Positions 1 to 41,364 of a stretch of DNA of 41,364 nucleotides are shown here, piece by piece. The notes under the pieces are model-generated. The model searched no databases and was not told the origin of the DNA. It saw only the letters and a program-made list of their open reading frames with translations. Position 1 is the first letter of the stretch. The number at the start of each line of letters is the position of its first letter. Both the position numbers and the translations under genes were made by a program. The stretch comes from Clostridia bacterium (GTDB lineage: Bacteria; Bacillota; Clostridia; Oscillospirales; Acutalibacteraceae). The stretch is taken from contig JAFQKN010000189.1 of NCBI GenBank assembly GCA_017396895.1, positions 1-41,364 of the forward strand, read 5' to 3'.

Positions 1-1077
1 CGGATCCGCCGCACCCGTCACACGCATGGCAGCATAAACGTAACTTCTGCCCGAAAGCGGATCACGGATGGCACCGCCGATGCAGGTGGCGGCACCGCCG
101 AAGGGTTCGATTTCGGTGGGATGGTTGTGGGTCTCATTCTTGAACAGAAGAAGCCAGTCTTCGGGCTGACCGTCGTGGATGATCTGCATCTTGACGGTAC
201 AGGCGTTGATTTCTTCGGACTCATCGAGTTTGGGGAGTTTGCCCTGTTTTTTGAGATATCTTGCGGCAACCGTTGCAAGATCCATGAGGTTGACGGGTTT
301 GTTTTCTCTGCCGAGTTCCTTGCGGACGGCAAGGTACTGATCGTATGTTTCCTGCAACAGCGCGTCCTCAAATACGGCACTGTCGATGGTGGTCAGGAAA
401 GTGGTATGGCGGCAGTGGTCAGACCAGTACGTATCCAGCATACGCACTTCCGTGATGGTGGGATCGCGGTCTTCACTGCGGAAATAATCGCGGCAGAACA
501 TCAGATCGTCTGCATCCATTGCCAGTGCATATTTTTTGACGAAGTCTGCAACACCGTTCATGTCCAGTTCGCGGAATCCGTGCAGTGTTTCCACCGTTTC
601 GGGAATGTCAAATTCGGTTTTGAGGGTTTCAAAACGCGCAAGAGTTGCTTCTCTGGATTCCACGGGGTTGATGACGTAATTCTTGATCGCGGCAATGTCC
701 TGTTCGGACAGATTGCCGTAGAGCATATAGACCTTTGCCGAACGGACGGTCGGACGTTCGCCCTGCGAGAGGATCTGAATGCACTGTGCGGCAGAGTCTG
801 CACGCTGGTCGAACTGACCGGGCAAAAATTCCACGGCAAACACGAATGCATCCGTTTCGGGCAGGGAGAATGTAACGATATCCATCTGCGGCTCGGAAAA
901 CACGGTGTTGACGGCATAATCGAACAGATCTTTTTCGATGTTTTCAACGTCGTAGCGATTGAAAAGACGAACGTCCGTCAATGCGGAAATGCCAAGCAGA
1001 GAAACGGCTTCGTTTTTGAGTGCATTTGCTTCGTTTGCAAGTTCTTTTTTCTTTTCTACATAAACTCTGTAAACCAT
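1..1077 (-). CDS. purL: Phosphoribosylformylglycinamidine synthase, N-terminal part (cut by window edge)
   Basis: This is the first 359 codons of the long, single-chain FGAM synthase, which makes FGAM from FGAR, glutamine and ATP in step 4 of purine synthesis. The N-terminal ~170 residues form a PurS-like and linker region beginning MVYRVYVEKK. They are followed by the family signatures EVRMLDTYWSDHCRHTTF and, near the edge, FKNETHNHPTEIEPFGG, which belongs to the ATP-binding synthetase domain. The ATG at 1077 sits 8 bases after AAGGAG. No stop is reached before base 1. Clostridial long-form enzymes are about 1,200 residues, so most of the gene, including the glutaminase domain, lies outside the window. 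It is the last visible gene of the pur operon, 13 bases after purD. Confidence 0.95.
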   Translation of the reverse strand, partial: MVYRVYVEKKKELANEANALKNEAVSLLGISALTDVRLFNRYDVENIEKDLFDYAVNTVFSEPQMDIVTFSLPETDAFVFAVEFLPGQFDQRADSAAQCIQILSQGERPTVRSAKVYMLYGNLSEQDIAAIKNYVINPVESREATLARFETLKTEFDIPETVETLHGFRELDMNGVADFVKKYALAMDADDLMFCRDYFRSEDRDPTITEVRMLDTYWSDHCRHTTFLTTIDSAVFEDALLQETYDQYLAVRKELGRENKPVNLMDLATVAARYLKKQGKLPKLDESEEINACTVKMQIIHDGQPEDWLLLFKNETHNHPTEIEPFGGAATCIGGAIRDPLSGRSYVYAAMRVTGAADP

Positions 1078-1090
1078 AGTGATCTCCTTT

Positions 1091-2359
1091 TTACAGAATG
1101 GCTTTCAGCGCACGCTGACCGATATCGCAGCGACTGTATTTGTTTTCAAAATGTACTTTTTCGGCTTCGGTGTATGCGATCTGCAGGGCTTCTTTCAGCG
1201 TGTCTGCGGTGGCGGTAACACCTGCCACACGGCCGCCGTCGGTCTTGAGGATGTCGCCGTCGGCTTTCACACCTGCACAATAAAGGGTTGCGGCAAAATC
1301 CTCGTCCACGGTGAACACTTTCCCTTTTTCGTAAGAAGCGGGATAGCCGTTGGACGCGAGAATGACACAGGCGGCATTTTTGTTTGCAAACTTGACTTCG
1401 GTTTGTGCCAGCGTACCGTCTGCGACCGCGTTCATGATCTCAAACAGATCGCTTTCAAGCAGAGGAAGCACCACCTGCGTTTCGGGATCACCGAAACGGC
1501 AGTTGTATTCAATAACTTTCGGGCCGTCTTTTGTGATCATCAGACCGAAATACAAGCAACCTTTAAATGTTCTTCCCTCTGCATTCATGGCCTTGACCGT
1601 GGGCAGGAAAATCTCCTGCATACAGCGGTCTGCCACTTCCTTTGTATAATAAGGATTGGGAGCGACCGTGCCCATGCCGCCCGTGTTCAGGCCTTCATCG
1701 TTGTCGAGCGCACGTTTGTGGTCCATGGAAGAAACCATGGGAACGACCACGTTGCCGTCTGTGAAACTCAAAACGGAAACTTCGGGGCCTTCCAAAAATT
1801 CTTCAATGACGATGCTCTTGCCCGATTCACCGAACCGGCCGTCGTCCATCATGGAGACCACGGCTGCGGCGGCTTCTTCACGGGTATTGCAGATCACAAC
1901 ACCTTTACCCAGTGCCAGACCGTCGGCTTTAATGACGGTGGGCATGGGGGCGGTGCGGATATATGCAAGAGCAGGAGCCGTGTCATAAAACACTTCGTAA
2001 GCGGCGGTGGGAATGCCGTACTTTTTCATTAAGTTTTTGGAGAATATCTTACTGCCTTCAATGATCGCGGCATCTTTGCGCGGACCGAAACACTTGACGC
2101 CGACGGCTTCCAGTGCATCCACCGCACCCAAAACAAGCGGATCATCGGGGGCTACCACGGCAAAGTCGATTGCATTCTCTTTTGCAAAGTTTACCATGCC
2201 GTCAATGTCTTTTGCGCCGATGGGAACGAGGGTGGCTTCATCCTTCATGCCGCCGTTTCCGGGCAGAACGAAAATTTCACCGATGTCTTTGTTCTCGCGC
2301 AGTTTTTTCAGCAGGGCGTGTTCTCTGCCGCCGCTGCCGATGAGCATTACTTTTTTCAT
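1091..2359 (-). CDS. purD: Phosphoribosylamine-glycine ligase (GAR synthetase)
   Basis: The product is a 422-residue ATP-grasp enzyme that joins phosphoribosylamine and glycine to give GAR in step 2 of purine synthesis. The N-terminus MKKVMLIGSGGREHAL is the classic PurD start. The nucleotide-binding segment KADGLALGKGVVI, the motif NTGGMGTVAPNPYY and the catalytic segment EYNCRFGDPETQVVL are all present, and the length matches the family. A GAGG ribosome site lies 7 bases before the ATG. The gene follows the AICAR transformylase by 9 bases and precedes purL by 13, so it is co-transcribed with them. Nothing in it looks damaged. Confidence 0.97.
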   Translation of the reverse strand: MKKVMLIGSGGREHALLKKLRENKDIGEIFVLPGNGGMKDEATLVPIGAKDIDGMVNFAKENAIDFAVVAPDDPLVLGAVDALEAVGVKCFGPRKDAAIIEGSKIFSKNLMKKYGIPTAAYEVFYDTAPALAYIRTAPMPTVIKADGLALGKGVVICNTREEAAAAVVSMMDDGRFGESGKSIVIEEFLEGPEVSVLSFTDGNVVVPMVSSMDHKRALDNDEGLNTGGMGTVAPNPYYTKEVADRCMQEIFLPTVKAMNAEGRTFKGCLYFGLMITKDGPKVIEYNCRFGDPETQVVLPLLESDLFEIMNAVADGTLAQTEVKFANKNAACVILASNGYPASYEKGKVFTVDEDFAATLYCAGVKADGDILKTDGGRVAGVTATADTLKEALQIAYTEAEKVHFENKYSRCDIGQRALKAIL

Positions 2360-2368
2360 ATCATTACC

Positions 2369-3553
2369 TCAGTGGTGGAACAGACGCATACCCGTAAAGG
2401 CCATGGTCATGCCGTATTTGTCGCAGGCCGCAATGACGTCTTCATCACGCTTGCTTCCGCCGGGTTCTGCAATGTAACTCACACCGCTTCTCTTTGCACG
2501 TTCGATGTTGTCGTCAAACGGGAAGAATGCATCCGAGCCGAGGGCAACACCCGTAATATGAGAAAGATATTCTTTCTTTTCTTCGGCGGTGAAGCGTGCG
2601 GGCTGTTCGGTAAACCATTTCTGCCAGTTGCCGTCTGCCAGAACCACATCGTCGTCTTCGGAAAGATAAATATCGATGCAGTTGTTTCTGTCCGGTCTGC
2701 CGACTTCGGCACGGAAAGGCAGAGACAGCACTTTTTCACTCAGGCGAAGATGCCACAGGTCTGCTTTATTGCCGGCAAGGCGCGTGCAGTGAACACGGGA
2801 TTGCTGACCGGCTCCCACGCCGATGGCCTGTCCGTCCACAGCAAAGCAAACGGAGTTGGACTGGGTGTATTTTAATGTAATAAGAGCAATGATAAGGTCT
2901 CTCTTTGCACTGTCGGGCAGATCTTTGTTTGCCGTGACAATATTTTCGAGCAGTGCTTCATCGATGCGGAAATTGTTTCTGCCCTGTTCAAAAGTGATAC
3001 CGAATACCTGCTTGCGTTCGATCTCTGCGGGAACGTAATCGGGATCGATCTTAACGATGTTGTACGTGCCGTTGCGTTTGGTCTTGAGAATTTCAAGTGC
3101 TTCGTCGGTGTATCCGGGAGCGATCACGCCGTCGGACACTTCGCGTTTGATGATGAGAGCCGTGGTCTTGTCGCAAACATCACTCAGCGCGATCCAGTCA
3201 CCGAACGATGACATACGGTCACTGCCGCGGGCTCTGGCATACGCACACGCAAGCGGAGAATCGTCAAGGCCTTCAATGTCATCCACAAAACAAGCCTTTT
3301 TCTGTGCGTCGTTGAGTTTGACACCGACAGCAGCACCTGCGGGGCTGACGTGCTTGAAGGAGGTGGCTGCAGGCATATTGAGAATTTCTTTGAGTTCCTT
3401 TACCAACTGCCATGCGTTGAATGCATCCAGGAAATTGATATAGCCGGGTTTTCCGCAAAGAATTTCAACGGGCAGATCACTGCCGTCTTCCATGAAAATG
3501 CGGGAGGGTTTCTGATTGGGATTGCAACCGTATTTAAGAGCAAATTCGTTCAT
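2369..3553 (-). CDS. purH: Stand-alone AICAR formyltransferase (PurH transformylase half)
   Basis: The product is a 394-residue enzyme expected to transfer a formyl group from 10-formyl-THF to AICAR, giving FAICAR in step 9 of purine synthesis. It corresponds only to the C-terminal transformylase half of bifunctional PurH; the N-terminal IMP cyclohydrolase (MGS-like) half is absent. The active-site Lys-His pair is at residues 67-68 in FKHVSPAGAAVG. The stretches ARARGSDRMSSFGD and REVSDGVIAPGY resemble the animal/fungal ATIC type more than the usual bacterial KHxNPCG version. AAGGAG is 6 bases before the ATG. The missing cyclohydrolase is supplied by the purO-type gene 11 bases upstream. The fold and step are clear; the eukaryote-like affinity is my recollection of the family and needs a tree. 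Confidence 0.93.
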   Translation of the reverse strand: MNEFALKYGCNPNQKPSRIFMEDGSDLPVEILCGKPGYINFLDAFNAWQLVKELKEILNMPAATSFKHVSPAGAAVGVKLNDAQKKACFVDDIEGLDDSPLACAYARARGSDRMSSFGDWIALSDVCDKTTALIIKREVSDGVIAPGYTDEALEILKTKRNGTYNIVKIDPDYVPAEIERKQVFGITFEQGRNNFRIDEALLENIVTANKDLPDSAKRDLIIALITLKYTQSNSVCFAVDGQAIGVGAGQQSRVHCTRLAGNKADLWHLRLSEKVLSLPFRAEVGRPDRNNCIDIYLSEDDDVVLADGNWQKWFTEQPARFTAEEKKEYLSHITGVALGSDAFFPFDDNIERAKRSGVSYIAEPGGSKRDEDVIAACDKYGMTMAFTGMRLFHH

Positions 3554-3564
3554 GTCGTTCTCCT

Positions 3565-4281
3565 TCAGTTGTTTTTATTGTAGATCTTGGTCTGTGCTTC
3601 GCCGCTTGCAAGGTCAATGTAGCGCACGAACAGAGAGATCTTGTTGTCTGCGTTGAGGTTGTTCCATACCACTTGGGCAAATTCGTCCATATCGTTGAAC
3701 GTAGCAATGCGTTCGGGCTCACCCGAGAAAGTGGGAATGGGATTGCCGTCATGGTCATAGGTGTGAATAAAATGGCCGACACCTGCAATGGGGGCATAAT
3801 CAAAGGTGAAGCGGTTGCAGGCAGAGCCGTCTGCATCCGCACTCTTGAGGATGCTCATGGAGTAATTGAAACCGTCTTCAAAGTCCAGAAGAACACTGAT
3901 ACGAGGTGTCCAGTTCGGACCGTCGGGTTCAAAGCAACGGGTGGCGAGGGCGGCGGAGAAAGTCTTTCCCTCTTTCATAAGATCATAAACCGTATCGGTC
4001 TGATCGCCGTTGGTGACGATGAGTTTCTTATCCAATGCGCGCACGGCGGCATAGATGATGAGAGAGGGATCTTCCACTTTGCTCGCATCAAAGGGTTCGG
4101 TATACAGTTCACCGTTTTCTTTCAAAGAAAAAACGCGGTTGCGGGAGTTTGCACTTCTGCCCATGATGAAATAAGCGGTGACAGCCTTTTTGCCGTCGGG
4201 CGTGAGACCTGCAATGATGCCTCTGCCGGGATATGTGTTTTCACGCAACAATTTGCCGATGCAAAGATTTTCGTATGCCAT
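3565..4281 (-). CDS. purO: IMP cyclohydrolase, PurO type
   Basis: The product is 238 residues and begins MAYENLCIGKLL. It is expected to close FAICAR to IMP, the last step of purine synthesis. It resembles the PurO/IMP_cyclohyd family first known from archaea, with segments YPGRGIIAGL, AYFIMGRSANSRNRVF and the C-terminal FVRYIDLASGEAQTKIY. I chose the ATG at 4281, one base after the purN stop and behind a GAAAGGAAG ribosome site. A GTG at 4299 would overlap purN and lies before that site. The neighbour makes FAICAR but lacks a cyclohydrolase domain, so the two proteins together replace bifunctional PurH. Confidence 0.9.
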   Translation of the reverse strand: MAYENLCIGKLLRENTYPGRGIIAGLTPDGKKAVTAYFIMGRSANSRNRVFSLKENGELYTEPFDASKVEDPSLIIYAAVRALDKKLIVTNGDQTDTVYDLMKEGKTFSAALATRCFEPDGPNWTPRISVLLDFEDGFNYSMSILKSADADGSACNRFTFDYAPIAGVGHFIHTYDHDGNPIPTFSGEPERIATFNDMDEFAQVVWNNLNADNKISLFVRYIDLASGEAQTKIYNKNN

Positions 4282-4282
4282 T

Positions 4283-4903
4283 TTATTTCTTCCTTTCACG
4301 GATGGAACGGCTTACAAGCTGTGCCGCTTCGGGCAACAAATGCCATTCGGCCTGCTCCATCACTCGTTTTTGTAAAATTTCGGGGGTATCGTTTTCCTGA
4401 ATCTCCACGGCTCTTTGCAGAATGATCTTTCCGCCGTCGGGGATCTCATTGACGAAATGCACCGTAGCACCCGTGACTTTGACACCGTAAGCGAGTGCGG
4501 CTTCATGGACACGCAGTCCGTAAAAGCCTTCGCCGCAGAAGGACGGGATCAAAGACGGGTGGACGTTGATGATGCGTTCGGGATAACGGTTTGTGAAATC
4601 TGCACTCAGAATGCACATGAATCCCGCTAAAATAATCAGTTCAATGCCGTGTTCTTCGAGTGCAGCCACAAGGTCTTTTTCAAAATCCTCTCTTGTGCGT
4701 CCTTTTTTAGGAACGACAACACCTTTCACGCCTGCATTTTTTGCACGTTCAAGCGCGTATGCGTCGGGATTGTTGGAAATCACCAGCACGACTTCACCGT
4801 CGGTGATCTTTCCGGCTTTCTGTGCATCCAGAATGGCCTGCAGGTTGGTGCCGCCGCCGCTGACGAGTACGGCAATTCTTGTTTTCGGTATCGTATTCAT
4901 CAT
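4283..4903 (-). CDS. purN: Phosphoribosylglycinamide formyltransferase
   Basis: The product is about 206 residues and uses 10-formyl-THF to convert GAR to FGAR in step 3 of purine synthesis. The N-terminal VLVSGGGTNLQAIL is the phosphate-binding loop. AGFMCILS and the catalytic stretch IINVHPSLIPSFCGEGFYG carry the Asn-His pair, and the later VHFVNEIPDGGKII supplies the catalytic Asp. The ATG at 4903 shares one base with the purM stop (TGATG), which points to translational coupling; an adjacent ATG at 4900 is equally possible. Longer starts inside purM give an Arg-rich extension unlike PurN and were not used. Confidence 0.95.
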   Translation of the reverse strand: MMNTIPKTRIAVLVSGGGTNLQAILDAQKAGKITDGEVVLVISNNPDAYALERAKNAGVKGVVVPKKGRTREDFEKDLVAALEEHGIELIILAGFMCILSADFTNRYPERIINVHPSLIPSFCGEGFYGLRVHEAALAYGVKVTGATVHFVNEIPDGGKIILQRAVEIQENDTPEILQKRVMEQAEWHLLPEAAQLVSRSIRERKK

Positions 4904-5943
4904 CAGATCAGTTGTACCTTTTCGTCGCCTTCGACCGCTTCGCCGATGATGTATGCATCTTCGCCGTTTGCACGCAAGATCTCCAATGCTTTGTCTGCAT
5001 CTTCTTTTGCGACCACGCAACTCATGCCGACACCCATGTTGAAGGTGTTGAACATATCTCTTTCGTCGATGTTGCCCGTTTTTGCAAGCAGATCGAAGAT
5101 CGGCAGAACGCGCACGGCACTCTTTTCGATCTTTGCGCAGAATCCGTCGGGCAGGGAACGCGGAATGTTTTCATAGAAACCGCCGCCCGTGATGTGGGAA
5201 ACGGCCTTGACGGTAACGGCATCAAACAGAGCCGTCATGGGTTTTACATAAATTTTTGTGGGAGTCAGCAGTGTTTCACCCAAGCCTTTGCCGCCGAGGG
5301 CTTCCAAAGGCATACGAAGATCGGTGTGCTCGACGTTGAATACCTTGCGAACAAGGGAGAAACCGTTGGAATGAACACCCGAGGAGGGCAGGGCGATGAT
5401 CACGTCGCCGGCTTTCATGGTTTTGTTGTTGAGGATCTTATCGCGTTCAACGATGCCGACCGCAAAACCGGCAAGGTCATATTCGTCAATGGGATAGAAA
5501 CCGGGCATTTCTGCCGTTTCACCGCCGATGAGGGATGCGCCCGACTGCACGCAACCTTCCGCAACACCGGCAACGATATCGGCAATGCGTTCGGGAACGT
5601 TCTTGCCGCAAGCGATGTAATCAAGGAAAAACAGCGGCTTTGCACCGCAGCAGATCACGTCGTTGACGCACATGGCAACGCAGTCAATGCCGACGGTGTC
5701 ATGTTTGTCCAACAGGAATGCAAGTTTCAGTTTTGTACCTACGCCGTCCGTGCCGGAAACCAAAACGGGTTTTTGATACCCTTCGGGAAGGGCAAACAGA
5801 CCGCCGAAACCGCCGACATCGGAAACAACACCGCTTGTGAGGGTGCGGGCGATGTGGGTTTTCATCAGTTCAACAGCCTTGTAACCCGCTGTGATGTCAA
5901 CGCCGGCTGCTGCGTAACTTTCGCTTCTTGAATTTTCAATCAT
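4903..5943 (-). CDS. purM: Phosphoribosylformylglycinamidine cyclo-ligase (AIR synthetase)
   Basis: The product is a 346-residue enzyme that uses ATP to close FGAM to AIR in step 5 of purine synthesis. The family segments are in order: [13 protein letters not shown] near the N-terminus, [40 protein letters not shown], and [14 protein letters not shown] followed by [13 protein letters not shown]. The length is normal. AAAGGA lies 9 bases before the ATG. The gene is 15 bases after purF and its stop overlaps the purN start. There is no sign of damage. Confidence 0.97.
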
Positions 5944-5958
5944 AATCTGTGTCCTTTC

Positions 5959-7383
5959 TCAACCTTTGCCGTTCCAGCAATAGGTGCATATATTTTCTTT
6001 GGGAAGTCCGATGGCTTTCATTAAGTTTTCAATGGATTGGTATTCCAGAGATGCAAAATGGAGTTTTGTGCAGATCAGGTTGCGAAGATTTTTACCGCGT
6101 TCGGTTGTCGGATCGGCATATTCTTCGATGTAACGGTCGCCGTTCTCACCTTCCAGTTCACGGATGGCTTGCCGTGCGATCAGGTCAAGATCGGAATTGC
6201 TGCGCGAGAAGTTCAGATATTTACAACCGTACATGATCGGCGGACAGGCAGAACGGATGTGCACTTCCTTTGCGCCGTTTTCGTACAGGAAATCGACCGT
6301 TTCACGCAGTTGTGTGCCGCGAACGATGCTGTCGTCCACGAACAGCAGTTTTTTGCCTTCGATGAGATCGTGAATGGGAACAAGTTTCATTTTTGCCACA
6401 CGGTTGCGTTCCTGCTGATTCTGCGGCATAAACGAACGCGGCCACGTGGGCGTGTATTTAATGAACGGACGGGCGAATGCAATGCGGCTTTCGTTGGCAT
6501 AGCCGATGGCGTGGGGCGTACCCGAATCGGGAACCCCGCAAACAAAATCGACATCGGGCATCAGACCGTGTTCATGTTCAAAGTCTGCCATGATCGCACC
6601 GTTGCGTGTGCGCATACATTCCACGTTGACACCTTCGTAAACGGATGTCGGGTAGCCGTAATAAGACCATAGAAATGCGCAGATCTTCATTTCCTTGCGT
6701 GCGGGAGAAAGCACTTCGCAGGAGTCGGCGGTCAGGCGGACGATTTCGCCCGGACCGAGTTCTTTGTAATTATCGTAACCGAGTTTATAGTATGCAAACG
6801 ATTCAAACGATGCACAATAGCCGTCTTCACGTTTGCCGATAAGAATGGGAAGTCTGCCGTATTTGTCACGTGCGGCAAGAAGGGAGCCGTCCTCTTTGAG
6901 AATGAGAATGGATGCCGTGCCGTCGATCTGTTGCTGTGCGAAACGGATACCTTCGCAAAAATCACTTTTTTGGTTGATAAGAGCCGCTACCAATTCGGTG
7001 TTGTTGATCCTGCCGCCACTCATGGCTCCGAAATGTCCGCCGCTGAAAGACAAAAACGAACTGATGAGTTGGGAAGCATTGTTGATAATGCCGATGGTGC
7101 AGATGGCATACGTGCCGAGATTGGAACGGATCAGCATCGGTTGCGGATCGGAATCGCTGATGATGCCGATGCAGGAATTGCCGTGCATTTCCTCCAACGT
7201 GTCTTCAAATTTTGTGCGGAACGGTGAGTTTTCGATATTGTGGATCTCACGCTGAAAACCGTCCGTCGGGTTGTACGCGGCCATGCCGGCTCTGCGGGTT
7301 CCCAAGTGCGAATGGTAGTCCGTTCCGAAAAAAACATCCAGAATGCAGTCATTTTTTGAAACTGCCCCAAAAAAACCGCCCAT
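5959..7383 (-). CDS. purF: Amidophosphoribosyltransferase-like protein without the catalytic cysteine
   Basis: The product has 474 residues: an Ntn-type glutaminase-like domain (about 1-230) followed by a phosphoribosyltransferase domain. The PRPP loop VDDSIVRGTQ is at 349-358. Cys235, Cys387, Cys466 and Cys469 sit where the iron-sulfur cluster cysteines of the Bacillus-type enzyme fall. PurF makes phosphoribosylamine from PRPP, the committed step of the pathway. The N-terminus here is MGGFFGAVSK instead of Met-Cys-Gly, so the nucleophilic Cys is absent. The usual HNGN oxyanion segment is replaced by TIGIINN around 97-102. The start is secure: GGAGG is 7 bases before the ATG, with no alternative nearby. 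Similar MGGFFG proteins are known to me from Bacteroidetes and Clostridia. It may use free ammonia or a partner amidase. The family is sure; the glutaminase function is doubtful. Confidence 0.88.
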   Translation of the reverse strand: MGGFFGAVSKNDCILDVFFGTDYHSHLGTRRAGMAAYNPTDGFQREIHNIENSPFRTKFEDTLEEMHGNSCIGIISDSDPQPMLIRSNLGTYAICTIGIINNASQLISSFLSFSGGHFGAMSGGRINNTELVAALINQKSDFCEGIRFAQQQIDGTASILILKEDGSLLAARDKYGRLPILIGKREDGYCASFESFAYYKLGYDNYKELGPGEIVRLTADSCEVLSPARKEMKICAFLWSYYGYPTSVYEGVNVECMRTRNGAIMADFEHEHGLMPDVDFVCGVPDSGTPHAIGYANESRIAFARPFIKYTPTWPRSFMPQNQQERNRVAKMKLVPIHDLIEGKKLLFVDDSIVRGTQLRETVDFLYENGAKEVHIRSACPPIMYGCKYLNFSRSNSDLDLIARQAIRELEGENGDRYIEEYADPTTERGKNLRNLICTKLHFASLEYQSIENLMKAIGLPKENICTYCWNGKG

Positions 7384-7454
7384 TTGATTCCTCCTATGTG
7401 GCTGAAATATGTGAATGGAATGAAAAAAAGACGGAAATCCGCCTTTTTTGTAAT

Positions 7455-7949
7455 TTATGAATTATATTTATCCGCAACGGCGGCATCTTTTTTCAGTACC
7501 GCTTCGGTTGCGGCTGTGCGAGCCTGTTGCAGACGGTCCGCGAGTGCTTCATCGGATACGCTGAGAATCTGAACGGCAAGCAAAGCGGCATTGACCGCAC
7601 CGTCAATGGCAACGGTAGCCACGGGAATGCCTGCCGGCATCTGCACGGTCGAAAGCAGAGCATCCAGACCGTCGAGTGTGGAACTCTTGACGGGAATGCC
7701 GATGACGGGCAAAGTTGTGTTTGCGGCAAAAGCACCTGCAAGATGGGCGGCTTTGCCTGCGGCACAGATGATGGCGCCGAAACCGTTTTTGCGCGCATTG
7801 AGAGCAAATTCTCTTGCCTGCTCGGGTGTTCTGTGGGCAGAGAACACGTGCACTTCTGCGGGAACCCCGTATTCCTTGAGCGTGGTGATTGCTTTTTCCA
7901 CGACGGGCAGATCGCTGTCCGAACCCATAATAACAGCTACTTTTTTCAT
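7455..7949 (-). CDS. purE: N5-carboxyaminoimidazole ribonucleotide mutase
   Basis: The product is 164 residues and is a class I PurE, which converts N5-CAIR to CAIR in step 6 of purine synthesis. Family motifs are [12 protein letters not shown] at the N-terminus, [10 protein letters not shown] with the active-site His, and [14 protein letters not shown] chose the ATG at 7949 because GGAGG lies 8 bases before it; longer in-frame starts would run through the riboswitch and terminator. It is the first gene of the operon, just after the ZTP riboswitch. No purK is visible, although class I PurE normally depends on it, so purK (with purC and purB) is presumably elsewhere. Confidence 0.96.
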
Positions 7950-7970
7950 CGGTTGATCCTCCAATTTATA

Positions 7971-8015
7971 AAAAATAAAAGCAGCCTGTCCCTTTTCGGT
8001 AAAAGGGATAGACTG
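7971..8015 (-). terminator. Intrinsic terminator of the ZTP riboswitch expression platform
   Basis: Read on the minus strand, the arm GCAGTCTATCCCTTTT pairs with AAAAGGGACAGGCTGC around an ACCG loop and is followed by TTTTATTTTTT. Its 5' arm overlaps the end of the aptamer motif CTGGGCAG, so ligand-stabilised aptamer and terminator would compete. That predicts a transcriptional ON switch for purE. Confidence 0.85.
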
Positions 8016-8098
8016 CCCAGACGGTCGGCAAACAGACTGTAAAAATACTGCTTCCTTGCGGTCACTTCCGCTTGTAATTCCGTCGGTCACAGACAGTC
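8011..8098 (-). promoter_or_regulatory. ZTP riboswitch aptamer (pfl motif)
   Basis: The minus-strand leader carries the hallmarks of the pfl/ZTP class. The 5' domain has GTGACCGACGGAAT followed by a GCGG-aagtga-CCGC hairpin and AAGGAAGC. A variable linker follows, then the diagnostic 3' segment GCCGACCGTCTGGGC. The outer stem is GACTGT (near 8098) with ACAGTC (near 8036). ZTP riboswitches sense ZMP/ZTP, which build up when 10-formyl-THF is short, and they often control purine and folate genes. The placement between the pur promoter and purE fits exactly. Confidence 0.88.
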
Positions 8099-8115
8099 TT
8101 TATTTTTCTTTTCGT

Positions 8116-8145
8116 ATTATAACATACATATAAAGTGCGCGTCAA
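8116..8145 (-). promoter_or_regulatory. Promoter of the purine operon
   Basis: Minus strand: -35 TTGACG (8140-8145), 18-base spacer, -10 TATAAT (8116-8121). The expected transcription start is about 10 bases before the ZTP aptamer. Confidence 0.8.
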
Positions 8146-8229
8146 GTAAAAAGGGGAAATTGCAATGACAAAAAAAGAAGAAAAATGTCCCTTTTTTTTT
8201 GTGCACTCAAAGCATTTTAAAAACAAAGG

Positions 8230-8258
8230 TTGAAAAATGTGTACAAATGTGATAAAAT
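8230..8258 (+). promoter_or_regulatory. Promoter of the GPH symporter gene
   Basis: -35 TTGAAA (8230-8235), 17-base spacer, -10 TAAAAT (8253-8258), about 44 bases before the gene start. It diverges from the pur promoter. Confidence 0.65.
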
Positions 8259-8301
8259 GACTCGGCAAACCATTTTTATAAAAAATACGGAGCGTGTTTT
8301 T

Positions 8302-9813
8302 ATGGCAAAGCAAACCAAGGCGCCGACCGAACAGAGCCAGGCCGTATACGGCAACCGACGGTTTGTCGGCAAGATCGAACGAGTCGGATATGTGCTCAAT
8401 GACTCTGCGGCAAGTCTGAACATCAACGATTTTAATGACCGTTACATTTATGACGTTGTCGGGATCAGTTTCAAGTATCTTGCGATTCAGAACGTCGTTG
8501 CAACCATCTGGGATACGATCAACGACACCTTCATCGGTGTTATTGTCGAAAGAACCCGTACCCGTTGGGGTAAATTCCGTCCCTATCTGTTGCTCGGCCA
8601 GTTTCCGCTGACGATCCTCGGAATGTGGAAATGGCTGATCCCGTTCATTTTTCCGAACACACCGGCCACATATCTGCCCAAGTGGATATTCTATTTTGCA
8701 ATGTCCATCATCACCGAAACGGCAGGCACTTTCACCTCCATTGCACACGCAGGGTTTATGTCTACCATAACCCCCGATCCTGTCGAGCGAACGGGGCTGA
8801 TTGCACTTGCCAATGTTGTATCGCACATTTTTGAAGACGTTCCGAAACAGATATTCGGCATTTTGTATGACCTTGTCATCGCGGGCAAACTGAAGATTCC
8901 GATGCAGAATCTCTTTGCGGGATTTGCCGTTCCGTGTGCTCTGCTTTCGGCATTCTTTATGCTGTTCTTCTTCCTGAACACCCGTGAGCGCGTCATGCAG
9001 ACCATTACGAAACCGAGTATTCTGCAGGGACTCAAAGCCATTGTCACCAACAAGCCCATGCTCATCAATGCTCTGTCCTCGTTCCTGTCGGGATTCAGCA
9101 TCGGACAGAGCCGAAGCAACTATTACATCGATGTTCTCGGTTCGATCACACTGAAAACCATCGTCGGCATTCCCGCGTTCCCCATCAAGTTCATCAGTTA
9201 CAGTTTTGTGGCACCTCTGCGTAAGCGGTTCTCCACCAAAGCACTGTGGATCTTTGAAGATGCATGGACGGATATGCTGTGGCTTGTTGTTTGGGGCATC
9301 GGCTCCATCAACGGCAACTTCAAAAAGCGTTCGGTCATGTTGCCCGTATTCTGCATTGAAGAAATTTTCGAAATGTGCGTTTACGGACTGCGCCGCGTTA
9401 TTCCTGCCGAAATCGACAACGAGTCCATGGACTACTGCGAATGGAAAAACGGCTACCGTGCCGAAGCCATGACCGGTGTTACCAAAGCACTGATCTCCAA
9501 ACTGCAGGCCGCCGTAATGGGCAGTGTCAACAATCTCGTGATGGGTAAGATCGGCTACGTACAGGGACAGACCATCGGCACCCAGACCGACAAAACGAAA
9601 TGGTGGATCTTTGCCCTCGGTACCGGCCTGCCGATCATTTCCAGCAGTCTCGGTATTATCCCTAAGTTCTTCTATCCGCTGTCCGCCGAAAAACGCGTAC
9701 AGATGTACAAGGAACTCAAAGAACGCCGCGAAACGGTCGCCCATGTCATGAACCGCGCCGACGCACAGGCCGCTGCAGACCTTGTAAGAAGCGAACAGGA
9801 AACCATGAATTGA
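8302..9813 (+). CDS. GPH-family sugar:cation symporter (MFS_2)
   Basis: The product is a 503-residue integral membrane protein with many hydrophobic segments, of the glycoside-pentoside-hexuronide:cation symporter family. The recognisable loop is NDTFIGVIVERTRTRWGKFR (about 70-90), matching the family pattern of a conserved Asp, a basic cluster and GKFRPY. A second related cytoplasmic signature is MDYCEWKNGYRAEAMTG (about 379-395). I chose the ATG at 8302 because GGAG is 9 bases upstream; a start at 8230 would lie on the promoter. The substrate cannot be read from sequence; a glycoside or uronide is a family-level guess. It stands alone with its own promoter and terminator. Confidence 0.87.
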   Translation: MAKQTKAPTEQSQAVYGNRRFVGKIERVGYVLNDSAASLNINDFNDRYIYDVVGISFKYLAIQNVVATIWDTINDTFIGVIVERTRTRWGKFRPYLLLGQFPLTILGMWKWLIPFIFPNTPATYLPKWIFYFAMSIITETAGTFTSIAHAGFMSTITPDPVERTGLIALANVVSHIFEDVPKQIFGILYDLVIAGKLKIPMQNLFAGFAVPCALLSAFFMLFFFLNTRERVMQTITKPSILQGLKAIVTNKPMLINALSSFLSGFSIGQSRSNYYIDVLGSITLKTIVGIPAFPIKFISYSFVAPLRKRFSTKALWIFEDAWTDMLWLVVWGIGSINGNFKKRSVMLPVFCIEEIFEMCVYGLRRVIPAEIDNESMDYCEWKNGYRAEAMTGVTKALISKLQAAVMGSVNNLVMGKIGYVQGQTIGTQTDKTKWWIFALGTGLPIISSSLGIIPKFFYPLSAEKRVQMYKELKERRETVAHVMNRADAQAAADLVRSEQETMN

Positions 9814-9828
9814 ATCACTTAAAACGGT

Positions 9829-9869
9829 ACAGCCGCAGGAGCACGAACTCTTACGGCTGTTGTTTTTTT
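9829..9869 (+). terminator. Terminator hairpin after the symporter; left copy of a flanking repeat
   Basis: ACAGCCGCAGGAG and CTCTTACGGCTGT form an imperfect stem followed by a seven-T run. The same ACAGCCGCAGGAG arm and CGGCTGT-plus-T-run end recur at 10626-10667, on the other side of the SLOG/XRE module, in the same orientation. Confidence 0.8.
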
Positions 9870-9891
9870 ATTTTCAATGGTAAAGAAATTC

Positions 9892-10329
9892 TTACATATC
9901 AGCAAGATTGAAGACTGTTTTTCCTCTTTTTCTTGCCGTTTCTGTGAATTTTGCTGCTCCGCCTGTGTTGTGAGTGACATAAGAAATTACAAAATCAGAT
10001 TGCTTTATCATCCACTCATTTCGCTTTGATATTGCAAATTTTTTTGGAACATTTTCCAATCCTTCCGGATAAACAGAATCCGGATAATTTTCATTATAAT
10101 ACTCGTTATTACCCGGAAGATAAGCCAACACAACGGCATAGGAAATGTCCGGAAATTGCTTTTTGACATCTTTCAAAACCCTGCGTGCTATAGCGTCAAA
10201 TTGTCCTTGATTGCCGACATAAAAATTTGTCACATTTTCTTCCGAAATTAATTGAATGATTAATTTTTCCAACGAATCGGCAATAGCGGACGGCGAATCT
10301 TTATGACCGAAAAAAGTACAAGTACGCAT
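9892..10329 (-). CDS. SLOG-domain protein (DUF1273/YpsA-like)
   Basis: The product is a 145-residue Rossmann-like protein beginning MRTCTFFGHKDSP, which matches the TFFGHRD start of DUF1273/YpsA-type SLOG proteins. Further support is NFYVGNQGQFDAIARRVL (about 36-53) and the C-terminal THNTGGAAKFTETARKRG. SLOG domains bind nucleotide-derived ligands; no reaction can be assigned here. AAGGAG is 6 bases before the ATG at 10329, and an ATG at 10332 is only 3 bases away from it. The gene is visibly more AT-rich than its neighbours. It diverges from a small XRE regulator with shared palindromes between them, so control by that regulator is likely. Confidence 0.78.
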   Translation of the reverse strand: MRTCTFFGHKDSPSAIADSLEKLIIQLISEENVTNFYVGNQGQFDAIARRVLKDVKKQFPDISYAVVLAYLPGNNEYYNENYPDSVYPEGLENVPKKFAISKRNEWMIKQSDFVISYVTHNTGGAAKFTETARKRGKTVFNLADM

Positions 10330-10346
10330 CATAATCTCCTTTATAT

Positions 10347-10361
10347 GGGGATTATATCCCC
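10347..10361. promoter_or_regulatory. Perfect palindrome, likely repressor operator
   Basis: GGGGATTATATCCCC is a perfect 6-3-6 inverted repeat between the divergent SLOG and XRE genes. A related half-site, GATTATAACCCCC (10373-10385), covers the -10 box of the SLOG promoter. The pair looks like a two-site operator for the adjacent XRE protein. Confidence 0.55.
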
Positions 10362-10373
10362 TTAATAATTGAG

Positions 10374-10402
10374 ATTATAACCCCCATAATATAGAAAGTC
10401 AA
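10374..10402 (-). promoter_or_regulatory. Promoter of the SLOG gene
   Basis: Minus strand: -35 TTGACT (10397-10402), 17-base spacer, -10 TATAAT (10374-10379). Its -10 box overlaps the second operator-like half-site. Confidence 0.7.
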
Positions 10403-10416
10403 GAAGGGGGTTGCGT

Positions 10417-10626
10417 ATGATCGTTTTTGATAAATTATGGGAAACCATGCGCAGGCAGGGAATATCAACGTATGCATTGCGTGAGCAATGCGGAATTGAC
10501 AGTAAGACAGTGCGTCGGCTGAAAGCAAATGAAAATGTGGAAACCAAAACGCTTGATAAACTTTGCAGTGTTCTGCATTGCAGACTTGAGGACATTGCGG
10601 AGTATGTAGGTGATACAAATGAATAA
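10417..10626 (+). CDS. Small XRE-family transcriptional regulator
   Basis: The product is 69 residues and essentially one Cro/C1-type helix-turn-helix domain of the YozG-like kind. It reads WETMRRQGISTYALREQC, then the recognition-helix region DSKTVRRLKANENVETKT, and ends with LCSVLHCRLEDIAEYV, the typical last helix. AGAAGGGGG lies 6 bases before the ATG at 10417; an in-frame TTG at 10411 overlaps that site and is less likely. It diverges from the SLOG gene and probably represses both through the palindromes at 10347-10385. Confidence 0.85.
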   Translation: MIVFDKLWETMRRQGISTYALREQCGIDSKTVRRLKANENVETKTLDKLCSVLHCRLEDIAEYVGDTNE

Positions 10627-10667
10627 CAGCCGCAGGAGAAAATGCTCTCCTGCGGCTGTGTTTTTTT
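10626..10667 (+). terminator. Terminator after XRE gene; right copy of a flanking repeat
   Basis: ACAGCCGCAGGAG and CTCCTGCGGCTGT form a perfect 13-bp stem with a 9-base loop, then GTTTTTTT. It shares its 13-base left arm and its CGGCTGT-T-run end with the hairpin at 9829-9869. Confidence 0.9.
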
Positions 10668-10686
10668 GATTGCTCATGAACAGGTT

Positions 10687-11322
10687 TTATTTTTTTACCT
10701 TAAATCTTTGCACGAATCCGATGAGCTGTCCCGACAGCACCACGGTCAGCAGGGAATAGGCAATCCGGTTGAACGGAATATAAGTCAGCGAAAGTCCCAA
10801 GACCAAAAGATCGGACACAAGATACACCCATTGAATCCTGACTTTCAGACGTGCAGACAGGGCCATTGCCAGTGCATCGTCGCCGCACGGCGCACCGCCT
10901 GCGCGAACACACAGGCCGGCTCCCAGACCGACGAAAACCGCACCGACCAATGCCGCAACCAAGGGCATTTGGGCAATTTGGGGGTATACTGCGGGGAACT
11001 GCTCAAAGAGTGCGTAAAACACCGAAAAACCGCCGCCTGCGATCGCGGAATAGCCGATGAAATCCCGTCCGAGCGTTTTCCAGCCGAATACGTAGCAAAC
11101 GGCATTGAGAAGGAAGCCCGAAACGGCGGGGGACAGATCGAGCCAATGCTCACCCAATAAGGTCAGCCCCAATATGCCGCCCTCGGTGACGCTCGATACG
11201 GAGTGAATATTATACATCCCGAATGCAAGGATCGCACTGCCGAGAAGTGCCTGTAAGCAGGGAACAGCCTTGAATTGCGGCAGATGTTTTTTTATGTTTT
11301 TCAAATCAGCCAATTGACACAC
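10687..11322 (-). CDS. YitT-family membrane protein (DUF161)
   Basis: The product is a 211-residue protein with about five hydrophobic segments. It contains the YitT-type features SAILAFGMYNIHSVSSVTEGGILGL (about 29-53, the typical Gly-rich first helix), SGFLLNAVCYVFGWKTLG and CVRAGGAPCGDDALAMALS. The exact role of this widespread Firmicutes family is unknown; transport is a guess. The start is uncertain: the GTG at 11322 lies against an AAGG motif, and a TTG at 11313 has better spacing from it. It is a single gene with its own promoter, convergent with the XRE gene. Confidence 0.82.
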   Translation of the reverse strand: MCQLADLKNIKKHLPQFKAVPCLQALLGSAILAFGMYNIHSVSSVTEGGILGLTLLGEHWLDLSPAVSGFLLNAVCYVFGWKTLGRDFIGYSAIAGGGFSVFYALFEQFPAVYPQIAQMPLVAALVGAVFVGLGAGLCVRAGGAPCGDDALAMALSARLKVRIQWVYLVSDLLVLGLSLTYIPFNRIAYSLLTVVLSGQLIGFVQRFKVKK

Positions 11323-11346
11323 CTTGTTTTTTTTGTATTACTCAGC

Positions 11347-11375
11347 ATTATGCCATAACTTTCGCAACTTGTCAA
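11347..11375 (-). promoter_or_regulatory. Promoter of the YitT-type gene
   Basis: Minus strand: -35 TTGACA (11370-11375), 17-base spacer, -10 CATAAT (11347-11352). Confidence 0.7.
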
Positions 11376-11403
11376 ATCCATTTAAATAATGCCGTTTGCG
11401 CGG

Positions 11404-11446
11404 AAAAAACAAACAGCAGTGTTCCGAAAAGAGCACTGCTGTTTTT
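11404..11446 (-). terminator. Terminator of the five-gene unit ending in the GH5 gene
   Basis: On the minus strand ACAGCAGTGC and CACTGCTGT form a stem with a short loop, followed by TTGTTTTTTCC. It lies about 33 bases after the GH5 stop. Confidence 0.8.
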
Positions 11447-11479
11447 GCAATTACGTAATTGAATTGTAATGCATCGGGC

Positions 11480-12931
11480 TTAATACTGTGCCACGATCAC
11501 GCACTTGCCGTCCGTGGGTTCTGCTTTGAGAATGCAGTGACCGACGGCGTTTTCTTCGAGCGTGTATTTTGCAGTGGAGAGAATGCTTTTCGGCTTTTTG
11601 CCGAGGAATACTTCCGTGGGAGCCTGTACTGCGGCATCTCCCGTGTAATACAGGGAGAATTCCTTGCGTTTGCGGTCGTAGCCGTACTTTTTGACGGTGC
11701 CTGCCACGGCTTGCGGATACGGTCTTGCAAGGATCTCACCGATGCCGCCCTTGTGCAATTCGTTGTTGTAGTGCCAATAAGTCTGGCTCCACTGATTGCG
11801 GTCGAATTTTGCGATCAGATGCTCAAGTGCCGGATATTCTTCGGCTCCCGGAACCATGCCGCCCCATTCACCGACCAACACGGGTACGCCCAGTCTCTGC
11901 TGGGTGCGTTCGTGCTCGTTGAAGATCTGATCGACACGGAACGGACTTGCAAAGTTGGTCAGCGGTGTGTCCACCGTCAGGTCATAGCCGTGCGGTGCAA
12001 ATGCAAGATTCTTTTCCACTGTGCCGTCATTGTAGGTCAGCTTCGGAGTACTGCAGGGAATGCCGAGGTTGGAATAGTAGCAGTTTTCCATGAATATGAT
12101 GCCCTTGTCCGTTACTTCGCGGATGGCCGTGCAGGCACGTTTGAAAAACGGATAGTAACGCTCAATATCAAATTCGCGGATCTCTTTTTTGCCGGAATCC
12201 ACAAGTTTTGCATACAGTTTTTCGTCGTTGATGCAATCCAGACAGTTCATGATCTCACCGCTTGTGAGTTCTTTGAGTGCTTTCTTGCGGTCAAAACGAG
12301 GATCGGTCAGCACGACCTTGGCAATGCGTTTGACAAGATTGCGGAACACCTTGCCGCCGGGTGTGCCGGGGAAGGGTTCGTTGAGCACGTCAAAGCCGAT
12401 CAAAGCGGGTTTATCCTGCAGATATTTGACGGTAAAGCGAAGCATATCGCAGAACCAATCCTGCAGACCTCTGCCGTTTACGGCTCTGTTTTCCCAGAAT
12501 GCATCGAAGGATTGATGCACGGGCTTGCGGAAGAAATAGCCTTCCGCCCAGATGACATAGATCTTTTTCAGTTTGTCGCCGTCAAAGGATGCCCATGCGG
12601 GGGCTCCGTCACCGTAGCCGGTACCGAAGTCCGAATACAGATCCTGATGCAGATCCAAAAATGCCATCAGACCGTATTCTTCACACCAATCCAAGGCCTG
12701 ACGCATACTGTCAAGGTAAGCGGTATTGTATTTCCCCGGTTCGGGTTCAATGCCCGACCATACGCAACCAAGGCGCACCATGTTGCCGCCGTTGAGAGCG
12801 ATCAGGCGAAAATCTTCTTGTGTCCAACCGGGCAGGTTGGGGCTTTTGTTGACAATATTCATGCCTTGAAAAATGCGCGCTCTGCCGAATTCGTCAATAA
12901 AACAGGTGCCGCGGGTAAGAATATCCGTCAT
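11480..12931 (-). CDS. GH5 glycoside hydrolase, endoglycoceramidase-like
   Basis: The product is a 483-residue glycoside hydrolase of family 5 with a (beta/alpha)8 barrel. Landmarks are FQGMNIV at 21-27, NMVRLGCVWSGIEPEPG at 50-66, LDLHQDLYS at 92-100, GDGAPAW at 107-113, the acid/base Glu185 in VLNEPFPG, HGYD at 314-317 and the nucleophile Glu355 in VGEWGG. The combination of HQDLYS and GDGAPAW is typical of endoglycosylceramidase-type GH5 proteins. No signal peptide is visible, so it probably acts in the cytoplasm on imported glycosides; the true substrate is unknown. It is the last gene of a five-gene unit, 38 bases after an SDR gene, and is followed by a terminator. Confidence 0.87.
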   Translation of the reverse strand: MTDILTRGTCFIDEFGRARIFQGMNIVNKSPNLPGWTQEDFRLIALNGGNMVRLGCVWSGIEPEPGKYNTAYLDSMRQALDWCEEYGLMAFLDLHQDLYSDFGTGYGDGAPAWASFDGDKLKKIYVIWAEGYFFRKPVHQSFDAFWENRAVNGRGLQDWFCDMLRFTVKYLQDKPALIGFDVLNEPFPGTPGGKVFRNLVKRIAKVVLTDPRFDRKKALKELTSGEIMNCLDCINDEKLYAKLVDSGKKEIREFDIERYYPFFKRACTAIREVTDKGIIFMENCYYSNLGIPCSTPKLTYNDGTVEKNLAFAPHGYDLTVDTPLTNFASPFRVDQIFNEHERTQQRLGVPVLVGEWGGMVPGAEEYPALEHLIAKFDRNQWSQTYWHYNNELHKGGIGEILARPYPQAVAGTVKKYGYDRKRKEFSLYYTGDAAVQAPTEVFLGKKPKSILSTAKYTLEENAVGHCILKAEPTDGKCVIVAQY

Positions 12932-12969
12932 AACAAACTCTCCTTAAAATGGTTTTTTATCAGATTGCT

Positions 12970-13962
12970 TTATTTCTTTTCGTTTTCCTTGATCCATGCA
13001 ACGGTGTCTTTCAGGGATTCAAGCAGCGGGCGGGGCTTGTAGTCCAGTTCTTTTGCCGCTTTTTCATAAGAGAAGTTGCAGTTGGAGCAAAGTTTGCGGA
13101 TGGAATAACGGGTGAACAGCGGTGTTTTATCCGCTTTCTTATAATAGAACTCCATGAGGGGTGCAAAGCTGTAGCAAAGCTTGTAACCGATGCCGATCCT
13201 GGGTTCTTTGTTGCCGGCTGCCTTTGCAAGCAGACGGATGAATTCGTCCACCGTGCACATCTGGTTGCAGGCGATGTAGCAACTGCCGGGAATGCCTTTG
13301 TGTGCGGCGGCTCTTGTCAGAATTGCCACGTCGCGTACGTCAACGAAATTGTAGCCGCCGAATGTCAGGGTGATGGGGAATTTGCCGCCCATGAACATAC
13401 GGATCATGCTGCCGACGGAGGAAACTTTGAAATCGTAGGGACCCATGCAGGCGGCGGGCTGAACGACCACAACGTCCAGACCGTTTTTGCCCTGGCTGTC
13501 AAGAACGAACTTGGTGGCCTCCGCCTTGGTCTTGGCATAAGCACCTTCCAGTTTGTCGGGATCGTAGTCGTAGACTTCCGTCATGACCTGATTGTCGGGC
13601 AGGGGTACGTATGTATCGACCGAGGACATATAGACCAGTCTCTTGACGCCGCAGGCAAGGCAGGCATTGACGACGTTGATCGTTCCTTCGACATTGATCT
13701 TGCGGATCATATCTTCATAGCCTTCTTTGATCTCAACACAGCCTGCTACGTGATAAACCACGTCACAACCCTCAAAGGCTTTGAGAAGTGAATCGTAATC
13801 GGTTACGTCGCCCTTGACTTTTTCAACGTCCATACCTTCAAAATAACCCGGATCTTTACGCAGAATAATACGGGTCTTGTCGCCGTTGGCGAGCATTTCT
13901 TTAAGCAGGGCGAAGCCGACGTGACCGGTCGCACCGGTAAGAGCATACATTTTTTCAGACAT
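12970..13962 (-). CDS. NAD(P)-dependent epimerase/reductase (extended SDR)
   Basis: The product is a 330-residue extended short-chain dehydrogenase. The N-terminal nucleotide-binding loop is TGATGHVG (residues 9-16). The family segment YHVAGCVEI follows near 70, the catalytic Ser is in YMSSVDTY (111-118), and the Tyr-Lys pair is Y142/K146 in GAYAKTKAEA. It resembles the dihydroflavonol-4-reductase/NAD-dependent epimerase group; the substrate is not evident. The ribosome site is weak (AGGATAGG about 12 bases upstream). It lies 46 bases after the hemolysin III-type gene and just before the GH5 gene, which suggests sugar or lipid metabolism. Confidence 0.9.
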   Translation of the reverse strand: MSEKMYALTGATGHVGFALLKEMLANGDKTRIILRKDPGYFEGMDVEKVKGDVTDYDSLLKAFEGCDVVYHVAGCVEIKEGYEDMIRKINVEGTINVVNACLACGVKRLVYMSSVDTYVPLPDNQVMTEVYDYDPDKLEGAYAKTKAEATKFVLDSQGKNGLDVVVVQPAACMGPYDFKVSSVGSMIRMFMGGKFPITLTFGGYNFVDVRDVAILTRAAAHKGIPGSCYIACNQMCTVDEFIRLLAKAAGNKEPRIGIGYKLCYSFAPLMEFYYKKADKTPLFTRYSIRKLCSNCNFSYEKAAKELDYKPRPLLESLKDTVAWIKENEKK

Positions 13963-14008
13963 TTTCTTTTACACCTATCCTTTATTCTCAAATATTTTTT
14001 TTATTTTA

Positions 14009-14680
14009 TCACAATGCGTTGGCACTGTAAATATAATACCAGATTCCGAATCCGTGAAACGCACTTCCGATGAGTACGAACACGTGAAAAATGCTGTGGC
14101 AATAGCGTATTTTTTTACCCAAAGCATAAAGCACCATGCCGAGCATATAGGCCGCACCGCCGCCGAACACGCTGATGAGTGTGCCGACAGGGAAGATCTC
14201 CACCATCGGCTTAATGCCGACAAAGGCGAGCACAATACCGCAGATCAGCGTAAAGGCAAGGCGGAACGGTTTTGTTTTTTCAAAATTGACCGTTGCCATC
14301 AGAATACCGGCCGTAAAACTGCTCCATGCCGTTACCCACATAACGATCGCCAACGTCGGTTCGTAATCGTAAAGCAGAGCCGCAGACGGGGTAGCACAGC
14401 CTGCAATGGCAAGAAAAACCATACAGTGATCGATCACGCGGCATATTCTTTTGATCTTGCCACCGTTTACTCCGTGATAAACGGCAGATGCGGTGTACAT
14501 GGTTATCATGGAAATGCCGAACACGACCGCACAGACCGTGCGTACGGGATTTCCGATGCGCGCAGCACCCGAGAGACACGCAAGCATGACAAAAAGACTT
14601 GCAACCGCCCCGAATGCGTGTGTGAGTGTATTATAGAATTCTTCTTTTTTTGTGTAATCAACAATGGTTACATTTTGCAT
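14009..14680 (-). CDS. Hemolysin III / PAQR-family membrane protein
   Basis: The product is 223 residues with about seven hydrophobic segments. It has the Hly-III/PAQR residues: LTHAFGAVASL near the N-terminus, the SAVYHG motif in the third helix, VIDHCMVFLAIAG, and a C-terminal HSIFHVFVLIGSAFHG with three of the conserved His residues that bind zinc in this superfamily. Despite the name, bacterial members are mostly linked to membrane lipid homeostasis; hemolysis should not be assumed. It starts 6 bases after the glycerate kinase stop and is therefore likely translated from the same message. Confidence 0.9.
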   Translation of the reverse strand: MQNVTIVDYTKKEEFYNTLTHAFGAVASLFVMLACLSGAARIGNPVRTVCAVVFGISMITMYTASAVYHGVNGGKIKRICRVIDHCMVFLAIAGCATPSAALLYDYEPTLAIVMWVTAWSSFTAGILMATVNFEKTKPFRLAFTLICGIVLAFVGIKPMVEIFPVGTLISVFGGGAAYMLGMVLYALGKKIRYCHSIFHVFVLIGSAFHGFGIWYYIYSANAL

Positions 14681-14686
14681 AAAGTG

Positions 14687-15961
14687 TCACGCCTGAATAA
14701 GAATTAAAATAAGGTCATTTACATTTGTTCCCGTGGGGCCTGTCATCAGCAGGGCATTGCCTGCACGCAGGGCGGTATAGGCATCGTTGTTTGCAAGAGC
14801 CGAGGATGCATCGATACCGCGTTCGTGCATTCTTTGCACCGTACATCCGTCTGCAAGACCGCCTGCGGCATCCGTAGGGCCGTCCGTTCCGTCCGAACCG
14901 CCTGCAAGGAATACGATATTCTGTGTGTTTTGCAATTCGATTGCCGCGCGCAGAGCCGCTTGCTGACTTCTGCCGCCTTTGCCGTTGCCGCGCACGGTAA
15001 CAGTGGTTTCGCCGCCGATAATAAATGCGGTTTTTCCGCTTTTTGATCGTGCGCACGCGATGGCCGTTTGAAGGGCTTTTACGGTGGCTTCTTCCGCATC
15101 ACCGGACAGGTCTGTGCCGCAATGCACTGTTTGATATCCGCGCTTTTCGGCTTCTTCTGCCGCCGCATCGCAAAGCATTTTGACGTCACCGACAATGCAG
15201 AAGTGGGGATGATCGGGTAAGCAGGCTTTTGACGGTAATGTATCAAAGATACCGCTGTCGTTGAGATCGTATTTTTTGACGATCCCGCGCAGTGTTTCGT
15301 CCGAAACGGGATCCTGCTGTGTGGGCCCCGAGGCGATCACGTCCGGTCTGCTGCCTGGTACGTCCGACAATGCATACGTACGCACGGTTGCAGGTTGCAT
15401 GTGCGCCGCCAGTTTTCCGCCCTTGACCGCGGAAAGCCGTTTGCGCACACAGTTGAGTTCGTATATATCCGCACCGCTTTTCAGTAAGCGTTCGGTGATT
15501 TGTTGCTGTTGCCGTGCGTCAATAAGAGACGATTCAAACAATGCCGAACCGCCGCCCGAAATGAGCACAAGGCAAACGTCTGTTTCGCAAAGACTGCCTG
15601 TTCCGGCCAATACATATTCGGCGGCTTTACGGGAGTTTTCATCGCTGACGGGGTGTCCCGCTTCAAAACAGACACAATTCGGTGCCGAAAAGGAGCCGAG
15701 GTGTTCGTATTTTGTAACAAGCACCGCTTCCTGTATGCCGTCTGCGCCGAACGTATCATAAGCCGCCTGCATCATGGGGACGGCGGCTTTGCCGATGCTC
15801 AGCACAAAACGGAATTGCCTGTGTTTTTCTTTTTGCAAGGCTTTGCAGGTGCTTTCATACGGATTGGCAGACTGTACGGCATGGCCGAATACGGCAAGCG
15901 CATCCTGTTGCAACTGCGAAAGGCACTCGTTTTCATTTAATAAAAAGGGATGTATATTCAT
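14687..15961 (-). CDS. Glycerate 2-kinase (MOFRL family)
   Basis: The product is a 424-residue member of the DUF4147-MOFRL family, expected to phosphorylate D-glycerate to 2-phosphoglycerate with ATP. The N-terminal domain carries VLSIGKAAVPMMQAAY and LISGGGSALFE. The mid-region has LSAVKGGKLAAHMQPA and LSDVPGSRPDVIASGPTQ, and the C-terminal MOFRL domain has GGETTVTVRGNGKGGRSQQ and FLAGGSDGTDGPTDAAGG. These proteins are often mislabelled hydroxypyruvate reductase. The gene begins 3 bases after the metallophosphoesterase stop and ends 6 bases before the hemolysin III-type gene, so it is inside an operon. Confidence 0.93.
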   Translation of the reverse strand: MNIHPFLLNENECLSQLQQDALAVFGHAVQSANPYESTCKALQKEKHRQFRFVLSIGKAAVPMMQAAYDTFGADGIQEAVLVTKYEHLGSFSAPNCVCFEAGHPVSDENSRKAAEYVLAGTGSLCETDVCLVLISGGGSALFESSLIDARQQQQITERLLKSGADIYELNCVRKRLSAVKGGKLAAHMQPATVRTYALSDVPGSRPDVIASGPTQQDPVSDETLRGIVKKYDLNDSGIFDTLPSKACLPDHPHFCIVGDVKMLCDAAAEEAEKRGYQTVHCGTDLSGDAEEATVKALQTAIACARSKSGKTAFIIGGETTVTVRGNGKGGRSQQAALRAAIELQNTQNIVFLAGGSDGTDGPTDAAGGLADGCTVQRMHERGIDASSALANNDAYTALRAGNALLMTGPTGTNVNDLILILIQA

Positions 15962-15964
15962 CGT

Positions 15965-17377
15965 TTATTTGTTTTGCAGATCCACGACCGTGTTCCAATG
16001 GTCGCGTTTGGGATTTACGAGTTCTTCGATCAGATCTTCGATCTGGCTTGTAATGCCGAGAATGCCGGCGATCTTATCTTTTTTGAACGGTATTTTTTTC
16101 AGGATCCGACCGGGCAGGGATGCAACATCCTTGGCGACGGTTTTTGCGGCATCGGGCATATTCTGAGCACTTTTACTGCCGTCAAACACACAAAGGAAAA
16201 TGGCAAGCACATAGTCAAGGAGTTTATCATTGCGGATCTCTTTAACAGCCTTTTTGCTGACGCCTTTGCCGAAGGTCAGTGCATTGACCGCTTTGGCGGC
16301 TTTGCCGACCGTGGTGTGCAGGAGTTTGTCTGCTCCAAAACGCACAACGGGATATATTTTCTTGATCGCCCCGATGCGAATACCGAGTGCACGCAGGCGT
16401 TCATCAGCCTGTTCGCAATCTGCAACGGCGGCGTTGAGTATGTTCATAAGAACGCCGAGTGTGTGATTTTTGATGTAATCGTTGTCTTTTTGTTCACCGT
16501 CGAAAGTGAACTCTTTTAATGTGTCCACCGTGACGGTTGCGGTTTTTCCGTCCGTGTCAAGATAATTGATCGCGGCGGGATGTCCGCAAAGACTGCCCAC
16601 GTTGATCTGTGTGATCGTATTGCCGTCGGGGGAGGTATGGGAGGAGGTGCGCTGCATGTGGGAATGTCCCACGAAGATCAGCCGCAATCCTGCATCTGCA
16701 AGACGGTTTGCACGGTATTCGTTTTTGCCGATCTTCTGCGTTTTGTTGACAATCGGCACCAGGTTTTCAAGCAACAGGTGGTGTTGTACGGCAAAAATGC
16801 CCGCACCGTCTGCGGCGGCTTTCTGTACCTGATCGCAGATCCATTGTAAGTGGTTATCGGAGTAACCCGAACAGCCCTCGCCGTCCTGATCGTCCTCGAG
16901 TGCCAGCAGGCGCAGTGTAGGGGAGAGTTCGTAACAATAGGAAGATTTATCCAGATGCGTACGGTATTCAGCGATGACTTGACCGTCACCGAACACGCGG
17001 TATGTTTCACGCAGGTCGCTCGGAGTGAAAACATCCGTCACGGGAATAACCTCATCGCCGCTGTAACTGCGCGCATGACCGTCACAGCACCAATCGTGCG
17101 TAGCGGTGGTCAAATACACGGGGATGCTTTGATTGAGATTCATCATTTTGTCGCAGATCTCACGGTGGGAAACGCTTTCGCCGTCATTGGAGATGTCGCC
17201 TGCAATGACAACTGTATCCACGGCCTCCTGTTTGAGACGTTCAAATGCGGCATCGATGATACTGCCCGTTTCTTTTAAGCATTTCTGGTCACTGCCCTCA
17301 CGCAGTGAGAAAGCCTTTCCTGTTGTTCCGAGTGTCGGAGAATAATGGTGCAGGTCTGCAAGTACCGCAATGCGCAT
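15965..17377 (-). CDS. Calcineurin-like metallophosphoesterase with C-terminal extension
   Basis: The product has 470 residues. The first ~290 form a metallophosphoesterase domain with Asp8 and His10 in LADLHHY, GDISNDG at 60-66, QHH at 198-200 and GHSH at 237-240. The third motif, usually GNHD/E, reads ATHDW at 92-96, so the metal-bridging Asn is Thr while the His is kept. The C-terminal ~180 residues are of unknown fold. The substrate is unknown; there is no signal peptide, so it is probably cytoplasmic. It leads a five-gene unit with glycerate kinase, hemolysin III-type, SDR and GH5 genes and has its own promoter about 55 bases upstream. Confidence 0.85.
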   Translation of the reverse strand: MRIAVLADLHHYSPTLGTTGKAFSLREGSDQKCLKETGSIIDAAFERLKQEAVDTVVIAGDISNDGESVSHREICDKMMNLNQSIPVYLTTATHDWCCDGHARSYSGDEVIPVTDVFTPSDLRETYRVFGDGQVIAEYRTHLDKSSYCYELSPTLRLLALEDDQDGEGCSGYSDNHLQWICDQVQKAAADGAGIFAVQHHLLLENLVPIVNKTQKIGKNEYRANRLADAGLRLIFVGHSHMQRTSSHTSPDGNTITQINVGSLCGHPAAINYLDTDGKTATVTVDTLKEFTFDGEQKDNDYIKNHTLGVLMNILNAAVADCEQADERLRALGIRIGAIKKIYPVVRFGADKLLHTTVGKAAKAVNALTFGKGVSKKAVKEIRNDKLLDYVLAIFLCVFDGSKSAQNMPDAAKTVAKDVASLPGRILKKIPFKKDKIAGILGITSQIEDLIEELVNPKRDHWNTVVDLQNK

Positions 17378-17429
17378 ACGTAAAAGCCCCCTTCAGACGA
17401 AATATGTCATTTCGACCGTATATATCTAC

Positions 17430-17459
17430 AGTATACCATACCTTTTAATAAAATGTAAA
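17430..17459 (-). promoter_or_regulatory. Promoter of the metallophosphoesterase operon
   Basis: Minus strand: -35 TTTACA (17454-17459), 18-base spacer, -10 TATACT (17430-17435). Confidence 0.6.
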
Positions 17460-17508
17460 GTCAAAAATAATACATTCAATACTTAAAAAAATACATTCGG
17501 AGCCAAAC

Positions 17509-17602
17509 GGAAAAAGAGTGACCGTCGTTGCTCGGTCACTCTTTTTCATACAGCAGTATTTAACTCCTTCAATTACAGGGTGCGGCTCATGACCGATACC
17601 CG
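17509..17602 (-). ncRNA. Candidate small RNA in a divergent intergenic region
   Basis: About 94 bases run from a good minus-strand promoter (17609-17637) to a strong terminator. The terminator stem is GAAAAAGAGTGACC with GGTCACTCTTTTTC, at 17509-17548. The 5' part folds as GGGT-at-CGG-loop-CCG-c-ACCC. A middle ATAC-TGCT-GTAT hairpin follows an AAGGAG. A 34-codon reading frame starts at 17546 but runs through the terminator, and its spacing from AAGGAG is about 14 bases, so a peptide is unlikely. I do not recognise a known RNA family. The rest of the 17378-17807 gap holds only the flanking promoters. Confidence 0.42.
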
Positions 17603-17608
17603 ACGTGT

Positions 17609-17637
17609 ATTTTATCAAAAGATTTTGCAAAATGCAA
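17609..17637 (-). promoter_or_regulatory. Promoter of the candidate small RNA
   Basis: Minus strand: -35 TTGCAT (17632-17637), 17-base spacer, -10 TAAAAT (17609-17614). It points into the 17509-17602 element rather than being close to any gene start. Confidence 0.55.
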
Positions 17638-17699
17638 CAAAGATACATCGGATGGCAATGACAAAAAAGTGGACTTTTTTATTTCATAAAAAGTTTTGC

Positions 17700-17728
17700 T
17701 TGAATGTAAAATAATGTTATAGTATAAT
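17700..17728 (+). promoter_or_regulatory. Promoter of the two-HTH regulator operon
   Basis: -35 TTGAAT (17700-17705), 17-base spacer, -10 TATAAT (17723-17728), about 80 bases before the gene start. Confidence 0.65.
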
Positions 17729-17807
17729 GAATTTCGTCAACATATTTTCAAAAAATGTTTCATCTTAATACAGCAGAGAGAAGAGAAAAAAGCAGGAGTG
17801 TGTGTTT

Positions 17808-19658
17808 GTGCTGATTCAACGCATAAAAATCGTAAAAAGAGAGTTGGGGTTTTCCAATTCGGAAATTGCACGAATCATGAATTGTTCGCCGTCGCACATC
17901 AGCAAACTTTGCAACGGGAAAAGTACTTTGCGTGAGGACGGACAGGCGGCAATGCAGTTTGTGAATGCAATTCTTGCCTATGTTCACGAACACGGGTTGC
18001 AGGCACGATTGGCGGAAATTTTTCAAAGCGAAAACGGAAAGACGCAGGCAGAACAATTGTTGCATTGGCTGTACGGCGAAGGAGATGTATTGGCCGCGGC
18101 CGATTATCCTGCGGTTACGGATGCAACCAAACGGGCGACCGTGCAGTTCGGCTACCGCTTTAACAGACTTATGGATGTTTTGCAATTGAGCAATGCCCGC
18201 TTGAGCCGATTGTTGAACGTGGATGCATCCCTCATCAGCCGTTTTCGGACGGGGAAACGATCACCGCACCGCAATGCGCAGTTTTCGGAATTGTTGTGCG
18301 GCATTTTATCCGATCGGATCGGCCAGACCAACAGTTTTGCCGCAGTGGCGGAATTGACGGGGATCGAAGAACGGGAATTGCGTGCATCTGCAGCACAAGC
18401 CCTGCACCGTTGGCTGTTTGATCGCACCGCATTGCACAGCAGTGCTACGCATACAATGGATTACATCAATATGTTTATCCCGCTGACGAAAAACGTAACG
18501 CGCGATGATCTGCAAAGTTTGCTTGAAAAGGTGGAGTCATCAAAAACTGACACCTACTGGGGTGTGGAAGGAATGCGCAATGCTGTTTTGCGGTTGCTTA
18601 CGGAAGCGGCATTGGAGGGGGACGGAGAGATCTATATGTATGCCGACCAGAGTATGCAGTGGCTTTTGGCAGATCCGGAGGTGTTGCAACTTTGGTATAA
18701 ATGCTGTGCGGTCTGCATCGGCAGAAACGTAACGATCATTGTGATCCATGACATCAACCGCCGTGTGGACGACATGGCAAATGCCATGCAGATCTGGGTT
18801 CCTTTGTATCTGACCGGCAAAGTCATGCCGTATTACTGTCCGCTGAATCGGGGCAGCCGTTTTTCGCATATGCTGTTTTTGCGACCGGGGGCAGGTGCTG
18901 TTTCGTCGGTTCACGTGCAAGGAGCCGAAAATAACAATTTTTACGACTATATACAGGATCCGAAAAAACTTTCCGCTTTGCTTACCGAATGCAAGGCGCT
19001 GGTTGCGCACAGTGAAAAACTCATCCATGTGTACGAACAGAACAATATGGCAAAATATTACGGCATTTTGGATCCGAAATTGGAAAATACGGCCGGCAGT
19101 GCCGCTTTGCTGAATGCGCCGTCCACGGTTACGATGCCTGACAGTTTGCTGTTTGGTATGTTGCAACGCAGTTCACTGTCAACGGAAGAACAGGAATTGA
19201 TATTGTCCGTGCGGTCTCACACGCGTAACAACATGAAAAACGGCCGGGTACTTGAATTGTTCCGCCTGCCGGCTCCGGAAACGGTCAATGAGGGGAAATT
19301 CGTTTTGTGTTTAGGCAGTTCTTTACGTGAGGGCGGTCCGAGTTATACGGTCGATGAATTCAGAGCGCATTTATCGGAGATCTTGCGTCTGATCCGCGAG
19401 GAGCCGAATTATCATTGCTGTCTGATCTCACAGACGCTTTTTGCCGGAATGCGTATGATCATTGCCGATGAATGTGCCGTACTGATCCGATTGCGCGATC
19501 CGTACGCGGCATTTGTTGTGGAAAACGAGTATTTTGTCAGGGCTTTTGCGGTACTGGTGCAGGACTATTACAAACAGCACAGTGTACCGAAAGAAAAATT
19601 GGAAGAGTGGATCGAAAAGTATCTTGAGTCTTTGACAAATTCACACCAATTACAATGA
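17808..19658 (+). CDS. Large protein with two helix-turn-helix regions, function unknown
   Basis: The product is about 616 residues. It has an N-terminal XRE-like helix-turn-helix (FSNSEIARIMNCSPSHISKL, about 15-34) and a second similar unit (LSNARLSRLLNVDASLISRF, about 126-145). The remaining ~450 residues have no motif I recognise; a sensor or effector-binding region is a guess. No membrane segments are evident. I chose the GTG at 17808, 9 bases after GGAG; the in-frame GTG at 17802 is only 3 bases from it. It is the first gene of a plus-strand trio with a TauE/SafE exporter 42 bases downstream and an unknown protein, so it may regulate export of a small anion. Confidence 0.75.
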   Translation: MLIQRIKIVKRELGFSNSEIARIMNCSPSHISKLCNGKSTLREDGQAAMQFVNAILAYVHEHGLQARLAEIFQSENGKTQAEQLLHWLYGEGDVLAAADYPAVTDATKRATVQFGYRFNRLMDVLQLSNARLSRLLNVDASLISRFRTGKRSPHRNAQFSELLCGILSDRIGQTNSFAAVAELTGIEERELRASAAQALHRWLFDRTALHSSATHTMDYINMFIPLTKNVTRDDLQSLLEKVESSKTDTYWGVEGMRNAVLRLLTEAALEGDGEIYMYADQSMQWLLADPEVLQLWYKCCAVCIGRNVTIIVIHDINRRVDDMANAMQIWVPLYLTGKVMPYYCPLNRGSRFSHMLFLRPGAGAVSSVHVQGAENNNFYDYIQDPKKLSALLTECKALVAHSEKLIHVYEQNNMAKYYGILDPKLENTAGSAALLNAPSTVTMPDSLLFGMLQRSSLSTEEQELILSVRSHTRNNMKNGRVLELFRLPAPETVNEGKFVLCLGSSLREGGPSYTVDEFRAHLSEILRLIREEPNYHCCLISQTLFAGMRMIIADECAVLIRLRDPYAAFVVENEYFVRAFAVLVQDYYKQHSVPKEKLEEWIEKYLESLTNSHQLQ

Positions 19659-19700
19659 CGGCGTTGTTTTGTTGTTTTTCAGCAAAACCGGAGGCAGAAT

Positions 19701-20486
19701 ATGTATTTGTTTATCTTGGTTTTTGTATCTTGTTGCATCGGTGCCGTATGCGGCTTCGGCGGCGGTGTGGTCATAAAGCCCGTGCTTGATCTTGTGCAGT
19801 ACGATTCAACGCAGACGGTTTATTTTCTGTCGGGTTGTACGGTGCTGAGCATGAGTCTTTACACGGTCGGTGTGTCGTTTTTTCGCAAAGAAAAAAGTGT
19901 AAAAACCGCTGTATCGACGCCGCTTGCGGTCGGTGCGATTGTAGGCGGAATGATCGGCAAAGAGATTTTTACATATCTTTTGCAAACTGCATCGCAGGCA
20001 GGCACGGTCAAAGCCGTACAAGCCGTGGTTCTGATCTTTTTGACAGCTTGCTGTCTGCTATATATCCTTTTCAAAAAGCATATCCGACCTTTGCACACCG
20101 AAAGCCTTTTGACCTCTTGCGGGATCGGGATCTTTCTCGGCACAGTGTCAGGCTTTTTGGGCATCGGCGGCGGTCAGTTCAATCTGATCGTGCTGTATTT
20201 CTTCTTCGGTATGAATACCAAAATTGCCGCAACAAACAGCCTGTATATTATTCTTTTGAGTAAGATCTCAAATTTGCTTTTGCAAATATTTACGCACAGT
20301 GTGCCCGCATTTGAAATATCATCCCTGCTCATCATGATCGCCGCGGGCATTCTCGGCGGCATCATCGGCAGGGCAGTGAACAGACGGGTGACGGACAAAG
20401 TTGTTGACGGATTGCTCGGCGGTGTTCTGTGTGCGGTCATCGTGATCTGTATTTTTAACGCGGTGACTGGTTTTTCGGGGAGGTAA
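19701..20486 (+). CDS. TauE/SafE (TSUP) family membrane exporter
   Basis: The product is 261 residues with about eight hydrophobic segments and the two-repeat layout of TSUP proteins. The first repeat contains CGFGGGVVIKPVLD near residue 18 and the second SGFLGIGGGQFNLIVLYFFFGM near 153, followed by AATNS. The family moves sulfite, sulfoacetate or similar anions; the substrate here is unknown. GGAGG is 6 bases before the ATG. The stop is two bases before the next gene, which implies tight co-expression with that unknown protein. Confidence 0.9.
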   Translation: MYLFILVFVSCCIGAVCGFGGGVVIKPVLDLVQYDSTQTVYFLSGCTVLSMSLYTVGVSFFRKEKSVKTAVSTPLAVGAIVGGMIGKEIFTYLLQTASQAGTVKAVQAVVLIFLTACCLLYILFKKHIRPLHTESLLTSCGIGIFLGTVSGFLGIGGGQFNLIVLYFFFGMNTKIAATNSLYIILLSKISNLLLQIFTHSVPAFEISSLLIMIAAGILGGIIGRAVNRRVTDKVVDGLLGGVLCAVIVICIFNAVTGFSGR

Positions 20487-20488
20487 AA

Positions 20489-21529
20489 ATGAAAATACCG
20501 AAACGCTTATTTTCGGGGTATCACGGCGGATGTCACTGTCAGGGCATTGCCGTGGACATGAAAAAAGGTTTTATTTATTATTCCTTTACAACCAAACTCA
20601 TTAAAGCCGATTTCAAAGGCAACATCATCGGCACTGTGGAAAATCTGACGGGACATTTGGGCTGTATTGATTTTCATGAATCGGACGGCAGAGTGTACGG
20701 CTCTCTTGAGTATAAAAACGATTGCATCGGAAAAGGCATTCACAGCGTGCTCGGTGTTGAACGGGAGAATGAAGAAGGGTTTTACTGTGCGATCTTTGAC
20801 GTTGACCGCATGAGCCGCATCGGCATGGATGCCGAACAAGACGGTATCATGAAAGCCGTTTATCTGCAGGATGTGGTGAATGATTATCTGTTTCCCGATC
20901 ACAAATACGGCTGTTCCGGTATTGACGGCACGGCATGGGGGCCTTTGTGCGGCAATGCGGATCAAAAAGAATATCTGCACATCGCCTACGGTATTTACGG
21001 GGATGTCAACCGCAAAGACAATGATTGCCAGGTGATATTGTGCTACGATGCCGAAAACTGGTGGGACACATACGCACGGCCCCTGTCGCAGACTGCACCG
21101 CATAAAAACGGTCCCGAAAAGCCTTTGCACAAATTCTTTTTACATACAGGCAACACCGAATGGGGCATTCAGAATCTGGAGTATGACCGTTGCAGCGGCG
21201 ATTACTATGCCGCTGTTTACAAGGGCAAAAAGCCGCAATATAAAAACTACGATCTGTTTGTCATTGACGGCCATTTTGCGCCCGTGTCAAAAACGCACCC
21301 CCAAAGCGGTGAACGGGTGGAGTTCCTGACGCTGAAAAAACAGAAAAACGGGGAGAACGGTTTGTTTTTTCCGTACGGCTCAACGGGTATGTTCGCCGTC
21401 GGTGACGGAAGATTTCTGTTTTCTCTGCCCGTCCGTCACAAAAAACACGGCCACGGGACAAAGGTGCTTTTGTTCAGACGAACTGAAGAACAGCATCGTC
21501 CTTTTCGTCACAAAGTATTTTATATATGA
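20489..21529 (+). CDS. Conserved-looking hypothetical protein, possibly beta-propeller
   Basis: The product is 346 residues with no family I can name. It is rich in short beta-like stretches alternating with Gly/Asp turns (GIAVDMKKGFIYYSF, CIDFHESDGRVYGSL, NLEYDRCSGDYYAAVY), which suggests a repeated-blade fold such as a beta-propeller; this is inference. A Cys/His cluster opens the protein (GYHGGCHCQG, 10-19). No signal peptide or membrane segment is seen. The ribosome site GGGGAGG sits at the end of the upstream exporter gene and only 2 bases separate the two, so they likely work together. A terminator follows. Confidence 0.8.
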   Translation: MKIPKRLFSGYHGGCHCQGIAVDMKKGFIYYSFTTKLIKADFKGNIIGTVENLTGHLGCIDFHESDGRVYGSLEYKNDCIGKGIHSVLGVERENEEGFYCAIFDVDRMSRIGMDAEQDGIMKAVYLQDVVNDYLFPDHKYGCSGIDGTAWGPLCGNADQKEYLHIAYGIYGDVNRKDNDCQVILCYDAENWWDTYARPLSQTAPHKNGPEKPLHKFFLHTGNTEWGIQNLEYDRCSGDYYAAVYKGKKPQYKNYDLFVIDGHFAPVSKTHPQSGERVEFLTLKKQKNGENGLFFPYGSTGMFAVGDGRFLFSLPVRHKKHGHGTKVLLFRRTEEQHRPFRHKVFYI

Positions 21530-21530
21530 A

Positions 21531-21574
21531 AAAAACAGAGTCGGATGTATGACGTTCCCGACTCTGTTTTTTTT
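21531..21574. terminator. Bidirectional terminator between convergent genes
   Basis: ACAGAGTCGG and CCGACTCTGT form a stem flanked by an A-run on the left and a T-run on the right. It can end both the plus-strand trio and the minus-strand mscL transcript. Confidence 0.85.
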
Positions 21575-21591
21575 GTTATGTTTGTAATTTT

Positions 21592-22077
21592 TTATTGCTT
21601 CTTCAGCAGGTCACGGATCTCTGCGAGCAGTTCTGCCTGTTTGAGGGTGCTTTCTTCGAGTGCATCCTGTCTTGCTTTCAGTGCGGCGGCTTCGGCTTCG
21701 GCCTTTGCGATCTTTTCGTGTTCAACGCGGTTTTTGATATTCATAATGATGCGCAGTACCACGAAAATGCAGAATGCGGTGATGAGGAAGTCGATCACGG
21801 TCTGTGCCCATGTACCCCAAAGAATGGCCACTTCTTCGGCAACGACGGCACCTGTTTCGTCAAGCTGTGCTTCTTTGATAACGGTCTTGATGCTGTCGAG
21901 ATTGCCTGTCTGCACGAACATGGCAACAAAGGGATTGATGATGTAATTGACAAGTCCCGTTACGATCTTGCCGAACGAGCCGCCGATGACCACACCGACT
22001 GCCATGTCGATGATGTTGCCTTTGGTGATGAATGCTTTGAAATCCTGCATAAAAGTGCTCTTTTTCTTGTCAGCCAT
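21592..22077 (-). CDS. mscL: Large-conductance mechanosensitive channel
   Basis: The product is 161 residues. MscL forms a homopentameric membrane pore that opens under hypo-osmotic tension. The first helix is typical: FKAFITKGNIIDMAVGVVIGGSFGKIV (about 13-39), with the N-terminal amphipathic segment before it. The second membrane segment is around 87-110 (TVIDFLITAFCIFVVLRIIM). The tail from ~112 is a charged Ala/Glu/Lys-rich helix, as expected for the cytoplasmic bundle, and makes the protein a little longer than average. GAGG lies 9 bases before the ATG. Its promoter sits in the short gap after the GH106-like gene. Confidence 0.96.
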   Translation of the reverse strand: MADKKKSTFMQDFKAFITKGNIIDMAVGVVIGGSFGKIVTGLVNYIINPFVAMFVQTGNLDSIKTVIKEAQLDETGAVVAEEVAILWGTWAQTVIDFLITAFCIFVVLRIIMNIKNRVEHEKIAKAEAEAAALKARQDALEESTLKQAELLAEIRDLLKKQ

Positions 22078-22118
22078 AATGATAACCTCACTTCTTGTTG
22101 ATTTTTGTCGATGTGAAC

Positions 22119-22148
22119 AGTATAGCAGATTCCGTTTGTGCTTGTAAA
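22119..22148 (-). promoter_or_regulatory. Promoter of mscL
   Basis: Minus strand: -35 TTTACA (22143-22148), 18-base spacer, -10 TATACT (22119-22124). It is between the GH106-like stop and mscL. Confidence 0.6.
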
Positions 22149-22156
22149 GATTTTTT

Positions 22157-25100
22157 TTACAGTTTGCGCAAAACAGGTCTTGTCAGAATGCCGACATCAC
22201 GCAGCACGTATTCATAACTCCATGTACATCCGCTTGTGCGCCATGCATCGGGACCGTGCCAGGAATGCATATTGTTGCTCAGGTGGACCGAGCCGAAACT
22301 GTTGTAACGGTTGCCGAACAGGGTGATATCGATGTTGTGTGTGCCTTCACCGAGGTCGTCGAGCACGAGTTTATACGGCGGATAAATGATGCGGCCGCAG
22401 TCTTTGCCGTCCACACTGACTCTGATGAGCGTGCCGGTATAACGGGTGGTCTCAAGGGTGAATGCATTGCCTTCCGCCTGCAGGTGATAGGTCACGTTGC
22501 CGCCGTAGAAGGGCAGGTTTTGGTTTTTCAGTGCATCGAAATACAGTTTTTCGGGCAGCGTGGTGACGGTCTTTTCCGTGCCGACCGCGTGTACGCCGAA
22601 ATTGCCGAGAATGTAGCACCATTCCGTGTTGGTGGTCTCACCGATGGGCCATGTGACCGTCAGGATATTTTTGCCTTTTTGAATGGTGGGCAGGCAGACG
22701 GTCTTGATGGCCTTGTCCACGTACCAACCCGTGACCGTATTGGCAACGGCAGTACCGTTGAATGTGATCTGTGCTTTTTTGGCATCTTCGAGAGCAAGAA
22801 GTGCACCCTCGTACTCAATTTCGCTGTTGACGGTGAAACGAAGGGTGATGCTGTGCGTGAGTTCTTCTTTTTCAAGTACCCACGGCTGTGCAACACCGCC
22901 GCCGCGTTCTTTGAAGCCGAGTTCTTTACGTACAATGTTGTCAAGACGCAGAATTTCTTCTTCCGCTCTGAATTCGCCGCCGTCAAATGTAAATTCCGCC
23001 ATATCAAGCAGCAACACGTTCTGTTCGGACAGGGAATAGGGGACGCTTGCGGGCAGGGCGACAAGTGTGCCTGCGGGTAAAACTTTCTTTTGTACAGCGG
23101 CCTTTGCTTTGCCCGGGATCAGTTTCAAAAGCAGGCTGTCGTAGTCAAACAGCGTTTTGTGAATGACGGTCATTTCGTTTTTGTATTCGCAATCGATTGC
23201 ATATTGTTCACCGTTGAGCGTGTTGTAGACCACGGGGGTCCATTCCCCGCGCAATTGAATCTGCAGGTCATGTTTGCGGCAGACGCTCTTGTTGTACGGC
23301 TCACAGCAACGGCTGATAAACAACCAGTTGCAATCGGTATCTTCACGAAGTTGATAAATGAAGCCTTCCGCCAAAGAGCCGTCCTCGTCACGGATGGCAA
23401 GGGTGCGGTTTTCGTCGAGTGCTGTCAGCAGGGATGCTCTGTCGTACGTAATGCAAACGGAATCCGCGAACAATGCCTTGCCGCGTTCGCTCGGAATGCC
23501 GTTTTCGAGAGTGGGGGCACTGCCCATGAAAATGAGTTTGCCGCCTGCTTTGCGGAAATCTTCCAGACGTTCAAGCGTTGTGCTTCTCAGTGTTTCGCAA
23601 TCGGGAACGATGATCGCATCGTACGCCATTTTGCCGACTTGCAGGGGATTGCCTGCGGTCCGGCAGAGGGTGGGGAACAGGGATTCACTGATAAAGTTGA
23701 AGTCGATGCTGCCTTTGAGCAACCATTCGGTGACTTCTCTGAATTTTTTATCCATGTTGTCACGCAGCAATGCGGTCTTGTCGTTCGGGCCCCAATGCAG
23801 CCAGAAACTCTCAACGGGATGAATGACGCCGACTTTTACAACGGGTTTGCCTCTTGTCATCGCGGTGTTGACGCGTGCAAAATGGTCTTCGATCGCGCTG
23901 TATTCTTTCCACCACGGAGATTGATAATGAATGGATGCGGGATAGTCGCGCTTGGCTTCACCGCCCATGGCATACCATGAAAGATGCGGTACGCGGATGG
24001 TAACGCCGAGACAGGCCTGCCAGTCACCGTGCAGTTTGTAGCCGCGGAAATCGTAGTCCCATCCCGTTACGCCGTACAGTTCGCTGAGCATGCCTTCTCT
24101 GCCGAACTGATGTACGGCAGACTGTGTCTGCTTGGCGGTTGTGAATTCAAAACTTGCACACAGCATATCAATACCGGGCAGATCAAAGCCTCTGTAAGAA
24201 CGCATGGCTTCGCCCAACGCGGCGGTCTGGCTGTGCAAAGTGGGTTCTTCCATCATGTGGCCGGTCAGCGCAATGCCGTTTTTACGGCACCAATTGCCGC
24301 ACACATCCGCAAAAGCAGAAGCAAAACGTTCGGCAATATGATCATGGTAATGATAACGCACAACGGACACCTTGCCGTCGGGCAATTCCCAGAACAGTTC
24401 GGGTAAAGATGCCAAAAGATCTTCGCCGTACTGCTCTTTGTAGGTTTCATTCAGGTCGTCCGTCCACGGCATGAAAATATCGTCGGTATCGGTGGAGTTG
24501 TCAAGCACCTGCTTGCGTGTGAACTGCGGTTCGTCCGTAAAGATAGAGGGGATCGTTTCACCGAAATGCTCGCCCACGGTCTGCTTGTAGCGTTCATGGG
24601 TGACATCCACAAAACGCTGTACGGCTTTGGGATTGAGCGTGTCAAGATAGGTCTGGTTGTTGTACCACGGAGACGGTGCGTGGATCTTGAGATAGGCATA
24701 CCACTTGGTGCCCTTGGCTTCGTCATTTTCACCGATCTGCCTGTAAGAACGCAGAAAACCGTTTTCGTCCAACTCGATGTCGTAGCAGGCGATCAGATTG
24801 CCTTTGCCGTCGCGACTGCCTTCGGAACGGGAATCCATGAACTTTGAATCCTCGGAGACGGTTTCACACGGAACGGTCGTCATCAGCAGGCAACGTGCGC
24901 GGTACTGTTCGTCTTTGGTCACCAGTCCGCCTGCCGCACCCGACGGCCAACGGTCTTCGTCATAAAGCCATGCGATCATGTCTTCGGATTTTGCCTTTTC
25001 CGTGCAGGTCTTGATAAGAGACATAAATTCGTCCGACAGGTAATTTGTGGACATACCCGTACGCACGTGCATATGGAAACCGCCCAGACCCATTTTCTTG

Positions 25101-25240
25101 AATATTTCGATCTGACGGCAGAGTTCTTCCGCTTGCAGATCGCTGTTCCATGCCCAGAACGGCGTTCCGCGGTATTCGGATGTGGGGTTTTTGAATAATG
25201 CATCGCTTAAAGATGGGGATGTATTTTTCTTGTAAAGCAT
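22157..25240 (-). CDS. Large glycoside hydrolase, GH106-like
   Basis: The product is 1,027 residues. The N-terminus reads GTPFWAWNSDLQAEELCRQI and then GLGGFHMHVRTGM (about 24-63), the signature of a large clostridial hydrolase group related to GH106 alpha-L-rhamnosidases. AWLYDEDRWPSG (about 90-101) is a likely substrate or metal region. The C-terminal ~200 residues look like a beta-sandwich (ITLRFTVNSEIEYEGALLAL onward). There is no signal peptide, so it acts inside the cell. Catalytic residues cannot be assigned with confidence. AGGAGGAG is 4-6 bases before the ATG. It follows argD by 48 bases with no clear promoter, so it may be read from the arg operon. Confidence 0.8.
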   Translation of the reverse strand: MLYKKNTSPSLSDALFKNPTSEYRGTPFWAWNSDLQAEELCRQIEIFKKMGLGGFHMHVRTGMSTNYLSDEFMSLIKTCTEKAKSEDMIAWLYDEDRWPSGAAGGLVTKDEQYRARCLLMTTVPCETVSEDSKFMDSRSEGSRDGKGNLIACYDIELDENGFLRSYRQIGENDEAKGTKWYAYLKIHAPSPWYNNQTYLDTLNPKAVQRFVDVTHERYKQTVGEHFGETIPSIFTDEPQFTRKQVLDNSTDTDDIFMPWTDDLNETYKEQYGEDLLASLPELFWELPDGKVSVVRYHYHDHIAERFASAFADVCGNWCRKNGIALTGHMMEEPTLHSQTAALGEAMRSYRGFDLPGIDMLCASFEFTTAKQTQSAVHQFGREGMLSELYGVTGWDYDFRGYKLHGDWQACLGVTIRVPHLSWYAMGGEAKRDYPASIHYQSPWWKEYSAIEDHFARVNTAMTRGKPVVKVGVIHPVESFWLHWGPNDKTALLRDNMDKKFREVTEWLLKGSIDFNFISESLFPTLCRTAGNPLQVGKMAYDAIIVPDCETLRSTTLERLEDFRKAGGKLIFMGSAPTLENGIPSERGKALFADSVCITYDRASLLTALDENRTLAIRDEDGSLAEGFIYQLREDTDCNWLFISRCCEPYNKSVCRKHDLQIQLRGEWTPVVYNTLNGEQYAIDCEYKNEMTVIHKTLFDYDSLLLKLIPGKAKAAVQKKVLPAGTLVALPASVPYSLSEQNVLLLDMAEFTFDGGEFRAEEEILRLDNIVRKELGFKERGGGVAQPWVLEKEELTHSITLRFTVNSEIEYEGALLALEDAKKAQITFNGTAVANTVTGWYVDKAIKTVCLPTIQKGKNILTVTWPIGETTNTEWCYILGNFGVHAVGTEKTVTTLPEKLYFDALKNQNLPFYGGNVTYHLQAEGNAFTLETTRYTGTLIRVSVDGKDCGRIIYPPYKLVLDDLGEGTHNIDITLFGNRYNSFGSVHLSNNMHSWHGPDAWRTSGCTWSYEYVLRDVGILTRPVLRKL

Positions 25241-25288
25241 TTTGTCTCCTCCTGATTATATTGATCATTACGCAAGGAAGGCCTGTGC

Positions 25289-26455
25289 TTAATTTGCACA
25301 GGCTGTTTTTATGATTTCGATTGCTTTGTCCAAAAGGGCATCGGGGATGTTCAGCGGCGGCAACAGGCGCACCTTTGTTTTTGCCGTCAGGCACAGAACG
25401 CCGTGTTCCATGCAGAAAGCGACGACGTCTTTGGCCGGTTTTTCGGTTTCAATGCCGACCATCAGGCCGAGGCCCGATACGCTGACGACACCTTTTGCAC
25501 CCTGCAAAGCGGAAAAGACCTTTTCACTTTTGGCTTTGACCGATGCCAGGAAATCAGCGTTCAACCGTTCAACAATGCTCACAGCCCCCGCACAGCAAAC
25601 GGGATTGCCGCCGAAGGTGGAGCCGTGGTCACCGAAGCCGAGTACGTTTTCTACTTTTTTACCCATGAGTGCCGCACCGATGGGAAGTCCGCCGCCCAAG
25701 CCTTTTGCGGTGGTGACAACGTCGGGCTGAATGCCGTAGTGCATATAGGCATACATGGCACCCGTTCTGCCGTTGCCTGTCTGCACTTCGTCAATGATAA
25801 GAACAATATCTTCTTCTTTGCAGAATGCGGCGACCTGTTTGACGAAATCGGCATCCAAAGCGATCACGCCGCCTTCGCCCTGCACGATCTCCATCATGAT
25901 GCCGGCGCATTTTTGCTGTAAAGCCAATGCTTTCAAGGCTTCAAAATCGTTGGCAGGCGTGTGCGCAAAACCGGGAGTGAGCGGTTGGAACAGTTCATGG
26001 TAATGCTCCTGTCCCGTTGCGGCAAGGGTTGTCAGTGTTCGGCCGTGAAAACTGTTTTCGAGGGTGATCACGGTGCTGTAGTCAGCCCCTTTTTTTTCTG
26101 CGGCATATTTACGGGCGATCTTGATGGCGCATTCGTTGGCTTCCGCACCGGAATTGCCGAAAAACACCTTTTTCATGCCTGTTTTTTCGCACAAAAGCTG
26201 TGCAAGACGGGCACAGGGTTCGGTATAGTAAAGGTTGGACGTGTGTTGTACTTTGCCGAGTTGTTCGGTCACCGCCTGCAACCACACGGGATCATTCTGA
26301 CCGAAACTCGTAACGGCGATCCCTGATCCCATGTCGATGTATTCTTTGCCGTCACTGCCGTACAAAAGGGAGCCTTTTCCCGAAACGATCTCAACGGGAA
26401 AGCGGGCGTATGTGTTGGCAACGTACTGTTTGTCAATTGTTGTCAGATTGCTCAT
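25289..26455 (-). CDS. argD: Acetylornithine aminotransferase
   Basis: The product is a 388-residue class III PLP aminotransferase that converts N-acetylglutamate semialdehyde to N-acetylornithine, using glutamate. Motifs in order: VSGKGSLLYGSDGKEYID, FFGNSGAEANECAIKIAR, ENSFHGRTLTTLAATGQ, LIIDEVQTGNGRTG, and TTAKGLGGGLPIGA with the PLP-binding Lys. The length is normal. The ATG overlaps the argB stop (ATGA), and GGAGG is 7 bases upstream. It is the last arg gene of the cluster. Confidence 0.96.
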   Translation of the reverse strand: MSNLTTIDKQYVANTYARFPVEIVSGKGSLLYGSDGKEYIDMGSGIAVTSFGQNDPVWLQAVTEQLGKVQHTSNLYYTEPCARLAQLLCEKTGMKKVFFGNSGAEANECAIKIARKYAAEKKGADYSTVITLENSFHGRTLTTLAATGQEHYHELFQPLTPGFAHTPANDFEALKALALQQKCAGIMMEIVQGEGGVIALDADFVKQVAAFCKEEDIVLIIDEVQTGNGRTGAMYAYMHYGIQPDVVTTAKGLGGGLPIGAALMGKKVENVLGFGDHGSTFGGNPVCCAGAVSIVERLNADFLASVKAKSEKVFSALQGAKGVVSVSGLGLMVGIETEKPAKDVVAFCMEHGVLCLTAKTKVRLLPPLNIPDALLDKAIEIIKTACAN

Positions 26456-27324
26456 TTTCTTTCCTCCATGACCATGGTTCCTGCACCTTCATCGGTCAGC
26501 AGTTCCATCAGAATGGAATGCGGAATTCTGCCGTCCATGATAATGACGTTTTTCACGCCTTCGCGGATGGCTTCGATACAGCAGTCCACTTTCGGGATCA
26601 TGCCGCCCGAAATGATGCCTTCCTCATACAGTTTTTTTGCTTCTTCGATGGTGATGTCGGGGATGAGTGTGGACGGATCGTCTTTGTCGCGCAGAATGCC
26701 TGCGATATCCGTCATCATAATCAGACGCTGTGCACCGAGCGCACCTGCAATGTGTGCGGCGGCGGTATCGCCGTTGATGTTGTATGTATTGCCCTGTCGG
26801 TCGCAACCTACGGTTGAAATAACGGGAATATAGCCTTTTTCAAGCAGGTCGCTGACGGGCTTGATGTTTACTTTTTTAATTGAACCGACAAAGCCCAGAC
26901 GTTCGTCCTTGACCTCGGCTTCGATCATTCTGCCGTCAATGCCCGAAATGCCCATGGCTTTGCCGCCGTAGGATTCAAGGAGATTGACCAGTGTTTTGTT
27001 GACCTTTCCCGCAAGCACCATCTGCACGATGTCCACCGTTTCACGGTCGGTCACGCGCAGACCGTCCACAAAAACGGGCTTCTTGCCGAATTTGTCCATT
27101 ACTTCGTTGATTTCGGGGCCGCCGCCGTGAATGAGCACGATCTTGACACCGATGAGCCACAAAAGCACGATGTCCTCCATGACCTGATGCTTGAGTTCAT
27201 CGTTGACCATGGCATTGCCGCCGTATTTGACGCAGATGACCTTGCCGTTGTAGCGTTTAATAAAGGGAAGTGCCTGTGTCAGCACCTCTGCGCGTTGTGC
27301 GTTTGAAAAATGATTGTCTGTCAT
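26452..27324 (-). CDS. argB: Acetylglutamate kinase
   Basis: The product is a 290-residue amino acid kinase that phosphorylates N-acetylglutamate, step 2 of arginine synthesis. VICVKYGGNAMV, LIHGGGPEINEVMDKFGK, FVDGLRVTDRETV and the C-terminal SGGMIPKVDCCIEAI are clear. The N-terminal helix before the kinase core (about residues 1-24) is the type found in arginine-feedback-inhibited hexameric enzymes; inhibition here is inference. GAGGA lies about 8 bases before the ATG. It sits 19 bases after argJ. Confidence 0.96.
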   Translation of the reverse strand: MTDNHFSNAQRAEVLTQALPFIKRYNGKVICVKYGGNAMVNDELKHQVMEDIVLLWLIGVKIVLIHGGGPEINEVMDKFGKKPVFVDGLRVTDRETVDIVQMVLAGKVNKTLVNLLESYGGKAMGISGIDGRMIEAEVKDERLGFVGSIKKVNIKPVSDLLEKGYIPVISTVGCDRQGNTYNINGDTAAAHIAGALGAQRLIMMTDIAGILRDKDDPSTLIPDITIEEAKKLYEEGIISGGMIPKVDCCIEAIREGVKNVIIMDGRIPHSILMELLTDEGAGTMVMEERK

Positions 27325-27343
27325 AACTGTTTCCTCGGGTATT

Positions 27344-28558
27344 TTATGTGCGGTAATCGCCGTTGATCTTAACGTAATCGTATGTCAGGTCGCAACCCCA
27401 TGCGCAGGCGGTTGCACTGCCGCTGTTGAGGGCAACAAGAATTTCGATCTCCTTTTCGAGCAGAACTTCTTTTGCTTTTTCTTCCGAAAAATCAATGCCT
27501 GCACCGTTCTTGCACACTTCCACCGTGCCTTTGACGGAACGGAATGCAACGTCGATCTTGGTTACGTCCACGTCTGCGCCCGCATAACCGATGGCGCAAA
27601 GTACGCGTCCCCAGTTCGCATCCGCACCGAACATGGCGGCTTTAAGCAGGGAAGAACAGATCACGCTCTTGGCAACCTTTTTGGCAATTTCTTTTTCGTT
27701 TGCACCCGAAACGATGCATTCGAGCAGTTTGGTCGCTCCTTCGCCGTCGCCTGCAACCAGTTTGCAAAGCTGAACGGTGACGGTGTTGAGTGCTTTCATA
27801 AAGGTTGCATAATCTTCGTTTTCTTCTGTGATCTTTTCGTTGCCTGCCATGCCGTTGGCAAGAATGCAGACCATATCGTTGGTGGACGTGTCGCCGTCGA
27901 TGGAAAGCATATTGAAGGTGTTGGAAATGTCGTTTTGCAATGCCTTGTGCAAAAGAGTGCTGTCGATTGCGGCATCGGTGGTGATAAACACGAGCATGGT
28001 TGCCATGTTGGGATGGATCATGCCGCTGCCCTTGGCAATACCGCCGAGTCTGCACACTTTGCCGCCGAGGGTGAACTCGACCGCCACCTGTTTGTCAATG
28101 GTGTCGGTGGTCATAATGGCTTCTGCCGCCGCATCACTGCCGTTGTCGGTCAGACTTTTTGCAAGATCGGGCAGGGCCTGTGCAATGGGATCGATGCACA
28201 GCGGCTGACCGATGACACCCGTGGAGGCCACGATCATGTCTTCTGCCTTGATGCCGAGTTCTTTTGCGGCAAGATCGCTCATTTTTTCTGCAATTTCAAT
28301 GCCGTCTGCGTTGCAGGTGTTGGCATTGCCCGAATTGCAGATCACAGCCTGTGCAATGCCGTCGGACAAATGTGCTTTGGTGACCGTCAGCGGTGCCCCT
28401 TTGACGAGATTGGTCGTATACAGTGCCGCCGCCGAACAGGGAACGTCACTGACCAGCAGGGCAAGATCTTTCTTTGTGCGGTTTTTGCGGATGCCGCAAT
28501 GAATACCGCCGGCTTTGAATCCTTTTGCGGCACATACGCCGCCTGTTATGAGTTTCAC
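27344..28558 (-). CDS. argJ: Glutamate N-acetyltransferase / ornithine acetyltransferase
   Basis: The product is a 404-residue Ntn-type enzyme that moves the acetyl group from N-acetylornithine to glutamate, recycling it in arginine synthesis. The self-cleavage site is GSGMIHPNMATML (about 184-196), where the Thr becomes the nucleophile of the beta chain. VICNSGNANTCN is the upstream oxyanion region. The start is GTG at 28558, 8 bases after GGAGG. Whether it also uses acetyl-CoA (bifunctional) cannot be read from sequence; no argA or argE is in the window. It is 18 bases after argC. Confidence 0.96.
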   Translation of the reverse strand: MKLITGGVCAAKGFKAGGIHCGIRKNRTKKDLALLVSDVPCSAAALYTTNLVKGAPLTVTKAHLSDGIAQAVICNSGNANTCNADGIEIAEKMSDLAAKELGIKAEDMIVASTGVIGQPLCIDPIAQALPDLAKSLTDNGSDAAAEAIMTTDTIDKQVAVEFTLGGKVCRLGGIAKGSGMIHPNMATMLVFITTDAAIDSTLLHKALQNDISNTFNMLSIDGDTSTNDMVCILANGMAGNEKITEENEDYATFMKALNTVTVQLCKLVAGDGEGATKLLECIVSGANEKEIAKKVAKSVICSSLLKAAMFGADANWGRVLCAIGYAGADVDVTKIDVAFRSVKGTVEVCKNGAGIDFSEEKAKEVLLEKEIEILVALNSGSATACAWGCDLTYDYVKINGDYRT

Positions 28559-28576
28559 GTTATTATCCTCCGCAGT

Positions 28577-29500
28577 TTACAGTATCAATCCGCACGTTTC
28601 GTCCGTGCCGAGTAAAATGTTCATATTCTGAATGGCCGCACCCGATGCACCTTTGCCCAGATTGTCAAAACGCGCTGTCAGCAATATGCGATCTTCGTTG
28701 CCGAAAACGGAAATTTCCATGCTGTCTTTATCTGCCAGCGCATTTGCGGAAAGGAATCCGCTTTCGTCTGTCTGTTCGCGGTAATGAACGATGGGGCCTT
28801 GATACAGGTTTTTGTATATTTCTTTGATGTCTGCCGCAGTGCCGTTGATCTGACTTGCGAACAGGGGAACCGTGACTTCCATGCCGCTGTAAAACGAGCC
28901 GACGATGGGGCAGAACACAGGGGCGTGCGCAAGACCGCAGACGTGCTGTGTTTCGGGCAGATGTTTGTGCATCTGTGTGAGTGCATACTGCCGCGGTGCA
29001 TCCAACAGCATATCGCGTTCGGCGTCCTCGTATTCCGCGATCATTTTCTTGCCGCCGCCGGAATAACCCGTCAATGAAAAACAGGTCAGCAATGCGTCCG
29101 ACGGGATGATGCCCGCATTTGTCAGGGGGGCTGTCAATGCGTTGAAGCCGCTTGCGTGACAGCCGGGATTGGCAATGCGTTTTGCGGTTTTGATCTTTTC
29201 TCTTTGGTTCGGCAGTTCCGCAAAACCGTATACCCAACCGTCGGCGGTGCGGTGTGCGGTCGAGGTGTCAATGACCGCCGTATGGGGGTTTTCTATGAAA
29301 GATACCGCTTCCGCTGCCGCCGCATCGGGCAAACAGAGAAAAGCGATGTCTGCTTCGTTGAGAGCCGCTTTGCGTGCCGCGGCATCTTTGCGGTTTTCTT
29401 CGTCCAACAGGAGCAACTGAATATCGTTGCGGTTTTGCAGACGTTCATGAATGCGCAGACCGGTCGTGCCGGCACTGCCGTCAATAAAAACTTTTGTCAA
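28577..29500 (-). CDS. argC: N-acetyl-gamma-glutamyl-phosphate reductase, short (type 2)
   Basis: The product is a 307-residue NADPH-dependent reductase that makes N-acetylglutamate semialdehyde, step 3 of arginine synthesis. It is the short type 2 form: VFIDGSAGTTGLRIHERL at the N-terminus, DTSTAHRTADGWVYGFAELP, the catalytic Cys in ANPGCHASGFNAL and SLTGYSGGGKKMI. The start is a TTG at 29500, 8 bases after AGAAGG; there is no nearby ATG. It is the first gene of argC-J-B-D, with a consensus promoter about 50 bases upstream. Confidence 0.95.
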   Translation of the reverse strand: MTKVFIDGSAGTTGLRIHERLQNRNDIQLLLLDEENRKDAAARKAALNEADIAFLCLPDAAAAEAVSFIENPHTAVIDTSTAHRTADGWVYGFAELPNQREKIKTAKRIANPGCHASGFNALTAPLTNAGIIPSDALLTCFSLTGYSGGGKKMIAEYEDAERDMLLDAPRQYALTQMHKHLPETQHVCGLAHAPVFCPIVGSFYSGMEVTVPLFASQINGTAADIKEIYKNLYQGPIVHYREQTDESGFLSANALADKDSMEISVFGNEDRILLTARFDNLGKGASGAAIQNMNILLGTDETCGLIL

Positions 29501-29549
29501 AAAGAGTGCCTTCTTTCATTTTTTTGCATAAATGTGAAAATGTGCGCTT

Positions 29550-29578
29550 ATTATACTCTTATTAAAAGGGCTTGTCAA
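29550..29578 (-). promoter_or_regulatory. Promoter of the arginine operon
   Basis: Minus strand: consensus -35 TTGACA (29573-29578), 17-base spacer, consensus -10 TATAAT (29550-29555). Confidence 0.85.
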
Positions 29579-29607
29579 TAGCAAAAATACAAACTTTTGC
29601 AAAAATA

Positions 29608-29622
29608 TGCAATAAATATTCA
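29608..29622. promoter_or_regulatory. Candidate ARG box
   Basis: On the minus strand TGAATATTTATTGCA matches the ArgR/AhrC-type operator pattern TGAAT-4 A/T-ATTCA with one change. It lies about 30 bases upstream of the -35 of the argC promoter, so its position is not the classic one over the promoter. No argR gene is in the window. Confidence 0.4.
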
Positions 29623-29633
29623 TTCATTATGCA

Positions 29634-29671
29634 TAAAGAAAGGAACTGTTGCATGAAAATACAGCAGTTCC
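29634..29671 (-). terminator. Terminator of the unknown 508-residue gene
   Basis: On the minus strand GGAACTGCTG and CAACAGTTCC form a stem with a 10-base loop, then TTTCTTT. It lies just past the stop at 29678. Confidence 0.7.
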
Positions 29672-29677
29672 CGATTT

Positions 29678-31204
29678 TTATTTCACTGTAAAGCGGTTGC
29701 CGTCTTCGGAGATGCAAAGACAGATCTCGCGGTCTGCAAAACGAAGCCGCAGTTCGCCTTTTTTACCGAGCAACGGGCGGATGCGTCTGACAACACGCGG
29801 ATCGTCCGGGTGTTTTGCAACGAGCCATCGGCCTTTGCCGTCTTTGACTTCGGCAAAGCCGAATTTTGTTTTTGAAGCAACGTGAGACGGTGCAAAACGG
29901 GCAGGGGTGACAACCGTCAGACCGTTTTCGCGTACCAGTTCAGCGACGGCATCCAGCGTTTCTTTTTCAATGTGATAACCGCACAAAAAACACAGTTCCA
30001 GACTTTGCAAAACATCTTTTTGCACGCGGTCATCGAACACCGCCAAGGAGTTCATGGATGAGAAGGAACGGTGTTTGCGAAGCGACCACGGGGATACTTT
30101 GTCCCAACCGAAGCCGTGTTTGCTTGTGGCTTTATGGGAAACGGTACGCAATACGCGCAACCATTCTTTGGCCTTTTTATCGGGTTTGAGATTGCTGTTG
30201 CCGAACAGAATGGGTGCCCACATAAACGGATCGTTCTGTCCCCAGAACGTGTCGTCGTAACGCACGATGCCGATGCGCGGACGGTAATCCTGTACGTCAT
30301 AACCGCGTTCTTTGCCGCGGTATTCGCTCGTGAAGCGGTTGAATGCGTCTCCGTAGGCATTTGTCGGGCCTTGCCCGTCCTTGTTTTTATCGTAAAAGCG
30401 GTTGGATGATTCCACGTAAACGCGGTTGACACCCGATAAATACGCAAACACAAGGTTGTGGTACATTTCGTCCGCAGAGTGTCCCGGATATGTATTTCTG
30501 AACCACAGATCCACACAGTTCCAAAGCGGTGTTTTGTACTGCAGTGCAGCACCGGCCGCCACGGCAAACATCAGGTTTGTGTAGTTTTCTTTTTGGGATT
30601 TGAAATTGGGAATGATGCCGTTTCTCGCAAAGGTGTGGTACAGAACGGGGAATACGTGTTCGCCTGCCAATGCCCGAGCACCTTTTGCCTTTATGTCATC
30701 GGTAAATTCTTTGATCTGCCGACTGCAAAGTTCGCCTTGGGCAAGCACATCTTTGCCGTTGTGCAAAGGAAACATGGGGTAGATGCGTTTTTTCTTGTTT
30801 GCCAGTGCAATGGAGAGATTGCGGTTGATGATGACGTGCTCCATTTCATCGTGCATCATGCCGAGAAAATTGCTGTGTTCGGCAAATGCCTGCACGTATT
30901 CGGCAGGCAGGTTCAGTCTGTGTGTGCCGTCGGGGTGGTTGCACCAGTCATAACCGTCCTCGGTCGTATACTGTTCGGAAAAATTCTGAAATTCAAAATT
31001 GGCAACAAAGTCAACGCCCAGTTGCGCAAACCGTTCGGCCGTTTTTTTCGCCTGCTCGCATGAAAAGGCTACGCTTTGGTGCGGATCAAAGTGACACAGC
31101 ACCCAATCGGTACCGCCGCCTTGCTGTGCGGGGCCGTAAAAATCGATTTCGGCTATGCGGTCGGCAAATGTATTGTAGCCGATCTGTAAGTTTTTGTTGT
31201 CCAT
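29678..31204 (-). CDS. Hypothetical protein, possibly a glycoside-hydrolase-type barrel
   Basis: The product is 508 residues from the ATG at 31204, which lies 8 bases after GGGGAGG; a GTG at 31213 overlaps that site and was not used. I cannot name the family. Features are DWVLCHFDPHQSVAF (about 33-47), QLGVDFVANFEFQNFSEQ (61-78), the acidic pair Asp119-Glu120 in MMHDEMEHV, LAGEHVFPVLYHTFA, and NLVFAYLSGVNRVYVE. The spacing of beta-strand-like segments ending in acidic residues suggests a TIM barrel hydrolase, with Asp119/Glu120 as possible catalytic residues; this is inference. No signal peptide is seen. It has its own promoter and terminator. Confidence 0.75.
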   Translation of the reverse strand: MDNKNLQIGYNTFADRIAEIDFYGPAQQGGGTDWVLCHFDPHQSVAFSCEQAKKTAERFAQLGVDFVANFEFQNFSEQYTTEDGYDWCNHPDGTHRLNLPAEYVQAFAEHSNFLGMMHDEMEHVIINRNLSIALANKKKRIYPMFPLHNGKDVLAQGELCSRQIKEFTDDIKAKGARALAGEHVFPVLYHTFARNGIIPNFKSQKENYTNLMFAVAAGAALQYKTPLWNCVDLWFRNTYPGHSADEMYHNLVFAYLSGVNRVYVESSNRFYDKNKDGQGPTNAYGDAFNRFTSEYRGKERGYDVQDYRPRIGIVRYDDTFWGQNDPFMWAPILFGNSNLKPDKKAKEWLRVLRTVSHKATSKHGFGWDKVSPWSLRKHRSFSSMNSLAVFDDRVQKDVLQSLELCFLCGYHIEKETLDAVAELVRENGLTVVTPARFAPSHVASKTKFGFAEVKDGKGRWLVAKHPDDPRVVRRIRPLLGKKGELRLRFADREICLCISEDGNRFTVK

Positions 31205-31233
31205 GAAAGACACCTCCCCAAAACCATAATACT

Positions 31234-31262
31234 ACTATAGAGGATAAAAAAATGCTTGTCAA
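31234..31262 (-). promoter_or_regulatory. Promoter of the unknown 508-residue gene
   Basis: Minus strand: -35 TTGACA (31257-31262), 17-base spacer, -10 TATAGT (31234-31239). Confidence 0.7.
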
Positions 31263-31302
31263 TGCCACCGTAAAAAAAAGAAAAAACATAAACAATTATA
31301 AA

Positions 31303-31332
31303 TTTGCATTCTTCGACGGGATATGCTAATAT
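31303..31332 (+). promoter_or_regulatory. Promoter of the YjdF/DUF2238-like gene
   Basis: -35 TTTGCA (31303-31308), 18-base spacer, -10 TAATAT (31327-31332). The palindrome at 31341-31354 begins 8 bases after the -10 box. Confidence 0.55.
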
Positions 31333-31340
31333 GGAATTAT

Positions 31341-31354
31341 AACGAACGTTCGTT
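31341..31354. promoter_or_regulatory. Perfect 14-bp palindrome at a transcription start, TetR-type operator candidate
   Basis: AACGAACGTTCGTT is a perfect palindrome placed just after the -10 box, where a repressor would block initiation. It resembles operators of TetR-family repressors. It lacks the 4-base spacer of a LexA box. No TetR gene is in the window. Confidence 0.5.
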
Positions 31355-31386
31355 TTTTTCGGGCGCGTTCATGGGGGAGGCATAAA

Positions 31387-32127
31387 ATGATAAAAGCAAA
31401 ATGCAGGGAGATCCTATCCAAAACCACAAAAACACAACTCATAATCTGGTGGAGTTTTCGCGGCAGTATGATCTTTGCCATGATCGCAGGTGCCATGCGG
31501 CCGACTTATAAGTTGACCGACACTTTGCAGGTACTCGCCAATTTCATCGGGATGTTCGCATGGGAGATCTTTCAGTTTATGCCCAAAAAGAGTTTTTTGC
31601 GGCTGTTGCCGTCCTACATACAGAACTTTTCCGTAGTCCTGATCTTCGGTGCATCTTTCTGCGGGTATTTTCTCAATTTTTATTATGATCTTGTCTGGTG
31701 GGATTGGATGCTGCACACACTCGGCGGTGCGGGGCTGACCGTTCTCGGCTATGAGGCGGCGGTCGGACTTACGAAGAAATCCGGTAAAGATGCACCCTTG
31801 TCTGTGATCTTGCTGTGTGCGGCTGGTTTTTCGTTTATGTTCGGCACGATCTGGGAGTTGTTTGAATTTACCTTCGATCAGATCAGTCTTTTGGGCGGTA
31901 CGGTCGGTGATGCACAGCACTGGTCGCTGGCACTGGCTGAAAACACGCCGAAGATCCGTACGCTGTTTGCACCCGTCGATCCGACAAGATGGCCGCTGAT
32001 GGATACCATGGGCGATATCGTTCTCAATACGGTGGGTTGCGCCTGCACATTCTTGTATCTTAAATTCAATCCTTACCACCACAAAGCAAACAAGAGCGAC
32101 ACGCAAAATGTGTCGGTCAAGCAATAA
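31387..32127 (+). CDS. YjdF/DUF2238-like integral membrane protein
   Basis: The product is 246 residues with about six hydrophobic segments. Motifs typical of the DUF2238/YjdF group are YYDLVWWDWMLHTLGGAGL (about 98-116), GTIWELFEFTFDQ (153-165) and DTMGDIVLNTVGC (206-218), with conserved Asp, His, Glu and Asn in or near the membrane. The role of this family is not established. GGAGG lies 6 bases before the ATG. A strong palindrome overlaps its transcription start, so it is probably under a TetR-like repressor. It is convergent with the 28-residue peptide gene. Confidence 0.8.
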   Translation: MIKAKCREILSKTTKTQLIIWWSFRGSMIFAMIAGAMRPTYKLTDTLQVLANFIGMFAWEIFQFMPKKSFLRLLPSYIQNFSVVLIFGASFCGYFLNFYYDLVWWDWMLHTLGGAGLTVLGYEAAVGLTKKSGKDAPLSVILLCAAGFSFMFGTIWELFEFTFDQISLLGGTVGDAQHWSLALAENTPKIRTLFAPVDPTRWPLMDTMGDIVLNTVGCACTFLYLKFNPYHHKANKSDTQNVSVKQ

Positions 32128-32167
32128 AAAAAGGGGGCGTTGCCGTGTGCAACAGCCCCCTCGTTTT
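32126..32167. terminator. Bidirectional terminator
   Basis: GGGGGC-gTTGC and GCAAca-GCCCCC form a strong stem with an A-run on the left and TCGTTTT on the right. It serves the membrane protein gene on the plus strand and the small peptide gene on the minus strand. Confidence 0.85.
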
Positions 32168-32178
32168 ATCTGTTTTGC

Positions 32179-32265
32179 TTAAAGTCCGAGTTTCTCTCTG
32201 ATGGATTCTAAAAGTGCGGCGATGTAAAGCGGAATGTCACTGAGAAAAGCAATGATTGCAAGCAT
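32179..32265 (-). CDS. 28-residue hydrophobic peptide
   Basis: The gene encodes a 28-residue peptide. It starts MLAIIAFLSDIPLYIAALL, which could cross or lie on a membrane, and ends with a short charged segment ESIREKLGL. The support is unusually complete for such a small gene: a TTGACA/TATAAT promoter at 32302-32331, AGGAGG 9 bases before the ATG at 32265, and a shared terminator 12 bases after the stop, giving a transcript of about 165 bases. I recognise no family. A small membrane-protein regulator, a type I toxin or a secreted peptide are all open; no antisense antitoxin promoter was identified. Confidence 0.68.
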   Translation of the reverse strand: MLAIIAFLSDIPLYIAALLESIREKLGL

Positions 32266-32301
32266 AAGAATATACCTCCTGTTATAATTACTTCCGATCT
32301 C

Positions 32302-32331
32302 ATTATAAACGATCCGATCTGCACGTGTCAA
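32302..32331 (-). promoter_or_regulatory. Promoter of the 28-residue peptide gene
   Basis: Minus strand: consensus -35 TTGACA (32326-32331), 18-base spacer, consensus -10 TATAAT (32302-32307). Confidence 0.75.
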
Positions 32332-32411
32332 TGCAATGCAAGGGGATACAACAAAAACCGTAAAAAATGTTTCGTTACCATGAAAAAAATACATTTTTTT
32401 TAAAAATCAGG

Positions 32412-32440
32412 TAGACAATTGAAGTTGAGAATGATAAAAT
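32412..32440 (+). promoter_or_regulatory. Promoter of the DUF1846 gene
   Basis: -35 TAGACA (32412-32417), 17-base spacer, -10 TAAAAT (32435-32440). Confidence 0.6.
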
Positions 32441-32498
32441 GATTTTATGTGCATAATGCTTGTTGCATTTTGATCTTGTGTAAAGTGAGGTTACCGCC

Positions 32499-33986
32499 AT
32501 GGCTAAAATCGGTTTTGACAATGATAAATATTTGCGTTTGCAATCCAAGTGCATACGCGACAGAATTTCGCAGTTCGGCGGAAAACTGTATCTGGAATTC
32601 GGCGGAAAACTGTTTGACGACTACCACGCCTCCCGTGTTCTGCCCGGATTTAAGCCCGACAGTAAGATCAGAATGCTGTATGAACTGCGCAATGATGCGG
32701 AGATCGTCATTGTCATCAGTGCCGATGACATTGAAAAAAACAAACGCAGAGGAGACCTCGGCATTACATACGACGTGGACGTATTGCGTCTGATCGATAC
32801 TTTCCGTGAACGGGATCTGTTTGTCGGCAGTGTGGTTATTACCCGTTTTCACCAGCAACCGTCCGCCATCATGTTCCGCAAACGTCTGGAATCGCTGGGG
32901 ATCCGCGTGTATCAGCATTACGATATTGACGATTATCCGTCGAACGTATCGCTCATTGTCAGTGACGACGGTTTCGGTAAGAATGATTTTATCGAAACAC
33001 AGCGGTCTTTGGTCGTTGTGACGGCGCCCGGTCCGGGCAGCGGAAAAATGGCTGTCTGCCTGTCGCAGTTGTATCATGAATACAAGCGCGGGATCAGTGC
33101 CGGTTATGCAAAGTTTGAAACATTCCCGATCTGGAATCTGCCGCTTAAACATCCCGTAAACCTTGCTTACGAAGCCGCAACCGCCGATCTTTCCGATGTG
33201 AATATGATCGACAACTACCACATGGATGCTTACGGCGAAATGGCGGTCAACTATAACCGCGACATTGAAATTTTCCCTGTTTTGAATACCATTCTCACGC
33301 GCATTTCGGGGCAGTCTCTGTATCGTTCTCCCACGGATATGGGGGTCAATATGGTCGGTTACTGCATCATTGACGATGCGGCGGTCACGGATGCTTCCAA
33401 ACGCGAAGTGATCCGCAGATATTACAATATTGCCTGTGAAAAACGCAAGGGCCTTGCAGATGCCAGCGAGTTGCAACGCATTGAACTGATCATGAATCAG
33501 TTGGATATTACGCTTGAAAACCGCAAAAGTGCCGTTGCCGCACGTAAAAAGGAAGCGGAAACGGGCGGTGCACCCGCCGCGGCGATCGAACTTGACGACG
33601 GTACGATCATCACGGGTAAAACCACCACTTTGCTCGGTGCTTCTTCCGCGGTGCTTCTCAATACACTCAAGCATCTTGCAGGCATTCCGGATGAGATCAT
33701 GCTTTTGTCTCCTTCGGTCATTGAGCCGATTCAGAATCTCAAAGTGAAAAATATGGGCAACCGCAATCCGCTGTTGCACATTGATGAAATTCTCATTGCG
33801 CTTGCCATTTGTGCGGTCTCCGATGAAGCGGCGGCAAAAGCATTGGCGCAACTGCCCAATCTGCGCGGTGTGGATGCCCATTCTTCGGTGATGCTTTCCA
33901 ACGTGGACGAGCGTACGTTCAAGAAACTCGGCGTCAATCTGACCTGCGAACCGAAAAGTGAAATGACAAACAGACTGTACTTTTAA
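32499..33986 (+). CDS. DUF1846 (UPF0371) family protein
   Basis: The product is 495 residues, the usual size of the DUF1846 family. The N-terminus IGFDNDKYLRLQSKCIRDRI followed by LYLEFGGKLFDDYHASRVLPG is the family hallmark. VVVTAPGPGSGKMAVCLSQLYH (about 173-194) is a glycine-rich, P-loop-like segment, and DIEIFPVLNTIL follows near 254. The biochemical role is not established; a nucleotide-binding enzyme is plausible. GAGG is 8 bases before the ATG. The Gfo/Idh/MocA gene starts 30 bases after its stop, so the two are co-transcribed. Confidence 0.92.
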   Translation: MAKIGFDNDKYLRLQSKCIRDRISQFGGKLYLEFGGKLFDDYHASRVLPGFKPDSKIRMLYELRNDAEIVIVISADDIEKNKRRGDLGITYDVDVLRLIDTFRERDLFVGSVVITRFHQQPSAIMFRKRLESLGIRVYQHYDIDDYPSNVSLIVSDDGFGKNDFIETQRSLVVVTAPGPGSGKMAVCLSQLYHEYKRGISAGYAKFETFPIWNLPLKHPVNLAYEAATADLSDVNMIDNYHMDAYGEMAVNYNRDIEIFPVLNTILTRISGQSLYRSPTDMGVNMVGYCIIDDAAVTDASKREVIRRYYNIACEKRKGLADASELQRIELIMNQLDITLENRKSAVAARKKEAETGGAPAAAIELDDGTIITGKTTTLLGASSAVLLNTLKHLAGIPDEIMLLSPSVIEPIQNLKVKNMGNRNPLLHIDEILIALAICAVSDEAAAKALAQLPNLRGVDAHSSVMLSNVDERTFKKLGVNLTCEPKSEMTNRLYF

Positions 33987-34016
33987 TAATTGAATATTTT
34001 TACGGAGGGCTTGCAA

Positions 34017-35078
34017 ATGGAAAAACTCAGAATTTGTTCGATCGGACTCGGCGGCATGGGCCGTCACCATACCCGTGCGCATAAAGAACTGGGATTGACG
34101 GAAATTGTGGCATTCTGCGACATCATTCCCGAACGTGCCGAAATGATGCGCGATGAATATTTCCCCGATGCAAAGGTGTATACCGATTACCGTGAAATGA
34201 TCGAAAAGGAAAACCCGGATGCGGTCGATATTGCAACACCCAATTATCTGCATTCTCCCATGGCTGTGTTTGCTTTGGAGCACGGTTGCCATGTGTTTTG
34301 TGAAAAACCCGATGCGGTCAGCGTTGCAGAAGCAGAAAAAATGAGAGATGCCGCCGAAAAAGCAGGCAAAATTCTCATGGTCATGCGCAACAACCGTTAT
34401 TACACGCCGTCCGTATTTATGAAACAATTTATTGCCGACGGGAAGGCAGGCGACATTTATGCCGCCCGTTGCGGTTGGCAAAGACGCAGAGGAATTCCCG
34501 GCAAAGGCGGTTGGTTTACCACCAAAGCCCAATCGGGCGGCGGTCCGCTGATCGATCTCGGTGTACATATGATCGACCTTGCCATCTGGGCCATGGGCAA
34601 TCCCACGCCCGTTGCCGTCAGCGGTTGCACCTACAATAAATTTGCCGATGATAATGCGGATGCCGATTCCGAAAACGCAAAATTCGGTGATGCCATGACC
34701 GACGGTACCTTTGACGTGGAAGATCTTGCCATGGGCTTTATCCGTTTTGACAACGGTGCCTGCCTGCAGATCGAATTCAGTTGGGCCTCCAATGTGGACG
34801 TTGAAAAGCGTTATGTGGAATTGCGCGGCACCAAAGCGGGATTTTCATGGAGATCTTCGGACGAAATTGAAGTGTATTCCGAAGAACACGGTGTGCTGAC
34901 GGATCTCAAACCGCAATTGAAAGGCATAGACGGCCATGCGGCAAACATTGCCCATTTCATTGATTGCGTACAAAACGGCACCGAACCCGATTTCACTCCG
35001 CAGCAGGGTGTGAATATGATTAAAATTCTGACCGCAATTTACGAATCGGCTCAAACGGGTAAAGAAGTTTTGTTGTAA
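34017..35078 (+). CDS. Gfo/Idh/MocA-family NAD(P)-dependent oxidoreductase
   Basis: The product is 353 residues. An N-terminal Rossmann domain reads ICSIGLGGMGRHHTRAH (about 5-21). ATPNYLHSPMAVFALEHGCHVFCEKP (about 73-98) carries the EKP Lys that is catalytic in this family. A C-terminal substrate domain contains GGPLIDLGVHMIDLAIWAMG with the conserved Asp and His. Members oxidise or reduce sugars, inositols and related compounds; the substrate here is unknown. I chose the ATG at 34017 because GGAGG is 8 bases before it. It follows the DUF1846 gene and ends at a terminator. Confidence 0.94.
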   Translation: MEKLRICSIGLGGMGRHHTRAHKELGLTEIVAFCDIIPERAEMMRDEYFPDAKVYTDYREMIEKENPDAVDIATPNYLHSPMAVFALEHGCHVFCEKPDAVSVAEAEKMRDAAEKAGKILMVMRNNRYYTPSVFMKQFIADGKAGDIYAARCGWQRRRGIPGKGGWFTTKAQSGGGPLIDLGVHMIDLAIWAMGNPTPVAVSGCTYNKFADDNADADSENAKFGDAMTDGTFDVEDLAMGFIRFDNGACLQIEFSWASNVDVEKRYVELRGTKAGFSWRSSDEIEVYSEEHGVLTDLKPQLKGIDGHAANIAHFIDCVQNGTEPDFTPQQGVNMIKILTAIYESAQTGKEVLL

Positions 35079-35088
35079 ACAAAAAAGT

Positions 35089-35132
35089 AAAGCGGTATGA
35101 CCTGTAGCCATGCCGCTTTATTGCTTTTTTTT
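35089..35132 (+). terminator. Terminator after the Gfo/Idh/MocA gene
   Basis: AAAGCGGTATG and CATGCCGCTTT form a stem around a short loop, followed by ATTGC and an eight-T run. It also lies just past the stop of the convergent XRE gene. Confidence 0.85.
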
Positions 35133-35139
35133 GAAAATA

Positions 35140-35358
35140 TCAATGCTTCTCATCCGTAAGTCCCAAAATGTAATCCGCCGATACGCCCAAAGTCTTTGCT
35201 ATTGTGTAGAGCCTCTGTACGGTAGGTACACTGCCGTTGATCTCATAACGGGCGTAAGCATCGCGTTTCATGCCGAGCAGTGCGGCAAAATCGCGTTGTA
35301 TCATTCCTTTTTGCAAGCGGATCTCCTTTAATCTTGCACCGATGACCGTGGTGTCCAT
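35140..35358 (-). CDS. Small XRE-family regulator
   Basis: The product is 72 residues and a single Cro/C1-type helix-turn-helix domain: GARLKEIRLQKGMIQRDFAALL (about 7-28), then the recognition helix region MKRDAYARYEINGSVPTV and the final IAKTLGVSADYILGL. AAGGAG is 9 bases before the ATG at 35358. A longer reading frame continues upstream but runs through the structured leader and terminator, so it was not used. Its mRNA leader contains a long hairpin RNA and an intrinsic terminator, so expression probably needs readthrough or a second promoter. Two ATTTAAAAATAAA repeats just upstream (35385-35415) could be its own operators. Confidence 0.87.
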   Translation of the reverse strand: MDTTVIGARLKEIRLQKGMIQRDFAALLGMKRDAYARYEINGSVPTVQRLYTIAKTLGVSADYILGLTDEKH

Positions 35359-35403
35359 TGTCGTATTCTCCTTCTTTTTGAAATTTAAAAATAAATTGAG
35401 ATT

Positions 35404-35438
35404 TAAAAATAAAAAAGTGCGCAGCCGAAACCACGCAC
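35404..35438 (-). terminator. Terminator between the structured RNA and the XRE gene
   Basis: Minus strand: GTGCGTGG and GGC-TGCGCAC form an 8-bp stem with two G-U pairs, followed by TTTTTTATTTTT. It ends the 35462-35566 element before the regulator gene. Confidence 0.7.
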
Positions 35439-35461
35439 CGAAAAACGCAATCTCGACATGC

Positions 35462-35566
35462 ACCACACAAGCTAAGCATTCCACAAGAGAAAGCAAAGAA
35501 AGAGAATGCGTTTTTGCCGAAGCAAAAACACGATCTCTTATGAAATGCCTGATTCACTTGTGTGGT
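35462..35566 (-). ncRNA. Candidate structured RNA or attenuator upstream of the XRE gene
   Basis: The minus-strand RNA folds into a three-tier hairpin of about 105 bases. The outer stem is ACCACACAAG with CUUGUGUGGU (10 bp). The middle stem is AGGCAUUUCAUAAGAGA with UCUCUUGUGGAAUGCUU (17 bp, with three G-U pairs). The inner hairpin is GUUUUUGC-UUCG-GCAAAAAC. The three odd pairs are G-U only in the minus-strand RNA; on the plus strand they would be A-C mismatches, so the minus strand is the functional one. A promoter starts it and a terminator ends it. The 3' arm AAAAACGC can instead pair with GCGUUUUU at 35443-35450, hinting at a switch. I recognise no known family. Confidence 0.6.
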
Positions 35567-35572
35567 AATAAC

Positions 35573-35601
35573 AAAATAACACAAAATCAGAAAAAAATCA
35601 A
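35573..35601 (-). promoter_or_regulatory. Promoter of the structured RNA / XRE gene
   Basis: Minus strand: -35 TTGATT (35596-35601), 17-base spacer, -10 TATTTT (35573-35578). The predicted start falls at the outer stem of the structured RNA. Confidence 0.5.
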
Positions 35602-35611
35602 GTTTTATATT

Positions 35612-36256
35612 ATGGATCTGAAAATATTATACCGTGATACGGATCTCTGTGTCATACAAAAAGAGCCCGGGATGCTCTGTGAGGATGCACCGGGCGGCAT
35701 TCCGCCCTTGTTGCGCGCGCAGTTGCAAACCGATTATGCGGCGGTCGTACATCGGCTGGATGCAGGAACGGGCGGTGCCATGGTTTTTGCGCTGAATAAG
35801 AACGCCGCAGGTAAACTGTCTTTGCAACTGCAGGCAGGGGAGTTTGCCAAAACCTATCTTGCCGTCACGCACGGCTGTCCGCCCGAACGGGAAGGCATCT
35901 ATCGCGATCTTCTTTTTCATGACCGTCGGGCAAACAAAACTTTCGTTGTCAAAAATGAGAGAAAAGGTGTCAAAGAGGCGGTCATGTCTTACCGCATCAA
36001 AGAAACCGCAGACGGCCTTTCTTTGTGGGAGATTCAATTGCTGACCGGAAGAACGCATCAGATCCGTGTGCAACTCGGCAGTCGGAAAATGCCGCTTGTC
36101 GGTGACCGCCGCTACGGTGCAAGGGATGCATACAAGGGCTTTGCACTCTGGGCAAAGGAACTTTCGTTTTGCCATCCGCAAAGTGAGCAGCGATTGACTT
36201 TTACCTGTTTGCCCGAGTACAAAGAGCCGTGGGATCGGTTTGTGAAGCAAGACTGA
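35612..36256 (+). CDS. RluA-family pseudouridine synthase, short form
   Basis: The product is 214 residues with only the catalytic domain. The catalytic Asp50 is in VVHRLDAGTGGAMVFA, followed by FAKTYLAVTHG and the family motif LLTGRTHQIRVQLG, then LVGDRRYGA. There is no N-terminal S4 RNA-binding domain, unlike RluC/RluD. The target uridine in rRNA or tRNA is unknown. The ATG at 35612 has no visible ribosome binding site, so translation may be weak or leaderless, or the start may be later. The gap to the next gene is 31 bases, so it may be co-transcribed with the transporter. Confidence 0.88.
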   Translation: MDLKILYRDTDLCVIQKEPGMLCEDAPGGIPPLLRAQLQTDYAAVVHRLDAGTGGAMVFALNKNAAGKLSLQLQAGEFAKTYLAVTHGCPPEREGIYRDLLFHDRRANKTFVVKNERKGVKEAVMSYRIKETADGLSLWEIQLLTGRTHQIRVQLGSRKMPLVGDRRYGARDAYKGFALWAKELSFCHPQSEQRLTFTCLPEYKEPWDRFVKQD

Positions 36257-36287
36257 ATGTTAAAAATAAAAAGTCAGGAGAGTGTTT

Positions 36288-38639
36288 ATGCCTGTTGTTG
36301 CAAAATTATTCAACACTGTAAAAGGTTTTATTGAGGAATGCAGATTGTATTGGATTCGCCCCAAACCGGGTGAATACGTCAGTTACAAAGAGATCGTCAT
36401 GCTCAGCGTTGCATGGGCGGCTATGAATATGTGCGTGCAATGGGGCATCGGTTTCGGTGTCGGTAATGAGTTTACGGGTATGACGCTGAAGATGAACAAC
36501 AATCAGTTGTTGGTTATGGGATACGTCTGTACGGCGATCGGCTATATTACCACGCCGCTGAATGCGTGGATCGTGGACAATTTGCGCAGTAAGGAAGGAA
36601 AATACCGCGTATATATCCAATTGGCGATCCCGACGATGCTTCTGACGATCCTGTCTTTGTGGTTGCCTTATGAACGTGTTCGTGATTACAATCAGCCTTA
36701 TTCACAATATGCCATGATCGCTTTGCTGTTTGTGGTCGGTCAGGTGCAGGGATATATCAAAGGTTGGTTCCAGACGGGACTTATCAATATGGTGCACGTG
36801 ATCACCCCGAATACGCAGGAACGCACAAAGATCATGTCCATCACGTCCATTATTTACAGCATGGGCTTTACGATCAACAATCTGTATTATCCTGTGATGG
36901 TCGAATTGCTGTGTGAGAACAACTACAAATACACCATGACCTATTACCGCGGTGCTTATACCCCCGTGGCGTTGCTTGCTCCCGTTTGTCTGCTTGCGTT
37001 CTATTACACGAAAGAACGTCTTGTGTTGCCCAAGAGCCGCATTACGAAACTCAGTTTTGCTGCATCCATGCGTGCGGTTGCGGGAAATAAGATATTCTGG
37101 ATCAAGTGTGCCGACGGATGGAATGACTTCCTTGAAGGCGCAAAGGGCAACGTGTGGGATTGGATGGTCTACCGTGCACATATCATGAAACCCGGCACCT
37201 ATGCAATCCTCAATACCCTTGCGCACAATGCACAGTTCTGGGCGATGCTGTTTTCGCCCGCACTCATTAAAAAGTTCGGCAAACGCAAACTCAAGATTTT
37301 CTGTAATCTTATGCAGGTCGTTTTGATCGCAGGCATCGGCATATTCCTGGAATCGAGTATTCTGCCCGTCATGCTGTTTATTATCAACTTTATCAACCGC
37401 TTTGTGGACTGCCGTGAGGTGATCGACAAAGCCATTGAATCGGATATGCGTGACAATCAGCAGTATCTCATCGGTGAGCGTATCGACGGTGCATTCGGGT
37501 TTATTCAATCGTATGCCGGCAGTGTGATCGGGGCATTCACGGGCCTGTTTGTCCCGTGGGTGTATAAGAAAAAAGGCTTTGACGGCAATGACTATTCCGT
37601 GTTGGACGTATATGTGGATTATGATGAAAACCTGCCGTTGGATCAGCAGAAAAAGAACCCCGATTGCGTTCTGTTCCCCATGCTCAAAACGCTTATCAGC
37701 ATTTCCGTGGTCGGTGCGGCGATCGACGTATTGCCGTGGCTTGCGTATGATATCACCGAGATCGGCCAGCGTTCCATGATCCGCGTCATTCGCATCCGTA
37801 CCATTGTCGAGGACAGAAAAGCGAAAATGGTGGAAGATTCCGAATATATTGAAGGCTGTGACGCACTGCGGGCGGCTGTGAAATATTCGCAACTGGAACC
37901 CGTGGAGGTGCCGTCCAGAGAAGCTTTGTCCGCGGCAAAGAAAATGCCGAATACGACACCGTCTGAAATTGCCGCCCGTGAAGAAGCGATCAAGGAGGCA
38001 CGCAAAGCCGTTGCGGATGCCGAAAACCATAATGACGAAATTGAAATCGCCAAGTTCGTTATGTTTGAACTGAACCGTTTTTCTACCGAATTCGGAAAAG
38101 CGCAACTCGCACTCGCACAGTCGATCGTGGATGCAGGTCCCGACGGATTCTACCGCCGTGCGGATGAATTTATAGCGCTTGCCGCACAACTGCCCCAAAG
38201 CACGGTCAAGGAAGAACGCGTGTGGAGAAAGCAGGATATCCGCAATGCCCGCAGCATCCGCAGAAGTGCCGCCCTTGCCAAAAAGCATTTTCCGGACGGT
38301 GTGGTGGAATTCGATCAGCAGATCTATGAAGATGCCTACAATCTGCCCGATGAAACCGCACAGCAGGCAAAAGTGCGCCGCAAGGCCATGCGCGAAGCCA
38401 GCAAACAGCGCAATCTTTACGCAAACGTCGCCGCCCCCTATCTGGCCGCACTGCGTACGGTCGATCTTGCACAGGGCTATGCCGATCTTGACGGCATTAC
38501 ATCCGATTATGACGATGTCTGCCGCCGCCGTGAAGAAACCTATGCCCGCGAAGCAGCCATGGCCGCAAAACTGGCGGAAGAGCGCAGTGCCGATGCGCAA
38601 CGCCGCAAAAACGACCGCAAAATGCGCCGCCACGGTTGA
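36288..38639 (+). CDS. GPH-like (MFS_2) transporter with a long charged C-terminal domain
   Basis: The product is 783 residues. The first ~500 form a 12-helix-type transporter resembling GPH symporters, with NAWIVDNLRSKEGKYRVYIQ (about 86-105) as the cytoplasmic loop signature. The C-terminal ~280 residues are cytoplasmic, rich in Ala, Arg, Glu and Lys and probably helical or coiled-coil, starting around IRTIVEDRKAKMVED and running to RRKNDRKMRRHG. Typical family members end near 450-500 residues, so this tail is extra. I chose the ATG at 36288, 7 bases after AGGAG. The tail has no motif I know; a regulatory or scaffold role is inference. A terminator follows. Confidence 0.82.
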   Translation: MPVVAKLFNTVKGFIEECRLYWIRPKPGEYVSYKEIVMLSVAWAAMNMCVQWGIGFGVGNEFTGMTLKMNNNQLLVMGYVCTAIGYITTPLNAWIVDNLRSKEGKYRVYIQLAIPTMLLTILSLWLPYERVRDYNQPYSQYAMIALLFVVGQVQGYIKGWFQTGLINMVHVITPNTQERTKIMSITSIIYSMGFTINNLYYPVMVELLCENNYKYTMTYYRGAYTPVALLAPVCLLAFYYTKERLVLPKSRITKLSFAASMRAVAGNKIFWIKCADGWNDFLEGAKGNVWDWMVYRAHIMKPGTYAILNTLAHNAQFWAMLFSPALIKKFGKRKLKIFCNLMQVVLIAGIGIFLESSILPVMLFIINFINRFVDCREVIDKAIESDMRDNQQYLIGERIDGAFGFIQSYAGSVIGAFTGLFVPWVYKKKGFDGNDYSVLDVYVDYDENLPLDQQKKNPDCVLFPMLKTLISISVVGAAIDVLPWLAYDITEIGQRSMIRVIRIRTIVEDRKAKMVEDSEYIEGCDALRAAVKYSQLEPVEVPSREALSAAKKMPNTTPSEIAAREEAIKEARKAVADAENHNDEIEIAKFVMFELNRFSTEFGKAQLALAQSIVDAGPDGFYRRADEFIALAAQLPQSTVKEERVWRKQDIRNARSIRRSAALAKKHFPDGVVEFDQQIYEDAYNLPDETAQQAKVRRKAMREASKQRNLYANVAAPYLAALRTVDLAQGYADLDGITSDYDDVCRRREETYAREAAMAAKLAEERSADAQRRKNDRKMRRHG

Positions 38640-38654
38640 ATACGAAAATGAAAG

Positions 38655-38683
38655 ACAGGTGTCCTGACGGATGCCTGTTTTTT
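38655..38683 (+). terminator. Terminator after the transporter gene
   Basis: ACAGGTGTCC and GGATGCCTGT form a stem with a TGAC loop, then a T-run. Confidence 0.8.
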
Positions 38684-38743
38684 GTCATTCCCCCCTTGTG
38701 CATTCAATCGCAAGCAGGTGTATTTTATTCTTGATACAAAATA

Positions 38744-38772
38744 TTGACGAAACGAACGGAATTTTGTAGAAT
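38744..38772 (+). promoter_or_regulatory. Promoter of the TIR-STAND gene
   Basis: -35 TTGACG (38744-38749), 17-base spacer, -10 TAGAAT (38767-38772), about 32 bases before the ATG. It shows that this gene is transcribed on its own. Confidence 0.65.
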
Positions 38773-38804
38773 AGAATCGGAGTATTCCGAAAGGAGAAAA
38801 TGTT

Positions 38805-41364
38805 ATGAGATGTGCAAAATGCAAAAACACCGATGTACAGAAATTTGAAAATGTCATGCGTGGATTCTGTCCGTCTTGCGGCGGCCTTGTTGACATTGAA
38901 TACGGTGATGAACAGGAAAAGCAGCCCATGCAGGTCTTTTTCAGCTACGGGCACGATGATCATCAGGATTTCGTGCGCCGCTTGGCGGATGCCATCATGC
39001 GTAAAACCAATGGCCGCATCAAGGTCTGGATCGACACACGGGATATCAGCGTTTACAGCCATTGGCGCGAGCGCATCACGGACGGCATTCTCAACAGCCG
39101 CAGCGTGATTGCGTTTCTGAGCAAATATTCCGCGCGTGAAAGAGGCGTGTGCCTGGACGAGCTTGCCATTGCGCTTTCAAGCAAGCACGGCATGATCAAA
39201 ACCGTTCTGCTTGAGAACAGTAAGCCGGATGATCCGGAAGGCTTTACACCGCCTGCCATGGTGGCTGAATACCAGTGGGCGAAAATGATCAACTACAAAG
39301 AATTTGCCAAAATGGGTGAAGAAGCCTTTGCGCAGTATATCGACAAACAGGCAGACCGCATTATTGATATGCTCGACGGTGACGAGGTCACGCAGTACAA
39401 CAATGAGCTCAGCCTTTTGCGCAAAAAGCTCGCTCTGCCCGAAATTGCTTACGAAACACCGCGCCTGAACCGCCTGCTGAGAACGCCTTTGGTCGGTCGT
39501 GTGTGGCTGACGGATATGGTGAATGCATGGATCAACGATGCCGATGCCAAGCCCGTGCTGATGCTTTACGGCAAGCCCGGTGCAGGAAAATCCATGTTCA
39601 GTGCGCATTTGCAACACTACAATCCGCACGTTGCAGCTTCCTTTGCCTGCAACCACCAGAGCGACGAGTTCAGCGACACAAACAAGATCATCATATGGCT
39701 TGCCTACAAACTTGCCATGCGCCTGCCCGATTACCGCAGGTATCTCTTAAAACTCTTTGAAGATCAATTTTTTGACATGGGCAGCAACAAAGACCGCTTT
39801 GACCGCTTGATCGCACAACCGTTGAGCCTTTGCATTAACGGGGAACGCGATACGATGATGATCATTATTGACGCTCTTGACGAAGCCAAAGGCGATGAAA
39901 TGGCAGGCTTTATCAGTGAATACAGCCAACTTCTTCCGCCGTGGTTGCGAATGCTCATCACCGCACGCAAAGAGCCCCACATCACCGAGCGTTTTAAGAA
40001 TTATCCGCACATCGACTTTGACGAACAGAGCGCAAACAACGAAGCTGACATCCGTGCATACTATGAAGACAAATTAGCCGATCTGCTTGCCAAACAAGAC
40101 GACCGTGCAGCCGCTTTGACCCGCCTTGTGAACGCAAGTGAGGGTGTATTCCTGTATGCCGAGGAGATCTGCCCGATTCTGAACGAAGAAGCCGAAAAAG
40201 GCGACCTTGACCTTTTGACGTTTGACCTGCCGCAGGGCATGGACAATTTGTTCCGGTTCAGTATGAAACGCAAGGACTTTACCTACCACAAGGACGGAAT
40301 GACCTATCATTACACCGATTTCTGGCGTGATCCCTTGGGAATGATCGTTGCCGCCCCGTCTCCCTTGCCTGTTGAAACACTGAAAAAACTGATGGGCTGG
40401 GATGAAAACGACTATCATTCCTTCCGTCTGCCGCTGTCGGCCTTGCTGACGGAAACCGACGGCTGTTTGCAAACATTCCACCGTTCGTTCGGTGAATGGC
40501 TGAACAAAACGGGTGAGTTCCACAGCAGCACGCAGGACGGACTTGTGAATCTTGCAAACCGCAGTTATGCCGTGTATCAGACGGGTGTAGACAGCATGGA
40601 CGAATACCTGTTGTGCAATCTCACCGCACTGTTACGTAAAGCGGATATGAAGGATGCATATGAAATTGCCGTAGCGGATGATGTGCTGATAACTGCAATG
40701 AAAAACAAAGCCACTGCATTGCGTGAGCACAACCAGTTGGAAGCCGCCTTGCAACTCTGCGAAGAACTGGTGTGTATTTTTGAACATGACACAAGTGAAA
40801 AGGGCATGAACAACTACTCCATTGCCCTTGACGAACTCGGTCGCGTGCTGGAAATAAAGAATGCATTCAAAATGGCCACGGAAGTATTCAACAAAGCATT
40901 ACAAACAGACAGAAAACTGGTTGCAGAATTCCCCGAAAATCCTGAATATCGCAGTGGTTTGTCGGTTTCGCTCAACAAGGTTGCCGACATTCTGCAAGCA
41001 CAAAACGAGTGGGAGGAAGCACTGGAACTCTATACCGAATCGTTGGAAATTGCAAGAAAACTGGCGACGGACTTCCCCGAACATCCCCAATACCGCCGCG
41101 ATCTGTCGGTTTCACTCAACAAGGTTGCCGACATTCTGCAAACACAAAACGAGTGGGATGAAGCACTGGAACTCTATACCGAATCGTTGGAAATCCGCAG
41201 AAAACTGACGGCAGACTTCCCCGAAAATCCCGGATATCGCCGCGATCTGTCGGTTTCGCTCAACAATGTTGCCTACATTCTGCAAGCACAAAATGAGTGG
41301 GATGAAGCACTGGAACTCTATACCGAATCGTTGGAAATTGCAAGAAAACTGGCGGCAGACTTCC
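38805..41364 (+). CDS. Zinc ribbon-TIR-STAND NTPase-TPR protein (cut by window edge)
   Basis: At least 853 residues; no stop before the edge. Domains in order: a zinc ribbon with Cys3, Cys6, Cys22, Cys25; a TIR domain (about 42-190) with VFFSYGHDD, VWIDTRDIS and the catalytic-type Glu119 in CLDELAIAL; a STAND/NACHT-like NTPase with Walker A GKPGAGKS (256-263), Walker B MMIIIDALDEA (351-361) and LITARKEP (384-391); and TPR-like repeats from about residue 670. AAGGAG is 8 bases before the ATG at 38805. TIR domains with this Glu usually cleave NAD; STAND proteins oligomerise on sensing a trigger, here presumably through the repeats. The layout fits a bacterial immune sensor that kills or stalls the cell. 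The partner genes and C-terminus are outside the window. Confidence 0.9.
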   Translation, partial: MRCAKCKNTDVQKFENVMRGFCPSCGGLVDIEYGDEQEKQPMQVFFSYGHDDHQDFVRRLADAIMRKTNGRIKVWIDTRDISVYSHWRERITDGILNSRSVIAFLSKYSARERGVCLDELAIALSSKHGMIKTVLLENSKPDDPEGFTPPAMVAEYQWAKMINYKEFAKMGEEAFAQYIDKQADRIIDMLDGDEVTQYNNELSLLRKKLALPEIAYETPRLNRLLRTPLVGRVWLTDMVNAWINDADAKPVLMLYGKPGAGKSMFSAHLQHYNPHVAASFACNHQSDEFSDTNKIIIWLAYKLAMRLPDYRRYLLKLFEDQFFDMGSNKDRFDRLIAQPLSLCINGERDTMMIIIDALDEAKGDEMAGFISEYSQLLPPWLRMLITARKEPHITERFKNYPHIDFDEQSANNEADIRAYYEDKLADLLAKQDDRAAALTRLVNASEGVFLYAEEICPILNEEAEKGDLDLLTFDLPQGMDNLFRFSMKRKDFTYHKDGMTYHYTDFWRDPLGMIVAAPSPLPVETLKKLMGWDENDYHSFRLPLSALLTETDGCLQTFHRSFGEWLNKTGEFHSSTQDGLVNLANRSYAVYQTGVDSMDEYLLCNLTALLRKADMKDAYEIAVADDVLITAMKNKATALREHNQLEAALQLCEELVCIFEHDTSEKGMNNYSIALDELGRVLEIKNAFKMATEVFNKALQTDRKLVAEFPENPEYRSGLSVSLNKVADILQAQNEWEEALELYTESLEIARKLATDFPEHPQYRRDLSVSLNKVADILQTQNEWDEALELYTESLEIRRKLTADFPENPGYRRDLSVSLNNVAYILQAQNEWDEALELYTESLEIARKLAADF
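40917..41348 (+). repeat. Three tandem 144-bp coding repeats (48-residue TPR units)
   Basis: Three consecutive units start at 40917, 41061 and 41205, each exactly 144 bases, with a fourth beginning at 41349. Each encodes a 48-residue helical pair with the cores DLSVSLNKVADILQ and WDEALELYTESLEI. The last half of each unit is nearly identical at the DNA level, so the copies are recent or kept alike by recombination. A more diverged unit precedes them near 40810. Confidence 0.92.

Follow-up and report, generated by a model that had tools for sequence, protein, structure and literature searches.

A Clostridia gene for a zinc ribbon–TIR–STAND–TPR protein, a probable bacterial NLR-like immune receptor

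Plant TIR-NLRs such as RPP1, RUN1 and Roq1 join a TIR effector, a STAND NTPase and a repeat sensor in one chain, with a STAND module of the NB-ARC type and LRR repeats. The window analysed here, a stretch of 41,364 nucleotides that is the whole of one contig (C141) in a Clostridia genome of 2.69 Mb and 194 contigs, ends within a gene whose product has the same NLR-like tripartite plan (N-terminal effector, central STAND module with Walker A and B motifs, C-terminal repeats) but is bacterial and combines a STAND of the NPHP3_N type with a TPR array and an N-terminal zinc ribbon. Human nephrocystin-3 shares the Pfam STAND family NPHP3_N, and the TPR_NPHP3 family matches relative L048 above its cut-off and relative L031 below it; in passages of PMC13174449, a TIR-like DUF4062 domain adjoins the NACHT ATPase of NPHP3. 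The window protein differs from nephrocystin-3 and from the bacterial DUF4062 NADases (Swarozyc) in carrying a canonical TIR_2 domain instead of DUF4062, plus the ribbon. According to passages of PMC12162218, Cat1 is a CRISPR-associated antiviral TIR NADase with Glu74 in its active site that is switched through CARF by cyclic oligo-adenylate, whereas here a STAND–TPR part takes that position. Relative to the Avs (AVAST) receptors Avs3 and Avs5, the window protein has a TIR effector and a ribbon at its N terminus; no Avs profile of PADLOC hits it up to E 1, and Avs1b weakly matches two relatives, L032 and L048. DO-GTPases likewise place N-terminal zinc ribbons on a conflict-system NTPase, but the NTPase is a different one and no TIR shares its chain in the passages of PMC7159879 consulted. 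Ribbon–spacer–TIR proteins of the same bacterial family also join an N-terminal ribbon to a TIR domain, which mostly starts about 157 residues in, and carry RCC1 repeats rather than STAND in two members from the window's own genome (Pfam). Our search of the open-licence literature, incomplete in scope, found no description of ribbon–TIR–STAND proteins; where passages of PMC7824862 (12 of 16 places with these words covered), PMC3710099 and PMC8136825 mention a zinc ribbon and a TIR domain, the two never stand in one protein with STAND.

The gene is open at the contig end, with 853 codons seen from the ATG at 38805, and is one of three copies in its genome (Table 1). As the earlier note had claimed, it has its own promoter: TTGACG-17-TAGAAT matches the sigma-70 consensus at 10 of 12 positions, and counterparts precede both paralogues. 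Ahead of all three paralogues, TTGACGAA is identical and a TGTA(A/G)AAT box is conserved. The upstream gene is 87–88% identical in three congeners. In one of these, G869, its counterpart is followed by an AAA_14/DUF4143 gene, a DUF6809 gene and, beyond them, genes that correspond to those on contig C152, so that different genes lie between the same flanks and the site is a variable slot. From this synteny, C152 is likely the right flank of the window gene; the ends of C141 and C152 also overlap by 45 bases, which is weak alone because the repeats are alike, and synteny is the stronger argument. Reading by eye showed no defence neighbours on contigs C11, C13, C152 and C177 or within 11 kb to the left of the window copy, and no other TIR or STAND genes on those sides of the three copies that are visible. 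By eye, the same 11 kb and C152 also showed no ThsA, Argonaute or cyclase gene of the kind that partners the TIR gene in Thoeris, SPARTA or CBASS-TIR.

Table 1 Features of the ribbon–TIR–STAND–TPR locus in window coordinates
Feature	Position	Strand	Basis
Upstream gene, transporter-like by eye, left flank of variable slot	36282..38639	+	Congener comparison
Sigma-70-like promoter TTGACG-17-TAGAAT	38744..38772	+	10/12 matches
Ribosome-binding site AAAGGAG	38790..38796	+	Sequence reading; same in three paralogues
Ribbon–TIR–STAND–TPR gene, open at contig end	38805..41364	+	ORF and Pfam; AAAGGAG ahead of start
N-terminal zinc ribbon, residues 1–32, CxxC…CxxC, Cys 3, 6, 22, 25	38805..38900	+	Sequence, alignment, model
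TIR domain, residues 42–163	38928..39293	+	Pfam TIR_2; fold matches SPARTA TIR, RUN1, AbTIR
Glu119 codon, proposed catalytic glutamate	39159..39161	+	Aligned with Cat1 Glu74
STAND NTPase (NPHP3_N type) with helical lid, residues 219–489	39459..40271	+	
Walker A GKPGAGKS, residues 256–263	39570..39593	+	Sequence reading
Walker B MMIIIDALDE, ends DALDE	39855..39884	+	Sequence reading
First three 48-residue TPR units, third cut by contig end	40935..41364	+	Pfam and unit reading

The domain reading of the earlier note holds for the central and C-terminal parts of the chain. The STAND NTPase retains intact Walker A (GKPGAGKS) and Walker B (DALDE) motifs; residues 237–388 match Pfam NPHP3_N at 74.5 bits against a cut-off of 24.8, and NACHT (PF05729) falls below its own cut-off (14.1 against 26.7 bits), which relative L048 exceeds at 34 bits. 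The proposed tandem TPR-like repeats proved to be 48-residue TPR units, and several TPR families match the window protein among the best 25 of 35 Pfam families. In the full-length paralogue on C11, the part after STAND matches essentially TPR families (best 25 of 28), and its homologous stretch is modelled as helices of about 20 residues each, arranged in pairs, with a pLDDT of 96.6. The AlphaFold model of the window protein (pLDDT 85) has the plant TIR-NLR RPP1 as its best Foldseek match among the matches listed, at an rmsd of 16.6 and with a different domain arrangement; Avs3, SPARTA and RUN1 match single domains.

The gene is patchily distributed. Within its genus it occurs in 1 of 26 genomes, the window's own (0/25 congeners; 12 of the 26 genomes are at least 90% complete), so it is not the core gene whose presence in all relatives would have spoken against a defence role. 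Three genomes of a 300-genome family sample have it, the window's own among them, and samples at the level of order, phylum and class likewise show it to be rare. A query with the window sequence alone matched nothing in genome contigs, a plasmid collection, a phage collection or viral contigs. An alignment-based scan of genome contigs yielded 45 loci, of which 38 were counted after seven (L058, L067–L072) with a short or weak match or without the TIR part were dropped; judged by length and match position, L029 lies on the same contig as G268 and L036 on the same as G290, so these are not independent. As to the clustering with defence genes that the earlier note had asked for in relatives, seven of the 12 ribbon loci read have another TIR or STAND gene nearby; by eye, the visible sides of the three own copies show none. 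Three ribbon loci, in three phyla, have a conserved cupin-like/Nudix partner. In the proposed comparison with defence-system profiles, PADLOC returned only candidate or partial hits, the best of them, PDC-S66 (8.7e-11), covering part of the TIR domain. Ribbons also precede TIR domains outside this architecture, in 4 of the 6 further TIR genes that the window's genome carries and in 7 of 28 TIR loci fetched from other genomes of the family (28 of the 58 other-genome matches among 67 in all; for L108 and L122 the strand read was the one opposite the match, and they are uninformative for the ribbon).

The four cysteines of the earlier note are found at the N terminus, where they might in principle reflect a chance extension or a wrong start codon; the ribbon spans only 32 residues, and no Pfam ribbon family is among the best 25 of 35 for the window protein. 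We give this explanation almost no weight, as against it stand a ribbon in 17 of 38 related proteins from Bacillota, Bacteroidota, Spirochaetota and Pseudomonadota, cysteines that align in 18 of 18 proteins of a set picked for having the ribbon, below-cut-off matches of the relatives' ribbons to zinc-ribbon Pfam families, two modelled strands (residues 19–22 and 27–32; mean pLDDT 79–92 over three ten-residue blocks of residues 1–30), and a promoter and ribosome-binding site right ahead of the start that are kept in the paralogues. The same recurrence with TIR–STAND proteins in several phyla revises the earlier view of the ribbon as an unusual addition. On a tree that leaves out L054 (the same protein as L053) and the ribbon-bearing but too short L057, the ribbon label needs 6 changes against a shuffled mean of 13.6; it is clustered, yet with several gains or losses, and a single origin was rejected. 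Similar scrutiny applies to the TIR domain, whose fold is present and which matches TIR_2 over residues 44–163 at 62.4 bits (cut-off 28). It could be enzymatically dead, an adaptor that recruits another effector: HMMER alignments place Glu119 three residues away from the AbTIR glutamate that we take to be catalytic, and a TIR gene without a STAND hit adjoins relative L039. This is highly improbable, given that all 34 aligned rows (most brought in by a scan using two patterns, one of which holds the Glu119 motif) have Glu119 and that this residue is in register with Cat1. With a 26-sequence profile, Cat1 was the first solved TIR, and its Glu74, Asp33 and Ser7 match Glu119, Asp77 and Ser47, of which the latter two are also kept in aligned relatives; Glu74 is the active-site residue in passages of PMC12162218. 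Glu119 lies near the start of helix 115–127, after strand C, in a confident model. The NADase-type glutamate of the earlier note thus aligns with the active-site glutamate of Cat1, neither of the two outcomes named there as refuting came about, and the domain is a putative NADase by sequence.

What the assembled protein does admits further readings. It might be a STAND protein of signalling or transcription control in ordinary physiology, following MalT-like logic, with the TIR domain as an assembly module and the ribbon binding DNA or RNA. We consider this unlikely: the gene is patchily present, Glu119, Asp77 and Ser47 are kept, relatives sit beside other TIR or STAND genes, and the paralogue on C11 continues after STAND with essentially TPR families. 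Alternatively, the same TIR–STAND mechanism could serve a conflict other than that with phages, such as exclusion of plasmids or mobile elements, kin recognition or regulated cell death. The anatomy would be identical, the strong likeness among the repeats is reminiscent of fungal NLRs whose repeats are highly conserved within one protein (PMC12222747), and at G664 TIR–STAND genes stand beside RyR, SLOG-like and RelA/SpoT genes; against this, the characterised STAND and TIR proteins in passages of PMC12931631, PMC12162218 and PMC12847820 act against phages, and we doubt that another conflict is the main role. The relatives are patchily spread over several phyla and would fit phage defence. Judging from sequence and model, the protein is probably a bacterial NLR-like immune receptor, in agreement with the immune sensor proposed in the earlier note, as the patchy distribution, the match of Glu119 to Cat1 and the setting of relatives near TIR or STAND genes suggest. 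Against this reading weigh the lack of visible defence neighbours at the own copies, the merely candidate or partial PADLOC hits, the failure of the single sequence to match plasmids, phages or viral contigs, the offset from the AbTIR glutamate, and variable TPR positions for which positive selection is not proven.

As an immune receptor, the protein would be held at rest by its long TPR array and lid, which keep the STAND NTPase closed. Once a foreign molecule, most probably a protein of a phage, binds the TPR array, the NTPase would exchange nucleotide and then oligomerise, bringing TIR domains side by side into a composite active site in which Glu119, Asp77 and Ser47 would cleave NAD+. Loss of NAD+ or an ADP-ribose-type product would then stop growth of the infected cell. 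For the ribbon, zinc binding is predicted; its probable task is to dock, seed or stabilise the assembled TIR domains, or else to make contact with nucleic acid or with a partner.

We tentatively extend this to a broader proposal, which we hold as possible rather than probable. Ribbon–TIR–STAND proteins may form a distinct, cross-phylum class of bacterial TIR-NLRs in which the ribbon functions in TIR assembly and was joined to TIR proteins on more than one occasion. The co-encoded cupin-like/Nudix protein may handle the TIR product in one branch; in the window's branch recognition may evolve as near-identical 48-residue TPR units with few variable positions are multiplied and exchanged, which would make these proteins bacterial counterparts of the fungal NLRs whose repeats are conserved internally. 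The window protein itself would add a bacterial receptor that shares its overall layout with plant TIR-NLRs and human nephrocystin-3 and bears a putative zinc module at its tip. The Nudix partner, present in three phyla, would offer a testable link from TIR product to a downstream step. The paralogues with highly similar repeats would be a natural system in which to ask how sensors of this bacterial NLR-like kind switch targets. In these repeats, the TPR units vary freely at picked positions, and positive selection is not proven. Six variable positions were picked in the paralogue on C11 and measured in nine complete units of the others, in which only positions 4 and 40 are again among the top six. 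Protein-changing differences at the picked positions are 3.3 times as frequent as at other positions (0.258 versus 0.077), but relative to the overall silent rate they stand at only 1.15 (5–95%: 0.82–1.47).

The putative receptor gene runs off the end of contig C141, the whole of which is the window. The genome assembly, 2.69 Mb in 194 contigs, is fragmented, with a completeness of 90%. Pfam searches and motif inspection bear out the four-part chain proposed in the earlier note, a putative zinc ribbon followed by TIR, STAND and TPR modules, with GKPGAGKS as Walker A and DALDE as the end of Walker B. The ATPase is named STAND here because Pfam NACHT scored 14.1, below its cut-off of 26.7. The gene also has its own predicted promoter, as had been suggested (TTGACG-17-TAGAAT, 10 of 12 matches), with counterparts preceding both paralogues in the same genome; all three genes share one ribosome-binding site sequence, and the remaining upstream DNA has diverged. 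The observation as a whole is confirmed, and its interpretation as an immune sensor is supported, with the function remaining putative.

Receptor gene, its domains and associated loci in related or co-resident genes
Feature	Position	Strand	Details
Receptor gene	ATG 38805 to last base of contig	+	853 codons, frame still open
Putative zinc ribbon	residues 1-32		two CxxC pairs, Cys 3/6 and Cys 22/25
TIR domain	residues 42-163		TIR_2, 62.4 bits (cut-off 28)
STAND NTPase	residues 219-489		NPHP3_N family, 74.5 bits (cut-off 24.8)
TPR units	residue 711 onward		
L034 neighbours			TIR-NB-ARC-TPR and RyR gene (Pfam)
L038 neighbours			DUF4062-TPR (STAND match just below cut-off) and TIR-WD40 (Pfam)
L039 neighbour			TIR (Pfam)
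L042 neighbour, just upstream	L042:1865-8002		TIR, BspA-type leucine-rich and TPR repeats, 2045 residues (Pfam)
L048 neighbour	about 3 kb off		STAND-WD40 (Pfam)
L031 stretch with an upstream neighbour	L031:2314-12320	same direction	second ribbon-TIR gene, 552-residue gene between (sequence start only)
L044 neighbour			second TIR gene (sequence start only)
Cupin-like/Nudix gene, directly downstream of receptor	L032:10973-11884, L038:10970-11866, L042:10931-11833		
Slot content in congener G869	L096:4619-7539		AAA_14/DUF4143 and DUF6809 genes, no receptor
Four own-genome ribbon-TIR genes	L097:1-4862 (two genes; C191), L098:465-3362 (C50), L099:782-2869 (C100)		CxxC...CxxC

Core-gene status would have spoken against an immune role, and the receptor gene is not core. 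A search with the N-terminal 498 residues (E 1e-10; own genome included in every count) matched 1 of 26 genomes of the genus (12 of which reach 90% completeness or more), 3 of 300 sampled from the family, 1 of 295 from the order and 3 of 299 from the phylum, one of these last (G670) through the STAND part only; a profile search of the class (E 1e-20) matched 3 of 291. Within its own genome, the N-terminal half occurs in three copies (C141, C11 and C13) that are 81-82% identical. The C11 paralogue is full length (1371 residues counted from the aligned ATG), the C13 paralogue is cut by the start of its contig, and TPR units with a stop codon also lie at one edge of each of two further contigs, C152 and C177. 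An identical run of 45 bases occurs both at the end of C141 and at the start of C152. In the congener G869, the left-flank gene is followed by an AAA_14/DUF4143 gene, a DUF6809 gene and then genes corresponding to those located after the TPR units on C152; two other congeners (G261 and G187) carry different genes again after the same left-flank gene. Together, the overlap and the G869 synteny make C152 the likely right flank of the truncated gene, and the locus is, to judge from gene order, a variable slot, holding the receptor here and other genes in G869.

The TPR unit is exactly 48 residues long. C11 has 13 units; C141 shows three and C13 five starts, the last one truncated in each case; C152 has three, and C177 has twelve matched starts. 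TRF reports the C11 array as a 144-base period in 13.4 copies. Mean DNA identity is 80% among the 22 units that are complete on C11, C13, C141 and C152, and the assembly likely broke at the receptor gene because the units are so alike. Amino-acid variation among these 22 peaks at unit positions 4, 14, 15, 26 and 40. A 291-residue stretch of C11, modelled from one sequence as input, forms paired helices (pLDDT 96.6), helix A spanning positions 3-22 and helix B 26-46 in our own unit numbering. A held-out test showed that change is freer at such variable positions; it did not show positive selection there. Among relatives, the arrays of L031 are less regular, with a 141-base period, and L048 lacks them; the regular repeat is therefore not a general feature.

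An AlphaFold model of residues 1-498, built from 34 sequences (pLDDT 85.3, pTM 0.77), places ribbon strands at 19-22 and 27-32 and Glu119 near the start of a helix at 115-127. The top Foldseek match is the tetramer of the plant TIR-NLR RPP1 (E 1.3e-10); the TM-score is low, at 0.27, owing to a different placement of the domains. VIA, in which differences below 1 count as ties, gave 13.8 for MalT (3.1 A over 236), 13.7 for the SPARTA TIR (2.4 A over 130), 13.6 for Avs3 (3.2 A over 229), 13.5 for the RUN1 TIR, 12.9 for both AbTIR and RPP1 (the latter with rmsd 16.6 over 355) and 11.8 for a STAND-TPR protein.

Glu119 is the proposed catalytic TIR glutamate. The residue is invariant in all 34 aligned rows, partly by choice because its motif was part of one of the two search patterns. 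When 26 TIR domains were combined into a profile, Cat1 ranked first (E 8.8e-10) and a profile of seven ranked AbTIR first and Cat1 fourth; both place Cat1 Glu74 in register with Glu119 (position counted by hand in the alignment). HMMER alignments to AbTIR, however, leave Glu119 three residues from the glutamate that we take to be the catalytic one in that enzyme. Receptor Ser47, Asp77 and Glu119 correspond to Cat1 Ser7, Asp33 and Glu74, which are described among the residues lining its NADase site, and the E74A variant is defective in growth-arrest activity (PMC12162218).

The earlier note named clustering near other defence genes in relatives as a supporting sign; TIR or STAND neighbours were seen at several relatives but were not recognised at the window genome's own copies. 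For 12 ribbon loci and the ribbonless locus L050 we surveyed the surrounding ORFs by their first 70 residues; three further ribbon loci (L030, L035 and L057) lie outside these counts. Other TIR or STAND genes lie nearby in 7 of the 12 ribbon loci. None was seen at L028, L032, L033, L037 or L046, where some contigs are short, and three genes upstream in L037 gave no Pfam match above cut-off. At L029 (as L020) a divergent NACHT gene adjoins, its TIR match below cut-off, and at L036 (as L021) no TIR or STAND neighbour was recognised. Nor were such neighbours recognised for the window genome's three copies on the sides seen (C141, C11, C13, C152 and C177). In three phyla, the receptor is followed by a protein of about 300 residues (L032, L038 and L042; 51-65% identical to the L032 member) for which PADLOC lists PDC-S07; these proteins end in a Nudix domain (75 bits by Pfam in the L032 member), and their N-terminal half appears cupin-like by eye. 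In genome G664, two ribbonless TIR-STAND genes sit amid TIR, TrkA-RyR, SLOG-like/RyR (SLOG match just below cut-off) and RelA/SpoT genes. This island lies on contig C7 (L025 and L026), where a transposase was also noted by eye.

Every step beyond the domain anatomy is inferred from how STAND receptors and TIR enzymes are known to work: the TPR array would sense a trigger, the STAND module would exchange nucleotide and then oligomerise, and TIR domains would pair and cleave NAD+, leading to growth arrest. Assembly is described as creating composite TIR sites in Cat1 (PMC12162218) and SpbK (PMC12847820), and STAND receptors with TPR sensors are reported (PMC12931631), also with TIR effectors (PMC10907252). 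DUF4062 domains are described as TIR-like NADases, and human NPHP3 has DUF4062 next to a NACHT ATPase (preprint PMC13174449). Conflict-system GTPases bear zinc ribbons, with TIR as an effector (PMC7159879). The ribbon-TIR-STAND fusion does not appear in the available sections of that paper or of PMC7824862, PMC3710099 and PMC8136825, and the main text of PMC8195603 contains neither 'zinc ribbon' nor 'ZnR'. Our searches, which covered open-licence papers, turned up no description of such proteins; one may be in print elsewhere.

A profile scan of genome contigs gave 45 loci, reduced to 38 by removing seven short or weak ones. An N-terminal ribbon is present in 17 of the 38, 16 in frame plus L029, an interrupted gene whose ribbon, read on L020 from the same contig, lies in a different frame. 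That close relative, from another genus of the family (L020:1824-5436), has frame changes reflecting either decay or sequencing error. Ribbon loci span Bacillota, Bacteroidota, Spirochaetota and Pseudomonadota, and two records lack a metagenome-bin label (Frisingicoccus caecimuris DSM 28559 and Polynucleobacter sp.). In a 40-row tree, the window genome's copies cluster with L028 and L029 (support 100/100), all ribbon-bearing, and the ribbon label changes 6 times versus 13.6 with shuffled labels. All four cysteines are kept throughout an alignment of 18 ribbon proteins, a set chosen for having the ribbon, and ribbons of relatives give sub-cut-off matches to Zn_Ribbon_TF, IS1595 and PhnA ribbons.

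The ribbon also occurs on TIR proteins outside this group. The window genome has nine TIR_2 matches above cut-off, three of them the receptor copies, and four of the other six genes carry an N-terminal ribbon; both of the two such proteins scanned by Pfam have RCC1 repeats. A 60-genome sample of the family yielded 58 TIR matches in other genomes, and among the 28 fetched as loci (two without a valid reading) seven carry a ribbon and have their TIR some 157-191 residues from the start. By these sequence counts, a ribbon ahead of TIR is therefore a recurrent arrangement in these bacteria. On another contig of the window genome (C90), a single frame at L100:3387-5885 joins TIR to an ornithine/arginine decarboxylase-type domain (Pfam).
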